This document shows positions 1 to 39,536 of a stretch of 39,536 bases of DNA, one piece after another. Numbering within the stretch: the stretch's first letter is position 1; each line of letters starts with the position of its first letter. Source of the stretch: a virus. The position numbers and the translations under genes are program-made. The stretch is from the IMG/VR virus record IMGVR_UViG_3300013115_000236, positions 1-39,536 of that record. One strand, written 5' to 3'. Below the pieces are notes generated by a model. The model had not been told where the DNA came from and made no database searches. It was given only the letters and a program-made list of their open reading frames with translations.

Positions 1-43
1 AAAATATTTAAAGTAATAGTTTAATAAAAATTTATATATATTA

Positions 44-50
44 TATTTAT
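44..50 (+). promoter_or_regulatory. AT-rich TATTTAT element, copy 1
   Basis: TATTTAT inside a run of alternating A/T. The same heptamer recurs at seven other intergenic sites in this window, usually 20-24 nt before a start codon. Here a terminator hairpin lies between it and the first gene, so it could drive only a short transcript or belong to the upstream unit. Confidence 0.3.
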
Positions 51-69
51 ATATAAGTAAATACATATA

Positions 70-110
70 TCCCACTAATGGTTATTATAATATTTAGTGG
101 GATTTTTTTA
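70..110 (+). terminator. Rho-independent terminator
   Basis: CCCACTAA and TTAGTGGG form a perfect 8-bp stem, followed by a run of seven T. It ends a transcription unit that lies mostly to the left of the window. Confidence 0.8.
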
Positions 111-142
111 TCCATTTCACAAACCAAAGCGGAGAACTCAAT

Positions 143-985
143 ATGAAAATATCACCAGACATTAAGCAAAAGCACGAAGAAATGTTTTACCCGACAGTAC
201 GAGTTAGAACTAATAGAGCAGGCGGTTCAGGAACAGTAGTATATTCAAAAGAGTATAATGATGAAGTTTACACATATGTAATCACTAATCATCATGTGAT
301 TAGTGAATGTATTACGGTTAAGAAGAAATGGAATCCCGTACTTAAACGCAAGGTAGATACAGAAACGTTAGATACAGTTCAAGTAGAATATTTTAAATAT
401 AATAACTACTCACATTGTATTGGTTCTTTTGCAGTAGAAGCTGATATTGTGGCATATAGTGACCATGAGGGTGGTGAAGATTGGGCATTATTGAGAGTAA
501 GAGATAAAGAGCACACACATGATAGGGTTGTAAAGATATTTCCTATTGACAAATTAAATACTATTCATATTTTTGATAAGGTATATGCGTGCGGGGCTTC
601 GCTCGGACACCCACCCATTACATCTGAAGGACACATTTCATATATGGATGATGAAATTGATCATTACAAGTATTGGATGAGTACAGCTCAAACAATTTTT
701 GGCAATAGTGGAGGTTCAATATACAGGTGGTCAAAGTCACGAAAACAATATGAGTATATTGGAATACCATCCAGAATATCTATTCAACCAATGGGATTTA
801 GTGCAGACGCAATAACTCACATGGGATACTTCATTCCAATAGATAGAATATATGATTTACTGGAAACTAATAATTATAATTTTATATATGATGATTCTAT
901 ATCAATTGAAGAGTGTGAAAAAAAGAGAACAGCTAAACAAAAAGGTAGTTTTGATGAAATTAAGAAGGAGAAAGATGATGATTAA
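143..985 (+). CDS. Trypsin-like serine protease
   Basis: 280 aa with the trypsin-fold triad in order. GSGTVV (about residues 28-33) precedes the catalytic His in TNHHV (His51). The Asp lies in EDWALL (about 113) and the nucleophile in GNSGG (Ser189). This is the motif set of trypsin-like (S1-type) peptidases. No signal peptide or membrane segment is visible, so it probably acts inside the infected cell or is packaged. The C-terminus is very charged. GGAGAAC upstream serves as ribosome binding site. A maturation or host-takeover role is inference. Confidence 0.85.
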   Translation: MKISPDIKQKHEEMFYPTVRVRTNRAGGSGTVVYSKEYNDEVYTYVITNHHVISECITVKKKWNPVLKRKVDTETLDTVQVEYFKYNNYSHCIGSFAVEADIVAYSDHEGGEDWALLRVRDKEHTHDRVVKIFPIDKLNTIHIFDKVYACGASLGHPPITSEGHISYMDDEIDHYKYWMSTAQTIFGNSGGSIYRWSKSRKQYEYIGIPSRISIQPMGFSADAITHMGYFIPIDRIYDLLETNNYNFIYDDSISIEECEKKRTAKQKGSFDEIKKEKDDD

Positions 986-1055
986 TAAATACCACGAACA
1001 TTATACAAGTACAGATTTTATTATAGTAGAAAGGGGATTACAAATATATAAATAA
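975..1055 (+). CDS. Possible small ORF, 26 aa
   Basis: Starts at either of two adjacent ATG codons inside the last codons of the protease gene, in another frame. A good AAGGAG lies 4 nt upstream. The product has no recognisable domain. The Shine-Dalgarno sequence and the overlap typical of coupled phage genes support it, but the length is too short for certainty. Confidence 0.35.
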   Translation: MMINKYHEHYTSTDFIIVERGLQIYK

Positions 1056-1099
1056 AATAATTAAGTCAGCATTAAATGACGAATAATTAATATATATTA

Positions 1100-1106
1100 T
1101 ATTTAT
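1100..1106 (+). promoter_or_regulatory. AT-rich TATTTAT element, copy 2
   Basis: TATTTAT about 18 nt before the structured RNA at 1124-1225. A TGACG 17 nt before an ATATTT box upstream resembles the promoter of the sister RNA at 31049, so this is the likely start region of that transcript. Confidence 0.4.
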
Positions 1107-1123
1107 ATATGAAATGAAAAATA

Positions 1124-1225
1124 TCACACTAACTGAAGAATGGGGAGCATAGTTAGAGAAACAGGAGATAGAGATTTAAATCTTCTCAAAAACAACGGAT
1201 ACCCGCTCTACTTTAGAAGGTGTGA
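1124..1225 (+). ncRNA. Structured RNA with pseudoknot core, copy A
   Basis: The outer helix pairs TCACACT (1124-1130) with GGTGTGA (1219-1225), then CTGAAG (1133-1138) with CTTTAG (1211-1216), across an AA/AA internal loop. Inside are GGGGAGCATAGTTA and a 3' part with CTTCTCAAAAACAACG, then ACCCGCTCTA. These match the core of a second copy at 31049-31142, while the outer helices differ in sequence but both pair. GGG (1142-1144) can pair CCC (1202-1204) and GAGC (1145-1148) can pair GCTC (1205-1208), an H-type pseudoknot. It lies just before the gene at 1250. It may be a cis-regulatory leader or a free RNA; I do not recognise the family. Confidence 0.75.
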
Positions 1226-1249
1226 AATAACAAATAATAAATAACAAAT

Positions 1250-1552
1250 ATGATGAAGAGAGAAATTTTGGAAAACTTTAACTTAATGGAAGACATTATG
1301 AATGGTAAAGATGTAAAAGATTTAAACGTCATATTAGAACGAATGGACCAAGCTGAAAAAGATAGAAGTGATATGGCCACAGATATAAAATTTATTAAAG
1401 AGAACCTATTTAATCCACATGAAGGGTTATGGGCAGAATCAAAAAAGAATACTGCATTTAGAGAAAATACTACAAAGTGGAGAAGTACAATAGGTGTTGG
1501 TGTTATAGGATTATCCCTTAAACAGATATGGGATTTATTTACCGGCAGTTAG
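1250..1552 (+). CDS. Coiled-coil protein with C-terminal membrane helix
   Basis: 100 aa. The first two thirds are charged and helical, and a hydrophobic stretch (IGVGVIGLSLKQIWDLF) near the C-terminus can form one membrane helix. This layout recalls XhlA-type phage lysis-associated anchors, but the similarity is only architectural. It follows structured RNA copy A by 24 nt and ends before a terminator, so it is probably a single-gene unit under that leader. Confidence 0.65.
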   Translation: MMKREILENFNLMEDIMNGKDVKDLNVILERMDQAEKDRSDMATDIKFIKENLFNPHEGLWAESKKNTAFRENTTKWRSTIGVGVIGLSLKQIWDLFTGS

Positions 1553-1572
1553 AATAGTATAAAAAGAATTAA

Positions 1573-1604
1573 GAAAAACCTCATTTATGTATGGGGTTTT
1601 TTTA
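1573..1604 (+). terminator. Rho-independent terminator
   Basis: CCTCAT and ATGGGG pair (one G-U), flanked by A-rich and T-rich runs, with seven T at the 3' side. It ends the unit carrying the gene at 1250. Confidence 0.7.
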
Positions 1605-1613
1605 TGCCCAATA

Positions 1614-1620
1614 TATTTAT
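1614..1620 (+). promoter_or_regulatory. AT-rich TATTTAT element, copy 3
   Basis: Ends only 7 nt before the ATG at 1628, where no Shine-Dalgarno sequence is present. If it is a -10-like box, the mRNA would start almost at the start codon. Confidence 0.4.
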
Positions 1621-1627
1621 ATAGAAT

Positions 1628-1774
1628 ATGGAACACATACCAGAAATCCCGAAGAAATACTGTACTACCTGTAAACGAGAAGTATATCAGACTGTGCATA
1701 AAGCAGATAGTTATAAAGTAGATTGGTATACCAGAGATGGTAAAGTTATATGTATAGATTGTTATAAAAAATAA
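1628..1774 (+). CDS. Small zinc-ribbon-like protein
   Basis: 48 aa with paired cysteines near both ends: CTTC at residues 12-15 and CIDC at 42-45. Four cysteines in CxxC pairs suggest one bound zinc ion. There is no ribosome binding site and the AT-rich element ends 7 nt before the ATG, so translation may be leaderless. Function unknown. Confidence 0.6.
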   Translation: MEHIPEIPKKYCTTCKREVYQTVHKADSYKVDWYTRDGKVICIDCYKK

Positions 1775-1791
1775 GTATTTTTTTTTCTGTA

Positions 1792-1798
1792 TATTTAT
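1792..1798 (+). promoter_or_regulatory. AT-rich TATTTAT element, copy 4
   Basis: Ends 22 nt before the ATG at 1821. An AGGAG ribosome binding site sits between, the spacing also seen at 15462, 34024 and 35056. Confidence 0.4.
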
Positions 1799-1820
1799 AT
1801 ATAATTAGGAGAACATTATT

Positions 1821-2059
1821 ATGAAAATAGCAAAAACACAATTAAGACAAATGATTCGGGAAGAACTTTTGAATGAAGGAATAACTAAAACTGAGCATTA
1901 AAGATTAAAGGTGGACTCGTTGAATTACGAAATATAAAACAAGACGCTCATTCAGTAACAGCCACTTTTCATTTTGACCTTGATATTGTAGGTGAAGATG
2001 GTAAAATGAAATCTTTATATAGTAGAGGATTATATGACCGACAATTAACAATCCAATAA
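1821..2059 (+). pseudogene. Small phage protein gene, probably frameshifted
   Basis: The first frame starts at ATG 1821 with AGGAG upstream and gives 26 aa (MKIAKTQLRQMIREELL...), stopping at 1901. That N-terminal style (K-x-QL-x-x-(I/M)I-x-EEL) is common in marine phage proteins. Immediately after, a different frame stays open to 2059 with normal-looking protein (IKGGLVELRNIKQ..., ATFHFDLDIVGEDG). One inserted or deleted base near 1893-1900 would join the two. It may be a broken gene, a sequencing error or a programmed frameshift. Confidence 0.5.
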
Positions 2060-2077
2060 AATTATATAGAAAAGTTA

Positions 2078-2108
2078 AAGGGAACTCTAATCCAGTTCCC
2101 TTTTTTAT
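2078..2108 (+). terminator. Rho-independent terminator
   Basis: GGGAACT and AGTTCCC form a perfect 7-bp stem followed by six T, just after the frameshifted ORF. Confidence 0.8.
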
Positions 2109-2451
2109 TGCCTATCATTATACGTATGAAACTAACTCCGTCAGTAAAAACGACTATCGTTAAGGAATACGCGTGAGGTTGTGTGATAGAGAGAGACCTC
2201 AAAAATCAAAGATTTTCAAGGTCGCCTCTTACAGCTCAGACCCACGTAACATTCCAGTCATTGGGTTCCCTTACAGCTCAGACCATGGTATAATGAAAAA
2301 ATTAGATGATGAGGACTCACCGAAAATTTCATACTTTTAAATGATGATATTCAGACAAAATAGTGTGGCGAGGAAACATCAAATAAAATACGAAATAAGG
2401 GTGATCATTTTTTAGAAGTTATATATATATGGTAACACTTTGGTAACATTT
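2109..2451 (+). other. Non-coding stretch with hairpins and a 15-nt direct repeat
   Basis: No gene is supported here. TGAGGT and ACCTCA (about 2174-2202) can form a hairpin. CTTACAGCTCAGACC occurs twice, at 2228-2242 and 2270-2284. A further hairpin joins ATGAAA near 2293 with TTTCAT near 2328. It may encode an untranslated RNA, but no family is recognisable. Confidence 0.4.
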
Positions 2452-2516
2452 CTATAACGAAATAACTAAAGAGCTATAACGAAATAACTAAAGAGCTATA
2501 ACGAAATAACTAAAGA
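2452..2516 (+). repeat. Three tandem 22-bp repeats
   Basis: The unit CTATAACGAAATAACTAAAGAG starts at 2452, 2474 and 2496; the last copy runs into a GAGAGA tract before the gene at 2527. The copies are identical, which suggests recent duplication or slippage. Their position before a small gene leaves open a binding-site array. Confidence 0.85.
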
Positions 2517-2526
2517 GAGAGAGAGT

Positions 2527-2688
2527 ATGAAAATAAAGGAATCAATACAAATGGTGTTCATATCTATATTCATTGCATTAGAAATTGCAATAGAACCTAA
2601 TCCATATAAAACTCATTTAATTATTTTGTTATTTGCATATATAACACTTAAATATGGTATAGTTGAGAAACTGATAGATAAGAAATGA
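2527..2688 (+). CDS. Small membrane protein, two predicted helices
   Basis: 53 aa. Two hydrophobic stretches (about residues 9-22 and 31-45) are separated by a short PNPYK turn, and the C-terminus is lysine-rich. A GAGAGAG tract upstream may serve as ribosome binding site. It follows directly on the 22-bp tandem repeats. Function unknown. Confidence 0.55.
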   Translation: MKIKESIQMVFISIFIALEIAIEPNPYKTHLIILLFAYITLKYGIVEKLIDKK

Positions 2689-3240
2689 ATCCAACTGATA
2701 TATTTGAAATGATTAAAGCCTTTATATTATATTACTGATAATGAATAGAAAGGGTTCTTCTAAATACTCTTATGATATAAATTCAATTTAATATGATATA
2801 AAAGAGCCCTTGTCGGGGCTATCACACAATCTCTATTTACCATATTTCTTTGAGGATTACCCGCGTCTCTATACATGAGAACACACAAAAAATAATTTAC
2901 CATTCTCTATACACAAGAACACGGCGAGTGAGACATGGCAAGACGAGAACACAAATATACCACTATTACCCACACTTACCCACTTTTATCCCTATCAATA
3001 TCATTAGAGATACAAAAAAATCAAACTCGTATGTCATTATGTCAGATTTCGACACGCCCCGACCAATTTAACATAATCCCCGTATCACTATATCATTGTG
3101 TCTCACTATTACACTGAAAAATATTCTACTATTCCCTTAATATAACACAGAAAACGGGCTGGATTACCTACCCGCCTTGACATAATACACCACTTACACA
3201 AAATATTTTTTTACTTTATTCATTTTTTTAAAGAAAAGGC
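2689..3240 (+). other. Non-coding stretch, short repeats
   Basis: No gene is supported. It has a short GC hairpin (AGCCC/GGGCT, 2806-2822) whose T-run lies on the minus-strand side. A near-repeat CTCTATACA..AGAACAC occurs near 2870 and 2904. GGATTACCTACCC at 3161-3173 recurs at 3307-3319. The two short open frames here have compositions unlike the neighbouring proteins. Confidence 0.4.
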
Positions 3241-3269
3241 TTGACTTTCTCATTATTTCTTCGTAAGAT
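3241..3269 (+). promoter_or_regulatory. Sigma70-type promoter 1
   Basis: TTGACT, 17-bp spacer, TAAGAT, preceded by AAAAGGC, the flank shared by the whole promoter family of this window. No gene follows directly. It transcribes toward two further promoters and the gene at 3602. Confidence 0.8.
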
Positions 3270-3367
3270 CAAGGGGGCTTAGCCAATTTTTCTGGTGTAT
3301 TTCCTTGGATTACCTACCCAGTTGCTACCGACATTGGTGTCGAGAACAAAATAATTGAAGAAAAGGC

Positions 3368-3396
3368 TTGACTTTGTTGTATTTTATTCGTAAGAT
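3368..3396 (+). promoter_or_regulatory. Sigma70-type promoter 2
   Basis: TTGACT, 17-bp spacer, TAAGAT. The transcript start region (about 3403 on) can pair TCTGGT with ACCAGA (3396-3442), so a short structured RNA is possible. No ORF follows directly. Confidence 0.8.
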
Positions 3397-3480
3397 CTGG
3401 TAAAGTGAGAGAGTGCCTATATCCCAAATCGTCCACCAGAGAGATCTGAATTGGGGTGCATGGCTGGGGAGATAGACTTT

Positions 3481-3503
3481 GCCGGTAAGCTTAATAATAT
3501 TTT
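3481..3503 (+). repeat. Near-direct repeat, copy 1
   Basis: GCCGGTAAGCTTAATAATAT followed by TTTG. It matches 3995-4018 (GCCAGTAAGCTAAATAATAT, then TTTTG) with few changes. The copies flank the gene at 3602, which suggests a duplicated segment or recombination scar. Confidence 0.6.
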
Positions 3504-3546
3504 GGATATACCACATAACATACGTAAAAATAATTGAAAAAAAGGC

Positions 3547-3575
3547 TTGACTTTCTCAAAATTCCTTTGTATATT
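3547..3575 (+). promoter_or_regulatory. Sigma70-type promoter 3
   Basis: TTGACT, 17-bp spacer, TATATT. An ATGAGA begins exactly 8 nt after the -10 box, as at five other members of the family. It drives the gene at 3602. Confidence 0.85.
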
Positions 3576-3601
3576 TAGTCGAAATGAGAAAGGAAAATAA
3601 C

Positions 3602-3901
3602 ATGAATACAGAATTAACAGCTTTTGTCGATTATTTAAATAACACTATGACTAAACCAGACGGATACTCATATAGGATTACTGGCAATGGACGAAAGTTT
3701 ACCAGAATCAATATGAATAGTAGAGGTCATGAAAGTGTATATGTCTTTATAGATAATAGTAACGGTGATATACTGAAACCAGCAGGATACAATGGACGAG
3801 CAAAAGGAGCTCGTGGTAATATAAATGATATTGAAAGTTACAAATTCGCAGATTGGCACGGTGGATGGCTTTATAAAATGCACGGAAATATCTACAGTTG
3901 A
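3602..3901 (+). CDS. Conserved phage protein of unknown function
   Basis: 99 aa. The pattern SVYVFID..NGDILKPAGYNGRAKGARGNI resembles a small uncharacterised protein found in many phages, in which GDI(L/Y)KPA..xxPAKGARGN is conserved. Start chosen at 3602 because AGGAAAATAAC precedes it. An in-frame ATG at 3584 lies only 8 nt after the -10 box, so it would be almost leaderless and add MRKENN. It is a single gene under promoter 3. Confidence 0.75.
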   Translation: MNTELTAFVDYLNNTMTKPDGYSYRITGNGRKFTRINMNSRGHESVYVFIDNSNGDILKPAGYNGRAKGARGNINDIESYKFADWHGGWLYKMHGNIYS

Positions 3902-4324
3902 TATGATACACAATAGGTGAATTTCGTCGGAGGTTCGGTCTGGTGGACAGATCATATATTAGTTGATATACACTTCAATAGAGAGTAAAACAACGCCAGT
4001 AAGCTAAATAATATTTTGTTAAAAAGGAAAAATAATCCTATCATGAGTTAAAAGCTGACTGTATAATTTAATCTGATAATCTACGAACATAAAGTTACAG
4101 ACAAGATAAATAATATAAATAATTGTGCCATGTCATTTTGTCATATCCGAAATAATTAAACTGTGCAAACTGTGCAGTGACATTTTGTCATATATGAAAT
4201 AGGGGGGCGGGTAGTTTGTCGTGAACTCAAAGAAGTATGACATATTGTCAGAGGCTCAGACTGGTTTTCATATCGAGGTCAATTTTTGGTTCTATAGCTC
4301 TTGATACAAATATCCTATCTCTAA
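3902..4324 (+). other. Non-coding stretch with TGTCATTTTGTCATAT-like repeats
   Basis: No gene is supported. TGTCATTTTGTCATAT near 4132 and TGACATTTTGTCATAT near 4180 are near-identical, and a TGACATATTGTCA dyad lies near 4239. CTGTGCAAACTGTGCAG near 4161 is a short direct repeat. The 3995-4018 element repeats 3481-3503. Together with the next repeat array this could be a replication or recombination region. Confidence 0.4.
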
Positions 4325-4561
4325 CGAGATAAATATTATTTAGCTTCGTCCAGTATGTGCTTGTATGTGCTTCGTCCAGTATGTGCTTGTATGTGCTTCG
4401 TCCAGTATGTGCTTCGTCCAGTATGCATTGTATATTGTCATCTATATACTTCGTCCAGTATGTGTTGTGTATTATATGATTTGACGAGGTAAACAAGATA
4501 AAATGGGTAATATTTAATTATCTCGTCATTGTGTCGAGATAAATATTATTTAACTTCGTCC
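4325..4561 (+). repeat. Iteron-like array of CTTCGTCCAGTATG repeats
   Basis: CTTCGTCCAGTATG occurs at 4344, 4370, 4396, 4412 and 4449 (steps of 26, 26, 16 and 37 bp), with CTTCGTCC again at 4554. The array is bracketed by two copies of CGAGATAAATATTATTTA (4325 and 4535), each leading into CTTCGTCC. TCTCG/CGAGA hairpins lie next to both brackets. An 82-residue minus-strand frame here is only the translated repeat. Iterons of a replication origin are one reading; expansion by slippage is another. Confidence 0.8.
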
Positions 4562-4623
4562 TTCTGTATATATTATTTGTACAGCAGTTTTATTTAGATA
4601 GACAATTTATTTTAAAATAAAGC

Positions 4624-4652
4624 TTGACTTTGATTATATTTATTCGTAAGAT
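4624..4652 (+). promoter_or_regulatory. Sigma70-type promoter 4
   Basis: TTGACT, 17-bp spacer, TAAGAT. The gene start at 4680 follows by 27 nt, with TGGAG as ribosome binding site. Confidence 0.85.
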
Positions 4653-4679
4653 CAATCAATAATAATGGAGAAATAAAAA

Positions 4680-4829
4680 ATGTTAGAAAATACAGAATTA
4701 AATTTTGACGAATTATATGAGTTAGAAATGGCAACTCGTATGTATGAAGAAGGTGTTGGTATAGAACTTTATAATGATGATGAAACACCTGATGAAGTTT
4801 GGGAACCTGAATATTTAGGAGATAGATAA
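4680..4829 (+). CDS. Small acidic protein, 49 aa
   Basis: Very acidic, about one third Asp/Glu (ELNFDELYELEM..., YNDDETPDEVWEPEY). No cysteine pairs or membrane segment. TGGAG lies 8 nt before the ATG. It is the first gene after promoter 4, with the next gene starting one base after its stop. A small acidic early phage protein could bind or mimic nucleic-acid contacts, but that is speculation. Confidence 0.7.
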   Translation: MLENTELNFDELYELEMATRMYEEGVGIELYNDDETPDEVWEPEYLGDR

Positions 4830-4830
4830 T

Positions 4831-5028
4831 ATGACAAATGTAATGGAAATGACAAAAGAAGAATTGATAAAGTTCTTGAAAGATAAAACTAATCGAGAAG
4901 TTTTAGATATATATAATGAATTAGAGTATGTAGAAAGAACTTCACCTAAAGGTAAAATCTTATGGGAAACGGCTATGAGAAAAAGTGGTATGAAAATATA
5001 TAAAAATACTAACCGGCATTTAATTTAA
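4831..5028 (+). CDS. Small unknown protein, 65 aa
   Basis: A helical, charged protein (TKEELIKFLKDKTNREVLDIYNELEYVER) with no recognised domain. Its start is one base after the preceding stop, so translation is probably coupled. The next promoter overlaps the region just after its stop codon. Confidence 0.65.
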   Translation: MTNVMEMTKEELIKFLKDKTNREVLDIYNELEYVERTSPKGKILWETAMRKSGMKIYKNTNRHLI

Positions 5029-5036
5029 AAAAAGGC

Positions 5037-5065
5037 TTGACTTTCTCATATATTTGTCGTAAGAT
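5037..5065 (+). promoter_or_regulatory. Sigma70-type promoter 5
   Basis: TTGACT, 17-bp spacer, TAAGAT. The expected transcript start is near 5072, so the ATG at 5069 would lie upstream of it. This argues for the start at 5105 in the next gene. Confidence 0.85.
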
Positions 5066-5104
5066 CAAATGAGAAAACTAATAAACAAAAAGGAAAATAA
5101 TAAA

Positions 5105-5515
5105 ATGGCTTATTACTCACAAGAAAGAAAAAAATCAGTCGCTCCAGTCGTGAGAGACTTACTTAAAGAATATGGATTTAAGGGTTCACTATCGGTTGAT
5201 AATTACTCCACGGTTGTTCTTACTATTAAAGAAGGACTTATGGATGTAATAGGAAACTATAATAAAACTATTAAGGATAGACCACGCTTCATCGGAGAAC
5301 CAACTCATTCACGGGATGAAGAATTGAATGTGAATGTGTATTGGTATAAAGAACACTTCTCCGGTAGAGTATTAGAATTTCTGACAAAAATTATTAGAGT
5401 ATTGAATGGTGGAAACCATGACAACTCTGATATAATGACTGACTACTTTGATGTAGGATGGTATGTTGATGTTAGATTTGGAAAATGGAATAACCCATAT
5501 AAATTAATTAAATAG
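5105..5515 (+). CDS. LPD29-like phage protein
   Basis: 136 aa. It matches from memory the large polyvalent-protein-associated domain LPD29 family: MAYYSQERKK start, KEYGFKGSLSV, then the signature NGGNHDNSDIMTDYFDVGWY and a final VRFGKWNNPY. Such proteins are widespread in phages and mobile elements; the biochemical role is unknown. Start chosen at 5105 because AAGGAAA precedes it and the ATG at 5069 lies too close to the promoter. First gene of a run to about 6339. Confidence 0.8.
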   Translation: MAYYSQERKKSVAPVVRDLLKEYGFKGSLSVDNYSTVVLTIKEGLMDVIGNYNKTIKDRPRFIGEPTHSRDEELNVNVYWYKEHFSGRVLEFLTKIIRVLNGGNHDNSDIMTDYFDVGWYVDVRFGKWNNPYKLIK

Positions 5516-5537
5516 GAAAATAAAAAAGGAATCAAAT

Positions 5538-5906
5538 ATGTTAGATAGAAATACAGTAAAACTAATAAGTAGTGATATAGAGAAAGCACTTAAAGAAGTT
5601 GAATTAAAATACAATGTAGAGATTAAACGTGGGAATGCTTCGTTTAGTAGTGATAATATGGTACTGAAATTAAATGTATCTACTATTGGGAATGACGGAA
5701 GTGTTATGACTAAGGAAGCTACTGACTTCAACACTTATGCAAGTATGAGATATGGGATTACTAAATCGTTAGGTGATATAGTTAATTATATGGGTAATGA
5801 ATATAAGATAGTGGGATTAAAACCTCGTTCAAAGAAATATCCAATCATATTAGAAAAAGTTAATGGTGGTGGAAGATATAAGTTCCCAGTTGATATAATT
5901 AATTAA
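5538..5906 (+). CDS. Conserved phage protein of unknown function
   Basis: 122 aa. The layout matches a small family seen in many phages: an N-terminal helix (DIEKALKEVELKYNVEIKRGNASF), a central VMTKEATDF, then GDIVNYMGNEYKIVGLKPRSKKYPI and YKFPVDII. The last part resembles a small beta domain. AAAAAGGAA precedes the ATG. It sits 22 nt after the LPD29-like gene. Confidence 0.75.
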   Translation: MLDRNTVKLISSDIEKALKEVELKYNVEIKRGNASFSSDNMVLKLNVSTIGNDGSVMTKEATDFNTYASMRYGITKSLGDIVNYMGNEYKIVGLKPRSKKYPIILEKVNGGGRYKFPVDIIN

Positions 5907-5913
5907 AGAGGAT

Positions 5914-6129
5914 ATGATTATGAGTAAAATAATAGACCCCAAATTACAGGCAATCTTGGATATGCAAGACGATGTATTGGATGATAAGAAAGTTATTAAA
6001 GAGAATATCGGTAATATGAATAACGATTATATGGGATATCTACTGGGTGATTATGATGCCACAAGTGAACCAGATGGTGGATATGTGGAGTATAATGATA
6101 TGGAAGTGGAAGATTATTATTTAGATTAG
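5914..6129 (+). CDS. Small acidic unknown protein
   Basis: 71 aa, acidic towards the C-terminus (EPDGGYVEYNDMEVEDYYLD). AGAGGAT precedes two in-frame ATG codons at 5914 and 5920; the second has the more usual spacing. No known domain. It follows 5906 by 7 nt, so it is in the same operon. Confidence 0.65.
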   Translation: MIMSKIIDPKLQAILDMQDDVLDDKKVIKENIGNMNNDYMGYLLGDYDATSEPDGGYVEYNDMEVEDYYLD

Positions 6130-6141
6130 TGGGGTTAAATA

Positions 6142-6339
6142 ATGGAAGATAAAAAACTATTAGAATTATCTGATATTGAAAATATAATATTGGATATATA
6201 TAATACAACCAATGTATTACTCCACGGAACTGAATCAGAAAAAATTGATCCTAATGTAAAGGATGAAGTGGAAGAGGATATCATAGTTAATGCTATGATG
6301 AATAGAAATAATAATCCGTACATAATAGCAGAAGCATAA
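6142..6339 (+). CDS. Small acidic unknown protein
   Basis: 65 aa, helical and acidic (LSDIENIILDIYNTTNVLLHG, DPNVKDEVEEDIIVNAMMNRNN). GTGGGG lies upstream, 7 nt before the start. Last gene of the run that begins at 5105; a new promoter starts 9 nt after its stop. Confidence 0.65.
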   Translation: MEDKKLLELSDIENIILDIYNTTNVLLHGTESEKIDPNVKDEVEEDIIVNAMMNRNNNPYIIAEA

Positions 6340-6347
6340 AAAAATAA

Positions 6348-6376
6348 TTGAATTTTGAAAAGTTGTTTAATATATA
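6348..6376 (+). promoter_or_regulatory. Sigma70-like promoter, variant class
   Basis: TTGAAT, 17-bp spacer, TATATA. The box reads TATATATAG as at 8002-8010, and GATATATATAG also at 31027. All three precede structured, untranslated stretches rather than an immediate start codon. Confidence 0.65.
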
Positions 6377-6417
6377 TAGTAAAGGTTTTAATCCTGTGGT
6401 TTAGGGTCCATAGGATA

Positions 6418-6478
6418 GGGGTCTGGAATGTCGACAATAGGGGTTTATTCCTTTTTTCCCTACCCAGACCCCGTTTTT
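6418..6478 (+). promoter_or_regulatory. Leader hairpin 1 of a tandem pair
   Basis: GGGGTCTGG (6418-6426) pairs perfectly with CCAGACCCC (6464-6472). The loop holds AATAGGGGTTTATTCCTTT (6436-6454) and an inner TAGGG/CCCTA helix. GTTTTTAA follows, so it can act as a terminator. The same 19-nt loop sequence recurs in hairpin 2. Confidence 0.7.
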
Positions 6479-6499
6479 AATTAAAGGATGAAAAGTTTA

Positions 6500-6563
6500 G
6501 GGTCGGTTGTATTTGATTATTTTTCAAATAGGGGTTTATTCCTTTCTCCACTGTGACCGGCCC
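6500..6563 (+). promoter_or_regulatory. Leader hairpin 2 of a tandem pair
   Basis: GGGTCGGT (6500-6507) pairs with ACCGGCCC (6556-6563), with one G-U. The loop carries an exact second copy of AATAGGGGTTTATTCCTTT (6527-6545). Its TTCCTT is complementary to the AAGGAA ribosome binding site of the next gene (6577-6582), so it could hide that site. Both hairpins are followed by TTAATTAA. Confidence 0.65.
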
Positions 6564-6588
6564 ACAATTATTAATTAAGGAAAGAAAA

Positions 6589-6792
6589 ATGAAAGAGTTA
6601 TTCGGAACCAGTTTAGCAGTTATAGGTATAGTAATAGGAGTATTATTCTTACTTACACTACCTACAATGTGGTTATGGAATTATGTAATGCCAACTATAT
6701 TCAGTTTACCAGAAATATCAGTATTACAGGCATTAGCATTGTTATTTTTAGCACAGATATTCTTTAAGAACAGTTCAAGTAATAGTAAGTAA
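6589..6792 (+). CDS. Small membrane protein, two helices
   Basis: 67 aa. The first hydrophobic segment covers residues 6-30, the second about 43-58, with LPTMWLWNYVMPTIF between them. This resembles small two-helix inner-membrane proteins common in Bacteroidota, which suggests capture from a host; that is inference. Start at 6589 because AAGGAAAG precedes it; an upstream in-frame GTG (6553) lies inside leader hairpin 2. Expression is probably set by the two leader hairpins. Confidence 0.7.
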   Translation: MKELFGTSLAVIGIVIGVLFLLTLPTMWLWNYVMPTIFSLPEISVLQALALLFLAQIFFKNSSSNSK

Positions 6793-6793
6793 T

Positions 6794-6952
6794 ATGTTTG
6801 ATGAGTTAATAACTAAATTAACCTATATACTTGTGCAATTAGAAGAAAAGGGTTATACGGAATTAGCAAAAGAATTAGAAGCTATTATATTATCCATTAA
6901 AGAAAGTAAGTGTAATAATAATATGTTCTGTGGAATGGATAGGAAGTTTTAA
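6794..6952 (+). CDS. Small helical protein, 52 aa
   Basis: Starts two bases after the preceding stop. Predicted helical (FDELITKLTYILVQLEEKGY, ELAKELEAIILSIKESK), with two cysteines near the end. No known domain. It shares the leader of the membrane protein before it and is followed by a terminator hairpin. Confidence 0.6.
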   Translation: MFDELITKLTYILVQLEEKGYTELAKELEAIILSIKESKCNNNMFCGMDRKF

Positions 6953-6962
6953 AGAGTAAAAT

Positions 6963-6987
6963 CCGGGGTGGTATTTTTCCACCCCGG
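6963..6987 (+). terminator. Strong GC hairpin, probable terminator
   Basis: CCGGGGTGG and CCACCCCGG form a perfect 9-bp stem with loop TATTTTT. Only a weak T tract follows, so read-through into the gene at 6998 is possible. Confidence 0.65.
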
Positions 6988-6997
6988 TTAATCCAAT

Positions 6998-7453
6998 ATG
7001 AAAAACAAATTTAAAGAATACTACAAAGCCAATCCAGATATAGGAATGGAGCACGATACAATAGCTCGTGATGTATGTAAGAACAATGCCAGTAAAATAG
7101 ATGAAAACATTATAAACATTTCAGATCATCCAAATAATTATGATATAGATTTAATATCTACATTACAAGATGGTTCAAAAAGATATATAGAAGCAGAATA
7201 TTCTCTATCTTGGAAGTCACATAAGTTTCCATATGGAATGTTTAATGTACCATCCAGAAAGAGAAAGTTCTTTGAGAAGTATCCAAACTCATTATATGTT
7301 ATGGTAAATTATAATAGAACAATGATAGCTATAGTAGAAGGTGATGTTATATTACAGCAACCACTTGTGGAGTTTTCTAATAGGTTTAATAAGAGTGGAG
7401 AATACTTTTATAGAATGACACTTGATAAGGTGAGATTTGAGGAGCTGATATAG
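6998..7453 (+). CDS. Unknown protein, possibly nuclease-fold
   Basis: 151 aa. The stretch NNYDIDLISTLQDGSKRYIEAEYSLSWK has an Asp, then a Glu-x-Glu, then a Lys at spacings reminiscent of PD-(D/E)xK nucleases. The match is too loose for a firm call. No membrane segment. No clear ribosome binding site precedes the ATG, which lies 10 nt after a GC hairpin. Confidence 0.6.
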   Translation: MKNKFKEYYKANPDIGMEHDTIARDVCKNNASKIDENIINISDHPNNYDIDLISTLQDGSKRYIEAEYSLSWKSHKFPYGMFNVPSRKRKFFEKYPNSLYVMVNYNRTMIAIVEGDVILQQPLVEFSNRFNKSGEYFYRMTLDKVRFEELI

Positions 7454-7561
7454 TTGGTGTTATTAAAAAGAATGGGAAAGATGCGTATTAACGACATATA
7501 TACGTTTTTGGAACGTTCAAATTTTTTTTAACCTTTTATGATTTGGTGAGTCTAATATAGT

Positions 7562-7708
7562 ATGAAGTTAAATACAGAAAAATTTATTATAAACCTACAC
7601 AAAGAAATCAACCGACGGAAAGAACGCAATCAACGTATTCTCAATGTTGTTTATTTAGTAGGAGTATTTATCTTTGATTTCATAATAGATAACGGAGAAT
7701 GGATATGA
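7562..7708 (+). CDS. Small protein with C-terminal membrane helix
   Basis: 48 aa. A basic N-terminal half (HKEINRRKERNQR) leads into one hydrophobic helix (ILNVVYLVGVFIFDFII). No Shine-Dalgarno sequence is visible; TAATAT lies 3 nt before the ATG. The stop overlaps the start of the next gene, so translation is coupled. Confidence 0.55.
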   Translation: MKLNTEKFIINLHKEINRRKERNQRILNVVYLVGVFIFDFIIDNGEWI

Positions 7709-7971
7709 AGAAATTATTATTACCACTTATTCTAATGAGTGGTATGGTGTTTGGACAAGTTGATTCTGTTAAAGTCGATAATAAACCTTTCTGTAAAAAT
7801 AAGAAAGAACACATAAAAAAGAATAAACACCAAATACGAAACATACAGAAAAATAAAAAACATCATAACAGACATAATAGAAAACATAGAGCAGGCAGAG
7901 CAATAGTTAGAGTTATAGTAATAGGTGGTGTTGGATATTATATAGGATACACCGTAGGAAAAAATAAATAA
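7699..7971 (+). CDS. Secreted basic protein with glycine-rich tail
   Basis: 90 aa. A signal peptide, MKKLLLPLILMSGMVFGQ, begins at the second ATG (7705), and cleavage before or after the Gln fits the Bacteroidota pattern. The middle is extremely rich in Lys, Arg, His and Asn. The C-terminus has a helix with a GGVGYYIGYTVGK glycine pattern, possibly membrane-inserting. An envelope or lysis role is conceivable. GGAG precedes ATG 7699. Confidence 0.65.
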   Translation: MDMKKLLLPLILMSGMVFGQVDSVKVDNKPFCKNKKEHIKKNKHQIRNIQKNKKHHNRHNRKHRAGRAIVRVIVIGGVGYYIGYTVGKNK

Positions 7972-7978
7972 AAAATAA

Positions 7979-8007
7979 TTGAGTGTTTTCTAAAACAACT
8001 TGATATA
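7979..8007 (+). promoter_or_regulatory. Sigma70-like promoter, variant class
   Basis: TTGAGT, 17-bp spacer, GATATA. The predicted transcript start (about 8014) falls at the first base of the closing helix of the structured RNA that follows. Confidence 0.65.
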
Positions 8008-8014
8008 TATAGAT

Positions 8015-8143
8015 GTAATGAGAAATATGAATAACATATCAAAACGATTTCCACCGGTACTCACCGTAGAGATTCCTCGGGCATATAATTGCACAACGGA
8101 ACATCAAGGTAGTGCCGATTATTGGAAAACGTAGCCTCATTAC
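8015..8143 (+). ncRNA. Structured non-coding RNA, unknown family
   Basis: GTAATGAG (8015-8022) pairs perfectly with CTCATTAC (8136-8143). Inside, ACGATTTCCA (8044-8053) pairs with TGGAAAACGT (8123-8132) with one mismatch. CGGT-ACTC-ACCG (8055-8066) is a hairpin, and CGGGCA (8078-8083) can pair TGCCG (8113-8117) around a second GCAC/GTGC option. There is no ORF of useful length. A promoter starts exactly at its 5' end and a terminator lies at 8177. It resembles no family I know. Confidence 0.7.
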
Positions 8144-8176
8144 TTTTAGTATATAATTTTACATGACATATAGAGA

Positions 8177-8210
8177 AAAGGGTGAGACTAACAAGTTTCA
8201 CCCTTTTTTT
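8177..8210 (+). terminator. Rho-independent terminator
   Basis: AAAGGGTGA and TCACCCTTT form a perfect 9-bp stem with a T run. It ends the structured RNA unit and isolates the tRNA array, which has its own promoter. Confidence 0.85.
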
Positions 8211-8228
8211 ATTTTAGTGAAAAAAGGC

Positions 8229-8257
8229 TTGACTTTCTCATATATTTGTCGTAAGAT
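8229..8257 (+). promoter_or_regulatory. Sigma70-type promoter 6, tRNA array
   Basis: TTGACT, 17-bp spacer, TAAGAT, 11 nt before the first tRNA. The predicted start is about 5 nt upstream of mature tRNA-Phe, leaving almost no 5' trailer on the first tRNA. Confidence 0.85.
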
Positions 8258-8268
8258 CAAAACAATAT

Positions 8269-8342
8269 GGAAACATAGTGTAACGCGGTCGGCACATGGG
8301 TTTGAAGCACCCGAGGTACTGGTTCAATTCCAGTTGTTTCCA
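8269..8342 (+). tRNA. tRNA-Phe(GAA)
   Basis: Acceptor GGAAACA/TGTTTCC and T arm ACTGG-TTCAATT-CCAGT. The anticodon loop TTGAAGC reads GAA, with an unusual G at position 37. D stem GTGT/GCAC. CCA is not encoded. Confidence 0.8.
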
Positions 8343-8347
8343 CAAAT

Positions 8348-8433
8348 GTAACTGTGACCGAGTGGCCGATGGTAACGGGCTGTTAACCCGTCGGATGAAA
8401 ATCCCGTCGTAGGTTCGAATCCTACCGGTTACG
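8348..8433 (+). tRNA. tRNA-Asn(GTT) with long variable arm
   Basis: Acceptor GTAACTG/CGGTTAC. Anticodon arm ACGGG-CTGTTAA-CCCGT reads GTT. A 17-nt variable region contains the hairpin GGAT-GAAA-ATCC, as in class II (Ser/Leu/Tyr) tRNAs. The D arm (ACC-GAGTGGCCGAT-GGT) and the variable arm closely resemble tRNA-Ser(GCT) at 11838, so this looks like a serine tRNA body with one anticodon base changed. Confidence 0.8.
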
Positions 8434-8439
8434 CAACAT

Positions 8440-8516
8440 AACCGCTCATGTTCCAAGGATAATGGCGACGGAGCCTCCAAAACTCTGTGTGGTAAGTTCG
8501 ATTCTTACAGCGGTTG
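8440..8516 (+). tRNA. tRNA-Trp(CCA)
   Basis: Acceptor AACCGCT/AGCGGTT, loop CTCCAAA typical of tRNA-Trp, T arm GTAAG-TTCGATT-CTTAC, discriminator G. The D stem is weak and one anticodon-stem pair is C-A. Confidence 0.8.
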
Positions 8517-8549
8517 CAAAATGGCTTTTTGACAATTAGAAATTTATAT

Positions 8550-8621
8550 GGGGATGTAGTGTAACGGTAACACATTTGGCTTTGAACCAAATACTGGTGA
8601 GTTCGATTCTCCCCATCCCTA
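8550..8621 (+). tRNA. tRNA-Gln(TTG)
   Basis: Acceptor GGGGATG/CATCCCT with one G-U, D stem GTGT/ACAC, anticodon arm TTTGG-CTTTGAA-CCAAA. One T-stem mismatch. Confidence 0.85.
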
Positions 8622-8703
8622 CAATACTTTAGTGATAAAAATATTATTATGTTAAGTAAATATAAATTAGAAAAGCTAATTGAAAAATAATTAAAAATAA
8701 AGC

Positions 8704-8732
8704 TTGACTTTCTCAATTATTGTTCGTATATC
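8704..8732 (+). promoter_or_regulatory. Sigma70-type promoter 7
   Basis: TTGACT, 17-bp spacer, TATATC. It lies between tRNA-Gln and a structured RNA and probably drives that RNA and the second tRNA block. Confidence 0.75.
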
Positions 8733-8771
8733 AAGTGAAGATTGAAATGAAATAATTAAGATTTTTGACAA

Positions 8772-8889
8772 TTTAGGCAACGAATTCTTTCAATTTACGA
8801 ACCAACAGTCCTTCGTTAGATTGAAATTGAATTTGTGGGTGTTGAATGTATATCGTAGCTCGGTCACTACTTCAACACCCGAGCCTAAA
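8772..8889 (+). ncRNA. Three-way-junction RNA, unknown family
   Basis: The closing helix is TTTAGGC (8772-8778) with GCCTAAA (8883-8889). Arm one pairs AATTC (8783-8787) with GAATT (8829-8833), then TTTCAAT (8788-8794) with ATTGAAA (8820-8826). Arm two is a perfect 10-bp GGGTGTTGAA/TTCAACACCC hairpin (8837-8880). GATTTTTATTTTTT follows and may end it. It has its own promoter about 40 nt upstream and no ORF. Confidence 0.75.
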
Positions 8890-8925
8890 AGATTTTTATT
8901 TTTTGATAATTTGTTTACCATAATT

Positions 8926-8997
8926 GGTCCGTTCGTCTAGTGGTTAGGACTCCAGGTTTTCATCCTGGCAACAGGAGTTCGATTCTCCTACGGACTA
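8926..8997 (+). tRNA. tRNA-Glu(TTC)
   Basis: Acceptor GGTCCGT/ACGGACT, anticodon arm CCAGG-TTTTCAT-CCTGG, canonical T loop TTCGATT. Confidence 0.9.
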
Positions 8998-9005
8998 CAA
9001 AATAT

Positions 9006-9081
9006 GGGGCTCGGGAATGCTTGGGGTGTTCGCCTCCCTTGCACGGAGGATATCAGCAGGGTTCGAATCCCTGGAGCTCCA
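9006..9081 (+). tRNA. tRNA-Ala(TGC)
   Basis: Acceptor GGGGCTC/GAGCTCC, D stem GAAT/GTTC, anticodon arm CCTCC-CTTGCAC-GGAGG, T loop TTCGAAT. Confidence 0.88.
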
Positions 9082-9155
9082 CACTCGGTTTTCCGGATGT
9101 TTACCGCAAGTAAGGTATTTTTAAAATACACATCTAAACAAAAAAACGTCCCAAT

Positions 9156-9227
9156 GTACAGGTGGCCGAAATGGTTAGGCAGTAGGTTGCAACCCTTCTT
9201 ATGTCGGTTCGAGTCCGATCCTGTACT
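9156..9227 (+). tRNA. tRNA-Cys(GCA)
   Basis: Acceptor GTACAGG/CCTGTAC, anticodon loop TTGCAAC, T arm with TTCGAGT. Discriminator T, the known identity base of tRNA-Cys. Confidence 0.87.
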
Positions 9228-9232
9228 CAATA

Positions 9233-9307
9233 GGGGAATTAGCTCAGTCTGGTCAGAGCATCTGGTTTACACCCAGAGGGTCATAGGTTCAAATCCTATA
9301 TTCCTCA
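9233..9307 (+). tRNA. tRNA-Val(TAC)
   Basis: Acceptor GGGGAAT/ATTCCTC, D arm AGCTCAG, anticodon arm TCTGG-TTTACAC-CCAGA, T arm ATAGG-TTCAAAT-CCTAT. Confidence 0.9.
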
Positions 9308-9312
9308 CAAAT

Positions 9313-9398
9313 GCCGTGGTCGCATAGTTGGTCGATTGCACCGGTCTTGTAAACCGGAGGATTAATTTCCCACGTTGGTTCAAATCCAACTCACGGCT
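9313..9398 (+). tRNA. tRNA-Thr(TGT) with long variable arm
   Basis: Acceptor GCCGTGG/TCACGGC, anticodon arm CCGGT-CTTGTAA-ACCGG, T arm GTTGG-TTCAAAT-CCAAC. The variable region is 16 nt with a GGA/TCC helix, where 4-5 nt are expected for Thr. The D stem GCA/TGC equals that of tRNA-Ser(GCT). Discriminator T. Confidence 0.82.
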
Positions 9399-9405
9399 CA
9401 CATAT

Positions 9406-9477
9406 ACTCTCGTAGTGAAACGGAAATCATACCTGGCTACGAACCAGGAGTTGGAGGCTCGATTCCTCCCGAGAGTA
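9406..9477 (+). tRNA. tRNA-Arg(ACG)
   Basis: Acceptor ACTCTCG/CGAGAGT, anticodon arm CCTGG-CTACGAA-CCAGG. A34 would need host TadA to become inosine. Confidence 0.88.
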
Positions 9478-9528
9478 CAACTTTAAGGGTATAGACTGAA
9501 AACTAATAAATGAAAATAAGGATATGGT

Positions 9529-9723
9529 GTGAAAAAAGAAATAACATTTTGGGATGATGACTTCAAGGGAAATGCACGAGGTGGTTTCTTTGTAAGAAAC
9601 GATTTACATAAGTTCTTACAGAAGTTAAGAGACGCAGGACATGAACCAGTAGGAATTAAAGTTGATGATTCTTTTAACTTGGAAGTGATTGTAAAAGTAC
9701 CAGAAGATTCTGAAAAGAATTAA
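9529..9723 (+). CDS. Small unknown protein within the tRNA array
   Basis: 64 aa from a GTG start, with AAGGATATG upstream. It begins KKEITFWDDDFKGNARGGFF and ends in an acidic tail. A compact alpha/beta fold is likely (FLQKLRDAGHEPVGIKVDD, LEVIVKV). No family recognised. It is flanked by tRNA-Arg and tRNA-Lys and must be translated from the tRNA precursor transcript or an unseen promoter. Confidence 0.65.
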   Translation: MKKEITFWDDDFKGNARGGFFVRNDLHKFLQKLRDAGHEPVGIKVDDSFNLEVIVKVPEDSEKN

Positions 9724-9730
9724 AACAAAT

Positions 9731-9804
9731 GTACCCGTAACTCAATGAGGTAGAGTAACTGGCTTTTAACCAGTAAGTTGTAGGTTCGAGGCCTACCGGG
9801 TACA
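9731..9804 (+). tRNA. tRNA-Lys(TTT)
   Basis: Acceptor GTACCCG/CGGGTAC, anticodon arm ACTGG-CTTTTAA-CCAGT, T arm GTAGG-TTCGAGG-CCTAC. Confidence 0.9.
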
Positions 9805-9809
9805 CAATT

Positions 9810-9893
9810 GGTCGAGTGGTGGAATTGGTATACACAACAGACTTAAAATCTGTCGGTCTTATGGCTATGGGAGTTCGAGTCTCCCCTCGACTA
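9810..9893 (+). tRNA. tRNA-Leu(TAA)
   Basis: Acceptor GGTCGAG/CTCGACT. Leucine-type D arm (GTGGAATTGGTATACAC), anticodon arm ACAGA-CTTAAAA-TCTGT, class II variable arm. Confidence 0.9.
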
Positions 9894-9935
9894 CAATTTT
9901 TGAAATAAGTATAATAAAAAGTTCAGTATTATTTT

Positions 9936-10018
9936 GGGAAGTTATACCGTAGGGGTAGCGGGACTGGCTGTAACCCAGTTGCTTTCGAGCTCGGGTGGTT
10001 CAACTCCATCACTTTCCA
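9936..10018 (+). tRNA. tRNA-Tyr(GTA)
   Basis: Acceptor GGGAAGT/ACTTTCC, anticodon arm ACTGG-CTGTAAC-CCAGT. The long variable arm is normal for bacterial tRNA-Tyr. Confidence 0.87.
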
Positions 10019-10023
10019 CAATA

Positions 10024-10096
10024 CCAGCGGTGACCAAGGCTTAGGCAACTGTGTGTTGGATACATGGTTTGGTTGGTTCGATTCCAACCCGTTGGA
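10024..10096 (+). tRNA. tRNA-Pro(TGG)
   Basis: Acceptor CCAGCGG/CCGTTGG. The anticodon arm is best read TGTGT-GTTGGAT-ACATG (anticodon TGG), with two G-U pairs. T arm GTTGG-TTCGATT-CCAAC. An alternative register would read GGA, but the stem pairs worse and no serine-type variable arm is present. Confidence 0.75.
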
Positions 10097-10103
10097 CAAA
10101 AAT

Positions 10104-10294
10104 AACATTCGACCTATCGCTCTACGGAGAGGAAGCTCGGGACTCCACTGCTAAATGTGGGAGACTTAATCGTCGTTAATACCACAGAGGGAGCAATTCA
10201 AATAGACATAGAAGGAATGCAGTTCAATGATTGTCGGGTAGATGCCGAAAGATAAATGATAGGGTTGAAACAGAATCCCGGCTATGAAATGTTG
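10104..10294 (+). ncRNA. rnpB: Minimal RNase P RNA
   Basis: A catalytic-core-only RNase P RNA of about 190 nt. GAGAGGAAGCTCGGGACTCC (10127-10146) matches bacterial conserved region I (GGAGGAAAGTCCGGGCTCC in E. coli). AGATAAATGA (10250-10259) and ACAGAATCCCGGCTA (10270-10284) match the 3' conserved parts (AGATGAATGA, ACAGAACCCGGCTTA). Helix P4 pairs AGC-T-CGGGA with TCCCGGCT, keeps the universal bulged U (10137), and four pairs differ from E. coli compensatorily. P1 is AACATT/AATGTT, P2 CCTATC/GATAGG, P3 only CTC-TACG-GAG, P5 CTCC/GGAG. The specificity domain shrinks to about 45 nt (TGTGG/CCACA). It sits 7 nt after tRNA-Pro and 6 nt before a tRNA-Met-like gene, so it is probably cotranscribed with its substrates. 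Confidence 0.9.
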
Positions 10295-10300
10295 TTTATT

Positions 10301-10369
10301 GGCAATGAACAAGGTGTAAGACAGAGCTCATATCTCTGATTCTAATAGGTTCAAGTCCTATCATTGCCA
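10301..10369 (+). tRNA. tRNA(CAT), Met/Ile2 type, reduced D arm
   Basis: Acceptor GGCAATG/CATTGCC, anticodon arm CAGAG-CTCATAT-CTCTG, T arm ATAGG-TTCAAGT-CCTAT. Only 14 nt lie between acceptor and anticodon stem, against about 19 normally, so the D arm is short or missing. With CAT it could be elongator Met or a lysidine-modified Ile tRNA. Confidence 0.75.
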
Positions 10370-10371
10370 CT

Positions 10372-10441
10372 CGCGGGGAAAGGAAGTCCTAACGGAGTCT
10401 CATAAGCTATCGTTGTGGTGGAGCATTACCACCCCCCGCTA
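10372..10441 (+). tRNA. Initiator-tRNA-like RNA (CAT), degenerate
   Basis: CGCGGGG pairs with CCCCGC but leaves C1 against T72, the mismatch that marks bacterial initiator tRNA. The anticodon loop is CTCATAA, identical to E. coli tRNA-fMet. However the anticodon stem has a mismatch and lacks the three G-C pairs of initiators, the D region is short, and the T-like hairpin GGTGG-AGCATTA-CCACC lacks TTCRA. It may be a decayed initiator tRNA or a tRNA-like decoy. Confidence 0.5.
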
Positions 10442-10448
10442 CTAAAAT

Positions 10449-10522
10449 GCCCGAGTGATGGAACTGGTATACATACTGGTTTTAGAAACCAGGTTTTGGG
10501 AGTTCGATTCTCCCCTCGGGTA
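10449..10522 (+). tRNA. tRNA-Leu(TAG)
   Basis: Acceptor GCCCGAG/CTCGGGT, leucine-type D arm, anticodon arm CTGGT-TTTAGAA-ACCAG. The variable arm is shorter than in tRNA-Leu(TAA). Confidence 0.85.
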
Positions 10523-10524
10523 CT

Positions 10525-10598
10525 GTAACCGTGGTGTAAAGTGGTGAGCATTGTTGGCTGTGACCCAACAGGTGGGGATTCGACTTCCCCCGGTTACC
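10525..10598 (+). tRNA. tRNA-His(GTG)
   Basis: Acceptor GTAACCG/CGGTTAC, anticodon arm TGTTGG-CTGTGAC-CCAACA, discriminator C as in His tRNAs. The -1 base is T, not the usual G, so the His identity G-1 is not encoded at the standard place. Confidence 0.85.
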
Positions 10599-10603
10599 CA
10601 AAT

Positions 10604-10675
10604 GCTCCTGTAGTTCAATGGTTAGAATGAGGTGCTTATAACCCTTAGATTCAGGTTCGATTCCTGGCGGGAGTA
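10604..10675 (+). tRNA. tRNA-Ile(TAT)
   Basis: Acceptor GCTCCTG/CGGGAGT, anticodon loop CTTATAA, T loop TTCGATT. The anticodon stem has one mismatch and one G-U. Confidence 0.85.
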
Positions 10676-10712
10676 CAAAAATGTTTAATAAAAAAATAAC
10701 AGGAGAATAGTT

Positions 10713-10895
10713 ATGACAAGACGAGAAGAACTATACAGTAAAAATGAATTTTCAATCTATGGGGTATTTAGATTCGCTTCATATTTACTTGCGGCATTCG
10801 CAATGTATATGGGAAATTTACAAATTGCTGCTGTAGCATTTGGATTTGGAGCAACGCTTGGATTCATTAGACGATTAGCAAGAATCTGGGAATAG
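10713..10895 (+). CDS. Small membrane protein within the tRNA array
   Basis: 60 aa with two hydrophobic segments (about residues 16-35 and 37-51, the second FGFGATLGF) and charged ends. ACAGGAGAATAG gives a strong ribosome binding site. Flanked by tRNA-Ile and tRNA-Asp. No family recognised. Confidence 0.7.
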   Translation: MTRREELYSKNEFSIYGVFRFASYLLAAFAMYMGNLQIAAVAFGFGATLGFIRRLARIWE

Positions 10896-10903
10896 AAAAA
10901 AAT

Positions 10904-10977
<74 letters not shown>

Positions 10978-10982
10978 CAAAC

Positions 10983-11055
10983 GCAGTAGTAACTCAATTG
11001 GCAGAGTGCCGTCCTTCCAAGTCGGAGGCTGCAGGTTCGATTCCTGTCTACTGCA
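10983..11055 (+). tRNA. tRNA-Gly(TCC)
   Basis: Acceptor GCAGTAG/CTACTGC, anticodon loop CTTCCAA, T arm GCAGG-TTCGATT-CCTGT. One T-T mismatch in the anticodon stem. Confidence 0.87.
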
Positions 11056-11070
11056 CAAATAATTATATTA

Positions 11071-11111
11071 TATCTGTAATAGATAATTAAATATGATACT
11101 TATTACAGATA
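11071..11111 (+). promoter_or_regulatory. 11-bp inverted repeat before the cupin gene
   Basis: TATCTGTAATA (11071-11081) and TATTACAGATA (11101-11111) are perfect inverted copies around a 19-nt spacer, ending 2 nt before the GGAG ribosome binding site. It could be an operator dyad or an mRNA hairpin that affects ribosome access. Confidence 0.65.
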
Positions 11112-11126
11112 GAGTGGAGTTTGAAA

Positions 11127-11468
11127 ATGGAAATACATGATAAAGGTTGGGGATACGAAAAGTGGATAGTGAATAAAGAAGAATACTGTGGGAAACTTTT
11201 ATTTTTTGAGGCAGGAAAGCATTGTTCATTTCACTACCATAAAATAAAAGATGAAGTATTTTATTTACAGTCTGGATTGATAATAGTTAGATATTCCGAT
11301 GAAAATAATTTAGAAGAATCTAAAAAACTTATTATGAAACCAGGAGATTCATTTCACGTTCCAACTGGATTAAGACACCAGATGTTAGCATTAGAAGATA
11401 GTGAATTGTTTGAATTTTCCACACAACATTTTGAAGATGATAGCTATAGGATAGTCAAAGGTGATTAA
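11127..11468 (+). CDS. Cupin-fold protein, phosphomannose isomerase-like
   Basis: 113 aa. KGWGYEKWIVN and EYCGKLLFFEAGKHCSFHYHKIKDEVFY match the cupin domain of type II mannose-6-phosphate isomerases, including the His-x-His...Glu metal-ligand set. The second cupin motif lies in MKPGDSFHVPTGLRH. Start at ATG 11127 because GGAG lies 9 nt upstream; an in-frame TTG at 11121 is less likely. It overlaps the nucleotidyltransferase by 8 nt, so the pair probably acts on one sugar-phosphate pathway. Confidence 0.78.
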   Translation: MEIHDKGWGYEKWIVNKEEYCGKLLFFEAGKHCSFHYHKIKDEVFYLQSGLIIVRYSDENNLEESKKLIMKPGDSFHVPTGLRHQMLALEDSELFEFSTQHFEDDSYRIVKGD

Positions 11469-11859
11469 AGTTTGGACTAATGGGTGTTTCGATATTATAC
11501 ATCGTGGACATATAGAATTATTTAAGTATGCCAAATCACTTGGTGATGAACTTATAGTTGGTGTAGATACTGATGAGAAAGTTCAAAAAGATAAAGGTGG
11601 TGGTAGACCAATAAATACATTAGACGATAGAATAGAAATGTTGAACTCTATTAAGTATATTGATAAAGTCATACAGTTCAATACAACTAATGAATTACGA
11701 GATTTGGTTAGAGTTACATTGCCAGATATAATGGTAGTTGGTTCGGATTGGAAACATGGACAAGTAATTGGTAGAGAATTTACAAAGGAATTAAAATTTT
11801 TTGATAGGGTAGGTGATTATTCAACTACTAAAATTTTGGAGAGTTGGCAGAGTGGCTAA
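11461..11859 (+). CDS. Cytidylyltransferase-family nucleotidyltransferase
   Basis: 132 aa from a GTG start. The nucleotidyltransferase signature is clear: GCFDIIHRGHIELF holds the HxGH motif, DTDEKVQKDKGGGRPIN follows, and the C-terminal ISSTT-type motif appears as YSTTKI. The size fits the RfaE C-domain/TagD group, which joins CMP or AMP to a sugar or polyol phosphate. The substrate cannot be told. It overlaps the cupin gene, and its last seven codons lie inside tRNA-Ser(GCT). Confidence 0.85.
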   Translation: MIKVWTNGCFDIIHRGHIELFKYAKSLGDELIVGVDTDEKVQKDKGGGRPINTLDDRIEMLNSIKYIDKVIQFNTTNELRDLVRVTLPDIMVVGSDWKHGQVIGREFTKELKFFDRVGDYSTTKILESWQSG

Positions 11860-11923
11860 ATGCAACGGTTTGCTAAATCGTCGAGGTGAAAATCTCACAT
11901 AGGTTCAAATCCTATACTCTCCG
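11838..11923 (+). tRNA. tRNA-Ser(GCT)
   Basis: Acceptor GGAGAGT/ACTCTCC, D arm GCA-GAGTGGCTAAA-TGC, anticodon arm ACGGT-TTGCTAA-ATCGT, long variable arm with GAG...CTC. Its first 22 bases overlap the end of the preceding CDS, so mRNA and tRNA maturation compete. Confidence 0.9.
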
Positions 11924-11927
11924 CTAT

Positions 11928-12011
11928 GGAAGGTATCCGGCTGGATGAGGAGCTTGTCTTGAAAACAAGTAATGGGTTAGACCATTCGGGGTTCGAGTCC
12001 CTGACCTTCCG
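11928..12011 (+). tRNA. tRNA-Ser(TGA)
   Basis: Acceptor GGAAGGT/ACCTTCC, anticodon arm CTTGT-CTTGAAA-ACAAG, class II variable arm with AATGG...CCATT, discriminator G. Confidence 0.9.
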
Positions 12012-12016
12012 CGAAT

Positions 12017-12089
12017 GCTCTCGTAGTGTAATGGAATAGCACAAGGGATTTCTACTCCCTTAGTGAGGGTTCGAGTCCTTCCGAGAGTA
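12017..12089 (+). tRNA. tRNA-Arg(TCT)
   Basis: Acceptor GCTCTCG/CGAGAGT, anticodon arm AGGGA-TTTCTAC-TCCCT. The only tRNA here followed by an encoded CCA (12090-12092), perhaps by chance. Confidence 0.9.
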
Positions 12090-12134
12090 CCAATTATTAC
12101 CACTTATTAGTGGTTATTAGTAGTTATTAGATAT

Positions 12135-12206
12135 AGCCCTATCGTTCAATGGTTAGGACATATGCCTGATAAGCATAAAATCGTGGTTCGACTCCACGTG
12201 GGGCTA
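12135..12206 (+). tRNA. tRNA-Ile(GAT)
   Basis: Acceptor AGCCCTA/TGGGGCT, anticodon arm TATGC-CTGATAA-GCATA, T arm CGTGG-TTCGACT-CCACG. Last tRNA of the array. Confidence 0.88.
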
Positions 12207-12226
12207 CAAATATAGGAGAATATAAA

Positions 12227-12697
12227 ATGTGGAAACGATTCACAGGTGAACAAATAACAGATATAGAAACAACACTACTTACCGATATAGCAAGTATTAA
12301 AGATGAACATAATTTATCTTTTTATATTGGTGGGGATTCTATGAAGAGATACGACACAACTACATATACCATCGCATTGGTAATGCTAATGGAAGGTCGT
12401 GGTGGTCGTGGTTATTATAAAAATATAAAAGTAGTAGATAAACACGTTTCAAGACAGCAACGATTATTCAAAGAAACTTATGAAGCAGTAGAATCCGCGT
12501 TATTCATAAATCCTATATTAGAAAGTATTGGTTATAACATTAAAGAAATACACACAGATTTAAATCCTAATCCAATTCATGCAAGTAATGAAATGATTAA
12601 GCAATGCATTGGATATATCCAAGGTATGGGATTTGTTGGTAAAACTAAACCAGATAGTTGGGTTGCATACGAAGTGAGTGATAAATTTTCAAAGTAA
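12227..12697 (+). CDS. RNase H-like YkuK family protein
   Basis: 156 aa. It matches from memory the YkuK/DUF458 family, which has an RNase H-like fold: FYIGGDSM, then YTIALVMLMEGRGGRGYYKNI, EIHTDLNPNP with two acidic positions, and KTKPDSWVAYEVSDK near the end. The family's biochemical role is not settled; nuclease or structure-specific binding is the usual guess. TAGGAGAAT precedes the ATG. It starts 20 nt after the last tRNA and may be expressed by read-through. Confidence 0.8.
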   Translation: MWKRFTGEQITDIETTLLTDIASIKDEHNLSFYIGGDSMKRYDTTTYTIALVMLMEGRGGRGYYKNIKVVDKHVSRQQRLFKETYEAVESALFINPILESIGYNIKEIHTDLNPNPIHASNEMIKQCIGYIQGMGFVGKTKPDSWVAYEVSDKFSK

Positions 12698-12713
12698 TAT
12701 CTCATATATATTC

Positions 12714-12720
12714 TATTTAT
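12714..12720 (+). promoter_or_regulatory. AT-rich TATTTAT element, copy 5
   Basis: Upstream of phoH, 62 nt before its ATG. The longer spacing than other copies leaves a leader containing TTGGACATTTTTC. Confidence 0.35.
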
Positions 12721-12782
12721 TATAGAAGTAAGTAAAGGTTATAGTTGGACATTTTTCTTTAACCAACCAGGAGATATTCATT

Positions 12783-13616
12783 ATGAGTAAATCTAAAACA
12801 ACTAAAAAAGTTATTACTACCACTCAAGTTAAAGCAAATCAAGAATGTAAAAACAAACGACAAGTCATGTCACAACTTAAACGGATCAAATGGGATATAG
12901 AATTTCAAACAGAGAATCAAGAAATATTCTATAATACAATAGATAAGAATGATATTTCATTTTGTGCAGGTCCTGCCGGTTGTGGTAAAACTTATATAGC
13001 TACATATTATGCATTACAACAACTTGCCACCACTAAAAAATATGATGGTATTATTATTACAAAACCATTAGTAGAAGTTGAAGGTGAAAAACTTGGATAC
13101 TTACCAGGAAATGTAGAAGAAAAAACTGAACCATTTATGATGTCCATTTATTATAATATGGAACAAATAATTGGTAAAGATAGATTGAAAATGTTAAGAG
13201 AAACAGGAGTAATTACAGTAGTTCCATTAGCTTATATGCGTGGACTTACTTTAACGAATAAATTAGTTTTATTGGATGAAGCTCAGAATTCAACTCCTCT
13301 TCAAATTAAAACATTTTTAACTCGTATTGGTAGAGGTAGTAAATTTGTTATTAGTGGAGATTTACAGCAAAGTGATGTTAAACATAAACAAGGTAATGGA
13401 TTAGAAGATGCAATTAGAAGATTAACTGGATTGCCACATTTAGGATTTTCTCAATTTACTCTTGATGATGTAGTTAGACATCCAGCAGTTACTGGTATAT
13501 TAGAAAGATATAATGATGAATATTCTGTTGATGATATACCTGCTGAAGTAACTTTATCTACTTGGTTAGAACATCCAAAATATGATTACTCAAAAATAAT
13601 AAACAGATGGGATTAG
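12783..13616 (+). CDS. phoH: PhoH-like ATPase
   Basis: 277 aa. Walker A GPAGCGKT at residues 63-70 and Walker B LVLLDEAQNS are the PhoH signature, together with the preceding FCAGPAG and KFVISGDLQQSD, which resembles helicase motif III. PhoH-like proteins are common in marine phages; RNA-associated NTPase activity is likely and the phage role unknown. AGGAGAT precedes the ATG. The next gene starts one base after its stop. Confidence 0.92.
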   Translation: MSKSKTTKKVITTTQVKANQECKNKRQVMSQLKRIKWDIEFQTENQEIFYNTIDKNDISFCAGPAGCGKTYIATYYALQQLATTKKYDGIIITKPLVEVEGEKLGYLPGNVEEKTEPFMMSIYYNMEQIIGKDRLKMLRETGVITVVPLAYMRGLTLTNKLVLLDEAQNSTPLQIKTFLTRIGRGSKFVISGDLQQSDVKHKQGNGLEDAIRRLTGLPHLGFSQFTLDDVVRHPAVTGILERYNDEYSVDDIPAEVTLSTWLEHPKYDYSKIINRWD

Positions 13617-13617
13617 A

Positions 13618-13884
13618 ATGAAAGAAATACAAAAGAATAGTAAAGAAGTAATTCGTATTGGAGAAAGTGAATACGAAGGTCATAAGTTCGTAGATTGTAG
13701 AATATATTATGATGACAATGGAGAATGGCGACCTACCAAGAAAGGTATATCATTTAGTCATAAGATAGCTCATGAAGTTGTAGAAGCTATTATAGAGACT
13801 ATGGAAGAATCTAATTGGAAAGATTTTGAAACTACACCTGGTCAAATAAAAGGTCAGAGTGGGGGATCATTATATGGAAAATAG
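13618..13884 (+). CDS. PC4-like single-strand DNA-binding protein
   Basis: 88 aa. EYEGHKFVDCRIYYDDNGEW, then RPTKKGISFSHKIAHEVVEAI, matches the PC4/Sub1 coactivator domain: beta strands with an aromatic pair, the KKGI turn and a C-terminal helix. Such domains bind single-stranded DNA as dimers, so a role in phage replication or transcription is likely. It follows phoH directly and its last codons overlap the radical SAM gene. Confidence 0.75.
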   Translation: MKEIQKNSKEVIRIGESEYEGHKFVDCRIYYDDNGEWRPTKKGISFSHKIAHEVVEAIIETMEESNWKDFETTPGQIKGQSGGSLYGK

Positions 13885-14911
13885 TCTATATACACTTTAT
13901 GCCCACGAATTTAAAGATGGGAATATATCGCCACGTATTCTACCGCCTTGTTTAGAAATAGATTTAACAAATTCTTGTAATCAAGATTGTATCTATTGTT
14001 GTTCAGCAGAACATAGAAAATCAAATCCATCAAAAGCAAAATATGAAGATTTTATTAAATTGTTAGATAATCTTACCGAGTGGAATTTAAATAATTCTGT
14101 GGGTAAATTAACTTCTATTATTTTTGTTGGTGGGGGTGAACCTACCCTATTTAAAAATTACGAATATATTATTAAACATAGTATTGATTTGGGTTTTAAT
14201 ACTTCAATTGTTACAAATGGAACAAAGTTAGATAAACTCTTAAATATCGGTCCCGAATATATAAAAAAAATGCAATGGATTGGAGTTGATTTAGATAGTG
14301 CGATAGAAGATTTATACAATCTCGTCAGACTTCCAAAAGGTCCTGGACAATTTGATCAAGTCAAAGAAAACATTCAGAAAATAACAAAGATTGGTGGGAA
14401 AGTAGATATCAAAGCACTGATACTTGGAGAAACCGCAAATAAAACAAATATCTTGAATCTTTTTGAATATACAAAAGAAGTAAACGCAAGAATGATTTAT
14501 ATAAGGTCGGCTGTATTAGAAAAAGGTGATGGTGATGCTTATATCATTGAACAGGATTTAATGAACTATATTCTCAAGATAAAAGACATATATAACTTCA
14601 AAGTCAGAGTAAACCAAAGAGAACAAATAACTGCAAGATGTTATAAAAAATGTTATGCTCTGTATTTATTACCAATATTTTGTGCAGATGGGTTAATTTA
14701 TCTATGTCCAGAACATAGAGGAAATAAAAATTTAACCATTGGTAGTTGGATAGAAGATGACTGGAGAAGTATATGGTGCGGTGATGTTCATAATGATAAA
14801 TTTAATAACTTTGATATATCTATTTGTTCACCATGTAGACCAGACCCATACAATACTGGTATTCAACAAGTATTAAATAATCCAGATAGATTTGAGGAGC
14901 TATTCTTTTAA
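13874..14911 (+). CDS. Radical SAM enzyme with SPASM-like C-terminus
   Basis: 345 aa. CNQDCIYC (Cys 35, 39, 42) is the CxxxCxxC cluster that binds the SAM-cleaving 4Fe-4S. GGGEPTLF and the VTNGT strand follow as in the radical SAM barrel. The C-terminal part has many cysteines (CYKKC, CPEHR, CSPC) that could bind further clusters, as in SPASM proteins. Substrate unknown. Start at ATG 13874 with GGGGGA upstream; an in-frame GTG at 13859 is weaker. It overlaps the PC4-like gene by 11 nt. Confidence 0.88.
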   Translation: MENSLYTLYAHEFKDGNISPRILPPCLEIDLTNSCNQDCIYCCSAEHRKSNPSKAKYEDFIKLLDNLTEWNLNNSVGKLTSIIFVGGGEPTLFKNYEYIIKHSIDLGFNTSIVTNGTKLDKLLNIGPEYIKKMQWIGVDLDSAIEDLYNLVRLPKGPGQFDQVKENIQKITKIGGKVDIKALILGETANKTNILNLFEYTKEVNARMIYIRSAVLEKGDGDAYIIEQDLMNYILKIKDIYNFKVRVNQREQITARCYKKCYALYLLPIFCADGLIYLCPEHRGNKNLTIGSWIEDDWRSIWCGDVHNDKFNNFDISICSPCRPDPYNTGIQQVLNNPDRFEELFF

Positions 14912-15159
14912 TGAATTTAACTTGGTTCTATTTCCATTGCGTATTAGCTATGGTTATATTAGTAAAAGACTATAATGGTACATTAGAAGATTCGTTGGAT
15001 AGATTTGAAAAGTCTATTGGGTTATATACTGAACCCGATACTACTGATACAGAAACTCCACCGTTTTATGTACCACCAACAGAACAAGATTCAACTTGGA
15101 TATTGCCTCCAATAGATGGTATTGATATATCTGTTGATTCTAATATAGTAAAAGTATAA
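14911..15159 (+). CDS. Unknown protein with hydrophobic N-terminus
   Basis: 82 aa. Residues 4-17 are hydrophobic (TWFYFHCVLAMVIL), a possible signal anchor. The rest is acidic and Pro/Thr-rich (EPDTTDTETPPFYVPPTEQDSTW), probably disordered. Start overlaps the stop of the radical SAM gene by one base, so it is translationally coupled and may be a small partner. Confidence 0.6.
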   Translation: MNLTWFYFHCVLAMVILVKDYNGTLEDSLDRFEKSIGLYTEPDTTDTETPPFYVPPTEQDSTWILPPIDGIDISVDSNIVKV

Positions 15160-15160
15160 A

Positions 15161-15436
15161 ATGGATAGAGAATATTTTAAAGAAAAGAGAACTGGTAAGA
15201 AATCAAAAGGTAGTCATACCATATGTTGTGGTGAAGATAAAGATAGACATATTTTAAATAAGAATAAACCAGATGAATGGAAATTGATAGAACAACATTG
15301 TGAGGATCATTTAATATCCTATTCATCAGTAATAGATATTACACCAGTATGCTGTAAGGTTTGCGGTAGATTACTTAAATATATTAGTAAGATTGATACC
15401 GACAAAGATAGACGAGAAACTATTGATACAGAATAA
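15161..15436 (+). CDS. Small cysteine-rich protein
   Basis: 91 aa with CC (22-23), C47 and PVCCKVCGRLL, a half zinc-ribbon-like arrangement, plus several His. Lysine-rich N-terminus. It starts one base after the preceding stop. Function unknown. Confidence 0.6.
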   Translation: MDREYFKEKRTGKKSKGSHTICCGEDKDRHILNKNKPDEWKLIEQHCEDHLISYSSVIDITPVCCKVCGRLLKYISKIDTDKDRRETIDTE

Positions 15437-15461
15437 ATGTGTGTTTTCTGAAACTTCTTAC

Positions 15462-15468
15462 TATTTAT
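15462..15468 (+). promoter_or_regulatory. AT-rich TATTTAT element, copy 6
   Basis: Ends 23 nt before the ATG at 15492. The sequence TATTTATAATAAATA also contains AATAAATA, similar to T4-type late promoter boxes (TATAAATA). Confidence 0.45.
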
Positions 15469-15491
15469 AATAAATAATATAGGAGTTTAAT

Positions 15492-16076
15492 ATGCCAGGA
15501 GAAAAAGGTCAAGGAATAAATCCTTATCTTGGGAAACCGATTCCCAAAGAAAAAATAGTTAGAGCCATACAAGAAAGTGAAAGTATGATTAAAGCAGCCG
15601 CTTCACTTCACGTCTCATATAACACATTTAAGAAATGGGCAAAAAGATATGGTGTGTTTAAACCACGACCAAGTTCAGCTGGAGTTACACGAGCACGAAA
15701 AGTTACTTGGTCTGGATTAAAACCATTGGATGTAGAATTAAGTGCACAGAAAAAATTGATTAAGGAGTTTATTTTACCACAACGTTGTTCTCAATGTGGT
15801 GAATCAAGGTTTCGTAAATCTGATATGCTTTCTCCACTTATTTTACATTTTATAGATGGTGATATTCATAATAAGACACCAGATAATATGAGATTATTTT
15901 GCTATAATTGTTATTTTCTGGAAAAGGACCATAACCACAGACGAGTGAATGAAAAAATTGGTAGAACCTTTGATGATCAAAAACAGATAGAACAAGATAC
16001 TCAAGATGATATAACTGGAGATGAATTAGCTAAAGAATTGGGTGAATCACTTGCAGATTTGTTTGGTAAGAATTAG
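15492..16076 (+). CDS. HTH plus HNH-like zinc protein
   Basis: 194 aa. Residues 18-52 form a helix-turn-helix (IVRAIQESESMIKAAASLHVSYNTFKKWAKRYG). A CSQC knuckle follows, then LILHFIDGDIHNKTPDNMRLFCYNC, the HNH order with its second Cys pair. The final catalytic His of many HNH enzymes is replaced by Tyr here, so it may be a DNA-binding relic rather than a nicking enzyme. Such HTH-HNH proteins are frequent in marine phages. TAGGAG precedes the ATG. Confidence 0.75.
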   Translation: MPGEKGQGINPYLGKPIPKEKIVRAIQESESMIKAAASLHVSYNTFKKWAKRYGVFKPRPSSAGVTRARKVTWSGLKPLDVELSAQKKLIKEFILPQRCSQCGESRFRKSDMLSPLILHFIDGDIHNKTPDNMRLFCYNCYFLEKDHNHRRVNEKIGRTFDDQKQIEQDTQDDITGDELAKELGESLADLFGKN

Positions 16077-16417
16077 TGAATAAACTATTCTACGCATTAT
16101 CGCTTAGCATAATTGGAAATATAATAGCTTGGTTTCATATGAATGCACAATTCAAATGGGAATGGGCTAAATCTCATTGGTTTATAGTATTAGCAGGAAT
16201 ACCAATTAGTTATTTATTTTATTATTCTACAAGATATTTTTATGAATATTTCAATCAGTATTGGGCAGTTAGACCAATAGGATTTGGAATAGCAACTATA
16301 ACATTTTCAATTATGACGGCATTATTACTACACGAATGGCCATCACAGAGAATTATTGTTTCTTTAATATTGGCATCTGTTATATTGTATATAAACTTAT
16401 CGGTGCATGTAAAATGA
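16076..16417 (+). CDS. Integral membrane protein, about four helices
   Basis: 113 aa from a GTG start that overlaps the preceding TAG stop by one base. Hydrophobic segments lie at about residues 4-20, 36-52, 70-87 and 93-110. No family recognised with confidence. The tight coupling to its neighbours suggests coexpression rather than shared function. Confidence 0.7.
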   Translation: MNKLFYALSLSIIGNIIAWFHMNAQFKWEWAKSHWFIVLAGIPISYLFYYSTRYFYEYFNQYWAVRPIGFGIATITFSIMTALLLHEWPSQRIIVSLILASVILYINLSVHVK

Positions 16418-16659
16418 AGGACAGCATAATAAAGAAGTTAAAAGAAGGTAAGTTAGAACCTAATCCAGATTTACCAGAAGACTTGAAAATTTCAATAGAG
16501 ACATTTATACAACAAGCAGCAATAGTAGAAGAATATGAAGTAGACTATGTACCATCTGAATATGTAACTAATTTAATTAATACTTTTTCTAAATATCCTG
16601 AATATTCATTGGTTACATTTGATTTGATGGAAACATTATTAAGAGGACAAAAGAAATGA
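16414..16659 (+). CDS. Small unknown protein
   Basis: 81 aa. It starts at the ATGA overlap with the membrane protein stop. Charged and helical (MKDSIIKKLKEGKLEPNPDLPEDLK). A longer reading from 16336 would lie inside the preceding gene and is not needed. Function unknown. Confidence 0.7.
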   Translation: MKDSIIKKLKEGKLEPNPDLPEDLKISIETFIQQAAIVEEYEVDYVPSEYVTNLINTFSKYPEYSLVTFDLMETLLRGQKK

Positions 16660-16949
16660 ATACTAAAGAAATTAAAACATTAATATTAGAACGAGTTAAA
16701 CCCGGAGACCAATGGAAGGATCCAGACGATTCTTCTGTTGGTATATTTCCATCCCTTACTGACGGATTAGAATATTCATTTCATAAGTCAGGTGGACAAG
16801 TAAAAGAGTTTCATCTATCTTCATTTGAAGGTAAGATTTATTCAGTTACATATGAAGAAGTGCCTGATGAACCACCACCACCTAAACCAAGATATTCTAT
16901 GTATGGTGAAGAAGTGGATGAACAACAAGACTTGTGGCGTAATGACTAA
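16656..16949 (+). CDS. Small unknown protein
   Basis: 97 aa. ATGA overlap with the preceding gene, with AAGAGGACAAA as ribosome binding site. Contains a proline run (DEPPPPKPRYSMYGEEVDEQQD). Probable compact beta fold before it. Function unknown. Confidence 0.7.
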   Translation: MNTKEIKTLILERVKPGDQWKDPDDSSVGIFPSLTDGLEYSFHKSGGQVKEFHLSSFEGKIYSVTYEEVPDEPPPPKPRYSMYGEEVDEQQDLWRND

Positions 16950-17188
16950 TGATGAAAGATAATGCTGTATATAACCAATGGGATAACGAAGTGATGGTAA
17001 AAACCAGAGGTGAATACATTTATATTATATGTCATAAAGAAAAACAAATGGATAAAGTAGTAAGTAAATTAACTACTGATAGTTGTTATTTAGAAGGTTA
17101 TGAAGAATGGGATGATGATAGCGATAAGAAATGGATACTCACATTCAAAGTATTAAATGACTATGAGTTGATTCCTGATATAAACTAA
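16949..17188 (+). CDS. Small unknown protein
   Basis: 79 aa. TAATG overlap with the preceding stop; a second ATG follows at 16952. Tryptophan- and acid-rich (YEEWDDDSDKKWILTFKVL). Last gene of the run that starts at 15492; no clear terminator follows. Confidence 0.65.
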   Translation: MMKDNAVYNQWDNEVMVKTRGEYIYIICHKEKQMDKVVSKLTTDSCYLEGYEEWDDDSDKKWILTFKVLNDYELIPDIN

Positions 17189-17298
17189 TTATATATATTA
17201 ATTCCCTTCTCACCTTGTTTGGTAAATAGTATCAAAAAACTCTTTTTATAATAGATATAAGAAAATAAAAAAATAATCACTAAAAAATGAAAAAAAGC

Positions 17299-17327
17299 TT
17301 GACTTTATCAATTATTATTCGTAAGAT
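17299..17327 (+). promoter_or_regulatory. Sigma70-type promoter 8
   Basis: TTGACT, 17-bp spacer, TAAGAT. The only usable ATG of the following gene starts exactly 8 nt later, so the mRNA would have a 0-3 nt leader. Confidence 0.85.
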
Positions 17328-17335
17328 CAGGTGAA

Positions 17336-17794
17336 ATGAGAAAATCATATAAAGAAGAAAATGAGAAATTGTTTGGTCGGAGAATTAAACAATTAAAACA
17401 CATTACAGAGGATAGAAATTATATTCCTGAAAATAGTACTAATGGTTATCATGGATTTATTTATGAAATGTATGGAGCGTTAGTAAGTGGTAGAAAAATT
17501 AGTTTAAAAATGGAATCATCTATTACTAAAATTGTAAAGTCTTATTCTGAATGGTTAAAGAAAAATAAAGATCCAAAATTTTTAGAAAATAAAACAACAT
17601 TATTAAATAAGATTACTATGGTTCGTAATATGTTAGAACAGGCACCATATACAAGTAATTTTAAATATGAAAAGGGAATATTTTTAGATTCTGTTTATGA
17701 CCAAGTTATGAATAGAGGAACATTATCACCCAAACAAAAATTAGCATTAAACAAAATGTATAAACAATACAAAAAGAAAGTTGAAAATAATTGA
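17336..17794 (+). CDS. Unknown basic helical protein
   Basis: 152 aa, lysine-rich and mostly helical, with no recognised motif. There is no plausible in-frame alternative start before about residue 45, and promoter 8 ends 8 nt before this ATG, so translation looks nearly leaderless. It precedes the CobT-like gene, which has its own promoter of the same family, so the two may be expressed together. Confidence 0.7.
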   Translation: MRKSYKEENEKLFGRRIKQLKHITEDRNYIPENSTNGYHGFIYEMYGALVSGRKISLKMESSITKIVKSYSEWLKKNKDPKFLENKTTLLNKITMVRNMLEQAPYTSNFKYEKGIFLDSVYDQVMNRGTLSPKQKLALNKMYKQYKKKVENN

Positions 17795-17803
17795 AGAAAA
17801 GGC

Positions 17804-17832
17804 TTGACTTTATCAATTATTATTCGTAAGAT
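17804..17832 (+). promoter_or_regulatory. Sigma70-type promoter 9
   Basis: TTGACT, 17-bp spacer, TAAGAT, then CAAGTGAA and an ATGAGA 8 nt after the -10 box. It drives the CobT-like gene. Confidence 0.85.
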
Positions 17833-17840
17833 CAAGTGAA

Positions 17841-20096
17841 ATGAGAGAGAAAACCCAAATGAAAAAAATGAACTTATTTAATCCAATGGCACTTCGTGAG
17901 AAGTATTCCAGTAAGAATTTAAATAAAAAGAATAATTTTAGTTCTTTTTGGTTAGATGATAATTGGGGTGAAACTCATGAAGAAGAAAAGAAAAGTGGTG
18001 TTGATTTAATTGCACTCGCTTCTTACAGACGAGCTATTGGAAACTTTGTAAATATTGTAACTGGAAAAGATATTAAAGTTACATTTAAAACTTCAGGTGA
18101 TTCCTTTACTGATGGTAAGGAAGTAATTATTTCATCTAAATTGGATGATAAACTTTTTGATTCTACTGTTGGATTGGCACTTCACGAAAGTAGTCATATT
18201 CTACTTTCTGATTTTGATTTTCTTAAAAATCTTGAATATAACATTCCAAAAGAATATTTGGATAGAGCCTTTAATAAAGGTTATAGTGAAATGGAATCAA
18301 AAGTTCACATTAAAAATTTATTGAACTTCGTTGAAGATAGACGAATTGATTTTCATATTTTTAGTACTTCTCCTGGATATAAAGGTTACTATCATTCAAT
18401 GTATGAAAAATATTTTAGAAGTAAAGTAGTTGATAAAGCTTTACTATCTGATGAAATGACTGATGAAAATTGGGATTCATATATTTTTAGAATTATAAAT
18501 TTTACTAATTCAAATACTCGGTTAGATTCATTAAATGGATTAAAGGATATTTGGGAAGTGGTTGATTTGAAAAACATTTCAAGACTTAAAACTACTGAAG
18601 AATCTTTAAAAGTAGCACTTGAAATGTATCATATAATTTTAAATAATATTCCAGATGGAATTGAAAAAGTTAATGATGAAACTGGTGAAGTTTCTTATGA
18701 TAGAGCAGATGGAAGTGGTTCTACTGATGGTAATAGTGGTGATGGGAATGAATCTCGTGAAATGTCTGATGATGAATTTGAAGATTTACTTGAAGCGATT
18801 GAAAATGGTGATGTAGAATTTAGTGAAGAAAAATCTGGAAATTCCGTATCTGTTCCTATGGATAGTGGTAATGAATCTGGTGAAGGTGGTGAAGAAAGTT
18901 CTTCAAGTGATTCAAGTGAAAATGGTGAAGATGGTGAAGAAAGTTCTTCAAGTAAAAGTGGTAGTAAAGATGGTGATTCAAATGAAAGTAATGAAGTAGT
19001 TGAAGAAAAGGTTACTTTATCTGATTCACAGAAAAAACAATTAGAAAAGTCCATTAAAAAACAAAAAAAGTTTATGGACGGTGATATTCAGAAAAAGAAA
19101 GTTTCTAAAAAAAATAAAACAGCAATTGACGCAGTTGAAAATAGTGGAATGTCTTATAAAGAAGTTGGAAATGATTTAAAAGATAGATATACTAAAGATA
19201 GAACTAAAACTAAATGTATTGTAGTTAAGAAATTAACCAAAGAACTAATTGATAGTGGAGCTATAAATATGTTAGGTAGAAGTTATAATACTGGTAGAAA
19301 TGAAGAATCTATTAATGAAGGATTACGACTTGGAACTATACTTGGTAGAAAACTTCAAATTAGAACTGAATCTCGTGAAACAAAATACACCAGAAAAAAT
19401 ACCGGTCGTATTGACAAAAGATTAATTTCTGAATTAGGTTTTGATAATGATAATGTATTTAGTCAAACTTTTATTGATTCTTTCCCAGATGCTTTCCTTC
19501 ACATTTCAATTGACGCAAGTGGAAGTATGAGTGGTGGAAAATGGGATAAAACTATGAAATCAGTAACGGCTATGGTAAAGGCAATTGATATGATTGAAGG
19601 TGTTGATGTGGTTGTTTCATTCCGTTCTACTCAATATAGTTATGGTAGAAATACAGAAGATTATCCAATTATATTAATTGCTTATGATTCCAGAGTAGAT
19701 AGTTTGATTAAGGTTAAAACACTTTGGAAATCTATTAATGTTGCTGGAACTACTCCAGAAGGATTATGTTATGAAGCAGTTATGGATGAAATGATTAGTG
19801 GTGGTAGAGACAGAGAATCTTACTTCTTAAACTTTTCAGATGGAATGCCAATGTTTAGTAATGGTGAAGTTGATTATCATTATGATAGAGCAATTAATCA
19901 CACCAAATTGATGGTGAAGAAAATTAGAGAACGAGGAATTAAAGTTCTTTCATATTTTATTGGTGATGGTAATGGTGAAGATAGATATATGGAAGATTTT
20001 AAAAGAATGTATGGTAAAGATTCACAATTTGTGGATGTAACAAATGTAACGGCGGTATCTCGTTCAATGAATAAAAAATTCTTGGAGAAAAACTAA
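17841..20096 (+). CDS. CobT-like VWA-domain protein
   Basis: 751 aa. The N-terminal part has LHESSH (about 114), a metalloprotease-like HExxH motif. A long acidic Ser/Gly/Glu linker follows (about 295-385). The C-terminal von Willebrand A domain holds the MIDAS DASGSMS (about 558). This order (helical part, acidic linker, VWA) is that of CobT, partner of the AAA+ CobS in cobalt chelatase, and the CobS-like gene lies 370 nt downstream. Phage versions probably form another AAA+/VWA remodelling complex. The start may instead be ATG 17859 or 17868; 17841 would be nearly leaderless. Confidence 0.85.
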   Translation: MREKTQMKKMNLFNPMALREKYSSKNLNKKNNFSSFWLDDNWGETHEEEKKSGVDLIALASYRRAIGNFVNIVTGKDIKVTFKTSGDSFTDGKEVIISSKLDDKLFDSTVGLALHESSHILLSDFDFLKNLEYNIPKEYLDRAFNKGYSEMESKVHIKNLLNFVEDRRIDFHIFSTSPGYKGYYHSMYEKYFRSKVVDKALLSDEMTDENWDSYIFRIINFTNSNTRLDSLNGLKDIWEVVDLKNISRLKTTEESLKVALEMYHIILNNIPDGIEKVNDETGEVSYDRADGSGSTDGNSGDGNESREMSDDEFEDLLEAIENGDVEFSEEKSGNSVSVPMDSGNESGEGGEESSSSDSSENGEDGEESSSSKSGSKDGDSNESNEVVEEKVTLSDSQKKQLEKSIKKQKKFMDGDIQKKKVSKKNKTAIDAVENSGMSYKEVGNDLKDRYTKDRTKTKCIVVKKLTKELIDSGAINMLGRSYNTGRNEESINEGLRLGTILGRKLQIRTESRETKYTRKNTGRIDKRLISELGFDNDNVFSQTFIDSFPDAFLHISIDASGSMSGGKWDKTMKSVTAMVKAIDMIEGVDVVVSFRSTQYSYGRNTEDYPIILIAYDSRVDSLIKVKTLWKSINVAGTTPEGLCYEAVMDEMISGGRDRESYFLNFSDGMPMFSNGEVDYHYDRAINHTKLMVKKIRERGIKVLSYFIGDGNGEDRYMEDFKRMYGKDSQFVDVTNVTAVSRSMNKKFLEKN

Positions 20097-20197
20097 TGAA
20101 AAAGGTAAAAGAAATATTAGGTGGATTGGTATTATTTATGATGTTGTATTTACTATTAGTTATGGCATTTATAATAGATGGAGCTCCATTCCATTAA
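20096..20197 (+). CDS. Very small membrane protein, 33 aa
   Basis: MKKVKEILGG followed by a single hydrophobic helix (LVLFMMLYLLLVMAFII). TAATG overlaps with both the CobT-like stop and the next start. GGAG lies 9 nt upstream. Function unknown. Confidence 0.6.
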   Translation: MKKVKEILGGLVLFMMLYLLLVMAFIIDGAPFH

Positions 20198-20382
20198 TGT
20201 TATTTAGATGGTTACATAATAGAAAATATAAACATACTCCCATGTGTAATTGTGGTTATAGAATGATACTTGATAAAGAAACATTTCATAGAGTATATTG
20301 GAAGTGTAAAAAATGTAGTGTTGAAGCGTATGAAACTCATAATGGTAAATTACATTGGTTTAAAAAATATGAAAAAAAATGA
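20197..20382 (+). CDS. Small zinc-ribbon protein
   Basis: 61 aa. CNCG (17-20) and CKKC (37-40) form a two-knuckle zinc ribbon in a basic protein rich in Lys, Trp and Tyr. It is coupled to the preceding small membrane protein by a TAATG overlap. Nucleic-acid binding is plausible. Confidence 0.65.
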   Translation: MLFRWLHNRKYKHTPMCNCGYRMILDKETFHRVYWKCKKCSVEAYETHNGKLHWFKKYEKK

Positions 20383-20391
20383 AAAAAAAGC

Positions 20392-20420
20392 TTGACTTTA
20401 TCAATTATTATTCGTAAGAT
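20392..20420 (+). promoter_or_regulatory. Sigma70-type promoter 10
   Basis: TTGACT, 17-bp spacer, TAAGAT, then CAGGTGAA and an ATGAGA 8 nt after the -10 box. It drives the CobS-like gene through a short leader ORF. Confidence 0.85.
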
Positions 20421-20428
20421 CAGGTGAA

Positions 20429-20470
20429 ATGAGAGAGTTAATAACTAACAAAAAAAGGAGTCTTAAATGA
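20429..20470 (+). CDS. Possible 13-aa leader peptide
   Basis: The ATGAGA at the start of the promoter 10 transcript opens a 13-codon frame whose TGA overlaps the ATG of the CobS-like gene (AAATGA). If a ribosome loads at this near-leaderless AUG it would be delivered to the main start. It could equally be chance. Confidence 0.35.
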   Translation: MRELITNKKRSLK

Positions 20471-21630
20471 CTGTTGTAAAAATAGAAATGTCGGGAAACC
20501 GATTTAACGCATGGGATAAAGATGGTAATAAACTTACATCTGAAATCTCAACTTCCACTCGTAGAGGAGCGTTTGAAGCCGGAATGGCATTAGAAAAACG
20601 TGAAGGTAAAGGTGGAAGAACTTATTGGTGGAAAGTTCCAATGAGTAAATTTGATGAACAATCTGTTCCAGTAATGGATATGAGTTCTGTTGATGTTCCA
20701 AAGGAACATGGTGAAATGTTGAATTTCATTCATAGTTCTTATAAACTTAAACCTAAAGGTTTGGTGATGAAAGAATTGAAGTGGAAATATCTTGTCCGTT
20801 CGGCTGTCCGTGGTAAGAATATTCTTATGACTGGAATGGCCGGTTGTGGTAAAACGATGGCAGCTAAATCGTTAGTAAACGCTTTAGATAGACCTGACTT
20901 TTACTTCAATCTTGGAGCAACTCAGGACCCTCGTTCAACTTTAATTGGTAACACTCATTTTGATAAGAAAAAAGGAACTTACTTTTCAGAATCACATTTT
21001 GTGAAAGCGATTAAAATCCCAAACGCAGTTATTCTGTTGGATGAATTATCAAGAGCTCACCCAGACGCATGGAATATCTTAATGACGGTTTTGGACCAAG
21101 GTCAAAGATATCTTCGGTTAGATGAAGCGGATGGTAGTGAAACTATTCCTGTAGCAGAAGGAGTTACTTTCGTAGCTACCGCTAATATCGGTAATGAATA
21201 TACTTCTACTCGTGTTATGGATAAAGCGTTGATGGATAGATTCACGATTGTAGAAATGGATGTATTGAATGATGAAGAAGAACTTGGATTATTATCCTAT
21301 ATGTTTCCTCATGTAGATAATGAATTATTGAAATCAGTCGCAGAAATCGCCAATCTAACTCGTGTTGAATCACGGAATGAGACTGGTAGAGTTTCAAGTG
21401 GAATCTCAACCAGAACTTCTGTTGAAATGGCAGGATTACTTTATGATGGATTCGGATTAGATGAAGCAGCTGAAGTTACTGTTTATCCTCAGTATTCAAA
21501 TGATGGTGGAATGGAATCAGAACGGACTTACATTAAACAGTTAGTTCAAAAATTTGTTTCTGATGGAAGTTCAGATGATTTGTTTAATGAAAGTGAGATT
21601 GAAAATGGTGATGGAAACAACTCGTTTTAA
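20467..21630 (+). CDS. CobS/MoxR-like AAA+ ATPase
   Basis: 387 aa. Walker A GMAGCGKT at residues 123-130, Walker B VILLDE at about 188-193 with SRAHPDAWNILMTVLDQG behind it, and sensor I as FVATANIG. This is the CobS/MoxR branch of AAA+ proteins. The N-terminal 90 residues form a separate small domain (WDKDGNKLTSE..RRGAFEAGMALEK). cobS-like genes are common in marine myophages. With the VWA protein upstream it probably forms an ATP-driven remodelling machine; the substrate is unknown. AAAGGAG precedes the ATG. Confidence 0.9.
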   Translation: MTVVKIEMSGNRFNAWDKDGNKLTSEISTSTRRGAFEAGMALEKREGKGGRTYWWKVPMSKFDEQSVPVMDMSSVDVPKEHGEMLNFIHSSYKLKPKGLVMKELKWKYLVRSAVRGKNILMTGMAGCGKTMAAKSLVNALDRPDFYFNLGATQDPRSTLIGNTHFDKKKGTYFSESHFVKAIKIPNAVILLDELSRAHPDAWNILMTVLDQGQRYLRLDEADGSETIPVAEGVTFVATANIGNEYTSTRVMDKALMDRFTIVEMDVLNDEEELGLLSYMFPHVDNELLKSVAEIANLTRVESRNETGRVSSGISTRTSVEMAGLLYDGFGLDEAAEVTVYPQYSNDGGMESERTYIKQLVQKFVSDGSSDDLFNESEIENGDGNNSF

Positions 21631-21651
21631 TTTGATAGATTAAAAAGAAAT

Positions 21652-21688
21652 GTGAAGCCTCCAATTTATTTTGGTGGTTTCACTTTTT
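21652..21688 (+). terminator. Rho-independent terminator
   Basis: GTGAAGCCTCCAA pairs with TTGGTGGTTTCAC (two G-U), followed by TTTTT. It ends the CobS-like unit. Confidence 0.8.
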
Positions 21689-21719
21689 CGTATATACTTA
21701 ATAACATAGGAAGTAAAAA

Positions 21720-21923
21720 ATGAATGAAACGATGAAAAGGCAATTGAATAAACTTGAGGAACAGGATGCTTATATGAATAAAGATATCCGAGAAGTTTAT
21801 ATTGAAAATATTATGAATAAACTTAAACGTGGAATATACCCAAGTGGATCATTAGACCGTGTAAAAAGGTTAATTGAAAAACATAACAAAATTGAGAAAC
21901 TAAAACAAAAATTAGAGGGGTAA
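21720..21923 (+). CDS. Small helical protein
   Basis: 67 aa, charged, predicted coiled coil (MKRQLNKLEEQDAYMNKDIREVY, KRLIEKHNKIEKLKQKLEG). AGGAAGTAAAAA precedes the ATG. A second terminator-like hairpin follows its stop. Function unknown. Confidence 0.65.
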   Translation: MNETMKRQLNKLEEQDAYMNKDIREVYIENIMNKLKRGIYPSGSLDRVKRLIEKHNKIEKLKQKLEG

Positions 21924-21940
21924 TACCTTCTCTCTCAAAG

Positions 21941-21979
21941 GGGTGGGGGTTATTCCTTTCATCCTCACCCCGAATTTTT
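21941..21979 (+). terminator. Terminator-like hairpin with TTATTCCTTTC loop
   Basis: GGGGTGGGGG pairs with CCTCACCCC, followed by GAATTTTTT. The loop GGGGGTTATTCCTTTC resembles the 19-nt loop of the two leader hairpins at 6418 and 6500, so this may be a third member of that element. Confidence 0.7.
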
Positions 21980-21997
21980 TCACAGCAGGAGAATAAT

Positions 21998-22801
21998 ATG
22001 AAACAAATAATAAAAGATGTATTAGAAGATATGTCGAGAGGACAACACAATTTGGCTTCTGACGCTGCAAGAGAATTAGTAGCAACGACTATATCAGCAG
22101 CACTTAAAACTTATGGTGAATATACCAAATATAAATTAGATACAAGTGGAGAACCAGTAAAACCAATTAACTCATATTTGACTACCGATTTACCAAGGGA
22201 AGATTGGGTATGTGATTATTGTGGTAAATCAACTCACGATGTGGAGTATGAATATCTTGTATCTCAAACCAGACATTTAGAATGTCAGTTGAAATATGAA
22301 CGTGAAAACGGAGAACATTATACAGAAGATATATCTACGATGACTGGACACGATCACGGAATGGTGTGGGGACATGACCAAGGTGAAAGTTATGAAAAAG
22401 ATGATGTAGATTTAGATTGGCCAGAAGAACGAGATAATATTATATCAAATGTGATGAAGGAAAATAATTCTGATGATAGTGATTCGAATGTAGAATTTAG
22501 AAATAAAATATTTGATTTGCAAAAACAAGCTTATATGGAATATAGTTCTGATGGATTACCAGAAGGTGGAGATAGACAAGCCGTATTGGATGCACATAAA
22601 CTTGCAGATGAGATAGGTGATGCTCACGAAGGTGATTGGATTTACGAATCACCTGATGGTGATAAGACCGTATTTAGACGACCATTCTCGGACTATGACC
22701 CAGAGAACAAAGAAGAAATAGATTGGGAAACTAAAGAACCTACGGGTAGAAAATTTACTGAATATAACAATGGAAATTGGAGAAGTGAAGATGAAGGATA
22801 A
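21998..22801 (+). CDS. Unknown acidic protein with zinc knuckle
   Basis: 267 aa. CDYCGKS followed about 20 residues later by HLEC suggests a CxxC...HxxC zinc site (about 71-94). The second half is acidic and Asp/Glu/Gly-rich. N-terminal helix QIIKDVLEDMSRGQ. CAGGAGAATAAT precedes the ATG. No family recognised; first gene of a run to 26652. Confidence 0.7.
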   Translation: MKQIIKDVLEDMSRGQHNLASDAARELVATTISAALKTYGEYTKYKLDTSGEPVKPINSYLTTDLPREDWVCDYCGKSTHDVEYEYLVSQTRHLECQLKYERENGEHYTEDISTMTGHDHGMVWGHDQGESYEKDDVDLDWPEERDNIISNVMKENNSDDSDSNVEFRNKIFDLQKQAYMEYSSDGLPEGGDRQAVLDAHKLADEIGDAHEGDWIYESPDGDKTVFRRPFSDYDPENKEEIDWETKEPTGRKFTEYNNGNWRSEDEG

Positions 22802-22958
22802 ATGTGTAAATTGTGGAGAGAAATCCATATATGATAAAGAAGAACATATTGATTTCAGAGTTGGTTATATAGAAGGTGCCGGACAATTATGTTTAGAATG
22901 TTATGATAAGATTTATGGAACAAAACAGAATAAGGATAGTAAAAATGAGAATGAATAG
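22791..22958 (+). CDS. Small zinc-ribbon protein
   Basis: 55 aa. CVNCG (5-9) and CLEC make a two-knuckle zinc ribbon; the tail is Lys/Asn-rich. Start at 22791, overlapping the previous gene by 11 nt, with GGAGAAGTGAAG upstream; an in-frame ATG at 22770 is deeper in the overlap. Confidence 0.65.
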   Translation: MKDKCVNCGEKSIYDKEEHIDFRVGYIEGAGQLCLECYDKIYGTKQNKDSKNENE

Positions 22959-23253
22959 ATGGTCAAATTATGATAAGTATATTGTAATGGTGGATAATGT
23001 AATTGGAACCGTATCAACATATCCAGGATACTTGGATTTTAAAAGAGTAAAAAATGCATTAACTCAAATATCGAAAGATGGAAGTGGTAGATATTTATAT
23101 GAAGAACAAACATATAAACGACCTATCACTCAATCACGAGCTACACAAATTTTAGAAAAAATAGAAAAGTGTAAATGGGATGAAGACATTAGAATTGTTG
23201 CAAAACAAATAAAGGCTGATGGGATGTTGTCGCCTCGGAGTGGTAGATCATAA
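22945..23253 (+). CDS. Unknown basic protein
   Basis: 102 aa. Start at 22945 with AAGGATAG upstream; the longer frame from 22903 lies inside the previous gene. Basic and helical (RATQILEKIEKCKWDEDIRIVAKQIKADG). No recognised domain. Confidence 0.65.
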   Translation: MRMNRWSNYDKYIVMVDNVIGTVSTYPGYLDFKRVKNALTQISKDGSGRYLYEEQTYKRPITQSRATQILEKIEKCKWDEDIRIVAKQIKADGMLSPRSGRS

Positions 23254-23265
23254 CGGAGAAATTAT

Positions 23266-23652
23266 GTGGGAAAACAAGTAAAAAAATATGGTTATTCATG
23301 TGAGCTTATAAGAGTGGTAGATGGAGATACTTGTGATGCTTACATTTCATTAGGGTTTGATGTAAGGGTAAAAAAACGAATAAGATTTTATGGAGTAGAC
23401 ACTTGGGAAAGCAGAACCAGAGATTTGGAAGAAAAGAAGAAGGGTTTAGAAGCAAAAGATTTTACTAAACACTTATTAGAAGATTCAGATGATGGTAAAT
23501 TTTCAATCATATCGCACGGCACAGGAAAATATGGTAGAGTTCTTGGTGAATTATTTGTTAAAGGACATGACAAGTCAGTTAATGAATTGTTGAAAGAACA
23601 TGGACACGCTTATTCTTACATGGGTGGTAAAAAGCAAGTATTTGGAAGTTAA
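23266..23652 (+). CDS. Thermonuclease (SNase-like)
   Basis: 128 aa from a GTG start with CGGAGA upstream. It matches the staphylococcal nuclease fold: VVDGDTCDAYI supplies the calcium-binding Asp, RIRFYGVDTWESR the catalytic Arg and Glu, and KYGRVLGEL the second catalytic Arg. No signal peptide, so it probably acts inside the cell on DNA or RNA, for instance host chromosome breakdown. Confidence 0.88.
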   Translation: MGKQVKKYGYSCELIRVVDGDTCDAYISLGFDVRVKKRIRFYGVDTWESRTRDLEEKKKGLEAKDFTKHLLEDSDDGKFSIISHGTGKYGRVLGELFVKGHDKSVNELLKEHGHAYSYMGGKKQVFGS

Positions 23653-24741
23653 ATGAAAAAATATAAAGACATAGTAGAACTTGAAGAAGGTTGGGGAGAT
23701 TTTAAAGATGCTCGTCAAGGTGGTAACACTCAAGCAGACTGGGTATCACCAAACGGAAAAGTTTACACAGTTAAAGATACTCATATGGAGTTTGTAGCGA
23801 GACATCCAAAATTATTTAAAACGACTTTACAATCATTAAAGAAAACATTTGATAAGTATGGAGAAGTATTTCCTAAACAAGAAAATAAAGCTCGTATAGA
23901 AATTTTAACCAAGATAGTTAAATCAGGGTGGATTAGAACAAGATATAGACCAAGAGAAGGTGCTTGGACAGTTGAAACTCATAAGTGGAATTCAAAGGCA
24001 CAAAAGGCTTTAATGAATTGGGTTAAAGATAAAGCTAAAGGTAAGGTACAGTTTAGAATAAATTTTGTATCCACTTCCAAACAGAAATTAATTGGATATT
24101 CTTTTAGTTTAGATTATTTACAAGGAGCTGGTATTATGGAAGTAAATAATTGGTCTGAATCAATAATGAAGGAAATAGGTATTATTAGTGAGTCAAGTTA
24201 TAGTAGAATCTGGCAACATATTACGGATAATGATAGAAGTTTTGCTGTAATATCGGCTTATTTAGACACGGAGGATGATGAATTAAACCACAAACAATTA
24301 AAGAAGGATATTCGTAAAAAGGGATATGGTTTTATAGAAATGGATAGTGGATATACATACAAAAGTGGTGATACTGATAAAATTGCACATGAAAAGAGTT
24401 ATTTCATTCCAGAGATTAGTAAAAAGGATGCAATAAAACTTGGAGTCCAATACGGACAAGAATCTATTTTATATAAAGATAGTAAAGAATTTATATTACT
24501 TGGAACACGTAAATCATCTGGTATTGGCAAGACAATGATGAAGTTTAAGACGTTAAAGGACGATACGTTTTCATTTAATAAAAATATAGTTAAAATGGCT
24601 TTTTCTAAATTACGAAAAGGTTCTAAAAATCAAGTTGGTAGAAAATTTGCATTTGTAAAGGAAAGACGTACAAATGATTTTCCAACTTCACATTTATATC
24701 AAGGTGAAGATGATGTAATGGAATGGATAAGAATATTATGA
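23653..24741 (+). CDS. Paralogue family protein 1, with extra N-terminal domain
   Basis: 362 aa. The C-terminal half from about residue 175 (SSYSRIWQHITDNDRSFAVISAY) shares its layout with the next two genes: a S-x-SRI start, G/A-x-I(S/T)A, an N-rich Lys/Leu helix, a GYGF(I)-type strand, then ESYF(I/V)P or VV. The first 170 residues form another domain (WVSPNGKVYTVKDTHMEFVARHPKLF). It abuts the thermonuclease gene. Function unknown. Confidence 0.7.
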   Translation: MKKYKDIVELEEGWGDFKDARQGGNTQADWVSPNGKVYTVKDTHMEFVARHPKLFKTTLQSLKKTFDKYGEVFPKQENKARIEILTKIVKSGWIRTRYRPREGAWTVETHKWNSKAQKALMNWVKDKAKGKVQFRINFVSTSKQKLIGYSFSLDYLQGAGIMEVNNWSESIMKEIGIISESSYSRIWQHITDNDRSFAVISAYLDTEDDELNHKQLKKDIRKKGYGFIEMDSGYTYKSGDTDKIAHEKSYFIPEISKKDAIKLGVQYGQESILYKDSKEFILLGTRKSSGIGKTMMKFKTLKDDTFSFNKNIVKMAFSKLRKGSKNQVGRKFAFVKERRTNDFPTSHLYQGEDDVMEWIRIL

Positions 24742-25364
24742 ATAGGAACCTAATATTAGAAGCAAGTTTATCTCGTATTTACAGAGACTTTCAAGATAAT
24801 GAATTTGGTATTATTACATCTTGGAGAGTTGGTAATACAGATAATAAGGCAAATCTATCTAAATTAAAAAGTGCCGTAAGAAGTGCTGGTTTTGGATATG
24901 TTAGAATAGATGGTGTTGGTCAGGAAGAAGATGAAACGGGTAAAGTTAAATCTGTAAAAGAACCATCTTTATTGGTTAAGAATGTGAAGGTTGGTGGAGA
25001 TACTGTAATGAGTTCAAATAAGTTTGAAAACTTTATGGTTAAGTTGGCACATAAATATAAACAATGGGGTATTGTATTACACAATCCAGATAAGGGCACA
25101 AGATTAATTCAAACAAGTGATGATGGTAAACCAATTAGAAAGATTGATTCTAAAATGAGTAAGTTTAATCCAATGAAAACGGGTCAATTCTTTTCAAGTC
25201 TTAAAGGAAAATCATTTAAGTTTGAAGGTTTTAAATATGCAGATAGACCACAAAATCATATTCACGGTATGTCTTTAGAAAATAAAGGTGAGGTTGATAT
25301 TTACAAACGAGAATCTACTGAAAAGTGGATGAAAGAGATAATGAGAATTATTGATGAAAAATAA
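24738..25364 (+). CDS. Paralogue family protein 2
   Basis: 208 aa. ATGA overlap with the preceding gene favours 24738 over the in-frame ATG at 24723. LEASLSRIYRDFQDNEFGIITSWR, then LKSAVRSAGFGYVRIDGVGQ and VKEPSLLVKNV, align with the family pattern of its neighbours. Function unknown. Confidence 0.72.
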   Translation: MNRNLILEASLSRIYRDFQDNEFGIITSWRVGNTDNKANLSKLKSAVRSAGFGYVRIDGVGQEEDETGKVKSVKEPSLLVKNVKVGGDTVMSSNKFENFMVKLAHKYKQWGIVLHNPDKGTRLIQTSDDGKPIRKIDSKMSKFNPMKTGQFFSSLKGKSFKFEGFKYADRPQNHIHGMSLENKGEVDIYKRESTEKWMKEIMRIIDEK

Positions 25365-26055
25365 AAATCACTATCGGTCAGAATATAAAAAGTGGATGAA
25401 TATATCTGAAGGAATTGCCTTGGACGAGAGTTCGTTAAGTAGAATTTGGAAACATTCTCAAAATCATCAAACAGGAACTATAACAGCATTTAGATATGCA
25501 CGGGATTGTGGAAGGGGTAAAGTCTACACTAAAGGTGAGAATAAGGCAAGAAATAAAAATTTACAAGCAAAATTGTTAAGTGCTGGATATGGTATAACTA
25601 AAATACAGGGTATTTATATTGAGAATTATAAATCAAGTGATGAACGTGAAGTTAAAGAAGAATCGTTCTTTGTAGTTGATTTAAAAGATAAAGGAAAATT
25701 ATTATCTGATTTAAAAAAATTAGGAAATGAATTTGACCAAGATAGTATTTGTTTTGGATTGAAAGGTGGTAGACGATATACTTTATTTGGTACTAATGAT
25801 TGTTCAAATGCATATCCAGGTAAAGGTAAGAAAGTAAAAGTTGGAGATGCAATCTTTGGTAAAAATGGTGAATTTATGTCAAGAGTAAATGGTAGACCAT
25901 TTATATTTGCAGGAAGTGTTAAAACTAAATTACCGGAAATGATAACTTTTGATTCAATGAGTATAAATTCAAAACATGCTGTAGCAGTTGAATCACATGA
26001 AAATTGGGAATCGTTTTATATACAAAATAAAGAAAATTTAGAAAATGAAAAATAA
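25354..26055 (+). CDS. Paralogue family protein 3
   Basis: 233 aa, the best-preserved member: DESSLSRIWKHSQNHQTGTITAFRYARDCG, SAGYGITKIQGIYIENY, EESFFVVDL and FDQDSICFGLKGGRRYTLFGTND. I believe proteins like this occur in other phages, but I cannot name a family. It overlaps the previous gene by 11 nt. Confidence 0.75.
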   Translation: MKNKNHYRSEYKKWMNISEGIALDESSLSRIWKHSQNHQTGTITAFRYARDCGRGKVYTKGENKARNKNLQAKLLSAGYGITKIQGIYIENYKSSDEREVKEESFFVVDLKDKGKLLSDLKKLGNEFDQDSICFGLKGGRRYTLFGTNDCSNAYPGKGKKVKVGDAIFGKNGEFMSRVNGRPFIFAGSVKTKLPEMITFDSMSINSKHAVAVESHENWESFYIQNKENLENEK

Positions 26056-26158
26056 AAAGAAAATTAAAAAACAAAATAAAAAGCATCCATTAGTTGATCT
26101 AATAGAGAAGGCTTATAAACAAGATAAACTAAATAAGAAGAAAAATGGTAAAAAGTAA
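26045..26158 (+). CDS. Very small Lys-rich protein
   Basis: 37 aa, 15 of them lysine. Overlaps the end of the previous gene and the start of the next. No recognisable fold; it may bind nucleic acid. Confidence 0.5.
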   Translation: MKNKKKIKKQNKKHPLVDLIEKAYKQDKLNKKKNGKK

Positions 26159-26294
26159 ATCATTGTTCTCTGATAATAAACAGAGTAAACATAAAAAGAA
26201 AACAAGACAGGGTATGGGTAGAGGCACAAAATTCGGTGCAAATAAACATTCAAAGAAACGTTATAAAAAACGATACAGAGGTCAAGGAAAATAA
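26145..26294 (+). CDS. Small very basic phage protein
   Basis: 49 aa. SKHKKKTRQGMGRGTKFGAN and KKRYKKRYRGQGK resemble a small basic protein common in T4-like marine phages, with a ribosomal-protein-like Arg/Lys/Gly composition. It probably binds nucleic acid. Overlaps the preceding ORF by 14 nt. Confidence 0.65.
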   Translation: MVKSKSLFSDNKQSKHKKKTRQGMGRGTKFGANKHSKKRYKKRYRGQGK

Positions 26295-26462
26295 ATGCCA
26301 CGAACCTTTTTTGGAACTAAAAAAGTTGTTAGGATAGATAAACATTCAAGGTCTAAATATACAGACTCAGATATTCGTTGGGAAAAATTTAAAATAGTTA
26401 TATGGTTGTTATTAGGTGGATTATATGCCTATATCATATTACAACCACAGACTTGGTTCTAA
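26295..26462 (+). CDS. Small single-helix membrane protein
   Basis: 55 aa. Basic N-terminal half (KKVVRIDKHSRSKY), then one hydrophobic helix (KIVIWLLLGGLYAYIIL) and a short PQTWF end. Starts right after the preceding stop. Confidence 0.65.
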   Translation: MPRTFFGTKKVVRIDKHSRSKYTDSDIRWEKFKIVIWLLLGGLYAYIILQPQTWF

Positions 26463-26472
26463 GGAGTTATAA

Positions 26473-26652
26473 ATGAACATACAAGGTAAAAAAGCAAAAG
26501 TTATAAAAACAATCACTTCCGTAAATGGAGCATTACACGAGGGAGAAATCATACTCGTGGAGCGTAGAGAAAACGGACATTGGAGATGTAGAGACAATAT
26601 GGGTCGCATCTTTTATCTGGAAGAATCAAATTTAAAAATAGTAAAAAAATAA
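26473..26652 (+). CDS. Small SH3/KOW-like beta protein
   Basis: 59 aa. KAKVIKTITSVNGALHEGEIILVERRENGHWRCRD, then GRIFYLEESNLKIV, has the strand pattern of a small SH3-like barrel. AAGGAGTTATAA precedes the ATG. Its stop abuts promoter 11. Function unknown. Confidence 0.65.
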   Translation: MNIQGKKAKVIKTITSVNGALHEGEIILVERRENGHWRCRDNMGRIFYLEESNLKIVKK

Positions 26653-26653
26653 C

Positions 26654-26682
26654 TTGACTTTATTAAATATTATTCGTAAGAT
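26654..26682 (+). promoter_or_regulatory. Sigma70-type promoter 11
   Basis: TTGACT, 17-bp spacer, TAAGAT. The ATG at 26689 follows after only 6 nt, where transcription would start. Confidence 0.85.
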
Positions 26683-26688
26683 CTATAT

Positions 26689-28872
26689 ATGAAGAACTCA
26701 CGGCAAACAGTAAGATACTACAAACGGAAAGTAATCAAAATGTTGGCACAGGCTAATAAGATAGCTGAAAAGGGTGTCAATAAGTTATATTGGTGGAAAG
26801 TTCAAGAAAAAGACACCGCCAAGATTGGTGATACTAAACGAGATGTCAAAAAGAGAAACGATGAAACTGGTAAGAACGCTGGACTCCATACTACTGAAAG
26901 GATGTGGTGGGAGGCGAGATATGATAAGTCTCATCCAAATAAAAAATTAGCTGGAAAACCTTTTAGGGATTATGATTTTCATAAGGTTCTTAAAACGAAA
27001 GGATATGAGAGAGAACTTAATGAGGATGGTAATCGTACAGAATGGTTTATTGATATTACCTATGAAGATTTCCTAACTCACCTTAGTGAATTTATTGGTG
27101 GAAAACCAAAAGTTAAACTTGTATTAAGAGCAGGTCAATCTTATTTAATAGATGAAACAGAGAAAGGTTGGGATGAAGGACATGATTTGACTAATGTGTC
27201 TGCTAGTGTTAGAATTGGTAAAAATGTTTATTCTTTAAAATCTTCTAAAAATAGAGGTTATGTACCAGTATATCTTGGTAAAAACTTAACATCACAATTT
27301 TCGGTAGAAGATGATAATTCTCATTTTGGTATTGTTCCTGTGATGGAGACTTTTTCTATACACGGTATTTTAGAAAGAGATAAGAAAGTATCAGTTAAGA
27401 TTAAGAAAATAATTGATGAAATCGAACAAATAACATCGGATAAGAAAGTACATTTTATTGTTGATGAAGTTGATGACCAGTCTCATACAAAAAAATCAAG
27501 AAAAATTCTCGTACAAATAATAAATCATTTTAGAAACAATACTGAATATGATGTAAAAGTTACTTGTATGTCTGGTACTCGTGCGTATCGAGGATTAAAA
27601 CTACTGAACGACCTCAAAAAATCTGATGAGAAAATTAATGAACTTAGTATTTCTTACAATGAAATGCAAATACTTCAACCAGAAACTACGGTTAAGAGAA
27701 ATTTTGTAGGTATAACAATATATTCAGAAAATGAAGTTGAATTAACTAATATATCTGATTCATTTAGAAGTGTTACTGGTAGAAAAGATTTGTGTAAATC
27801 AATATGTACTTTAGTAGGTGATAATAACTACGATTTGAAAGATACTACAAATAATCCACATTGGTTCATCAAATTTGATACGGTTGGTAAGAAAAACGCT
27901 AATTCGTTAGTAACATCATTGAACAAACATCATTCAGAAGTAGATGGTCAAGAGTATTATTGGCACAATGTAAATGGTGATTTTACAACATCAAGAGAAG
28001 CTCAAGATTATTGTAAGGGAATAATAAAAAAACATCCTGGTAAAATAGTTGGGTTCATAACACAAGGTATGGCGACCACAAGTTTTAGTGTCGTTGTTAT
28101 TGGAAATACAGCAATCTATACTGATAATGAATTGACCGCTGATGATATTCAAGGTGGGCATAGAAGTACTACATATATAAATGGTAAAGAGTGGTGTAAT
28201 ATTATTCTTGTTACTACAAATAATTCTAAAGAAATGAAATTAGATGATATATTTGAAGAGGATCTTGTTGGACTTTCTAGAAAAGAAAAAGTTGTGGTCA
28301 TTAAAGAAATAGTAGAAACAAATAGTATAACTTATGTTCTTCAAAATGGTTATGAATGTGGTTCTCATTATTCACTTAAAGTTGGTGTGGATAATATAGA
28401 GATGGTGGTTGGTAAGAAAGAAAAAGAAATGGCTACTAAATCAAGTATTGTTGCCTTATTAATTGATGATGAAGATATAGATTTTGAACAATTACAAAAT
28501 ATGCTTAAAGGAAACGGAGCAAGTCTGAATACATCAAGAAAATCAAATACGAAAAAAGGTGATACACACTATCCATTTGGAAAGCCAGACAAGGGGGATA
28601 AGAAAGTAGTACAAGAGTTTGGAAGCACGAAGAAACAGAATATATTGAGAAAATTTGTAGATAAGTTAATTACCGTACCTTCTGTTAGTAGGATGATGGA
28701 AGTACCAATGGAATCTTTTACTGACTGGAAATTGATAGGAATTGATAAAGAAATATTTTTCGATTACTATAATAAAAATCCAAGATTAAGAGATAGGTTA
28801 GATAATATATACACTCTATGCAAAGAGAAAGATTTTTTAGTGAATGAATATATAAATAACTTAACTTTATAA
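26689..28872 (+). CDS. Helicase-like protein with possible GIY-YIG-type N-terminus
   Basis: 727 aa. Residues about 30-60 (NKLYWWKVQEKDTAKIGDTKRDVKKRND) resemble the T5orf172/GIY-YIG pattern KIGxT..xVxxR. The middle has FIVDEVDDQSH (DExx box) and VTCMSGTRAYRG (motif III, SGT). About 456-490 (GFITQGMATTSFSVVVIG, DIQGGHRSTT) recalls motifs V and VI. No GxGKT Walker A is visible before the DEVD, so ATP use is doubtful. The start may be ATG 26740, which has GGAAAG upstream; 26689 would be leaderless. It heads a cassette with a methyltransferase and a nuclease. Confidence 0.65.
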   Translation: MKNSRQTVRYYKRKVIKMLAQANKIAEKGVNKLYWWKVQEKDTAKIGDTKRDVKKRNDETGKNAGLHTTERMWWEARYDKSHPNKKLAGKPFRDYDFHKVLKTKGYERELNEDGNRTEWFIDITYEDFLTHLSEFIGGKPKVKLVLRAGQSYLIDETEKGWDEGHDLTNVSASVRIGKNVYSLKSSKNRGYVPVYLGKNLTSQFSVEDDNSHFGIVPVMETFSIHGILERDKKVSVKIKKIIDEIEQITSDKKVHFIVDEVDDQSHTKKSRKILVQIINHFRNNTEYDVKVTCMSGTRAYRGLKLLNDLKKSDEKINELSISYNEMQILQPETTVKRNFVGITIYSENEVELTNISDSFRSVTGRKDLCKSICTLVGDNNYDLKDTTNNPHWFIKFDTVGKKNANSLVTSLNKHHSEVDGQEYYWHNVNGDFTTSREAQDYCKGIIKKHPGKIVGFITQGMATTSFSVVVIGNTAIYTDNELTADDIQGGHRSTTYINGKEWCNIILVTTNNSKEMKLDDIFEEDLVGLSRKEKVVVIKEIVETNSITYVLQNGYECGSHYSLKVGVDNIEMVVGKKEKEMATKSSIVALLIDDEDIDFEQLQNMLKGNGASLNTSRKSNTKKGDTHYPFGKPDKGDKKVVQEFGSTKKQNILRKFVDKLITVPSVSRMMEVPMESFTDWKLIGIDKEIFFDYYNKNPRLRDRLDNIYTLCKEKDFLVNEYINNLTL

Positions 28873-28876
28873 AATA

Positions 28877-30019
28877 ATGACTATGTACATTTATAAGAAT
28901 AGGCATATAAAAACAGAGGTTTTCAAAATCCAAAAGAATAGTTATATTATATTAGAAAATAATCTTTCTAAATATTGGTGGTCGTTATATTTTGAACACA
29001 ACAATTTAACCGAAATAGAAAAAAGTATTACTTATGTAAAATTAGAAGATTATTTAAATAAGGAATTTGATATGAAACCCGATGTTATACTAGCTAACCC
29101 ACCTTATCAATCACCAGATAATAGAATTGGTGACAAACAGAAAAAGTTATATGTTTCTATATTTGCTAAATCATTTGAATTATTAAAGTCTAATGGAACA
29201 ATGTCATTCATAGTACCTCAGGCGATATTGACACCAGGCAATAGTAACATTAATTATGAAACTTTGAACACATATAAACTATTAGAGGTAGATTATAGTG
29301 TTGATAAAAACTACAATGTTGGTCAAAAAATTGTCAAAATTACATTGAAAAAAGAATTGACAGATGATTCACATACCACTAAGATTATCAATACTGATGG
29401 TACAGAATCTATGAAGAAAATGCCATTTGTTTGTTCAAAAGAAGATGAAATCACTTTTTCTATTATGTGGAGAATGATTCATAAATATAATTTAAATAAA
29501 ACAAAACTAAAACTCTTACCTGTAAATGATAGTAAGGGTGGTTTTGTGGAAAAGAAAGATATTGTTGAAGTGGGTGAAGTTGAAGTATTGACACATTATG
29601 CTGAATCAAAAAATAAGAGAACGGTTTTTACAAACAAAATAAATACATTTGAAAAAAGAGTTATTGTTCCGAATAACATATCAGTTTTAAAAGATGAATC
29701 TTTGTACAAAGTCACTACTGAACCTACAACAGTAGGATTTAATTCCAGTGATGTAAAAAATAAGGATAGGCAGTTAAACGAAAATGAATATGAGGGTATG
29801 ATTCATTATATGAAATCACCGTTGGTTCAGTTTTTTAGTGTCATGTATAAAAATGTATATAAACCCTCTAATGTGTTAAATGCGGTATTTGTTTTAATTC
29901 AGCCAGATGATTTGACTAAAATAAATACAAATCAAGAATTGTATGATGAATTCGGTATAACACCAGAAGAACAAACAGTAATTGAAAAATGGTATACTGA
30001 ATGGACAAAAACGAGTTAA
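28877..30019 (+). CDS. N6-adenine methyltransferase, catalytic and target-recognition part
   Basis: 380 aa. KPDVILANPPYQSP (NPPY at 74-77) is motif IV of amino-methyltransferases, followed by motif V/VI-like stretches (AKSFELLKSNGTMSFIVPQAIL) and a long C-terminal region that would be the target-recognition domain. The SAM-binding motif I is absent; it is in the next gene. Together they equal one gamma-type (TaqI/Eco57I-like) enzyme cut between motifs III and IV with the halves in swapped order. Start uncertain (28877 or 28883), no clear ribosome binding site. Confidence 0.8.
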   Translation: MTMYIYKNRHIKTEVFKIQKNSYIILENNLSKYWWSLYFEHNNLTEIEKSITYVKLEDYLNKEFDMKPDVILANPPYQSPDNRIGDKQKKLYVSIFAKSFELLKSNGTMSFIVPQAILTPGNSNINYETLNTYKLLEVDYSVDKNYNVGQKIVKITLKKELTDDSHTTKIINTDGTESMKKMPFVCSKEDEITFSIMWRMIHKYNLNKTKLKLLPVNDSKGGFVEKKDIVEVGEVEVLTHYAESKNKRTVFTNKINTFEKRVIVPNNISVLKDESLYKVTTEPTTVGFNSSDVKNKDRQLNENEYEGMIHYMKSPLVQFFSVMYKNVYKPSNVLNAVFVLIQPDDLTKINTNQELYDEFGITPEEQTVIEKWYTEWTKTS

Positions 30020-30468
30020 GTAAATATATTTCTCATAGTAGAGATAGAGAATATATGAGTGGTATTGAAAGAGATGAACTTCGTGTAAAACAAACTGCTG
30101 AAGTTTTTACACCAACTGATGATGTTCGAAAAATTTTGAATGAGTATCCAATAAATTTATTTACAGATATTAATAAAACATTTTTAGATAATAGTTGTGG
30201 TGATGGACAATTTTTATCAGAAGTAATAATTAGAAAAATGGAAAGAAGTAATTGTACATTAGAACAGGCATTATCTACTACATATGGTGTAGAGTTAATG
30301 GAAGATAATGTTAAGTTATGTAAAGAAAGATTAGCAGGCCCCAATCCCACACAAGAGATATTAGATATATTGGATAAAAATATTGTATGTGCTGATGCCC
30401 TAACTTACGATTATAGTTTTGGTGAACCAACAGGGATAGAGAAGTGGACCGGAAAGTTCAGATTATAA
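30001..30468 (+). CDS. N6-adenine methyltransferase, SAM-binding part
   Basis: 155 aa. Motif X appears as KQTAEVFTP (30-38), motif I as FLDNSCGDGQFL (61-72), motif II as YGVELMEDN and motif III as NIVCADALTYDY. The protein ends shortly after motif III, just where NPPY would come. It overlaps the NPPY-bearing gene by 19 nt, so the halves are made together and probably form a heterodimer. Confidence 0.8.
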   Translation: MDKNELSKYISHSRDREYMSGIERDELRVKQTAEVFTPTDDVRKILNEYPINLFTDINKTFLDNSCGDGQFLSEVIIRKMERSNCTLEQALSTTYGVELMEDNVKLCKERLAGPNPTQEILDILDKNIVCADALTYDYSFGEPTGIEKWTGKFRL

Positions 30469-30470
30469 AG

Positions 30471-30971
30471 ATGAAAAATAACGCACATAGAAAAGAAGCA
30501 AAACTTGGTATTGAATTTGAGAAAAGAATGAAGCCCATATTAGTAAAGAATGGTTTTATTTATATAGACGGAAAAGGAAAAAAGACATCAGCAGGTAAAA
30601 AATATCGTTTTTCATTCAAATACATAAAAGGTTTAGAGCATTATCCTGGCAATCTTCATTGGGATTTTGTTTATGAGGCAGATGGATATCCAATTTTTGT
30701 AGATTGTAAATCTACAAGTATATCACATAAAGATCATAAAGATATTTTGATTAAATCTATGGCATGTAAAAGTAAGTTTCCAGAGTGTAAAATAAAACTG
30801 ATATATTATAAATTTAATAATTCTAAAAGTGAAAATAGAAAATACGCTAGAACTCTTGTTGAAAATGGGATGATAGATCTGATTGTAAAGAGTGAAAAAG
30901 AATTATTATCAAATCCTAAAATATTAATTGACGGTGAAGATAAAGATATTGGAATAGGAAAATTTTTTTAG
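30471..30971 (+). CDS. PD-(D/E)xK-like nuclease
   Basis: 166 aa. HWDFVYEADGYPIFVDCKSTS fits the D...(D/E)xK core, here as Asp followed by VDCK, with KSMACKSKF behind it. The fold is typical of restriction-type and recombination nucleases. Start at ATG 30471; a GTG at 30444 in the same frame lies inside the previous gene. It sits last in the helicase/methyltransferase cassette, so a restriction-modification-like role is the natural guess. Confidence 0.7.
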   Translation: MKNNAHRKEAKLGIEFEKRMKPILVKNGFIYIDGKGKKTSAGKKYRFSFKYIKGLEHYPGNLHWDFVYEADGYPIFVDCKSTSISHKDHKDILIKSMACKSKFPECKIKLIYYKFNNSKSENRKYARTLVENGMIDLIVKSEKELLSNPKILIDGEDKDIGIGKFF

Positions 30972-31003
30972 CAAAATAAATTGAATGAATTTATTTAAAA
31001 AAA

Positions 31004-31032
31004 ATGACGTTTTTCCAGAATTTCTTGATATA
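31004..31032 (+). promoter_or_regulatory. Sigma70-like promoter, variant class
   Basis: ATGACG, 17-bp spacer, GATATA, followed by TATAG as at 8002. The predicted start near 31039 is 10 nt before structured RNA copy B and about 210 nt before hsp20. Confidence 0.65.
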
Positions 31033-31048
31033 TATAGATGAGAGACTT

Positions 31049-31142
31049 CATGTTAATAAAAGAATGGGGAGCATAGTTATACATAATGGAGAGTAAAATT
31101 CTTCTCAAAAACAACGAAACCCGCTCTACTTTTATTAACATG
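31049..31142 (+). ncRNA. Structured RNA with pseudoknot core, copy B
   Basis: A perfect 14-bp closing helix (CATGTTAATAAAAG, 31049-31062, with CTTTTATTAACATG, 31129-31142). The core AATGGGGAGCATAGTTA and CTTCTCAAAAACAACG...ACCCGCTCTA are shared with copy A at 1124. GGAGAG and CTTCTC (31088-31106) form an inner hairpin. GGG/CCC and GAGC/GCTC give an H-type pseudoknot. It lies in the leader of the chaperone operon and may control it, or be released as a separate RNA. Confidence 0.8.
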
Positions 31143-31148
31143 AAAAAA

Positions 31149-31216
31149 GAATTGTCGCTCAATTGAGGACAATAACATAACGGAATATTCAACGCTCAAT
31201 AGAGGTTGATATTCAA
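31149..31216 (+). promoter_or_regulatory. Two further leader hairpins before hsp20
   Basis: ATTGTC pairs with GACAAT (31153-31173), and GAATATTCAAC pairs with GTTGATATTC with one bulge (31181-31215). They follow RNA copy B and precede the AGGAG of hsp20. Confidence 0.55.
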
Positions 31217-31249
31217 TAGTTGACTAACGTAACTAATAGGAGAAATAAA

Positions 31250-31723
31250 ATGACTAAAGTTGCTTTTCGTACAGGTATCCCACATTTCGATAGGGATACA
31301 TTTTTAACACCATTCGACAGAGTTTTTGATCAAATGGTTGAATCACAATTTCCAGAAATCGTAAAAACAGTTGGTGTAAAACCATATGGTAATTCTGCAT
31401 ACCCACGTGTGAACGTATATGAATACGACGACAAAGTTGGTATCGTAGCAGAGATTCCTGGATTAAATAAAAAACAACTATCCGTAGATGTTGAAGATGG
31501 TGTATTGACTATCTCTGGTGATAAACATAGTGCATTTGAAGATGATGGTGCTAAAGTTATCCGTAGAGAGTTAAAACAATCTTCATTCAGACGGTCATTT
31601 GAATTAGGTGAATTGCTCGATGGAGATAACATTTCAGCTAACTTCAAAGATGGTATTCTTTCAGTAGAAGTACCAAAGATAGAACCGGTAGTACCGAAAA
31701 AGCGTTCGGTAAAAATATCATAA
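31250..31723 (+). CDS. Hsp20-type small heat shock protein
   Basis: 157 aa. The alpha-crystallin domain is clear: YPRVNVYEYDDKVGIVAEIPGL, LSVDVEDGVLTISGDK, SSFRRSFELGELLDGDNI and NFKDGILSVEVPK with the conserved A/GxLxVxxPK-type strand. It holds unfolded proteins for refolding, here probably by the GroEL/GroES pair next to it. Start at ATG 31250 with AGGAGAAAT upstream; an in-frame TTG at 31220 is not needed. Preceded by a structured leader of about 210 nt. Confidence 0.93.
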   Translation: MTKVAFRTGIPHFDRDTFLTPFDRVFDQMVESQFPEIVKTVGVKPYGNSAYPRVNVYEYDDKVGIVAEIPGLNKKQLSVDVEDGVLTISGDKHSAFEDDGAKVIRRELKQSSFRRSFELGELLDGDNISANFKDGILSVEVPKIEPVVPKKRSVKIS

Positions 31724-31743
31724 ATAAGGTTATATAATATAAA

Positions 31744-31815
31744 GGGGTTCAACCGATTTTTAGTTTCCAATATAAACAAACTTAAAAAACAACTGAGCCC
31801 CTCTATATATTAAAA
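31744..31815 (+). promoter_or_regulatory. Long-range hairpin between hsp20 and groES
   Basis: GGGGTTCA pairs with TGAGCCCC, and flanking TATA/TATA bases extend it, around a loop of about 40 nt. No T run follows the 3' arm, so it is more likely an attenuator or processing site than a terminator. Confidence 0.5.
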
Positions 31816-31845
31816 TTAAAAACAAATAAACACAGGAGAAAGTAA

Positions 31846-32136
31846 ATGGGTTACAATATAAATCCGCTGTCGGATAGAGTAGTTATAGAAGCAGCAGAAG
31901 CTGACGAAGTTTCTACTGGTGGAATTATCCTACCAGATACAGCACAAGAAAAACCACAACGTGGTAAAGTAGTAGCAGTTGGTCCAGGTAGGACAACTGA
32001 TACTGGAACATTAGTAAGTCCATCCGTTAATGAAGGTGATGAAGTTCTATATGGTAAATATAGTGGAACTGAAATCAATGTTGATGGTGATGATTTATTA
32101 ATTGTTCGTGAGAATGACATAATGGCTAAGTTATAG
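31846..32136 (+). CDS. groES: Co-chaperonin GroES
   Basis: 96 aa, full family length. [42 protein letters not shown] contains the mobile loop (GGIILPD) that binds GroEL, and the ending [10 protein letters not shown] is typical. It caps the GroEL ring during folding. CAGGAG precedes the ATG; groEL follows 10 nt after the stop. Confidence 0.97.
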
Positions 32137-32146
32137 GAGAAATGAA

Positions 32147-33781
32147 ATGGCTAAAGAAATAAAGTATAACTCACAATCCCACTCAGCTTTGATGTCTGGT
32201 GTAGACCAACTCGCGAACGCAGTTAAGGTTACATTAGGTCCAAAGGGTAGGAATGTAGTTATTGAAAAGAAGTTCGGTTCACCACTTATCACCAAAGATG
32301 GTGTTACGGTGGCAAAGGAAGTCGAACTTGAAGATAGATTTGAAAGTGTAGGAGCAGAACTTGTTAAGGAAGTTGCTTCCAAGACATCTGATATTGCAGG
32401 TGATGGAACAACTACAGCTACAGTTCTTGCACAGTCAATTATTAATGAAGGCATTAAGAATGTTACAGCTGGTGCAAATCCAATGTCTATTAAACGAGGT
32501 ATTGATTATGCAGCAGGTAAAGTTGTAGAGTTCATTAAAGAATCATCTAAAGACCTTCCTGATAGTTCTCAAATTGCTCAAGTAGCAACCATATCAGCAA
32601 ATGATGATAGTGAGATTGGTGGAAAGATTGCAGAAGCAATGGAGAAGGTTGGTAAGGACGGAGTTATTACAGTAGAAGAAAGTAAAACCGCTGAAACATA
32701 TTTGGATTTCGTAGAAGGAATGCAATTTGACCGTGGCTATCTTTCACCTTACTTCGTAACTGATTCTGATAATATGGAAGCGGTTCTTGAAGATCCATAT
32801 ATCTTACTACATGACAAGAAAATTTCCAATGTGAAAGACGTTCTTCCAATTTTGGAGAAGGTAGTTCAAACAGGGAAACCAATCGTCATAGTAGCAGAAG
32901 ATGTAGATGGTGAAGCACTGGCAGCTCTCGTGGTAAATAAACTTCGTGGAACTTTTAAAGTTCTTGCAGTGAAGGCACCAGGATTCGGAGATAGACGGAA
33001 AGCTATGTTAGAAGATATAGCATCACTAACAGGAGCAACTGTAATTTCTGAAGAAGCGGGTTACAAATTAGAGAACACAACACTTGATTATCTTGGAACT
33101 TGTTCTCGTGTAGTATCTGATAAAGACAATACAACCGTAGTTGGTGGTAGTGGTGATGTAGATACAATCAAATCTCGTATTAATGAAATCAAAGTTCAGG
33201 TTGAAAAATCTACTTCTGATTATGATATAGAGAAACTACAAGAACGACTTGCCAAATTAAGTGGTGGAGTTGCAGTATTGAATGTTGGAGCACCAACTGA
33301 AACTGAAATGAAAGAGAAGAAAGCTCGTGTGGAAGATGCGTTACACGCAACAAGAGCAGCAGTTGAAGAAGGGATTGTCGCCGGTGGTGGTGTTACTTTA
33401 CTTCGTGCTATTTCAGCTCTTGATGATGTTTCACTTGATGATGAACAAATGGTTGGAGTGAATATCATGAGAAAAGCACTTCAATCACCACTTCGTCAAA
33501 TCTGTGAAAATGCTGGTGAAGAATCTTCCGTCGTAGCACGTGAAGTTCTAAACAGTACGAATGGAACTGGATTTGATGCTCGTAATGGTGAATATGTAGA
33601 TATGTTCACTGCTGGAATTATTGACCCAGCTAAGGTTACTCGTGTAGCAGTAGAGAACGCAAGTTCAATCGCTGGTATGTTGTTGACTACTGAAGCAGTC
33701 ATTACTGAAATTCCAAGCGAAGATTCAGCACCTATGATGTCACCAGGTGGTATGGGTGGTGGAATGCCAGGGATGATGTAA
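32147..33781 (+). CDS. groEL: Chaperonin GroEL
   Basis: 544 aa, full length with all functional parts: [32 protein letters not shown] (nucleotide-binding DGTTT), GGGVTLLRA and the C-terminal [11 protein letters not shown] tail. No truncation or frameshift. A phage with its own complete GroEL, GroES and Hsp20 likely folds its own late proteins. TAGGAGAAATGAA precedes the ATG. Confidence 0.98.
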
Positions 33782-33793
33782 ATCCAATTTGAT

Positions 33794-33820
33794 GGTGGGA
33801 TCACAATTAGTGGTCCCACT
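33794..33820 (+). terminator. Hairpin after groEL, probable terminator
   Basis: GTGGGATCAC pairs with GTGGTCCCAC (one G-U), 10 bp around AATTA. No T run follows, so it may only partly stop transcription. Confidence 0.6.
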
Positions 33821-33830
33821 ATTATGGATT

Positions 33831-34013
33831 ATGGATATAGTAAATGTAAATGATACACTTTATCGAGTTATAGGTAAAATGGATGTAGATAAAGTTAATG
33901 AAAAGGGAACAGATTACTGGAAAGAGAAATACGGAGCAGACGCTGTTCTCCGTAATGGTAATAAGTTCTATTTCTGTATGACTATAATAGACGCAGAATT
34001 TGAGGATATTTAG
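33831..34013 (+). CDS. Small unknown protein
   Basis: 60 aa. Start at 33831; the longer frame from 33789 runs through the terminator-like hairpin. DTLYRVIGKMDVDKVNEKGTDYWKEKYGADAV has an acidic-basic pattern without a known domain. No clear ribosome binding site. Confidence 0.6.
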   Translation: MDIVNVNDTLYRVIGKMDVDKVNEKGTDYWKEKYGADAVLRNGNKFYFCMTIIDAEFEDI

Positions 34014-34023
34014 TCAAATTTGA

Positions 34024-34030
34024 TATTTAT
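34024..34030 (+). promoter_or_regulatory. AT-rich TATTTAT element, copy 7
   Basis: Ends 19 nt before the ATG at 34050, with TAGGAG between. Confidence 0.45.
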
Positions 34031-34049
34031 TATCAATTAGGAGAAGTAT

Positions 34050-34277
34050 ATGTCTAACAATAGAGATCAAACAAATGTTGAAATACTTATTAGTCAGCTA
34101 AAAAAACTGGGAATAGATCCAGGAGATGGTGACGGAAAAAAAGTTTATGGTGATGAAACTGATATAATAGGGTTAAGAGAATTGCCATTTTCCAAAGAAG
34201 TGTTTGATTTATTAAGTAAAGACGAAAAGGATGCTTTATACATTTGGTTGAACAGATATAATATGCCACAATCGTAG
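34050..34277 (+). CDS. Small unknown protein
   Basis: 75 aa. A flexible Asp/Gly-rich centre (DPGDGDGKKVYGDETDIIG) and helical ends. TAGGAGAAG precedes the ATG. It is coupled to the J-domain-like gene by a one-base overlap (TAGTG). Confidence 0.7.
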   Translation: MSNNRDQTNVEILISQLKKLGIDPGDGDGKKVYGDETDIIGLRELPFSKEVFDLLSKDEKDALYIWLNRYNMPQS

Positions 34278-34864
34278 TGATAGATGATAAGTTATTAGAA
34301 CTAAAAAGGAAAAAGTTACAGCATCAAATCCTTTATTTAAGAACTGAACTCGAAGAAACTACATTAATTTTCAATGATAGTTTAGTTGAATTTGAAAAGG
34401 AATTTGGTGAGTATTTTAGAAAGAAGGAAACTTCTAAAGATGCTAAAAGAGTAACTACGGATCCTATTGAATATGATATTCCAGAAAAGGATGTGAATGT
34501 AGCATTTAAAAAGATAGCACAAAAAACCCACCCTGATAAACTTGTTAATAAAGATATTTCTCAAGTTGAATATGAAGAATTAGTAGAATTATATAAAGAA
34601 GCATTAGGATCAGTAAAGAACAAGGACTGGTCAAGAGTAATGGAAATAGCAATGGAATTAGGAATTGATATTTCTAAAATTAAAAAAGACGATAGTGAGT
34701 ATTTAGAAGAAAGTGTTAAGAAACTTACAGAAAAGATAAATGAACTTAAAGGAACTTACGCTTGGAAGTGGAGTAATACTCCAGACAAAGATAAAGAGAG
34801 TGTAAAACAGATGATGTTAAAATCTCTTGGATTAAACATTAACGAGGAGAAAAATGATGAGTAA
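34277..34864 (+). CDS. J-domain-like (DnaJ-like) protein
   Basis: 195 aa from a GTG start. DVNVAFKKIAQKTHPDKLVNK contains the HPD motif (85-87) at the end of a basic helix, as in J domains, then an acidic-basic helix (EELVELYKEALGSVKNKDW). The N-terminal 60 residues form a coiled coil. J domains stimulate Hsp70 ATPases, so it may recruit host DnaK. Its place next to GroEL and Hsp20 supports a chaperone role. The start is coupled to the preceding stop. Confidence 0.75.
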   Translation: MIDDKLLELKRKKLQHQILYLRTELEETTLIFNDSLVEFEKEFGEYFRKKETSKDAKRVTTDPIEYDIPEKDVNVAFKKIAQKTHPDKLVNKDISQVEYEELVELYKEALGSVKNKDWSRVMEIAMELGIDISKIKKDDSEYLEESVKKLTEKINELKGTYAWKWSNTPDKDKESVKQMMLKSLGLNINEEKNDE

Positions 34865-35042
34865 ATTAAATGATTTAAACGAACAGATTACTAAACTATA
34901 TGTAGAATTTTCAGAAAATCATGAAGTATTTGTTGAAAAGGGTAATAAAGCAGCTGGTGGTAGAGCAAGAAAAGCTATCGGTGAAGTTAAAAAACTTGTT
35001 ACTGAATATAGAAAAGCATCAGTAGAACAATCTAAACAATAG
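34854..35042 (+). CDS. Hc1/histone H1-like nucleoid protein
   Basis: 62 aa. EKGNKAAGGRARKAIGEVKKL, then VTEYRKASVEQSK, matches the Hc1-like histone family common in Bacteroidota (NKAAGTRARKA...EFRKVS). It probably binds DNA non-specifically, either host or phage nucleoid. GAGGAG precedes the ATG. It overlaps the J-domain-like gene by 11 nt. The family points to a Bacteroidota-type host. Confidence 0.85.
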   Translation: MMSKLNDLNEQITKLYVEFSENHEVFVEKGNKAAGGRARKAIGEVKKLVTEYRKASVEQSKQ

Positions 35043-35055
35043 TTAATATATATTA

Positions 35056-35062
35056 TATTTAT
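35056..35062 (+). promoter_or_regulatory. AT-rich TATTTAT element, copy 8
   Basis: Ends 20 nt before the ATG at 35083. It shares ATATATTATATTTAT with copies 1 and 2. Confidence 0.45.
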
Positions 35063-35082
35063 TACTATTAAGGATAAATTAG

Positions 35083-35268
35083 ATGTTAAGAAAAAACAGA
35101 ATATTAGAACATATCGAACAGTTACATTTGTCAATGGAACGATTAAAATCAAATTTATTTGATCCAGACGGTAAGGTTATTCCAGTAAAAGAGCTTTTTG
35201 CTAGATTAGAATTAATGGAAAGTAAATTAGACATTATTTACAATCTTGTGGAACTTGAGGATGAATAA
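35083..35268 (+). CDS. Small helical protein
   Basis: 61 aa. Two charged helices (RILEHIEQLHLSMERLKSNLF, ELFARLELMESKLDIIYNLVE) around DPDGKVIP. A coiled-coil dimer is likely. AAGGATAAATTAG precedes the ATG. Function unknown. Confidence 0.65.
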   Translation: MLRKNRILEHIEQLHLSMERLKSNLFDPDGKVIPVKELFARLELMESKLDIIYNLVELEDE

Positions 35269-35289
35269 TAAAGTAATTGGAGATATCAT

Positions 35290-36243
35290 GTGGAGACACA
35301 CAAAAGTAGAATATTTCCGTATTTAGTAGGATTAGCAGCACTGCTCGTAGCTGGTAGTGCCGCATTCTATTCAGTATATGGATTATCAAAACTATTTGCT
35401 GGGGCAGCATTAGCAGTAGTAATTATGGCCGGATCATTAGAGTTTGCCAAATTAGTAACGGCATCATTCTTATACAGATATTGGACCAAAATAAACTTAT
35501 GGATGAAAACTTATTTATTGGTTGGAACAATAACATTAGTAGGAATAACTAGTGCCGGCATATTTGGATTTTTATCTAATGCCTATCAAGGAGCTACAGT
35601 AGAGTTTGAGAAACAATCTACAAAGTTATTATACAAAGAAGATAGATTAGATCAATTAGAAGAAGATAAGATATATCTAAAAAGTGAATTAGAACAATCT
35701 ATTGCATCATTACCAGATAATTATATTACAGCTAAACGGAAACTTCGGGAAGAATACAATCCAAAAGTATTAGAATTAAATGATCATATATTAGATATTA
35801 AAGAAGATATTGGTGATTTGAAAACAGCACTAATTGAAACTGGTGTAGATGTGGGTCCAGCAATTTATCTAGCAAGGACATTCAATACAGATATAGATAC
35901 GGTAGTTAAATTCTTTATTTTCATTCTTATATTTGTATTTGACCCAATGGCTGTTGTATTAGTTATTGCATATAACATAGCAATGGTTCACAGAGCAGAA
36001 CATCATTTACCACCAGAAAATATAGAACCAAGAAAGAAAAAGAAATGGTGGAAACTTTATGGTGAAGATAAACCATTATTTGAAAAACTTGTAAAAGAAA
36101 CTTTTTCTCCTGATGATGGAGAACCAGAAAAAAAGTTAGATAAGGTTGTAGAAGAAAAAGTGTCACAATCTGAAGAAGTTATTGTAAGAAATCGTGGAGC
36201 AATTCATTTCCCAAAAATAAATAAAAATAAAATAAAAAAATAA
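35290..36243 (+). CDS. Membrane protein with central coiled coil
   Basis: 317 aa from a GTG start. Hydrophobic segments at about residues 10-28, 32-50, 72-92 and 205-230 surround a coiled coil (about 105-180, RLDQLEEDKIYLKSELEQS). The C-terminus is charged and cytoplasmic-looking. The wording AGSLEFAKLVTASFLYRYW recalls coil-containing membrane proteins of marine phages. Function unknown. Confidence 0.75.
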   Translation: METHKSRIFPYLVGLAALLVAGSAAFYSVYGLSKLFAGAALAVVIMAGSLEFAKLVTASFLYRYWTKINLWMKTYLLVGTITLVGITSAGIFGFLSNAYQGATVEFEKQSTKLLYKEDRLDQLEEDKIYLKSELEQSIASLPDNYITAKRKLREEYNPKVLELNDHILDIKEDIGDLKTALIETGVDVGPAIYLARTFNTDIDTVVKFFIFILIFVFDPMAVVLVIAYNIAMVHRAEHHLPPENIEPRKKKKWWKLYGEDKPLFEKLVKETFSPDDGEPEKKLDKVVEEKVSQSEEVIVRNRGAIHFPKINKNKIKK

Positions 36244-36246
36244 AAC

Positions 36247-36275
36247 TTGATTTTCTTATTTATTCATTGTAAGAT
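36247..36275 (+). promoter_or_regulatory. Sigma70-type promoter 12
   Basis: TTGATT, 17-bp spacer, TAAGAT. The only plausible ATG of the next gene starts exactly 8 nt later. Confidence 0.8.
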
Positions 36276-36283
36276 CAAATAAT

Positions 36284-36829
36284 ATGGAATGGACAGGACC
36301 AATAATACAATCAGCACTTAATAAATCTGTTAAAGATGATGTAATAGATAAATTTGAAAAGATAAAAATTTTGGTAGGAATAGACACCACAATTTATCTA
36401 TATAAAGATAGTAATAAAATAGAATTAAAAAAAGAATACTTACACGGCACAAACAAAGTATCAGAAGTTTGTAATGTTATTACATATTTAATAACGAATG
36501 AATTTGTGGATATTAATTCTAATACTGTTGGTAAGAGATTAAATTTATTACGTAAGTTATTTGATACTTGTGATGATAAATTAAAATTACATGAAGATTA
36601 TGGTAAGGATAAGTTATTTGTAAGTAAAGTTAGACATACAATACGATATTCAATGTATCCTTATTTTTATTCAAAAGAAATGTTATTAGGATTAGAATTA
36701 AAAAAACACGAACCAAATAAAAGGGTTTTATCAAAGTGTAATGAGTTATGGAAAAAATACGACGGAGTGTTAGATAAAACAATGGTTACTAAATTAAGAG
36801 ACGATTGGACTAAATATTTAATAAAATAA
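36284..36829 (+). CDS. Unknown protein, probably leaderless
   Basis: 181 aa, helical and lysine-rich, no known domain (IQSALNKSVKDDVIDKFEKIKILVG, KRLNLLRKLFDTCDDKLKLHEDY). No in-frame ATG follows for more than 100 residues and promoter 12 ends 8 nt before this one, so it is among the clearest cases of near-leaderless translation in the window. Confidence 0.72.
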   Translation: MEWTGPIIQSALNKSVKDDVIDKFEKIKILVGIDTTIYLYKDSNKIELKKEYLHGTNKVSEVCNVITYLITNEFVDINSNTVGKRLNLLRKLFDTCDDKLKLHEDYGKDKLFVSKVRHTIRYSMYPYFYSKEMLLGLELKKHEPNKRVLSKCNELWKKYDGVLDKTMVTKLRDDWTKYLIK

Positions 36830-36832
36830 AGC

Positions 36833-36861
36833 TTGACTTTATCAATTATTTGTCGTAAGAT
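36833..36861 (+). promoter_or_regulatory. Sigma70-type promoter 13
   Basis: TTGAC-T, 17-bp spacer, TAAGAT, then CAAGAGTA and an ATGAGA exactly 8 nt after the -10 box. Confidence 0.85.
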
Positions 36862-36869
36862 CAAGAGTA

Positions 36870-37172
36870 ATGAGAAATACAATAATAATCAAAGGACCTT
36901 GGAACCCAACTATTGTAAATACTTCATATGGTACTTTCACAGTAAGTGGTTCTAACTGGAAACCAGTTCCGTCCGGGACAACACTAAAACAATTAAAGTG
37001 GATAGACACATCACCAAAAATCAAAAAAACAATTCCAAGATCATGGAAAGTAAAAAATTATACTGTAAAATGGTTAGGAAGTATGTATAGTTGTACTTGT
37101 TTAGGTTATACTTATAGACGTAAGTGTAAACATATTGATTTAATAAGTGAAAAAAATAAAAAAAAGGCTTGA
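36870..37172 (+). CDS. SWIM zinc-finger protein, probably leaderless
   Basis: 100 aa. YSCTCLGYTYRRKCKHI is a SWIM-type CxC...CxH zinc site near the C-terminus, found in DNA- or protein-binding proteins. The N-terminal half contains KGPWNPTIVNTSYGTF, VSGSNWKPVPSGTT and KVKNYTVKWLGS, probably a small beta domain. No in-frame ATG follows until about residue 72, so the start 8 nt after promoter 13 is the likely one. Confidence 0.75.
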   Translation: MRNTIIIKGPWNPTIVNTSYGTFTVSGSNWKPVPSGTTLKQLKWIDTSPKIKKTIPRSWKVKNYTVKWLGSMYSCTCLGYTYRRKCKHIDLISEKNKKKA

Positions 37173-37197
37173 CTTTCATAAAAAAATGTCGTAAGAT
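37169..37197 (+). promoter_or_regulatory. Sigma70-type promoter 14
   Basis: TTGACT, 17-bp spacer, TAAGAT. The gene at 37224 follows after 26 nt with a TAAGGAAAT ribosome binding site, so this member drives an ordinary leader. Confidence 0.85.
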
Positions 37198-37223
37198 CAA
37201 GTGTAATTAAGGAAATATAAATT

Positions 37224-37553
37224 ATGGAATATGGTGAAGTAAAAAAATTAGCAGGTGAATATCGTAGAGAGATAGTCCCGATGTTGAAAAAACTTGGATT
37301 TAACGCTTCGGTCACTTCTAAAAGACATTATTGGAAAAATGAAATTAATGTTACTATTAAAAAAGTTCCAGATAATTTTAACGTTTGGACAAATAAATAT
37401 AATCATTTTAATTTAATGGATAAGGCAAAAAAATTAAAAAATACTATTGAGAACCGAATGGAAGGTTTGTTTGGTACTACTGGAATAGTATATAATGTTA
37501 ATTTTCATGGTAATATTCCATTTAAAGAATACGAAGGATATACAGGTGGATAA
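37224..37553 (+). CDS. Unknown protein, possibly related to the LPD29-like one
   Basis: 109 aa. LAGEYRREIVPMLKKLGFNASVTSKRHYWKNEINVTIKKVP has the same layout as the start of the LPD29-like protein at 5105 (basic helix, a (G)FxxSx strand, then a basic beta hairpin), but it lacks the NSDIMTDYFDVGWY signature. Distant relation is a guess. TAAGGAAAT precedes the ATG. Confidence 0.65.
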   Translation: MEYGEVKKLAGEYRREIVPMLKKLGFNASVTSKRHYWKNEINVTIKKVPDNFNVWTNKYNHFNLMDKAKKLKNTIENRMEGLFGTTGIVYNVNFHGNIPFKEYEGYTGG

Positions 37554-37881
37554 TAAAAGTTGGTTACTTGTGATGTCTTTTGATGAACATGAAGATAATC
37601 CAAATACAATAAAAACTTTATATCATAATAAAACTGAAGATGAAATGATAGAAATGATGGATTTATTACAGGATATGAATGAGCATATGATTTTACATTT
37701 GGTTGAAGTTGATAAAGATGTTACATACGAAAATTTAAAAGTAGAATATGGACGACCAGTATTATTCATGGATAGTAAATATAATTGGAATAATGGCAAA
37801 ACATTTGAAGATATACAGAATGATATATTAGAAGAAAAAATAAATCAAGCAATAAAAACCGGTGACATAGGTGTCACATAA
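37546..37881 (+). CDS. Unknown acidic protein
   Basis: 111 aa. GTG 37546 overlaps the preceding stop by 8 nt with GAAGGA upstream; ATG 37573 is the alternative. Acidic and helical (TEDEMIEMMDLLQDMNEHMILHLVEVDKDVTYENLK). No known domain. Confidence 0.65.
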   Translation: MDNKSWLLVMSFDEHEDNPNTIKTLYHNKTEDEMIEMMDLLQDMNEHMILHLVEVDKDVTYENLKVEYGRPVLFMDSKYNWNNGKTFEDIQNDILEEKINQAIKTGDIGVT

Positions 37882-37894
37882 AGAGAAGGAAAAA

Positions 37895-38335
37895 ATGAAA
37901 GTTAAAGAAAGTAATTCATTTGAAGTAAGTGGAGTACGATATATGTTGTGTTCTACTTGTGGTCGTGAAGTTAAGAATGTAGGGGAAACAGCAATATCAG
38001 TAAAATGTAGTTATTGTGTTAATGCTATGATACCGTTTGAAGAAGCTAAACAGGGATATAAATCAACAGGACGCCCTCCAGGTTGGCATTGGATGAATGA
38101 GTTTGTAGATAAGGACGGAAACGTTTTTCATAAAGGTAAAGAACAACCTAAACTAAAGGGGACATTAAAACCTACAAAAGTTGTGAAGAAGAAAATTAAA
38201 CGAAGAACAAAAACTGAAATAGAAGCATCTAAAGTAAGGAAATATCAAAAGAAAAAGAAAGCTGCAAAAAAGAAATTAAAATCTGAAATTAAAAAACAAC
38301 AAGATTTTCTAAATCACAAATTAGATAAGGACTAA
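37895..38335 (+). CDS. Zinc-ribbon protein with Lys-rich tail
   Basis: 146 aa. CSTCGREVKNVGETAISVKCSYC forms a four-cysteine ribbon (about 16-38). GRPPGWHWMNEFVDKDGNVFHKGKE follows, with an AT-hook-like GRP, then a tail of more than 60 residues with very high Lys/Arg. Nucleic-acid binding is likely. Start at 37895 with AGAAGGA upstream; the frame from 37871 lies in the previous gene. Confidence 0.75.
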   Translation: MKVKESNSFEVSGVRYMLCSTCGREVKNVGETAISVKCSYCVNAMIPFEEAKQGYKSTGRPPGWHWMNEFVDKDGNVFHKGKEQPKLKGTLKPTKVVKKKIKRRTKTEIEASKVRKYQKKKKAAKKKLKSEIKKQQDFLNHKLDKD

Positions 38336-38337
38336 TA

Positions 38338-38478
38338 ATGGCAAAGAAAAAGAAAAAAGATATACCGTTTCATATAGCCCATAATTATAAAGAATTTGAG
38401 TTAAAGGATGGAACTAAATTTTGGGCACGAGACGCTGAAGATGCTCGGTTGTATATTAAGAAAGTAGATGGTAAATAA
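38338..38478 (+). CDS. Small basic protein
   Basis: 46 aa. Five consecutive lysines at the N-terminus, then HIAHNYKEFELKDGTKFWARDAEDARLYIKKV, a compact alpha/beta pattern. It starts 2 nt after the preceding stop and its stop touches the next ATG. Confidence 0.6.
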   Translation: MAKKKKKDIPFHIAHNYKEFELKDGTKFWARDAEDARLYIKKVDGK

Positions 38479-38727
38479 ATGAGTTTGAAACCAGTTAAAC
38501 CAATAACCCGATCAGGAGAAGGAACTCCACGACAAAAGTATATTGGCCGGGAAAATTATCTTGAAGAAAGATATAAAATATCTGCCGGATTAAAAGGACC
38601 TAAACGATTAGATAAAGAAAAATATGAAGATTATGTTATTCGTAGAAAAGCAGAAAATGGGTTACTTAAAGAATATCTTCGTGGTGTTTGGATGAAAAAC
38701 GGAGAGAGTACAGCACTTGATGAATGA
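38479..38727 (+). CDS. Small basic unknown protein
   Basis: 82 aa. Basic start (KPVKPITRSGEGTPRQKYIGRENYLEERY) and helical C-terminal half. Contiguous with the previous gene and overlapping the next by 8 nt. No known domain. Confidence 0.65.
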   Translation: MSLKPVKPITRSGEGTPRQKYIGRENYLEERYKISAGLKGPKRLDKEKYEDYVIRRKAENGLLKEYLRGVWMKNGESTALDE

Positions 38728-38914
38728 AGTTGTTAAAAAAATTAAACACTTACGAGCTACTATGTTGCAATGGGCAGATGAAAATAGAAAGTTCATAAAA
38801 GATGGTGAGTATGAAATCTCACCAGTAATAGTATTTGAAAATTATCCAGATTATCAAAAAGAGTGGGTTAAAGGCAGGATGATGTTTAAGCATTATAGTA
38901 ATATTAGTTTATGA
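38720..38914 (+). CDS. Small helical unknown protein
   Basis: 64 aa. Start at ATG 38720 within the preceding gene's end (GGAGAG about 18 nt upstream). Charged and helical (VVKKIKHLRATMLQWADENRK). Ends in an ATGA overlap with the deformylase. Confidence 0.65.
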   Translation: MNEVVKKIKHLRATMLQWADENRKFIKDGEYEISPVIVFENYPDYQKEWVKGRMMFKHYSNISL

Positions 38915-39536
38915 AAAAAGTAATTAATTGTAATAAAGAACACAATCCAGTTATTAATAAAAAACTTGAAAAAGTTTCATTAGAAGGAAAAGTTCCAGGA
39001 CCAGAAATGGGATTACCTGTTGACCAGTATTATATTCCAGAAGGACATAAAATAGCAACAGAGTTATTACAGACATTAACTAAACACGAAAGTGGAATTG
39101 GATTAGCAGCGAACCAAATTGGAATGGATAAACAAGTTGCAGTAGTAAATGTTAGAGAACCTTTAATACTAATCAATCCAGAAATAGTAGAACAGTGGGA
39201 TGAAATACCATTTTATGAAGGGTGTTTATCATTTCCTAAAAGGTCTGTTCATACTAAACGATATAAATATGTAATTATAAAGTGTGATAATTATGAAAGT
39301 CAGTTGTATTTTGGACCACAAGGAGAAAGTTTCGGTGTGGGAATTTGGGAAAATGGAAAATCTGAAGATGATGATTTAAGATTACTTGAGGCAGTTTGTG
39401 TGCAGCATGAAGTGGGGCATTTGAATGGAATGACTATCCACGATAGAGAATATAAACCAGAACCAATCAAAGTTAAAAAAGGTTTTGGTCGTAATGAAAA
39501 AGTAGATATTACAGATGGTAAAGAATTAAAAACAAT
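38911..39536 (+). CDS. def: Peptide deformylase, cut by the window edge
   Basis: At least 208 aa, open to the window end. All three motifs are present: GIGLAANQ (62-69), EGCLS (103-107) and QHEVGH (165-170), giving the Cys-His-His metal site and catalytic Glu. The usual HExDH is HEVGH here, with Gly in place of Asp, and a loop of about 25 residues before it is long. It removes formyl groups from new proteins; deformylases are frequent in marine phages. ATGA overlap with the preceding gene. Confidence 0.92.
   Translation, partial: MKKVINCNKEHNPVINKKLEKVSLEGKVPGPEMGLPVDQYYIPEGHKIATELLQTLTKHESGIGLAANQIGMDKQVAVVNVREPLILINPEIVEQWDEIPFYEGCLSFPKRSVHTKRYKYVIIKCDNYESQLYFGPQGESFGVGIWENGKSEDDDLRLLEAVCVQHEVGHLNGMTIHDREYKPEPIKVKKGFGRNEKVDITDGKELKT

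Follow-up and report, generated by a model that had tools for sequence, protein, structure and literature searches.

The window analysed here, the whole of a 39.5-kb virus record (39,536 nucleotides) that carries 21 tRNA genes and an hsp20-groES-groEL cluster, raises the question of whether two short RNAs with a common inner core belong to one selected RNA family and, if so, what such a family might do. Both RNAs, first proposed in a sequence-only reading, were confirmed at the positions given for them, and the three core strings described as common to them proved to be shared exactly.

1122-1226, + strand: structured leader RNA copy A (P0002-gene type); covariance model match, covariation, orthologues in L109-L112, L114, L115, L116 and L126
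31046-31144, + strand: structured leader RNA copy B (hsp20 type); covariance model match, site upstream of hsp20 occupied in L189, L191, L195, L193/L200 and L196

These are the only two copies of the family in the window. The string CTTCTCAAAAACAACG occurs there as two exact copies and one match with three mismatches, and none of 100 dinucleotide shuffles gave three matches. The folds of A and B (z -3.2 and -4.6) were each better than those of all 200 dinucleotide shuffles, and among inverted repeats of like span in the window the outer stem of B scores best.

The search proceeded through relatives of the 100-aa protein encoded downstream of copy A, a two-sequence covariance model applied to those loci, and then an invariant-strand pattern. 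The covariance model built from both copies, which had been suggested as a check, recovered additional members (E 1e-10 to 1e-12) immediately ahead of the P0002 gene in other phages, and not the empty result that was to speak against the proposal. Members preceding hsp20, where copy B also sits, came from the final pattern scan. The family thus delimited comprises 13 distinct sequences of 96-134 nt from uncultured T4-like phage contigs. Under a 13-member model, members scored E 1e-14 to 1e-24 over whole records (those used in model building match by construction), and about 100 viral records yielded no convincing further member. Members come from assembled, incomplete viral contigs, and the viral collection was covered by strict pattern scans and through close relatives at the protein level.

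Core patterns derived from A and B alone, exact or gapped, gave chance matches (in terminase and elsewhere, where the second core strand or the outer stem P1 is missing), except for L001, which matches the left end of the window at 99% and carries copy A, and the scan of the genome collection returned two chance matches and no member. Weak matches in L174, L176, L181, L120, L123, L178, L185, L182, L217, L218, L216, L229-L232 and L234 were rejected as their core is missing or incomplete, as was a match in S-CAM3, which lies within a CDS and is devoid of the ACCCGCUCUA strand. Melnitz, HTVC008M, P-SSM2, S-PM2, KVP40 and Microcystis phage Mel-JY01 held no convincing member; the match in P-SSM2 reached E 0.167. 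Relatives of groEL were informative just for the absence of B and for a second RNA, element C, described below.

Scanning A and B against Rfam 15 gave no match (best sub-threshold E 8.8 for A and 0.21 for B, the latter to let-7 on the wrong strand); among other members, L193 reached E 2.8 at best, L126 had none, and five member loci gave tRNAs only. Nor did a literature search of partial coverage find a published phage RNA matching the family, and the Rfam result agrees with the earlier remark that no family with such a core was known. Copies A and B are members of one new, previously uncatalogued structured RNA family. It has strong comparative support within an uncultured T4-like phage lineage, and its members, boundaries, structure and genomic logic are defined enough for bench tests.

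Each copy is built from a long outer stem (P1) and an inner hairpin (P3), whose relative position is the same throughout the family.

1124-1130, + strand: 5' strand of P1a, copy A, pairing with 1219-1225; 97.2% of cells paired, 3/6 pairs changed on both sides
1133-1138, + strand: 5' strand of P1b, copy A, pairing with 1211-1216; canonical at 6/6 pairs in 13/13 members, with both-side changes at 4 pairs
31047-31062, + strand: 5' strand of P1, copy B, pairing with 31129-31144 over 16 bp
1163-1187, + strand: P3 inner hairpin, copy A (GGAGA..UCUUCUC), a helix
31088-31106, + strand: P3 inner hairpin, copy B, from folding and the P3 helix test

The outer helix of B consists of 16 continuous pairs and that of A of 7 + 6 pairs flanking an AA/AA internal loop; across members, P1a has 6 bp or more and P1b has 6 bp adjoining the core. 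The two outer helices had been described as wholly different in sequence yet still pairing. The pairing holds, with five P1 pairs altered on both sides between A and B (alignment columns 6, 7, 8, 12 and 13), but the difference is not complete, the UCA/UGA ends and the innermost AAG/CUU being common to both. A MAFFT alignment (A4) misplaced P1a, and a trimmed alignment (A5) was used. Over the 13 members, 98.6% of P1 cells were paired, against 84.7% in shuffles (0/500 as high), 24 cells carried both-side changes, against 6.9, and 7 of the 12 P1 pairs had changed on both sides. The P1 covariation score was 0.532, compared with 0.216 in shuffles and at most 0.198 in slid controls. With the exception of the count of pair types, the covariation measures were more extreme than in nearly every shuffle and in every slid control. 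The P3 helix score averaged 11.26 versus 8.34 in shuffles, 3 of 2,000 of which were as high.

In two members (L163 at about 4508-4514, and likewise L194), a P1 bulge reads GUAGAGC, the exact complement of the core strand GCUCUAC, and an alternative pairing between them is possible in this subgroup.

The core itself is made of two strands that are unchanged throughout the family.

1139-1151, + strand: core strand 1, copy A, RAUGGGGAGCAUA, with AUGGGGAGCAUA invariant in all members
1201-1211, + strand: core strand 2, copy A, ACCCGCUCUAC, invariant in all members
31063-31075, + strand: core strand 1, copy B, identical to copy A
31119-31129, + strand: core strand 2, copy B, identical to copy A

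Strands AUGGGGAGCAUA and ACCCGCUCUAC are conserved in 13/13 members while P1, P3 and the linkers diverge, and it is this combination of a constant core with outer stems changing in step that places the family under selection. The proposal of a selected RNA such as a riboswitch or ribozyme is accordingly upheld in its first part, by the invariant core and covarying stems, and not in its second, no expression platform common to the members having been seen.

The core had also been proposed to form a pseudoknot, and the complementarity of GGG with CCC and of GAGC with GCUC is present in every member. It shows no variation, so covariation gives no information on this candidate pairing. Both spacings, GGG to GAGC and CCC to GCUC, are 0 nt; simultaneous formation of the two helices is geometrically doubtful, since the pseudoknot would need two zero-length connections. 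Forced-pair energies of GAGC:GCUC and GGG:CCC lie within a few kcal/mol of each other and are similar in most members, and the two helices may be alternatives, or just one may form. A leader peptide starting at the conserved AUG was rejected (frame lengths vary from 4 to 35 codons), as was a coding role of the RNA, an indel shifting the second core strand to different frames in A and B.

The surroundings of the two copies are as follows.

1098-1109, + strand: AT motif TATATTTATATA resembling a late promoter, ahead of copy A and of the TATTTATA/TATTTATT type, with putative promoter activity
1250-1552, + strand: P0002 gene, encoding a 100-aa protein with a probable membrane helix at its C terminus; its relatives in viral contigs number 96
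1578-1603, + strand: intrinsic-terminator-like hairpin right after the P0002 gene (ACCTCAT-loop-ATGGGGT and a T run); equivalents in L110, L114 and L126
31028-31038, + strand: promoter-like GATATATATAG upstream of copy B, retained in relatives without B
31250-31723, + strand: hsp20 (PHROG/Pfam), the nearest gene downstream of copy B; groES (31846-32136) and groEL (32147-33781) come next

The TATTTATA/TATTTATT motif stands 6-26 nt before P1 in 12/13 distinct members, the exception being copy B of the window with GATATATATAG. As it is the reverse complement of the late motif of T4 and S-PM2, TATAAATA (PMC2984593), this AT-rich motif is probably a late promoter. The RNA lies on the same strand as the downstream gene in all 13 members, and only two downstream contexts occur: hsp20 (window B, L189, L191, L195, L193 and L196) and the P0002 unit (window A, L110, L114, L116 and L126, together with L163 and L194, where one other gene comes first). 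The P0002 protein has no convincing Pfam or PHROG family, and the terminator-like hairpin behind its gene makes the A unit probably monocistronic. A strong promoter-like repeat, GCTTGACTTT-n-TCGTAAGATC, occurs in about 14 copies ahead of many genes between 3222 and 37224.

Comparison among relatives shows the RNA to be separable from its sites. In the window's nearest relatives (L007, L009 and L010, 85% identical), promoter-like site and hsp20 leader are both preserved with no copy B between them, GATATATATAGATGAG running directly into the leader; at the P0002 locus of L235, there is likewise cleanly no RNA between promoter-like site and leader. Copy A is retained in contigs resembling these phages, as with L009 and L110 from one metagenome, which we infer to be one phage. 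In G040 (L163, L239) the RNA is found at the P0002 unit and hsp20 is bare, while in G056 (L191, L235) it is found at hsp20 and the P0002 homologue is bare. In a small tree of weak support that does not include L189 and L191, hsp20 genes bearing the RNA fall on more than one branch. Presence and absence, location swaps and scattered positions in the hsp20 tree together indicate that the RNA behaves as a module, and neither gene requires it, as many related hsp20 and P0002 genes are without it.

Whereas the family is established by comparison, its function is a matter of inference. We see nearly an even chance that the RNA is a cis-acting, 5'-terminal leader module on late-type messages, with a core that binds one common factor; it is favoured because every member stands on the sense strand at one of two gene types. 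Transcription would start at P1 or a few bases before it, so that P1 would lock the 5' terminus of the transcript. A single common factor would recognise the invariant core, and a phage or host protein is a likelier candidate for it than a metabolite. Acting in cis, the module would affect the level of its own late message, through stability or elongation, and would be gained or lost as a unit; in phages with both copies, hsp20 and P0002 would share one control. Phage mRNAs can carry stabilising stem-loops at their 5' ends, which P1 resembles in its place near the presumed transcript 5' end; such plain hairpins, however, would need no invariant core, whereas the family has one of 23 nt. Against a cis-acting module, no expression platform common to all members was seen, and no terminator, SD capture or switch at copies A and B of the window; the many related hsp20 and P0002 genes without the RNA also count against it.

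More tentatively, the family might be a functionally new kind of late-leader RNA in phages: a movable cassette at the 5' terminus, placed at the promoters of chaperone and membrane-protein units, that would recruit a conserved factor (e.g. polymerase, ribosome or RNase) or be released as a small RNA, by a mechanism unlike that of catalogued RNA families. Its fixed place heading chaperone and membrane-protein messages, with unit-wise gain and loss, would open post-transcriptional control of phage late genes to direct testing.

The strongest rival, which we regard as rather unlikely, has the family as a small RNA that acts in trans or stands free; it would borrow late promoters, and the gene behind it would be incidental. 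The order seen in L189, L191 and L195, where the promoter-like site and the RNA are followed by a U6 run directly after P1 and then by a second late-promoter-like motif ahead of the leader of hsp20, would fit a separate small RNA just as well and so counts against the cis-acting module; the location swaps of G040 and G056 point the same way. A small RNA is harder to reconcile with sense-strand placement in 13/13 distinct members at just two gene types, and most members are missing a terminator after P1.

Processive antitermination, in which the nascent leader would bind the elongating polymerase and make it resist pauses and terminators, is improbable and is suggested by analogy with the put RNAs of phage HK022, elements of about 70 nt in early transcripts, with two stem-loops, that bind the zinc-binding domain of the RNAP beta' subunit (PMC9378689). 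As with putL and putR, a phage-encoded structured RNA lies near the transcript 5' end, soon after a promoter-like site, and occurs in two copies in the genome or window (PMC9378689). The fold is nevertheless different, the family having a single long closing stem with an invariant internal core and an inner hairpin (96-134 nt) in place of two adjacent stem-loops, and its members stand at late-type promoter-like sites. The terminator-like hairpin directly after the single 100-aa gene of the A unit also argues against antitermination, without excluding it.

A candidate small-molecule riboswitch has an equally slim chance. T4-like aquatic phages do carry riboswitches, such as the glutamine riboswitch at the tmRNA gene of phage Melnitz (PMC9004378), and the invariant, aptamer-like core bounded by covarying stems would fit, as would the 5' leader position suggested by the promoter-like motifs. 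Unlike those riboswitches, the family has no Rfam riboswitch match, no recognised family-wide switching terminator or SD sequestration and no linked metabolic gene; its downstream genes have no common metabolic pathway, and the RNA is cleanly present or absent at the same genes.

Small-heat-shock genes are also known for the RNA thermometers ROSE and FourU, and copy B resembles these in its location in an hsp20 leader. In contrast to them, about half of the family members lie away from hsp20, some 95 nt separate copy B from the SD downstream, which is not part of the element, and Rfam gives no match.

A candidate self-cleaving ribozyme trimming the 5' ends of late messages is very improbable: a small conserved core does sit inside a stem-bounded internal loop, but no Rfam ribozyme model matches, and in several members P1 begins 6-9 nt past the promoter-like motif, leaving little 5' sequence to remove. 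Recent duplication or chance similarity without function, to which the presence of just two copies in the window might point, is refuted by divergent phages that carry members with the same core and covariation.

Several features near the two copies or elsewhere in the window merit description. A trypsin-like protease gene (143-985) adjoins the P0002 unit, and a homologue is also found near the P0002 unit in L114. A gene for a 175-aa protein (30444-30971) has no family match and is absent, along with copy B, from L007, L009 and L010; by eye, its VDCKSTS stretch resembles a PD-(D/E)xK nuclease motif. At 13859-14911 lies a radical SAM protein gene whose best NCBIfam match, far below the curated cut-off, is the viperin family. 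Tandem repeats occur at 2452-2517 (a 22-nt unit in three identical copies) and at 4348-4483 (TATGTGCTTCGTCCAG-type units).

The interval from hsp20 to groES contains another conserved structured RNA, element C (31726-31821); it also occurs in L007 (4590-4685), L009, L010 and L243, where it lies upstream of hsp20 and has a T run after the stem. Its closing stem covaries (GGGGUUC/GAGCCCC, GUGGGUUC/GAGCCCAC, AUAUGAGGC/GCCUCAUAU) and surrounds a conserved AUUUUUAGUUUCCA..AUAAACAAACUUAAAAA core. Element C was rejected as a third member of the A/B family (E 2.4 under the 13-member model, R3; core RAUGGGGAGCAUA / ACCCGCUCUAC absent). The hsp20 leader further contains hairpins at 31151-31173 and 31183-31214, with loops GCUCAAUUGAGG and GCUCAAUAGAGG, the first of which (C-GCUCAA-GAGG, with a varying stem) recurs in most of the related hsp20 leaders checked (L196, L236, L239-L241 and L243).

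Follow-up and report, generated by a model that had tools for sequence, protein, structure and literature searches.

A long-armed tRNA-Asn in a viral tRNA array

The window, that is, the whole stretch of DNA analysed here, is a virus record of the IMG/VR type with 39,536 bases, and it carries a large array of tRNA genes (Table 1). ARAGORN called 21 tRNA genes in this array, Rfam added a Met gene at 10301-10369, and genes for Trp(CCA) (~8440-8515), Pro(TGG) (~10023-10097) and initiator Met (~10373-10443) were added by eye; because Met, Trp, Pro and initiator Met join the ARAGORN set, the array serves all 20 amino acids. Its sole reader of AAY codons is a tRNA-Asn(GTT), which was called by both ARAGORN and Rfam RF00005 (54.5 bits, against a gathering score of 29), and whose true ends enclose a complete cloverleaf. 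A relative of the window, L077, has the same gene order and a PhoH that is 90% identical.

Table 1 Features of the window and the basis of each assignment
Feature	Position	Strand	Basis
Hairpin RNA, just upstream of the tRNA array	8016..8140		strongly folded (z -5.5)
Terminator-like site accompanying the hairpin	8173..8210
tRNA array, about 25 genes, all 20 amino acids	8269..12206	+	ARAGORN (21 genes), Rfam, eye
Class II (long variable arm) tRNA-Asn(GTT)	8348..8433	+	ARAGORN, Rfam, dissection, covariation in relatives
Ser-like D arm of tRNA-Asn	8355..8374	+	regional profile scores
Anticodon GTT, reads AAC/AAU	8382..8384	+	dissection
17-nt variable arm, Tyr-like geometry	8392..8408	+	dissection, profile scores, covariation
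Long-armed tRNA-Thr(TGT), discriminator U73	9313..9398	+	dissection; class I tRNA-Thr in same slot of relative L077
RNase P RNA-like gene, very small, inside the tRNA array	10100..10301		Rfam RF00010, E 1e-11, 44 bits, below the gathering score of 100
tRNA-Leu(TAG), short 5-nt variable region (opposite swap)	10449..10522	+	dissection; same form in phages 4MG, GAP31, Av-05
tRNA-His	10525..10599
Ordinary tRNA-Ser(GCT), comparator: G1-C72, G2-C71, 5-bp arm, 2-nt linker	11838..11923	+	ARAGORN, dissection
Radical SAM protein	13859..14911		match to prokaryotic viperin (pVip) models, E 1.5e-22
Protein matching the S-adenosylmethionine lyase family	25351..26055
Phage GroEL	32147..33781		closest solved chain, an ancestral FCB-group chaperonin

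The acceptor stem of the tRNA-Asn (GTAACTG/CGGTTAC) forms 7 of 7 base pairs, the D arm reads TGACCGAGTGGCCGATGGTA, the anticodon stem (5/5) carries the loop CTGTTAA with U33 and A37, and a fully paired T arm (5/5) and the discriminator G73 complete the molecule. The variable region, CGGATGAAAATCCCGTC, consists of 1 nt, a 4-bp helix (GGAT/ATCC) with a GAAA loop, and a 4-nt 3' linker. RNAfold, run unaided, placed this hairpin in the minimum-energy structure. Furthermore, with the pairs fixed beforehand, the helix covaried among further class II tRNA-Asn genes with matching lengths, in which 75/87 and 90/108 cells were paired and 0 of 2000 shuffles scored as high. The variable helix of class II tRNA-Asn is real and maintained by covariation, and the earlier note's description of a GTT anticodon combined with a 17-nt variable region bearing its own helix was confirmed by ARAGORN, Rfam, RNAfold and covariation alike.

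A long variable arm is normally restricted to the Ser, Leu, Tyr and Sec tRNAs, according to reviews. Chance or misfolding as the source of the long arm was ruled out by the covariation together with the at least 127 distinct genes described below, and an intron in a class I tRNA was likewise ruled out, since in most class II genes a helix capped by GNRA-type loops lies at fixed positions. An identity as tRNA-Sec or allo-tRNA, which needs an acceptor branch other than 7/5, was rejected on the 7 + 5 bp found here.

The mismatch of class and anticodon occurs three times in the array, in tRNA-Asn, tRNA-Thr(TGT) and tRNA-Leu(TAG); short-armed tRNA-Leu is common in phages, with 70 short against 82 long forms in the fetched phage loci. 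The class II tRNA-Asn and the tRNA-His of this array agree at 13/14 positions of the acceptor stem, a hint of gene conversion among the tRNA genes.

Other features of the window include the RNase P RNA-like gene, which spans the whole RF00010 model in about 200 nt, with the core motifs GAGGAAgcUCgGGaCUCC, GGAGCAA..AAAUA, AGAUaAAUG and ACAGAAuCCCGGCU in order. An RNase P RNA gene in a phage would, to our knowledge, be out of the ordinary; no such gene was found in L077, nor by motif in the other fetched loci. The hairpin RNA upstream of the array is kept in L077 (about 1966-2110), and its shape is reminiscent of 6S RNA, with no match in Rfam.

A virus-restricted, mosaic kind of tRNA

We scanned IMG/VR with a pattern of a Ser-like D arm (GAGTGG), the loop CTGTTAA and a class II gap, which matched at least 65 stretches carrying at least 58 class II tRNA-Asn genes. 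With the D-arm motif dropped in a second pattern, the total came to at least 127 distinct genes, in 58 clusters at 80% identity among the matches listed. Both scans use exact patterns, and their totals are to be read as minimum numbers, not as frequencies. The second pattern gave the same picture, which rules out a bias from GAGTGG; the loop CTGTTAA, found in 57/57 distinct class II genes of the first set, is itself specified by the first pattern. The annotated phages phiKZ, PA1C, 4MG and GAP31 also carry a class II tRNA-Asn, as does Av-05 by a match in the phage collection; 4MG and Av-05 are phages of E. coli, and phiKZ has a class I tRNA-Asn besides; in the database records of these phages the class II gene is named tRNA-Asn or left unannotated.

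When the first pattern was run over 84,980 bacterial and archaeal genomes, 76 matches were obtained, only 3 of which were real class II tRNA-Asn genes, and all 3 sit on contigs that also encode phage-type proteins, for example DNA ligase, HNH endonucleases and members of PHROG families. As the remaining 73 were ordinary tRNA-Ser or chance matches, a cellular origin was rejected. With tRNA-Asp as a control anticodon, 8 class II genes were found among 74 matches. Class II tRNA-Asn is a widespread, virus-restricted kind and not a one-off; no prior report of it was found in the open-access literature.

We then scored the 127 listed genes region by region against profiles of Ser, Tyr, Leu, class I Asn and class I Lys tRNAs, built on ARAGORN calls. 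As a result, the acceptor fitted class I Asn best in 110/127 of these genes, the D arm fitted Ser best in 86/127, and the variable-arm geometry fitted Tyr best in 95/126, while the anticodon stem and T arm leaned towards Tyr, not decisively. G73 is present in 98% of the 127. Among the 58 clusters listed, U1-A72 occurs in 43, compared with 40/62 class I Asn and 0/73 Ser (Fisher 4e-22 versus Ser); G1-C72 together with G2-C71 occurs in 5, compared with 59/73 Ser (1e-17); and a 3' linker of at least 3 nt occurs in 38, compared with 7/73 Ser (1e-11) and 33/48 Tyr. As a family, these genes are mosaics: the acceptor end is of the Asn type, the D arm is of the Ser type, and the variable arm has Tyr geometry. 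The other phage class II tRNAs likewise keep the features of their class I forms, namely A73 in tRNA-Lys (83%), and C2-G71 (93%) and U73 (87%) in tRNA-Thr, and class II Lys and class II Asn have the variable-arm geometry in common.

The D arm of the window gene scored -15.2 bits with the Ser profile, -25.3 with Tyr and -30.8 with class I Asn, and its acceptor -32.0 with Tyr, -34.7 with class I Asn and -40.5 with Ser; the Leu profile fitted poorly in most regions. With G1-C72 and with U2-A71 in place of the Ser-conserved G2-C71, the acceptor is clearly non-Ser and not specifically Asn-like. The variable arm has 4 bp and a 4-nt 3' linker, against 5-7 bp in Ser and a 1-nt linker in 31/32 sampled bacterial tRNA-Ser. 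The close match of D arm and variable arm to the array's tRNA-Ser(GCT), as the earlier note had it, therefore holds in part: the D arm is Ser-type by profile, but only 13/20 of its positions are identical to those of that gene, and the variable arm has Tyr geometry. Without its acceptor stem and variable arm, the body of the window gene is 95% identical to the tRNA-Ser(GCT) of Pseudomonas phage PPSC2. The latter gene (2494-2581 of the fetched locus, L071) has an A1-U72 acceptor and is possibly a step between the Ser and Asn identities, as judged from sequence.

Compared with known tRNAs, class II tRNA-Asn shares with the bacterial and phage class I tRNA-Asn(GUU) the anticodon, the loop CTGTTAA, G73, the acceptor-end preferences and the array slot, and differs in the D arm and in a variable region of 11-20 nt with a helix instead of 4-5 nt; the short region is the usual form of tRNA-Asn, and not an identity determinant. 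With tRNA-Ser(GCU) it shares the type of D arm, the long variable region and G73, whereas the anticodon, the pairs 1-72 and 2-71 and the Ser arm of 5-7 bp, mostly with a 1-nt 3' linker, are different. Bacterial tRNA-Tyr(GUA) has the same arm geometry (1 nt, 3-4 bp, about 3-nt linker) and an anticodon that differs at base 36 only, but it has A73 and G1-C72 and a less similar D arm.

Charging and decoding

The slot before Trp-Gln, which holds the class II tRNA-Asn in the window, is occupied by a class I tRNA-Asn in L077, and the slot between Val and Arg(ACG) holds a class I tRNA-Thr in L077 and a class II one in the window; at the level of sequence, this is replacement by an equivalent gene. There are 461 AAY codons in 34 window ORFs, and in homolog columns from the fetched loci AAT is aligned with N in 49% and S in 7%, and AAC with N in 60% and S in 8%. 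In phage GroEL, 11/20 AAY sites are N and 0 are S in chain 9rwr_A. A reassignment of AAY to Ser was excluded by this conservation of Asn in the window ORFs and GroEL, which is compatible with a small percentage of Ser misincorporation. Similarity of GroEL suggests a host among the Bacteroidota, and AsnRS was found above the family cut-off in all three Bacteroidota genomes tested.

In bacteria, Asn identity is transplantable with the anticodon and G73, while SerRS recognizes its tRNA mainly by shape; most bacterial tRNA-Ser conserve G1-C72 and G2-C71, and two antideterminants are described in E. coli, C2-G71 of tRNA-Leu, acting against SerRS, and G73 of tRNA-Ser, acting against LeuRS and TyrRS (PMC9976931). 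In experiments cited there, small changes of the variable arm reportedly moved tRNAs into Ser acceptance (Himeno 1990, 1997). From these identity elements and the mosaic features, we infer a design that avoids SerRS and TyrRS and keeps AsnRS. The mosaic combination would keep the two former enzymes from charging the tRNA, and host AsnRS, recognizing the anticodon GUU and G73, would attach Asn to it; with slot replacement and codon conservation pointing the same way, it would then read AAC and AAU as Asn and be the phage's ordinary asparagine tRNA. We consider it probable that the gene encodes a real, virus-specific tRNA that is charged with Asn, a judgement that does not extend to any role in defence.

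The earlier note had proposed that this RNA might put Ser at Asn codons or need a special synthetase, and the proposal found no support, given U2-A71, the 4-bp arm with its 4-nt linker, the class I tRNA-Asn of L077 and the AAY codons aligned as Asn. In a serine missense tRNA, host SerRS would charge through the long arm and Ser would be placed at AAY codons. The Ser-like D arm, the long variable arm, a G73 common to Ser and Asn and the 95% identity of the body to the PPSC2 tRNA-Ser(GCT) are all in keeping with this. Some class II members also have Ser-type ends: the genes of the Vequintavirinae members 4MG and GAP31 combine G1-C72 and G2-C71 with G73, and therefore only the arm geometry argues against SerRS there. 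Across the family, however, both the acceptor ends and the geometry of the arm differ from those of Ser, the other class II swaps bear acceptor features of their own amino acid, a class I tRNA-Asn fills the slot in the relative, and the 461 AAY sites would be exposed and yet are conserved as Asn. Nematode nev-tRNAs, which the earlier note cited as a parallel, were misacylated in vitro with no detectable mistranslation in vivo (PMC4300185). The parallel is apt in that a class I anticodon sits on a class II body, but nev-tRNAs have Gly or Ile anticodons and are Leu-charged in vitro, whereas here the acceptor fits the amino acid of the anticodon, the Leu profile is poor and the gene is that of a virus and not of a nematode genome. 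Taken together, serine insertion appears very improbable.

Origin and possible role of the long arm

We surveyed arrays that hold five or more tRNAs, including a class II tRNA-Asn. Of 110 such arrays, 38 also contain a class I tRNA-Asn of identical anticodon, compared with a duplication of other anticodons in 95/1169 (8%; odds ratio 6, p = 3e-13), and about half of the class I/class II pairs lie within 30 nt, often 5-30 nt apart. The class II copy as a local duplicate of its class I neighbour was rejected, as the acceptor identity within a locus (0.35) equals that of random pairs (0.35). Co-retention with class I and the covariation of the variable helix therefore suggest that the class II copy does something that class I does not, and that its arm gives something that an ordinary tRNA-Asn lacks.

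Two explanations of the arm, both compatible with Asn charging, were weighed. Recombination within arrays may have fitted a class II body with the anticodon and acceptor of Asn, with AsnRS tolerating an arm that has no role. We give this neutral patchwork somewhat less than an even chance: the likeness of the acceptor stem to the tRNA-His of the array, the loss of the arm from many phage tRNA-Leu, and the varying D stems and lengths among class II tRNA-Asn all favour it, but the variable helix covaries at a fixed geometry, Asn and Lys class II tRNAs share one geometry, and class I and class II Asn are kept together far above the 8% seen for other anticodons. The same co-retention, often at 5-30 nt, is what would be seen if the long arm or a changed core hid this tRNA-Asn from a host nuclease or toxin that targets tRNAs, so that AAY decoding survives. 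The restriction of class II tRNA-Asn to viruses agrees with such a defence-resistant isoacceptor, and phage tRNAs with anticodon-loop mutations have been proposed to evade VapC (PMC10264068). The T5 tRNA-Tyr and the mycobacteriophage tRNAs that evade tRNA-targeting defence are likewise phage isoacceptors structurally unlike those of the host; in them the change lies in the loop of a normal class, whereas in class II tRNA-Asn the class itself changes and the resistance is only putative. Against defence resistance, no nuclease targeting tRNA-Asn through its core, and no tRNA-Asn-specific defence of any kind, was found in the open-access literature. We regard defence resistance as a tentative idea, though the foremost one for what the arm may provide, and the neutral patchwork as at least as likely. 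By the same tentative guess, the long arm would be kept since host factors see the tRNA differently, most likely the tRNA-cutting defences. It is still a little more doubtful that phages evolved a tRNA class of their own, comprising Asn, Lys and Thr tRNAs whose long arms share a Tyr-like form, charged normally and invisible to host tRNA-cutting immunity, in which the arm would be an anti-defence device; near-absence from cellular genomes was shown for Asn.

Standard annotation hides the class II genes under the plain label tRNA-Asn. They are easy to assay in E. coli and offer a ready chassis for orthogonal tRNAs, and the class II swaps constitute a natural test of which tRNA parts are read by synthetases, the ribosome and defence nucleases. 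Phages, including phiKZ and phages of E. coli, appear to have departed repeatedly from the long-arm rule in their Asn, Lys and Thr tRNAs, whose acceptor ends remain correct, and the extra arm may, if the defence reading is true, shield phage tRNA-Asn from the tRNA-cutting defences of bacteria.

What the first reader, a model, noticed from the sequence alone, without database searches (positions are those of the whole stretch)
31049..31142. The second copy leads the chaperone operon
Copy B has a perfect 14-bp closing helix and lies in the roughly 210-nt leader of hsp20-groES-groEL, followed by two more hairpins. Control of chaperones by temperature or by a ligand through this leader is plausible. 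Copy A leads a small membrane-anchored coil protein, so both could answer one signal.
Basis: partly seen in the sequence, partly recalled or inferred. Interest (0 to 1): 0.72.

Follow-up and report, generated by a model that had tools for sequence, protein, structure and literature searches.

The report
Phage leader RNA before chaperone genes
A roughly 100-nucleotide folded RNA with an almost unchanging core sits right after late-type promoters in a group of uncultured marine phages, here in front of heat-shock chaperone genes; it is a real, apparently undescribed RNA family of unknown function, and most related phages lack it at their chaperone genes.

Summary
The RNA is real. Copy B (31047-31144) has a 16-bp closing helix (14 claimed) and starts a few bases after a late-type promoter, in the ~207-nt hsp20 leader. 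Copy A (1124-1225) is its homologue. IMG/VR gave 13 distinct sequences in 19 records, 57.8-81.6 bits; other hits stay at or below 27 bits. Outer helices and an inner hairpin covary (0/500 shuffles reach it); the core RAUGGGGAGCAYA...ACCCGCUCUAC is nearly invariant. No Rfam match; no confirmed copy in 84,980 prokaryote genomes.

The chaperone-control reading is only partly supported. The RNA is missing from nearly all ~60 related hsp20 leaders. Other copies lead unrelated late genes near a lysozyme, and one lineage has a second promoter between RNA and hsp20. Predicted access to the ribosome-binding site does not depend on copy B, which stays folded at 10-45 C.

What is conserved in this leader is the hairpins after copy B: an hsp20-specific array with a single bulged G, one of them just before the ribosome-binding site in 60 of 63 leaders (shuffled 7.7%). 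It resembles ROSE thermometers but leaves that site outside the stem.

Best reading: a portable 5' module of late phage transcripts bound by an unknown factor. Function untested.

The parts
31025..31037 (+). late-type promoter (TTGATATATATAG) of copy B and hsp20
   Evidence: same place and similar sequence in hsp20 leaders without the RNA (L146, L156: CTTGATATATATAATCG); all other copies have TATATTTAT-like boxes just upstream. Start site inferred.
31047..31144 (+). RNA copy B: P1 31047-31062/31129-31144 (16 bp); core AAUGGGGAGCAUA 31063-31075 and ACCCGCUCUAC 31119-31129; P2 31068-31072/31123-31127; P3 31089-31092/31103-31106
   Evidence: (81.6 bits)
31151..31173 (+). bulged-G hairpin 1: AUUGUC[G]CUC AAUU GAG GACAAU
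   Evidence: same architecture in relatives' hsp20 leaders
31183..31214 (+). bulged-G hairpin 2: GAAUAUUCAAC[G]CUC AAUA GAG GUUGAUAUUC
31217..31235 (+). bulged-G hairpin 3, just before the SD: UAGUU[G]AC UAAC GU AACUA
   Evidence: equivalent found in 60 of 63 distinct leaders, 7.7% when shuffled
31238..31242 (+). Shine-Dalgarno AGGAG of hsp20, outside the hairpins
31250..31723 (+). hsp20
   Evidence: PF00011, E 5.6e-20
31846..32136 (+). groES
   Evidence: PF00166, E 3e-33
32147..33781 (+). groEL
   Evidence: PF00118, E 1.3e-78
1098..1109 (+). late-type promoter TATATTTATATA of copy A
1124..1225 (+). RNA copy A: P1b 1124-1130/1219-1225; P1a 1133-1138/1211-1216; core 1139-1151 and 1201-1211
   Evidence: (78.1 bits)
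1250..1552 (+). 100-aa ORF after copy A; no family match; relatives lie next to a GH108 lysozyme

Best explanation
Copy B is a member of a phage RNA family that forms the first ~100 nt of certain late transcripts. SHOWN by sequence comparison: a late-type promoter lies just upstream, usually 7-30 nt; a long covarying helix (P1) closes the RNA; it holds a near-invariant core and a covarying inner hairpin (P3); the module sits in front of different late genes (hsp20 operon, small proteins beside a GH108 lysozyme); and in hsp20 leaders it lies between the promoter and an otherwise normal leader, so here it should be co-transcribed with hsp20. INFERRED: the invariant core is the binding site of a trans-acting factor (phage or host protein, RNA polymerase or another RNA) and acts in cis on the life or expression of the transcript. 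P1 may also protect the 5' end. The core has two nearly isoenergetic, mutually exclusive pairings (GGAGC:GCUCU and UGGG:CCCG), which binding could switch. Separately, the bulged-G hairpins after copy B are the likely hsp20-specific operator (factor unknown).
For: 13 distinct sequences in 19 records, sharp score gap. Covariation: 10 pairs and 33 cells changed on both sides, 0/500 shuffles reach this, slid controls at most 5 cells; RNAalifold chose P1a and P2 by itself. Promoter just upstream of every copy, same strand as the next gene. Near-empty sites: L108 reads promoter-GAAAGAATTGTTGCTC where L010 reads promoter-RNA-AAAAGAATTATGTTGCTC. Near-isoenergetic alternative core helices. hsp20-only hairpin array.
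Against: No transcript or end data. In L006/L008/L012 the RNA is followed by a T-run and a downstream promoter, so it can be a unit without an ORF. Copy A's ORF and the L188 ORF lack a clear SD. The register of the arms was set by hand. P2 never varies, so covariation neither proves nor disproves it.
Confidence: 0.45

Rival explanations
1. A stand-alone small RNA, made from its own late promoter and terminated or processed at P1, acting in trans; its position before hsp20 is incidental.
For: L006/L008/L012: GUGUGA-UUUUUU directly after P1, then a second late-type promoter before the hsp20 leader. Several unrelated neighbours. ORFs after copy A and in L188 have no clear SD. Most hsp20 leaders lack it.
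Against: Most copies have no T-run after P1; the terminator scans found none on the + strand here or in L006. In winB, L010 and L013 it lies inside a leader with no promoter between.
Confidence: 0.25
2. A nascent-RNA element that modifies RNA polymerase just after initiation, as HK022 put RNA does, letting late transcripts read through terminators (for example the terminator-like hairpin between hsp20 and groES, 31741-31805).
For: Always first in the transcript, invariant core, indifferent to the downstream gene; a terminator-like element lies in the operon.
Against: Nothing tested on polymerase; sequence and hairpin layout not compared with put; the L006 group has no gene to read into before a new promoter.
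Confidence: 0.12
3. A plain 5' mRNA stabiliser: P1 keeps the 5' end double-stranded against 5'-end-dependent RNase attack.
For: P1 begins at or near the expected start in several copies (L006, L010, L013, winB).
Against: Does not explain the near-invariant core; in L001 and L022-L024 P1 starts roughly 20 nt further in.
Confidence: 0.1
4. A riboswitch or RNA thermometer controlling the chaperones.
For: Invariant core with variable stems is aptamer-like; the operon is heat-shock related.
Against: No expression platform linked to the RNA; SD pairing unchanged with or without it; stays folded 10-45 C; missing from nearly all related hsp20 leaders.
Confidence: 0.08

Closest known systems
HK022 put RNA (processive antitermination; PMC9378689)
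   Same: phage RNA made just after a promoter, acts as RNA, not tied to one gene
   Different: found at late-type promoters here, different layout, polymerase contact unknown; likeness is of position only
ROSE thermometers of small heat-shock genes (reviewed in PMC9450479)
   Same: applies to the hairpins after copy B: hsp20 leader, 2-4 hairpins, bulged G in UYGCU paired with AGGA
   Different: the real SD lies outside the hairpins; no Rfam ROSE hit
RNA-phage coat-protein operator (MS2 type; from my own knowledge)
   Same: lower stem about 5 bp, one bulged purine, 2-3 bp upper stem, A-rich tetraloop, close to a start site
   Different: bulged G instead of A, tandem copies, hsp20 gene, no known binding protein
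IbpA self-repression through its 5' UTR (PMC10474464)
   Same: small heat-shock mRNA leader with hairpins
   Different: the essential Arg93 position is Ser in these phage Hsp20s
Candidate structured RNAs from comparative genomics (PMC2864571)
   Same: conserved core, covarying stems, unknown function
   Different: no Rfam 15 family matches

Membership tests
Any Rfam 15 family (copy B) | score above the gathering threshold | tested here: not met
   only tRNAs in the window; sub-threshold hits only, E 0.33 or worse
Riboswitch | aptamer joined to an expression platform (terminator or SD masking) | tested here: not met
   no + strand terminator in the leader; SD pairing the same with and without the RNA
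Riboswitch | direct ligand binding | not testable with these tools
   needs in-line probing
put-type antiterminator RNA | lies directly downstream of phage promoters | tested here: met
put-type antiterminator RNA | contacts RNA polymerase and suppresses termination | not testable with these tools
   needs in vitro transcription
ROSE thermometer (hairpins after copy B) | leader of a small heat-shock gene with 2-4 hairpins | tested here: met
ROSE thermometer (hairpins after copy B) | conserved UYGCU with a bulged G | tested here: met
   UCGCU in hairpin 1 here, UCGCU or UUGCU in many relatives; hairpin 2 has ACGCU
ROSE thermometer (hairpins after copy B) | the SD of the heat-shock gene is masked in the terminal hairpin | tested here: not met
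   terminal hairpin ends 2-9 nt before the GGAG of the SD in the 60 leaders scored
ROSE thermometer (hairpins after copy B) | match to an Rfam ROSE model | tested here: not met
   (E up to 10)
IbpA-type self-repression | arginine at IbpA position 93 | tested here: not met
   Ser at this place in the phage Hsp20s (KQSSF and similar); placed against IbpA from memory of its sequence and PMC10474464
Intrinsic terminator | GC-containing stem followed by a U-run | tested here: not met
   true by eye only for L006/L008/L012; not for copies A, B or the other lineages

The most novel reading that the evidence does not exclude
A new class of phage regulatory RNA: a portable 5' module of late transcripts whose invariant core changes between two register-shifted pairings when a factor binds, giving unrelated late genes (chaperonins, lysis-region genes) one common signal, here stacked on an hsp20-specific bulged-G operator array.
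Probability: 0.2. Interest if true: 0.78.

Novelty: new variant of a known kind. Interest (0 to 1): 0.55.

Why it matters
It adds a well-supported structured RNA family to uncultured marine phages that carry their own chaperonins. It also exposes a second, much more widespread hsp20-specific operator-like array in those phages. Either could show how a lytic phage times chaperone and lysis-region expression late in infection, and both can be tested with simple reporter fusions in laboratory strains.

Tried and rejected
(1) Conserved upstream ORF: AUGGGGAGCAUA starts with AUG, but frames run from 4 to 30-odd codons and the 3' core is read in different frames, so selection is on the RNA (sequences). 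(2) Pairing of the core with tRNA D-arms (CCCGCUCUAC resembles the complement of GUAGAGC): no window tRNA matches GTAGAGCGGGT within 2 mismatches; for the GGGGAGC side only 2-mismatch hits at chance level. (3) Thermometer. (4) Relatives in cellular genomes: 0 hits to the strict pattern; 24 hits to a relaxed one, none confirmed by the model (at most 14.3 bits). (5) Divergent second copies in large contigs: at most 27 bits, judged chance. (6) L011 and L029 pattern hits: chance (L011 22.5 bits; L029 spans a tRNA). (7) Near relatives among sequenced phages: none for the leader or for Hsp20. (8) Pseudoknot of P2 with GGG:CCC: zero-length linkers, more likely alternatives. (9) The tool does not draw relatives for a virus record.

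Full report
WHAT IS THERE. The window is one whole IMG/VR virus record of 39,536 bases. Copy B folds far better than shuffles (z -4.4). It has a 16-bp uninterrupted closing helix, 31047-31062 with 31129-31144, and the blocks AAUGGGGAGCAUA and ACCCGCUCUAC shared with copy A at 1124-1225. No Rfam family matches.

RELATIVES. DNA-pattern and protein-guided scans of IMG/VR gave, with the window, 13 distinct sequences in 19 records. A covariance model built from 11 of them scores all members 57.8-81.6 bits; everything else is at 27 bits or less. A strict pattern found nothing in 84,980 prokaryote genomes, and relaxed hits were not confirmed. Sequenced phages show no close relative of the leader or of this Hsp20.

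STRUCTURE. RNAalifold on the free alignment picked P1a and P2. In an arm alignment (register set by me, loops left out) 10 of 22 pairs have changes on both sides, in 33 cells. None of 500 shuffles reached this, and partners slid by 1-3 columns gave at most 5 cells. P1b, P1a and P3 covary. P2 (GGAGC:GCUCU) and the flanking UGG and CCC never vary. Forcing UGGG:CCCG instead of P2 usually costs from nothing to about 3 kcal/mol and is better in a few sequences such as L007 and L182. The invariant core therefore looks like a recognition site with two possible registers. The two pairings have no linker between them and are unlikely to coexist as a pseudoknot.

POSITION. Every copy lies just downstream of a TATATTTAT-like late promoter (TATATATA for copy B), usually by 7-30 nt, and on the strand of the next gene. 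Neighbours differ: GH108 lysozyme upstream with a small ORF downstream (L001, L022-L024), lysozyme then a 111-aa ORF (L007, L182), lysozyme then hsp20 (L010, L013), a trypsin-like protease then the small ORF (copy A, L005), and other ORFs (L188). In L010, L013 and copy B the RNA sits between promoter and leader; L108 shows a near-empty site (promoter-GAAAGAATTGTTGCTC against promoter-RNA-AAAAGAATTATGTTGCTC). In L006, L008 and L012 the RNA ends in a T-run and a second late-type promoter precedes the hsp20 leader. Among the ~60 distinct hsp20 loci fetched by protein only those three carry the RNA. It is therefore a portable 5' module, not the conserved chaperone control.

THE REST OF THE LEADER. 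After copy B come three hairpins of one design: lower stem, single bulged G, 2-3 bp upper stem, A-rich loop. A hairpin of this design was found near the end of 60 of 63 distinct leaders, nearly always directly before the SD; shuffled leaders give 7.7%. Its stems vary compensatorily (GUUU/AAAC, GUUA/UAAC, AGUU/AACU; ACU/AGU, UUC/GAA, AAC/GUU). Over 60 leaders, bulged G (108) outnumbers A (42), U (11) and C (6). Tandem pairs are almost confined to hsp20 leaders (54 of 71 by coordinates, and at least one of the rest, L010, is also an hsp20 leader). Hairpin 1 contains UCGCU opposite AGGA with the bulged G, as in ROSE thermometers (features from PMC9450479). But the SD lies 2-9 nt beyond the last hairpin and no ROSE model matches. 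IbpA-type self-repression needs Arg93 (PMC10474464), which is Ser here. The factor is unknown.

MECHANISM. Predicted SD pairing is the same with and without copy B, and copy B stays folded between 10 and 45 C, which speaks against a thermometer. No terminator or SD-masking platform belongs to the RNA. I favour a cis-acting 5' module of late transcripts bound by an unknown factor (0.45) over a stand-alone sRNA (0.25), a put-like antiterminator (0.12; PMC9378689), a plain 5' stabiliser (0.1) and a riboswitch or thermometer (0.08).

LIMITS. No transcript data exist for these uncultured phages. Promoters and starts are inferred from sequence. The pattern scans required near-exact core blocks, so more divergent relatives may exist. 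The hairpin searches used simple rules with mononucleotide shuffles.

Noticed in passing
window 31741-31805; L095, L098, L099, L109, L110, L114, L124, L135, L144: A terminator-like element with a conserved inner hairpin (UUUUUAGUUYYCA...AACUUAAAAA inside a GC-rich closing stem), found directly before or after hsp20 in about ten phages; in the window it lies between hsp20 and groES and lacks a clear U-run.
   Followed up: partly
window 3232-37201 (14 sites; families D1 and D2): Fourteen copies of an early-type promoter CTTGACTTT-N17-GTAAGATC across the window.
   Followed up: no
window 8269-12207: A cluster of 21 tRNA genes.
   Followed up: no
L109, L124, L135 upstream of hsp20: A conserved stretch GGGTAGTAGGTAC...ACATCCCC just before the hsp20 region that may be the 3' end of another, larger RNA.
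   Followed up: no
L098, L107, L113, L116, L144, L157, L159, L160 hsp20 leaders: In a subset the GAGGA of hairpin 1 is followed by AUG UUU GAC UAA (or AUG UUA GAC UAA), a possible 3-codon upstream ORF whose SD would be masked in a ROSE-like hairpin.
   Followed up: no
window 2452-2517 and 4348-4483: Three perfect 22-nt tandem repeats, and an irregular array of a TATGTGCTTCGTCCAG unit.
   Followed up: no
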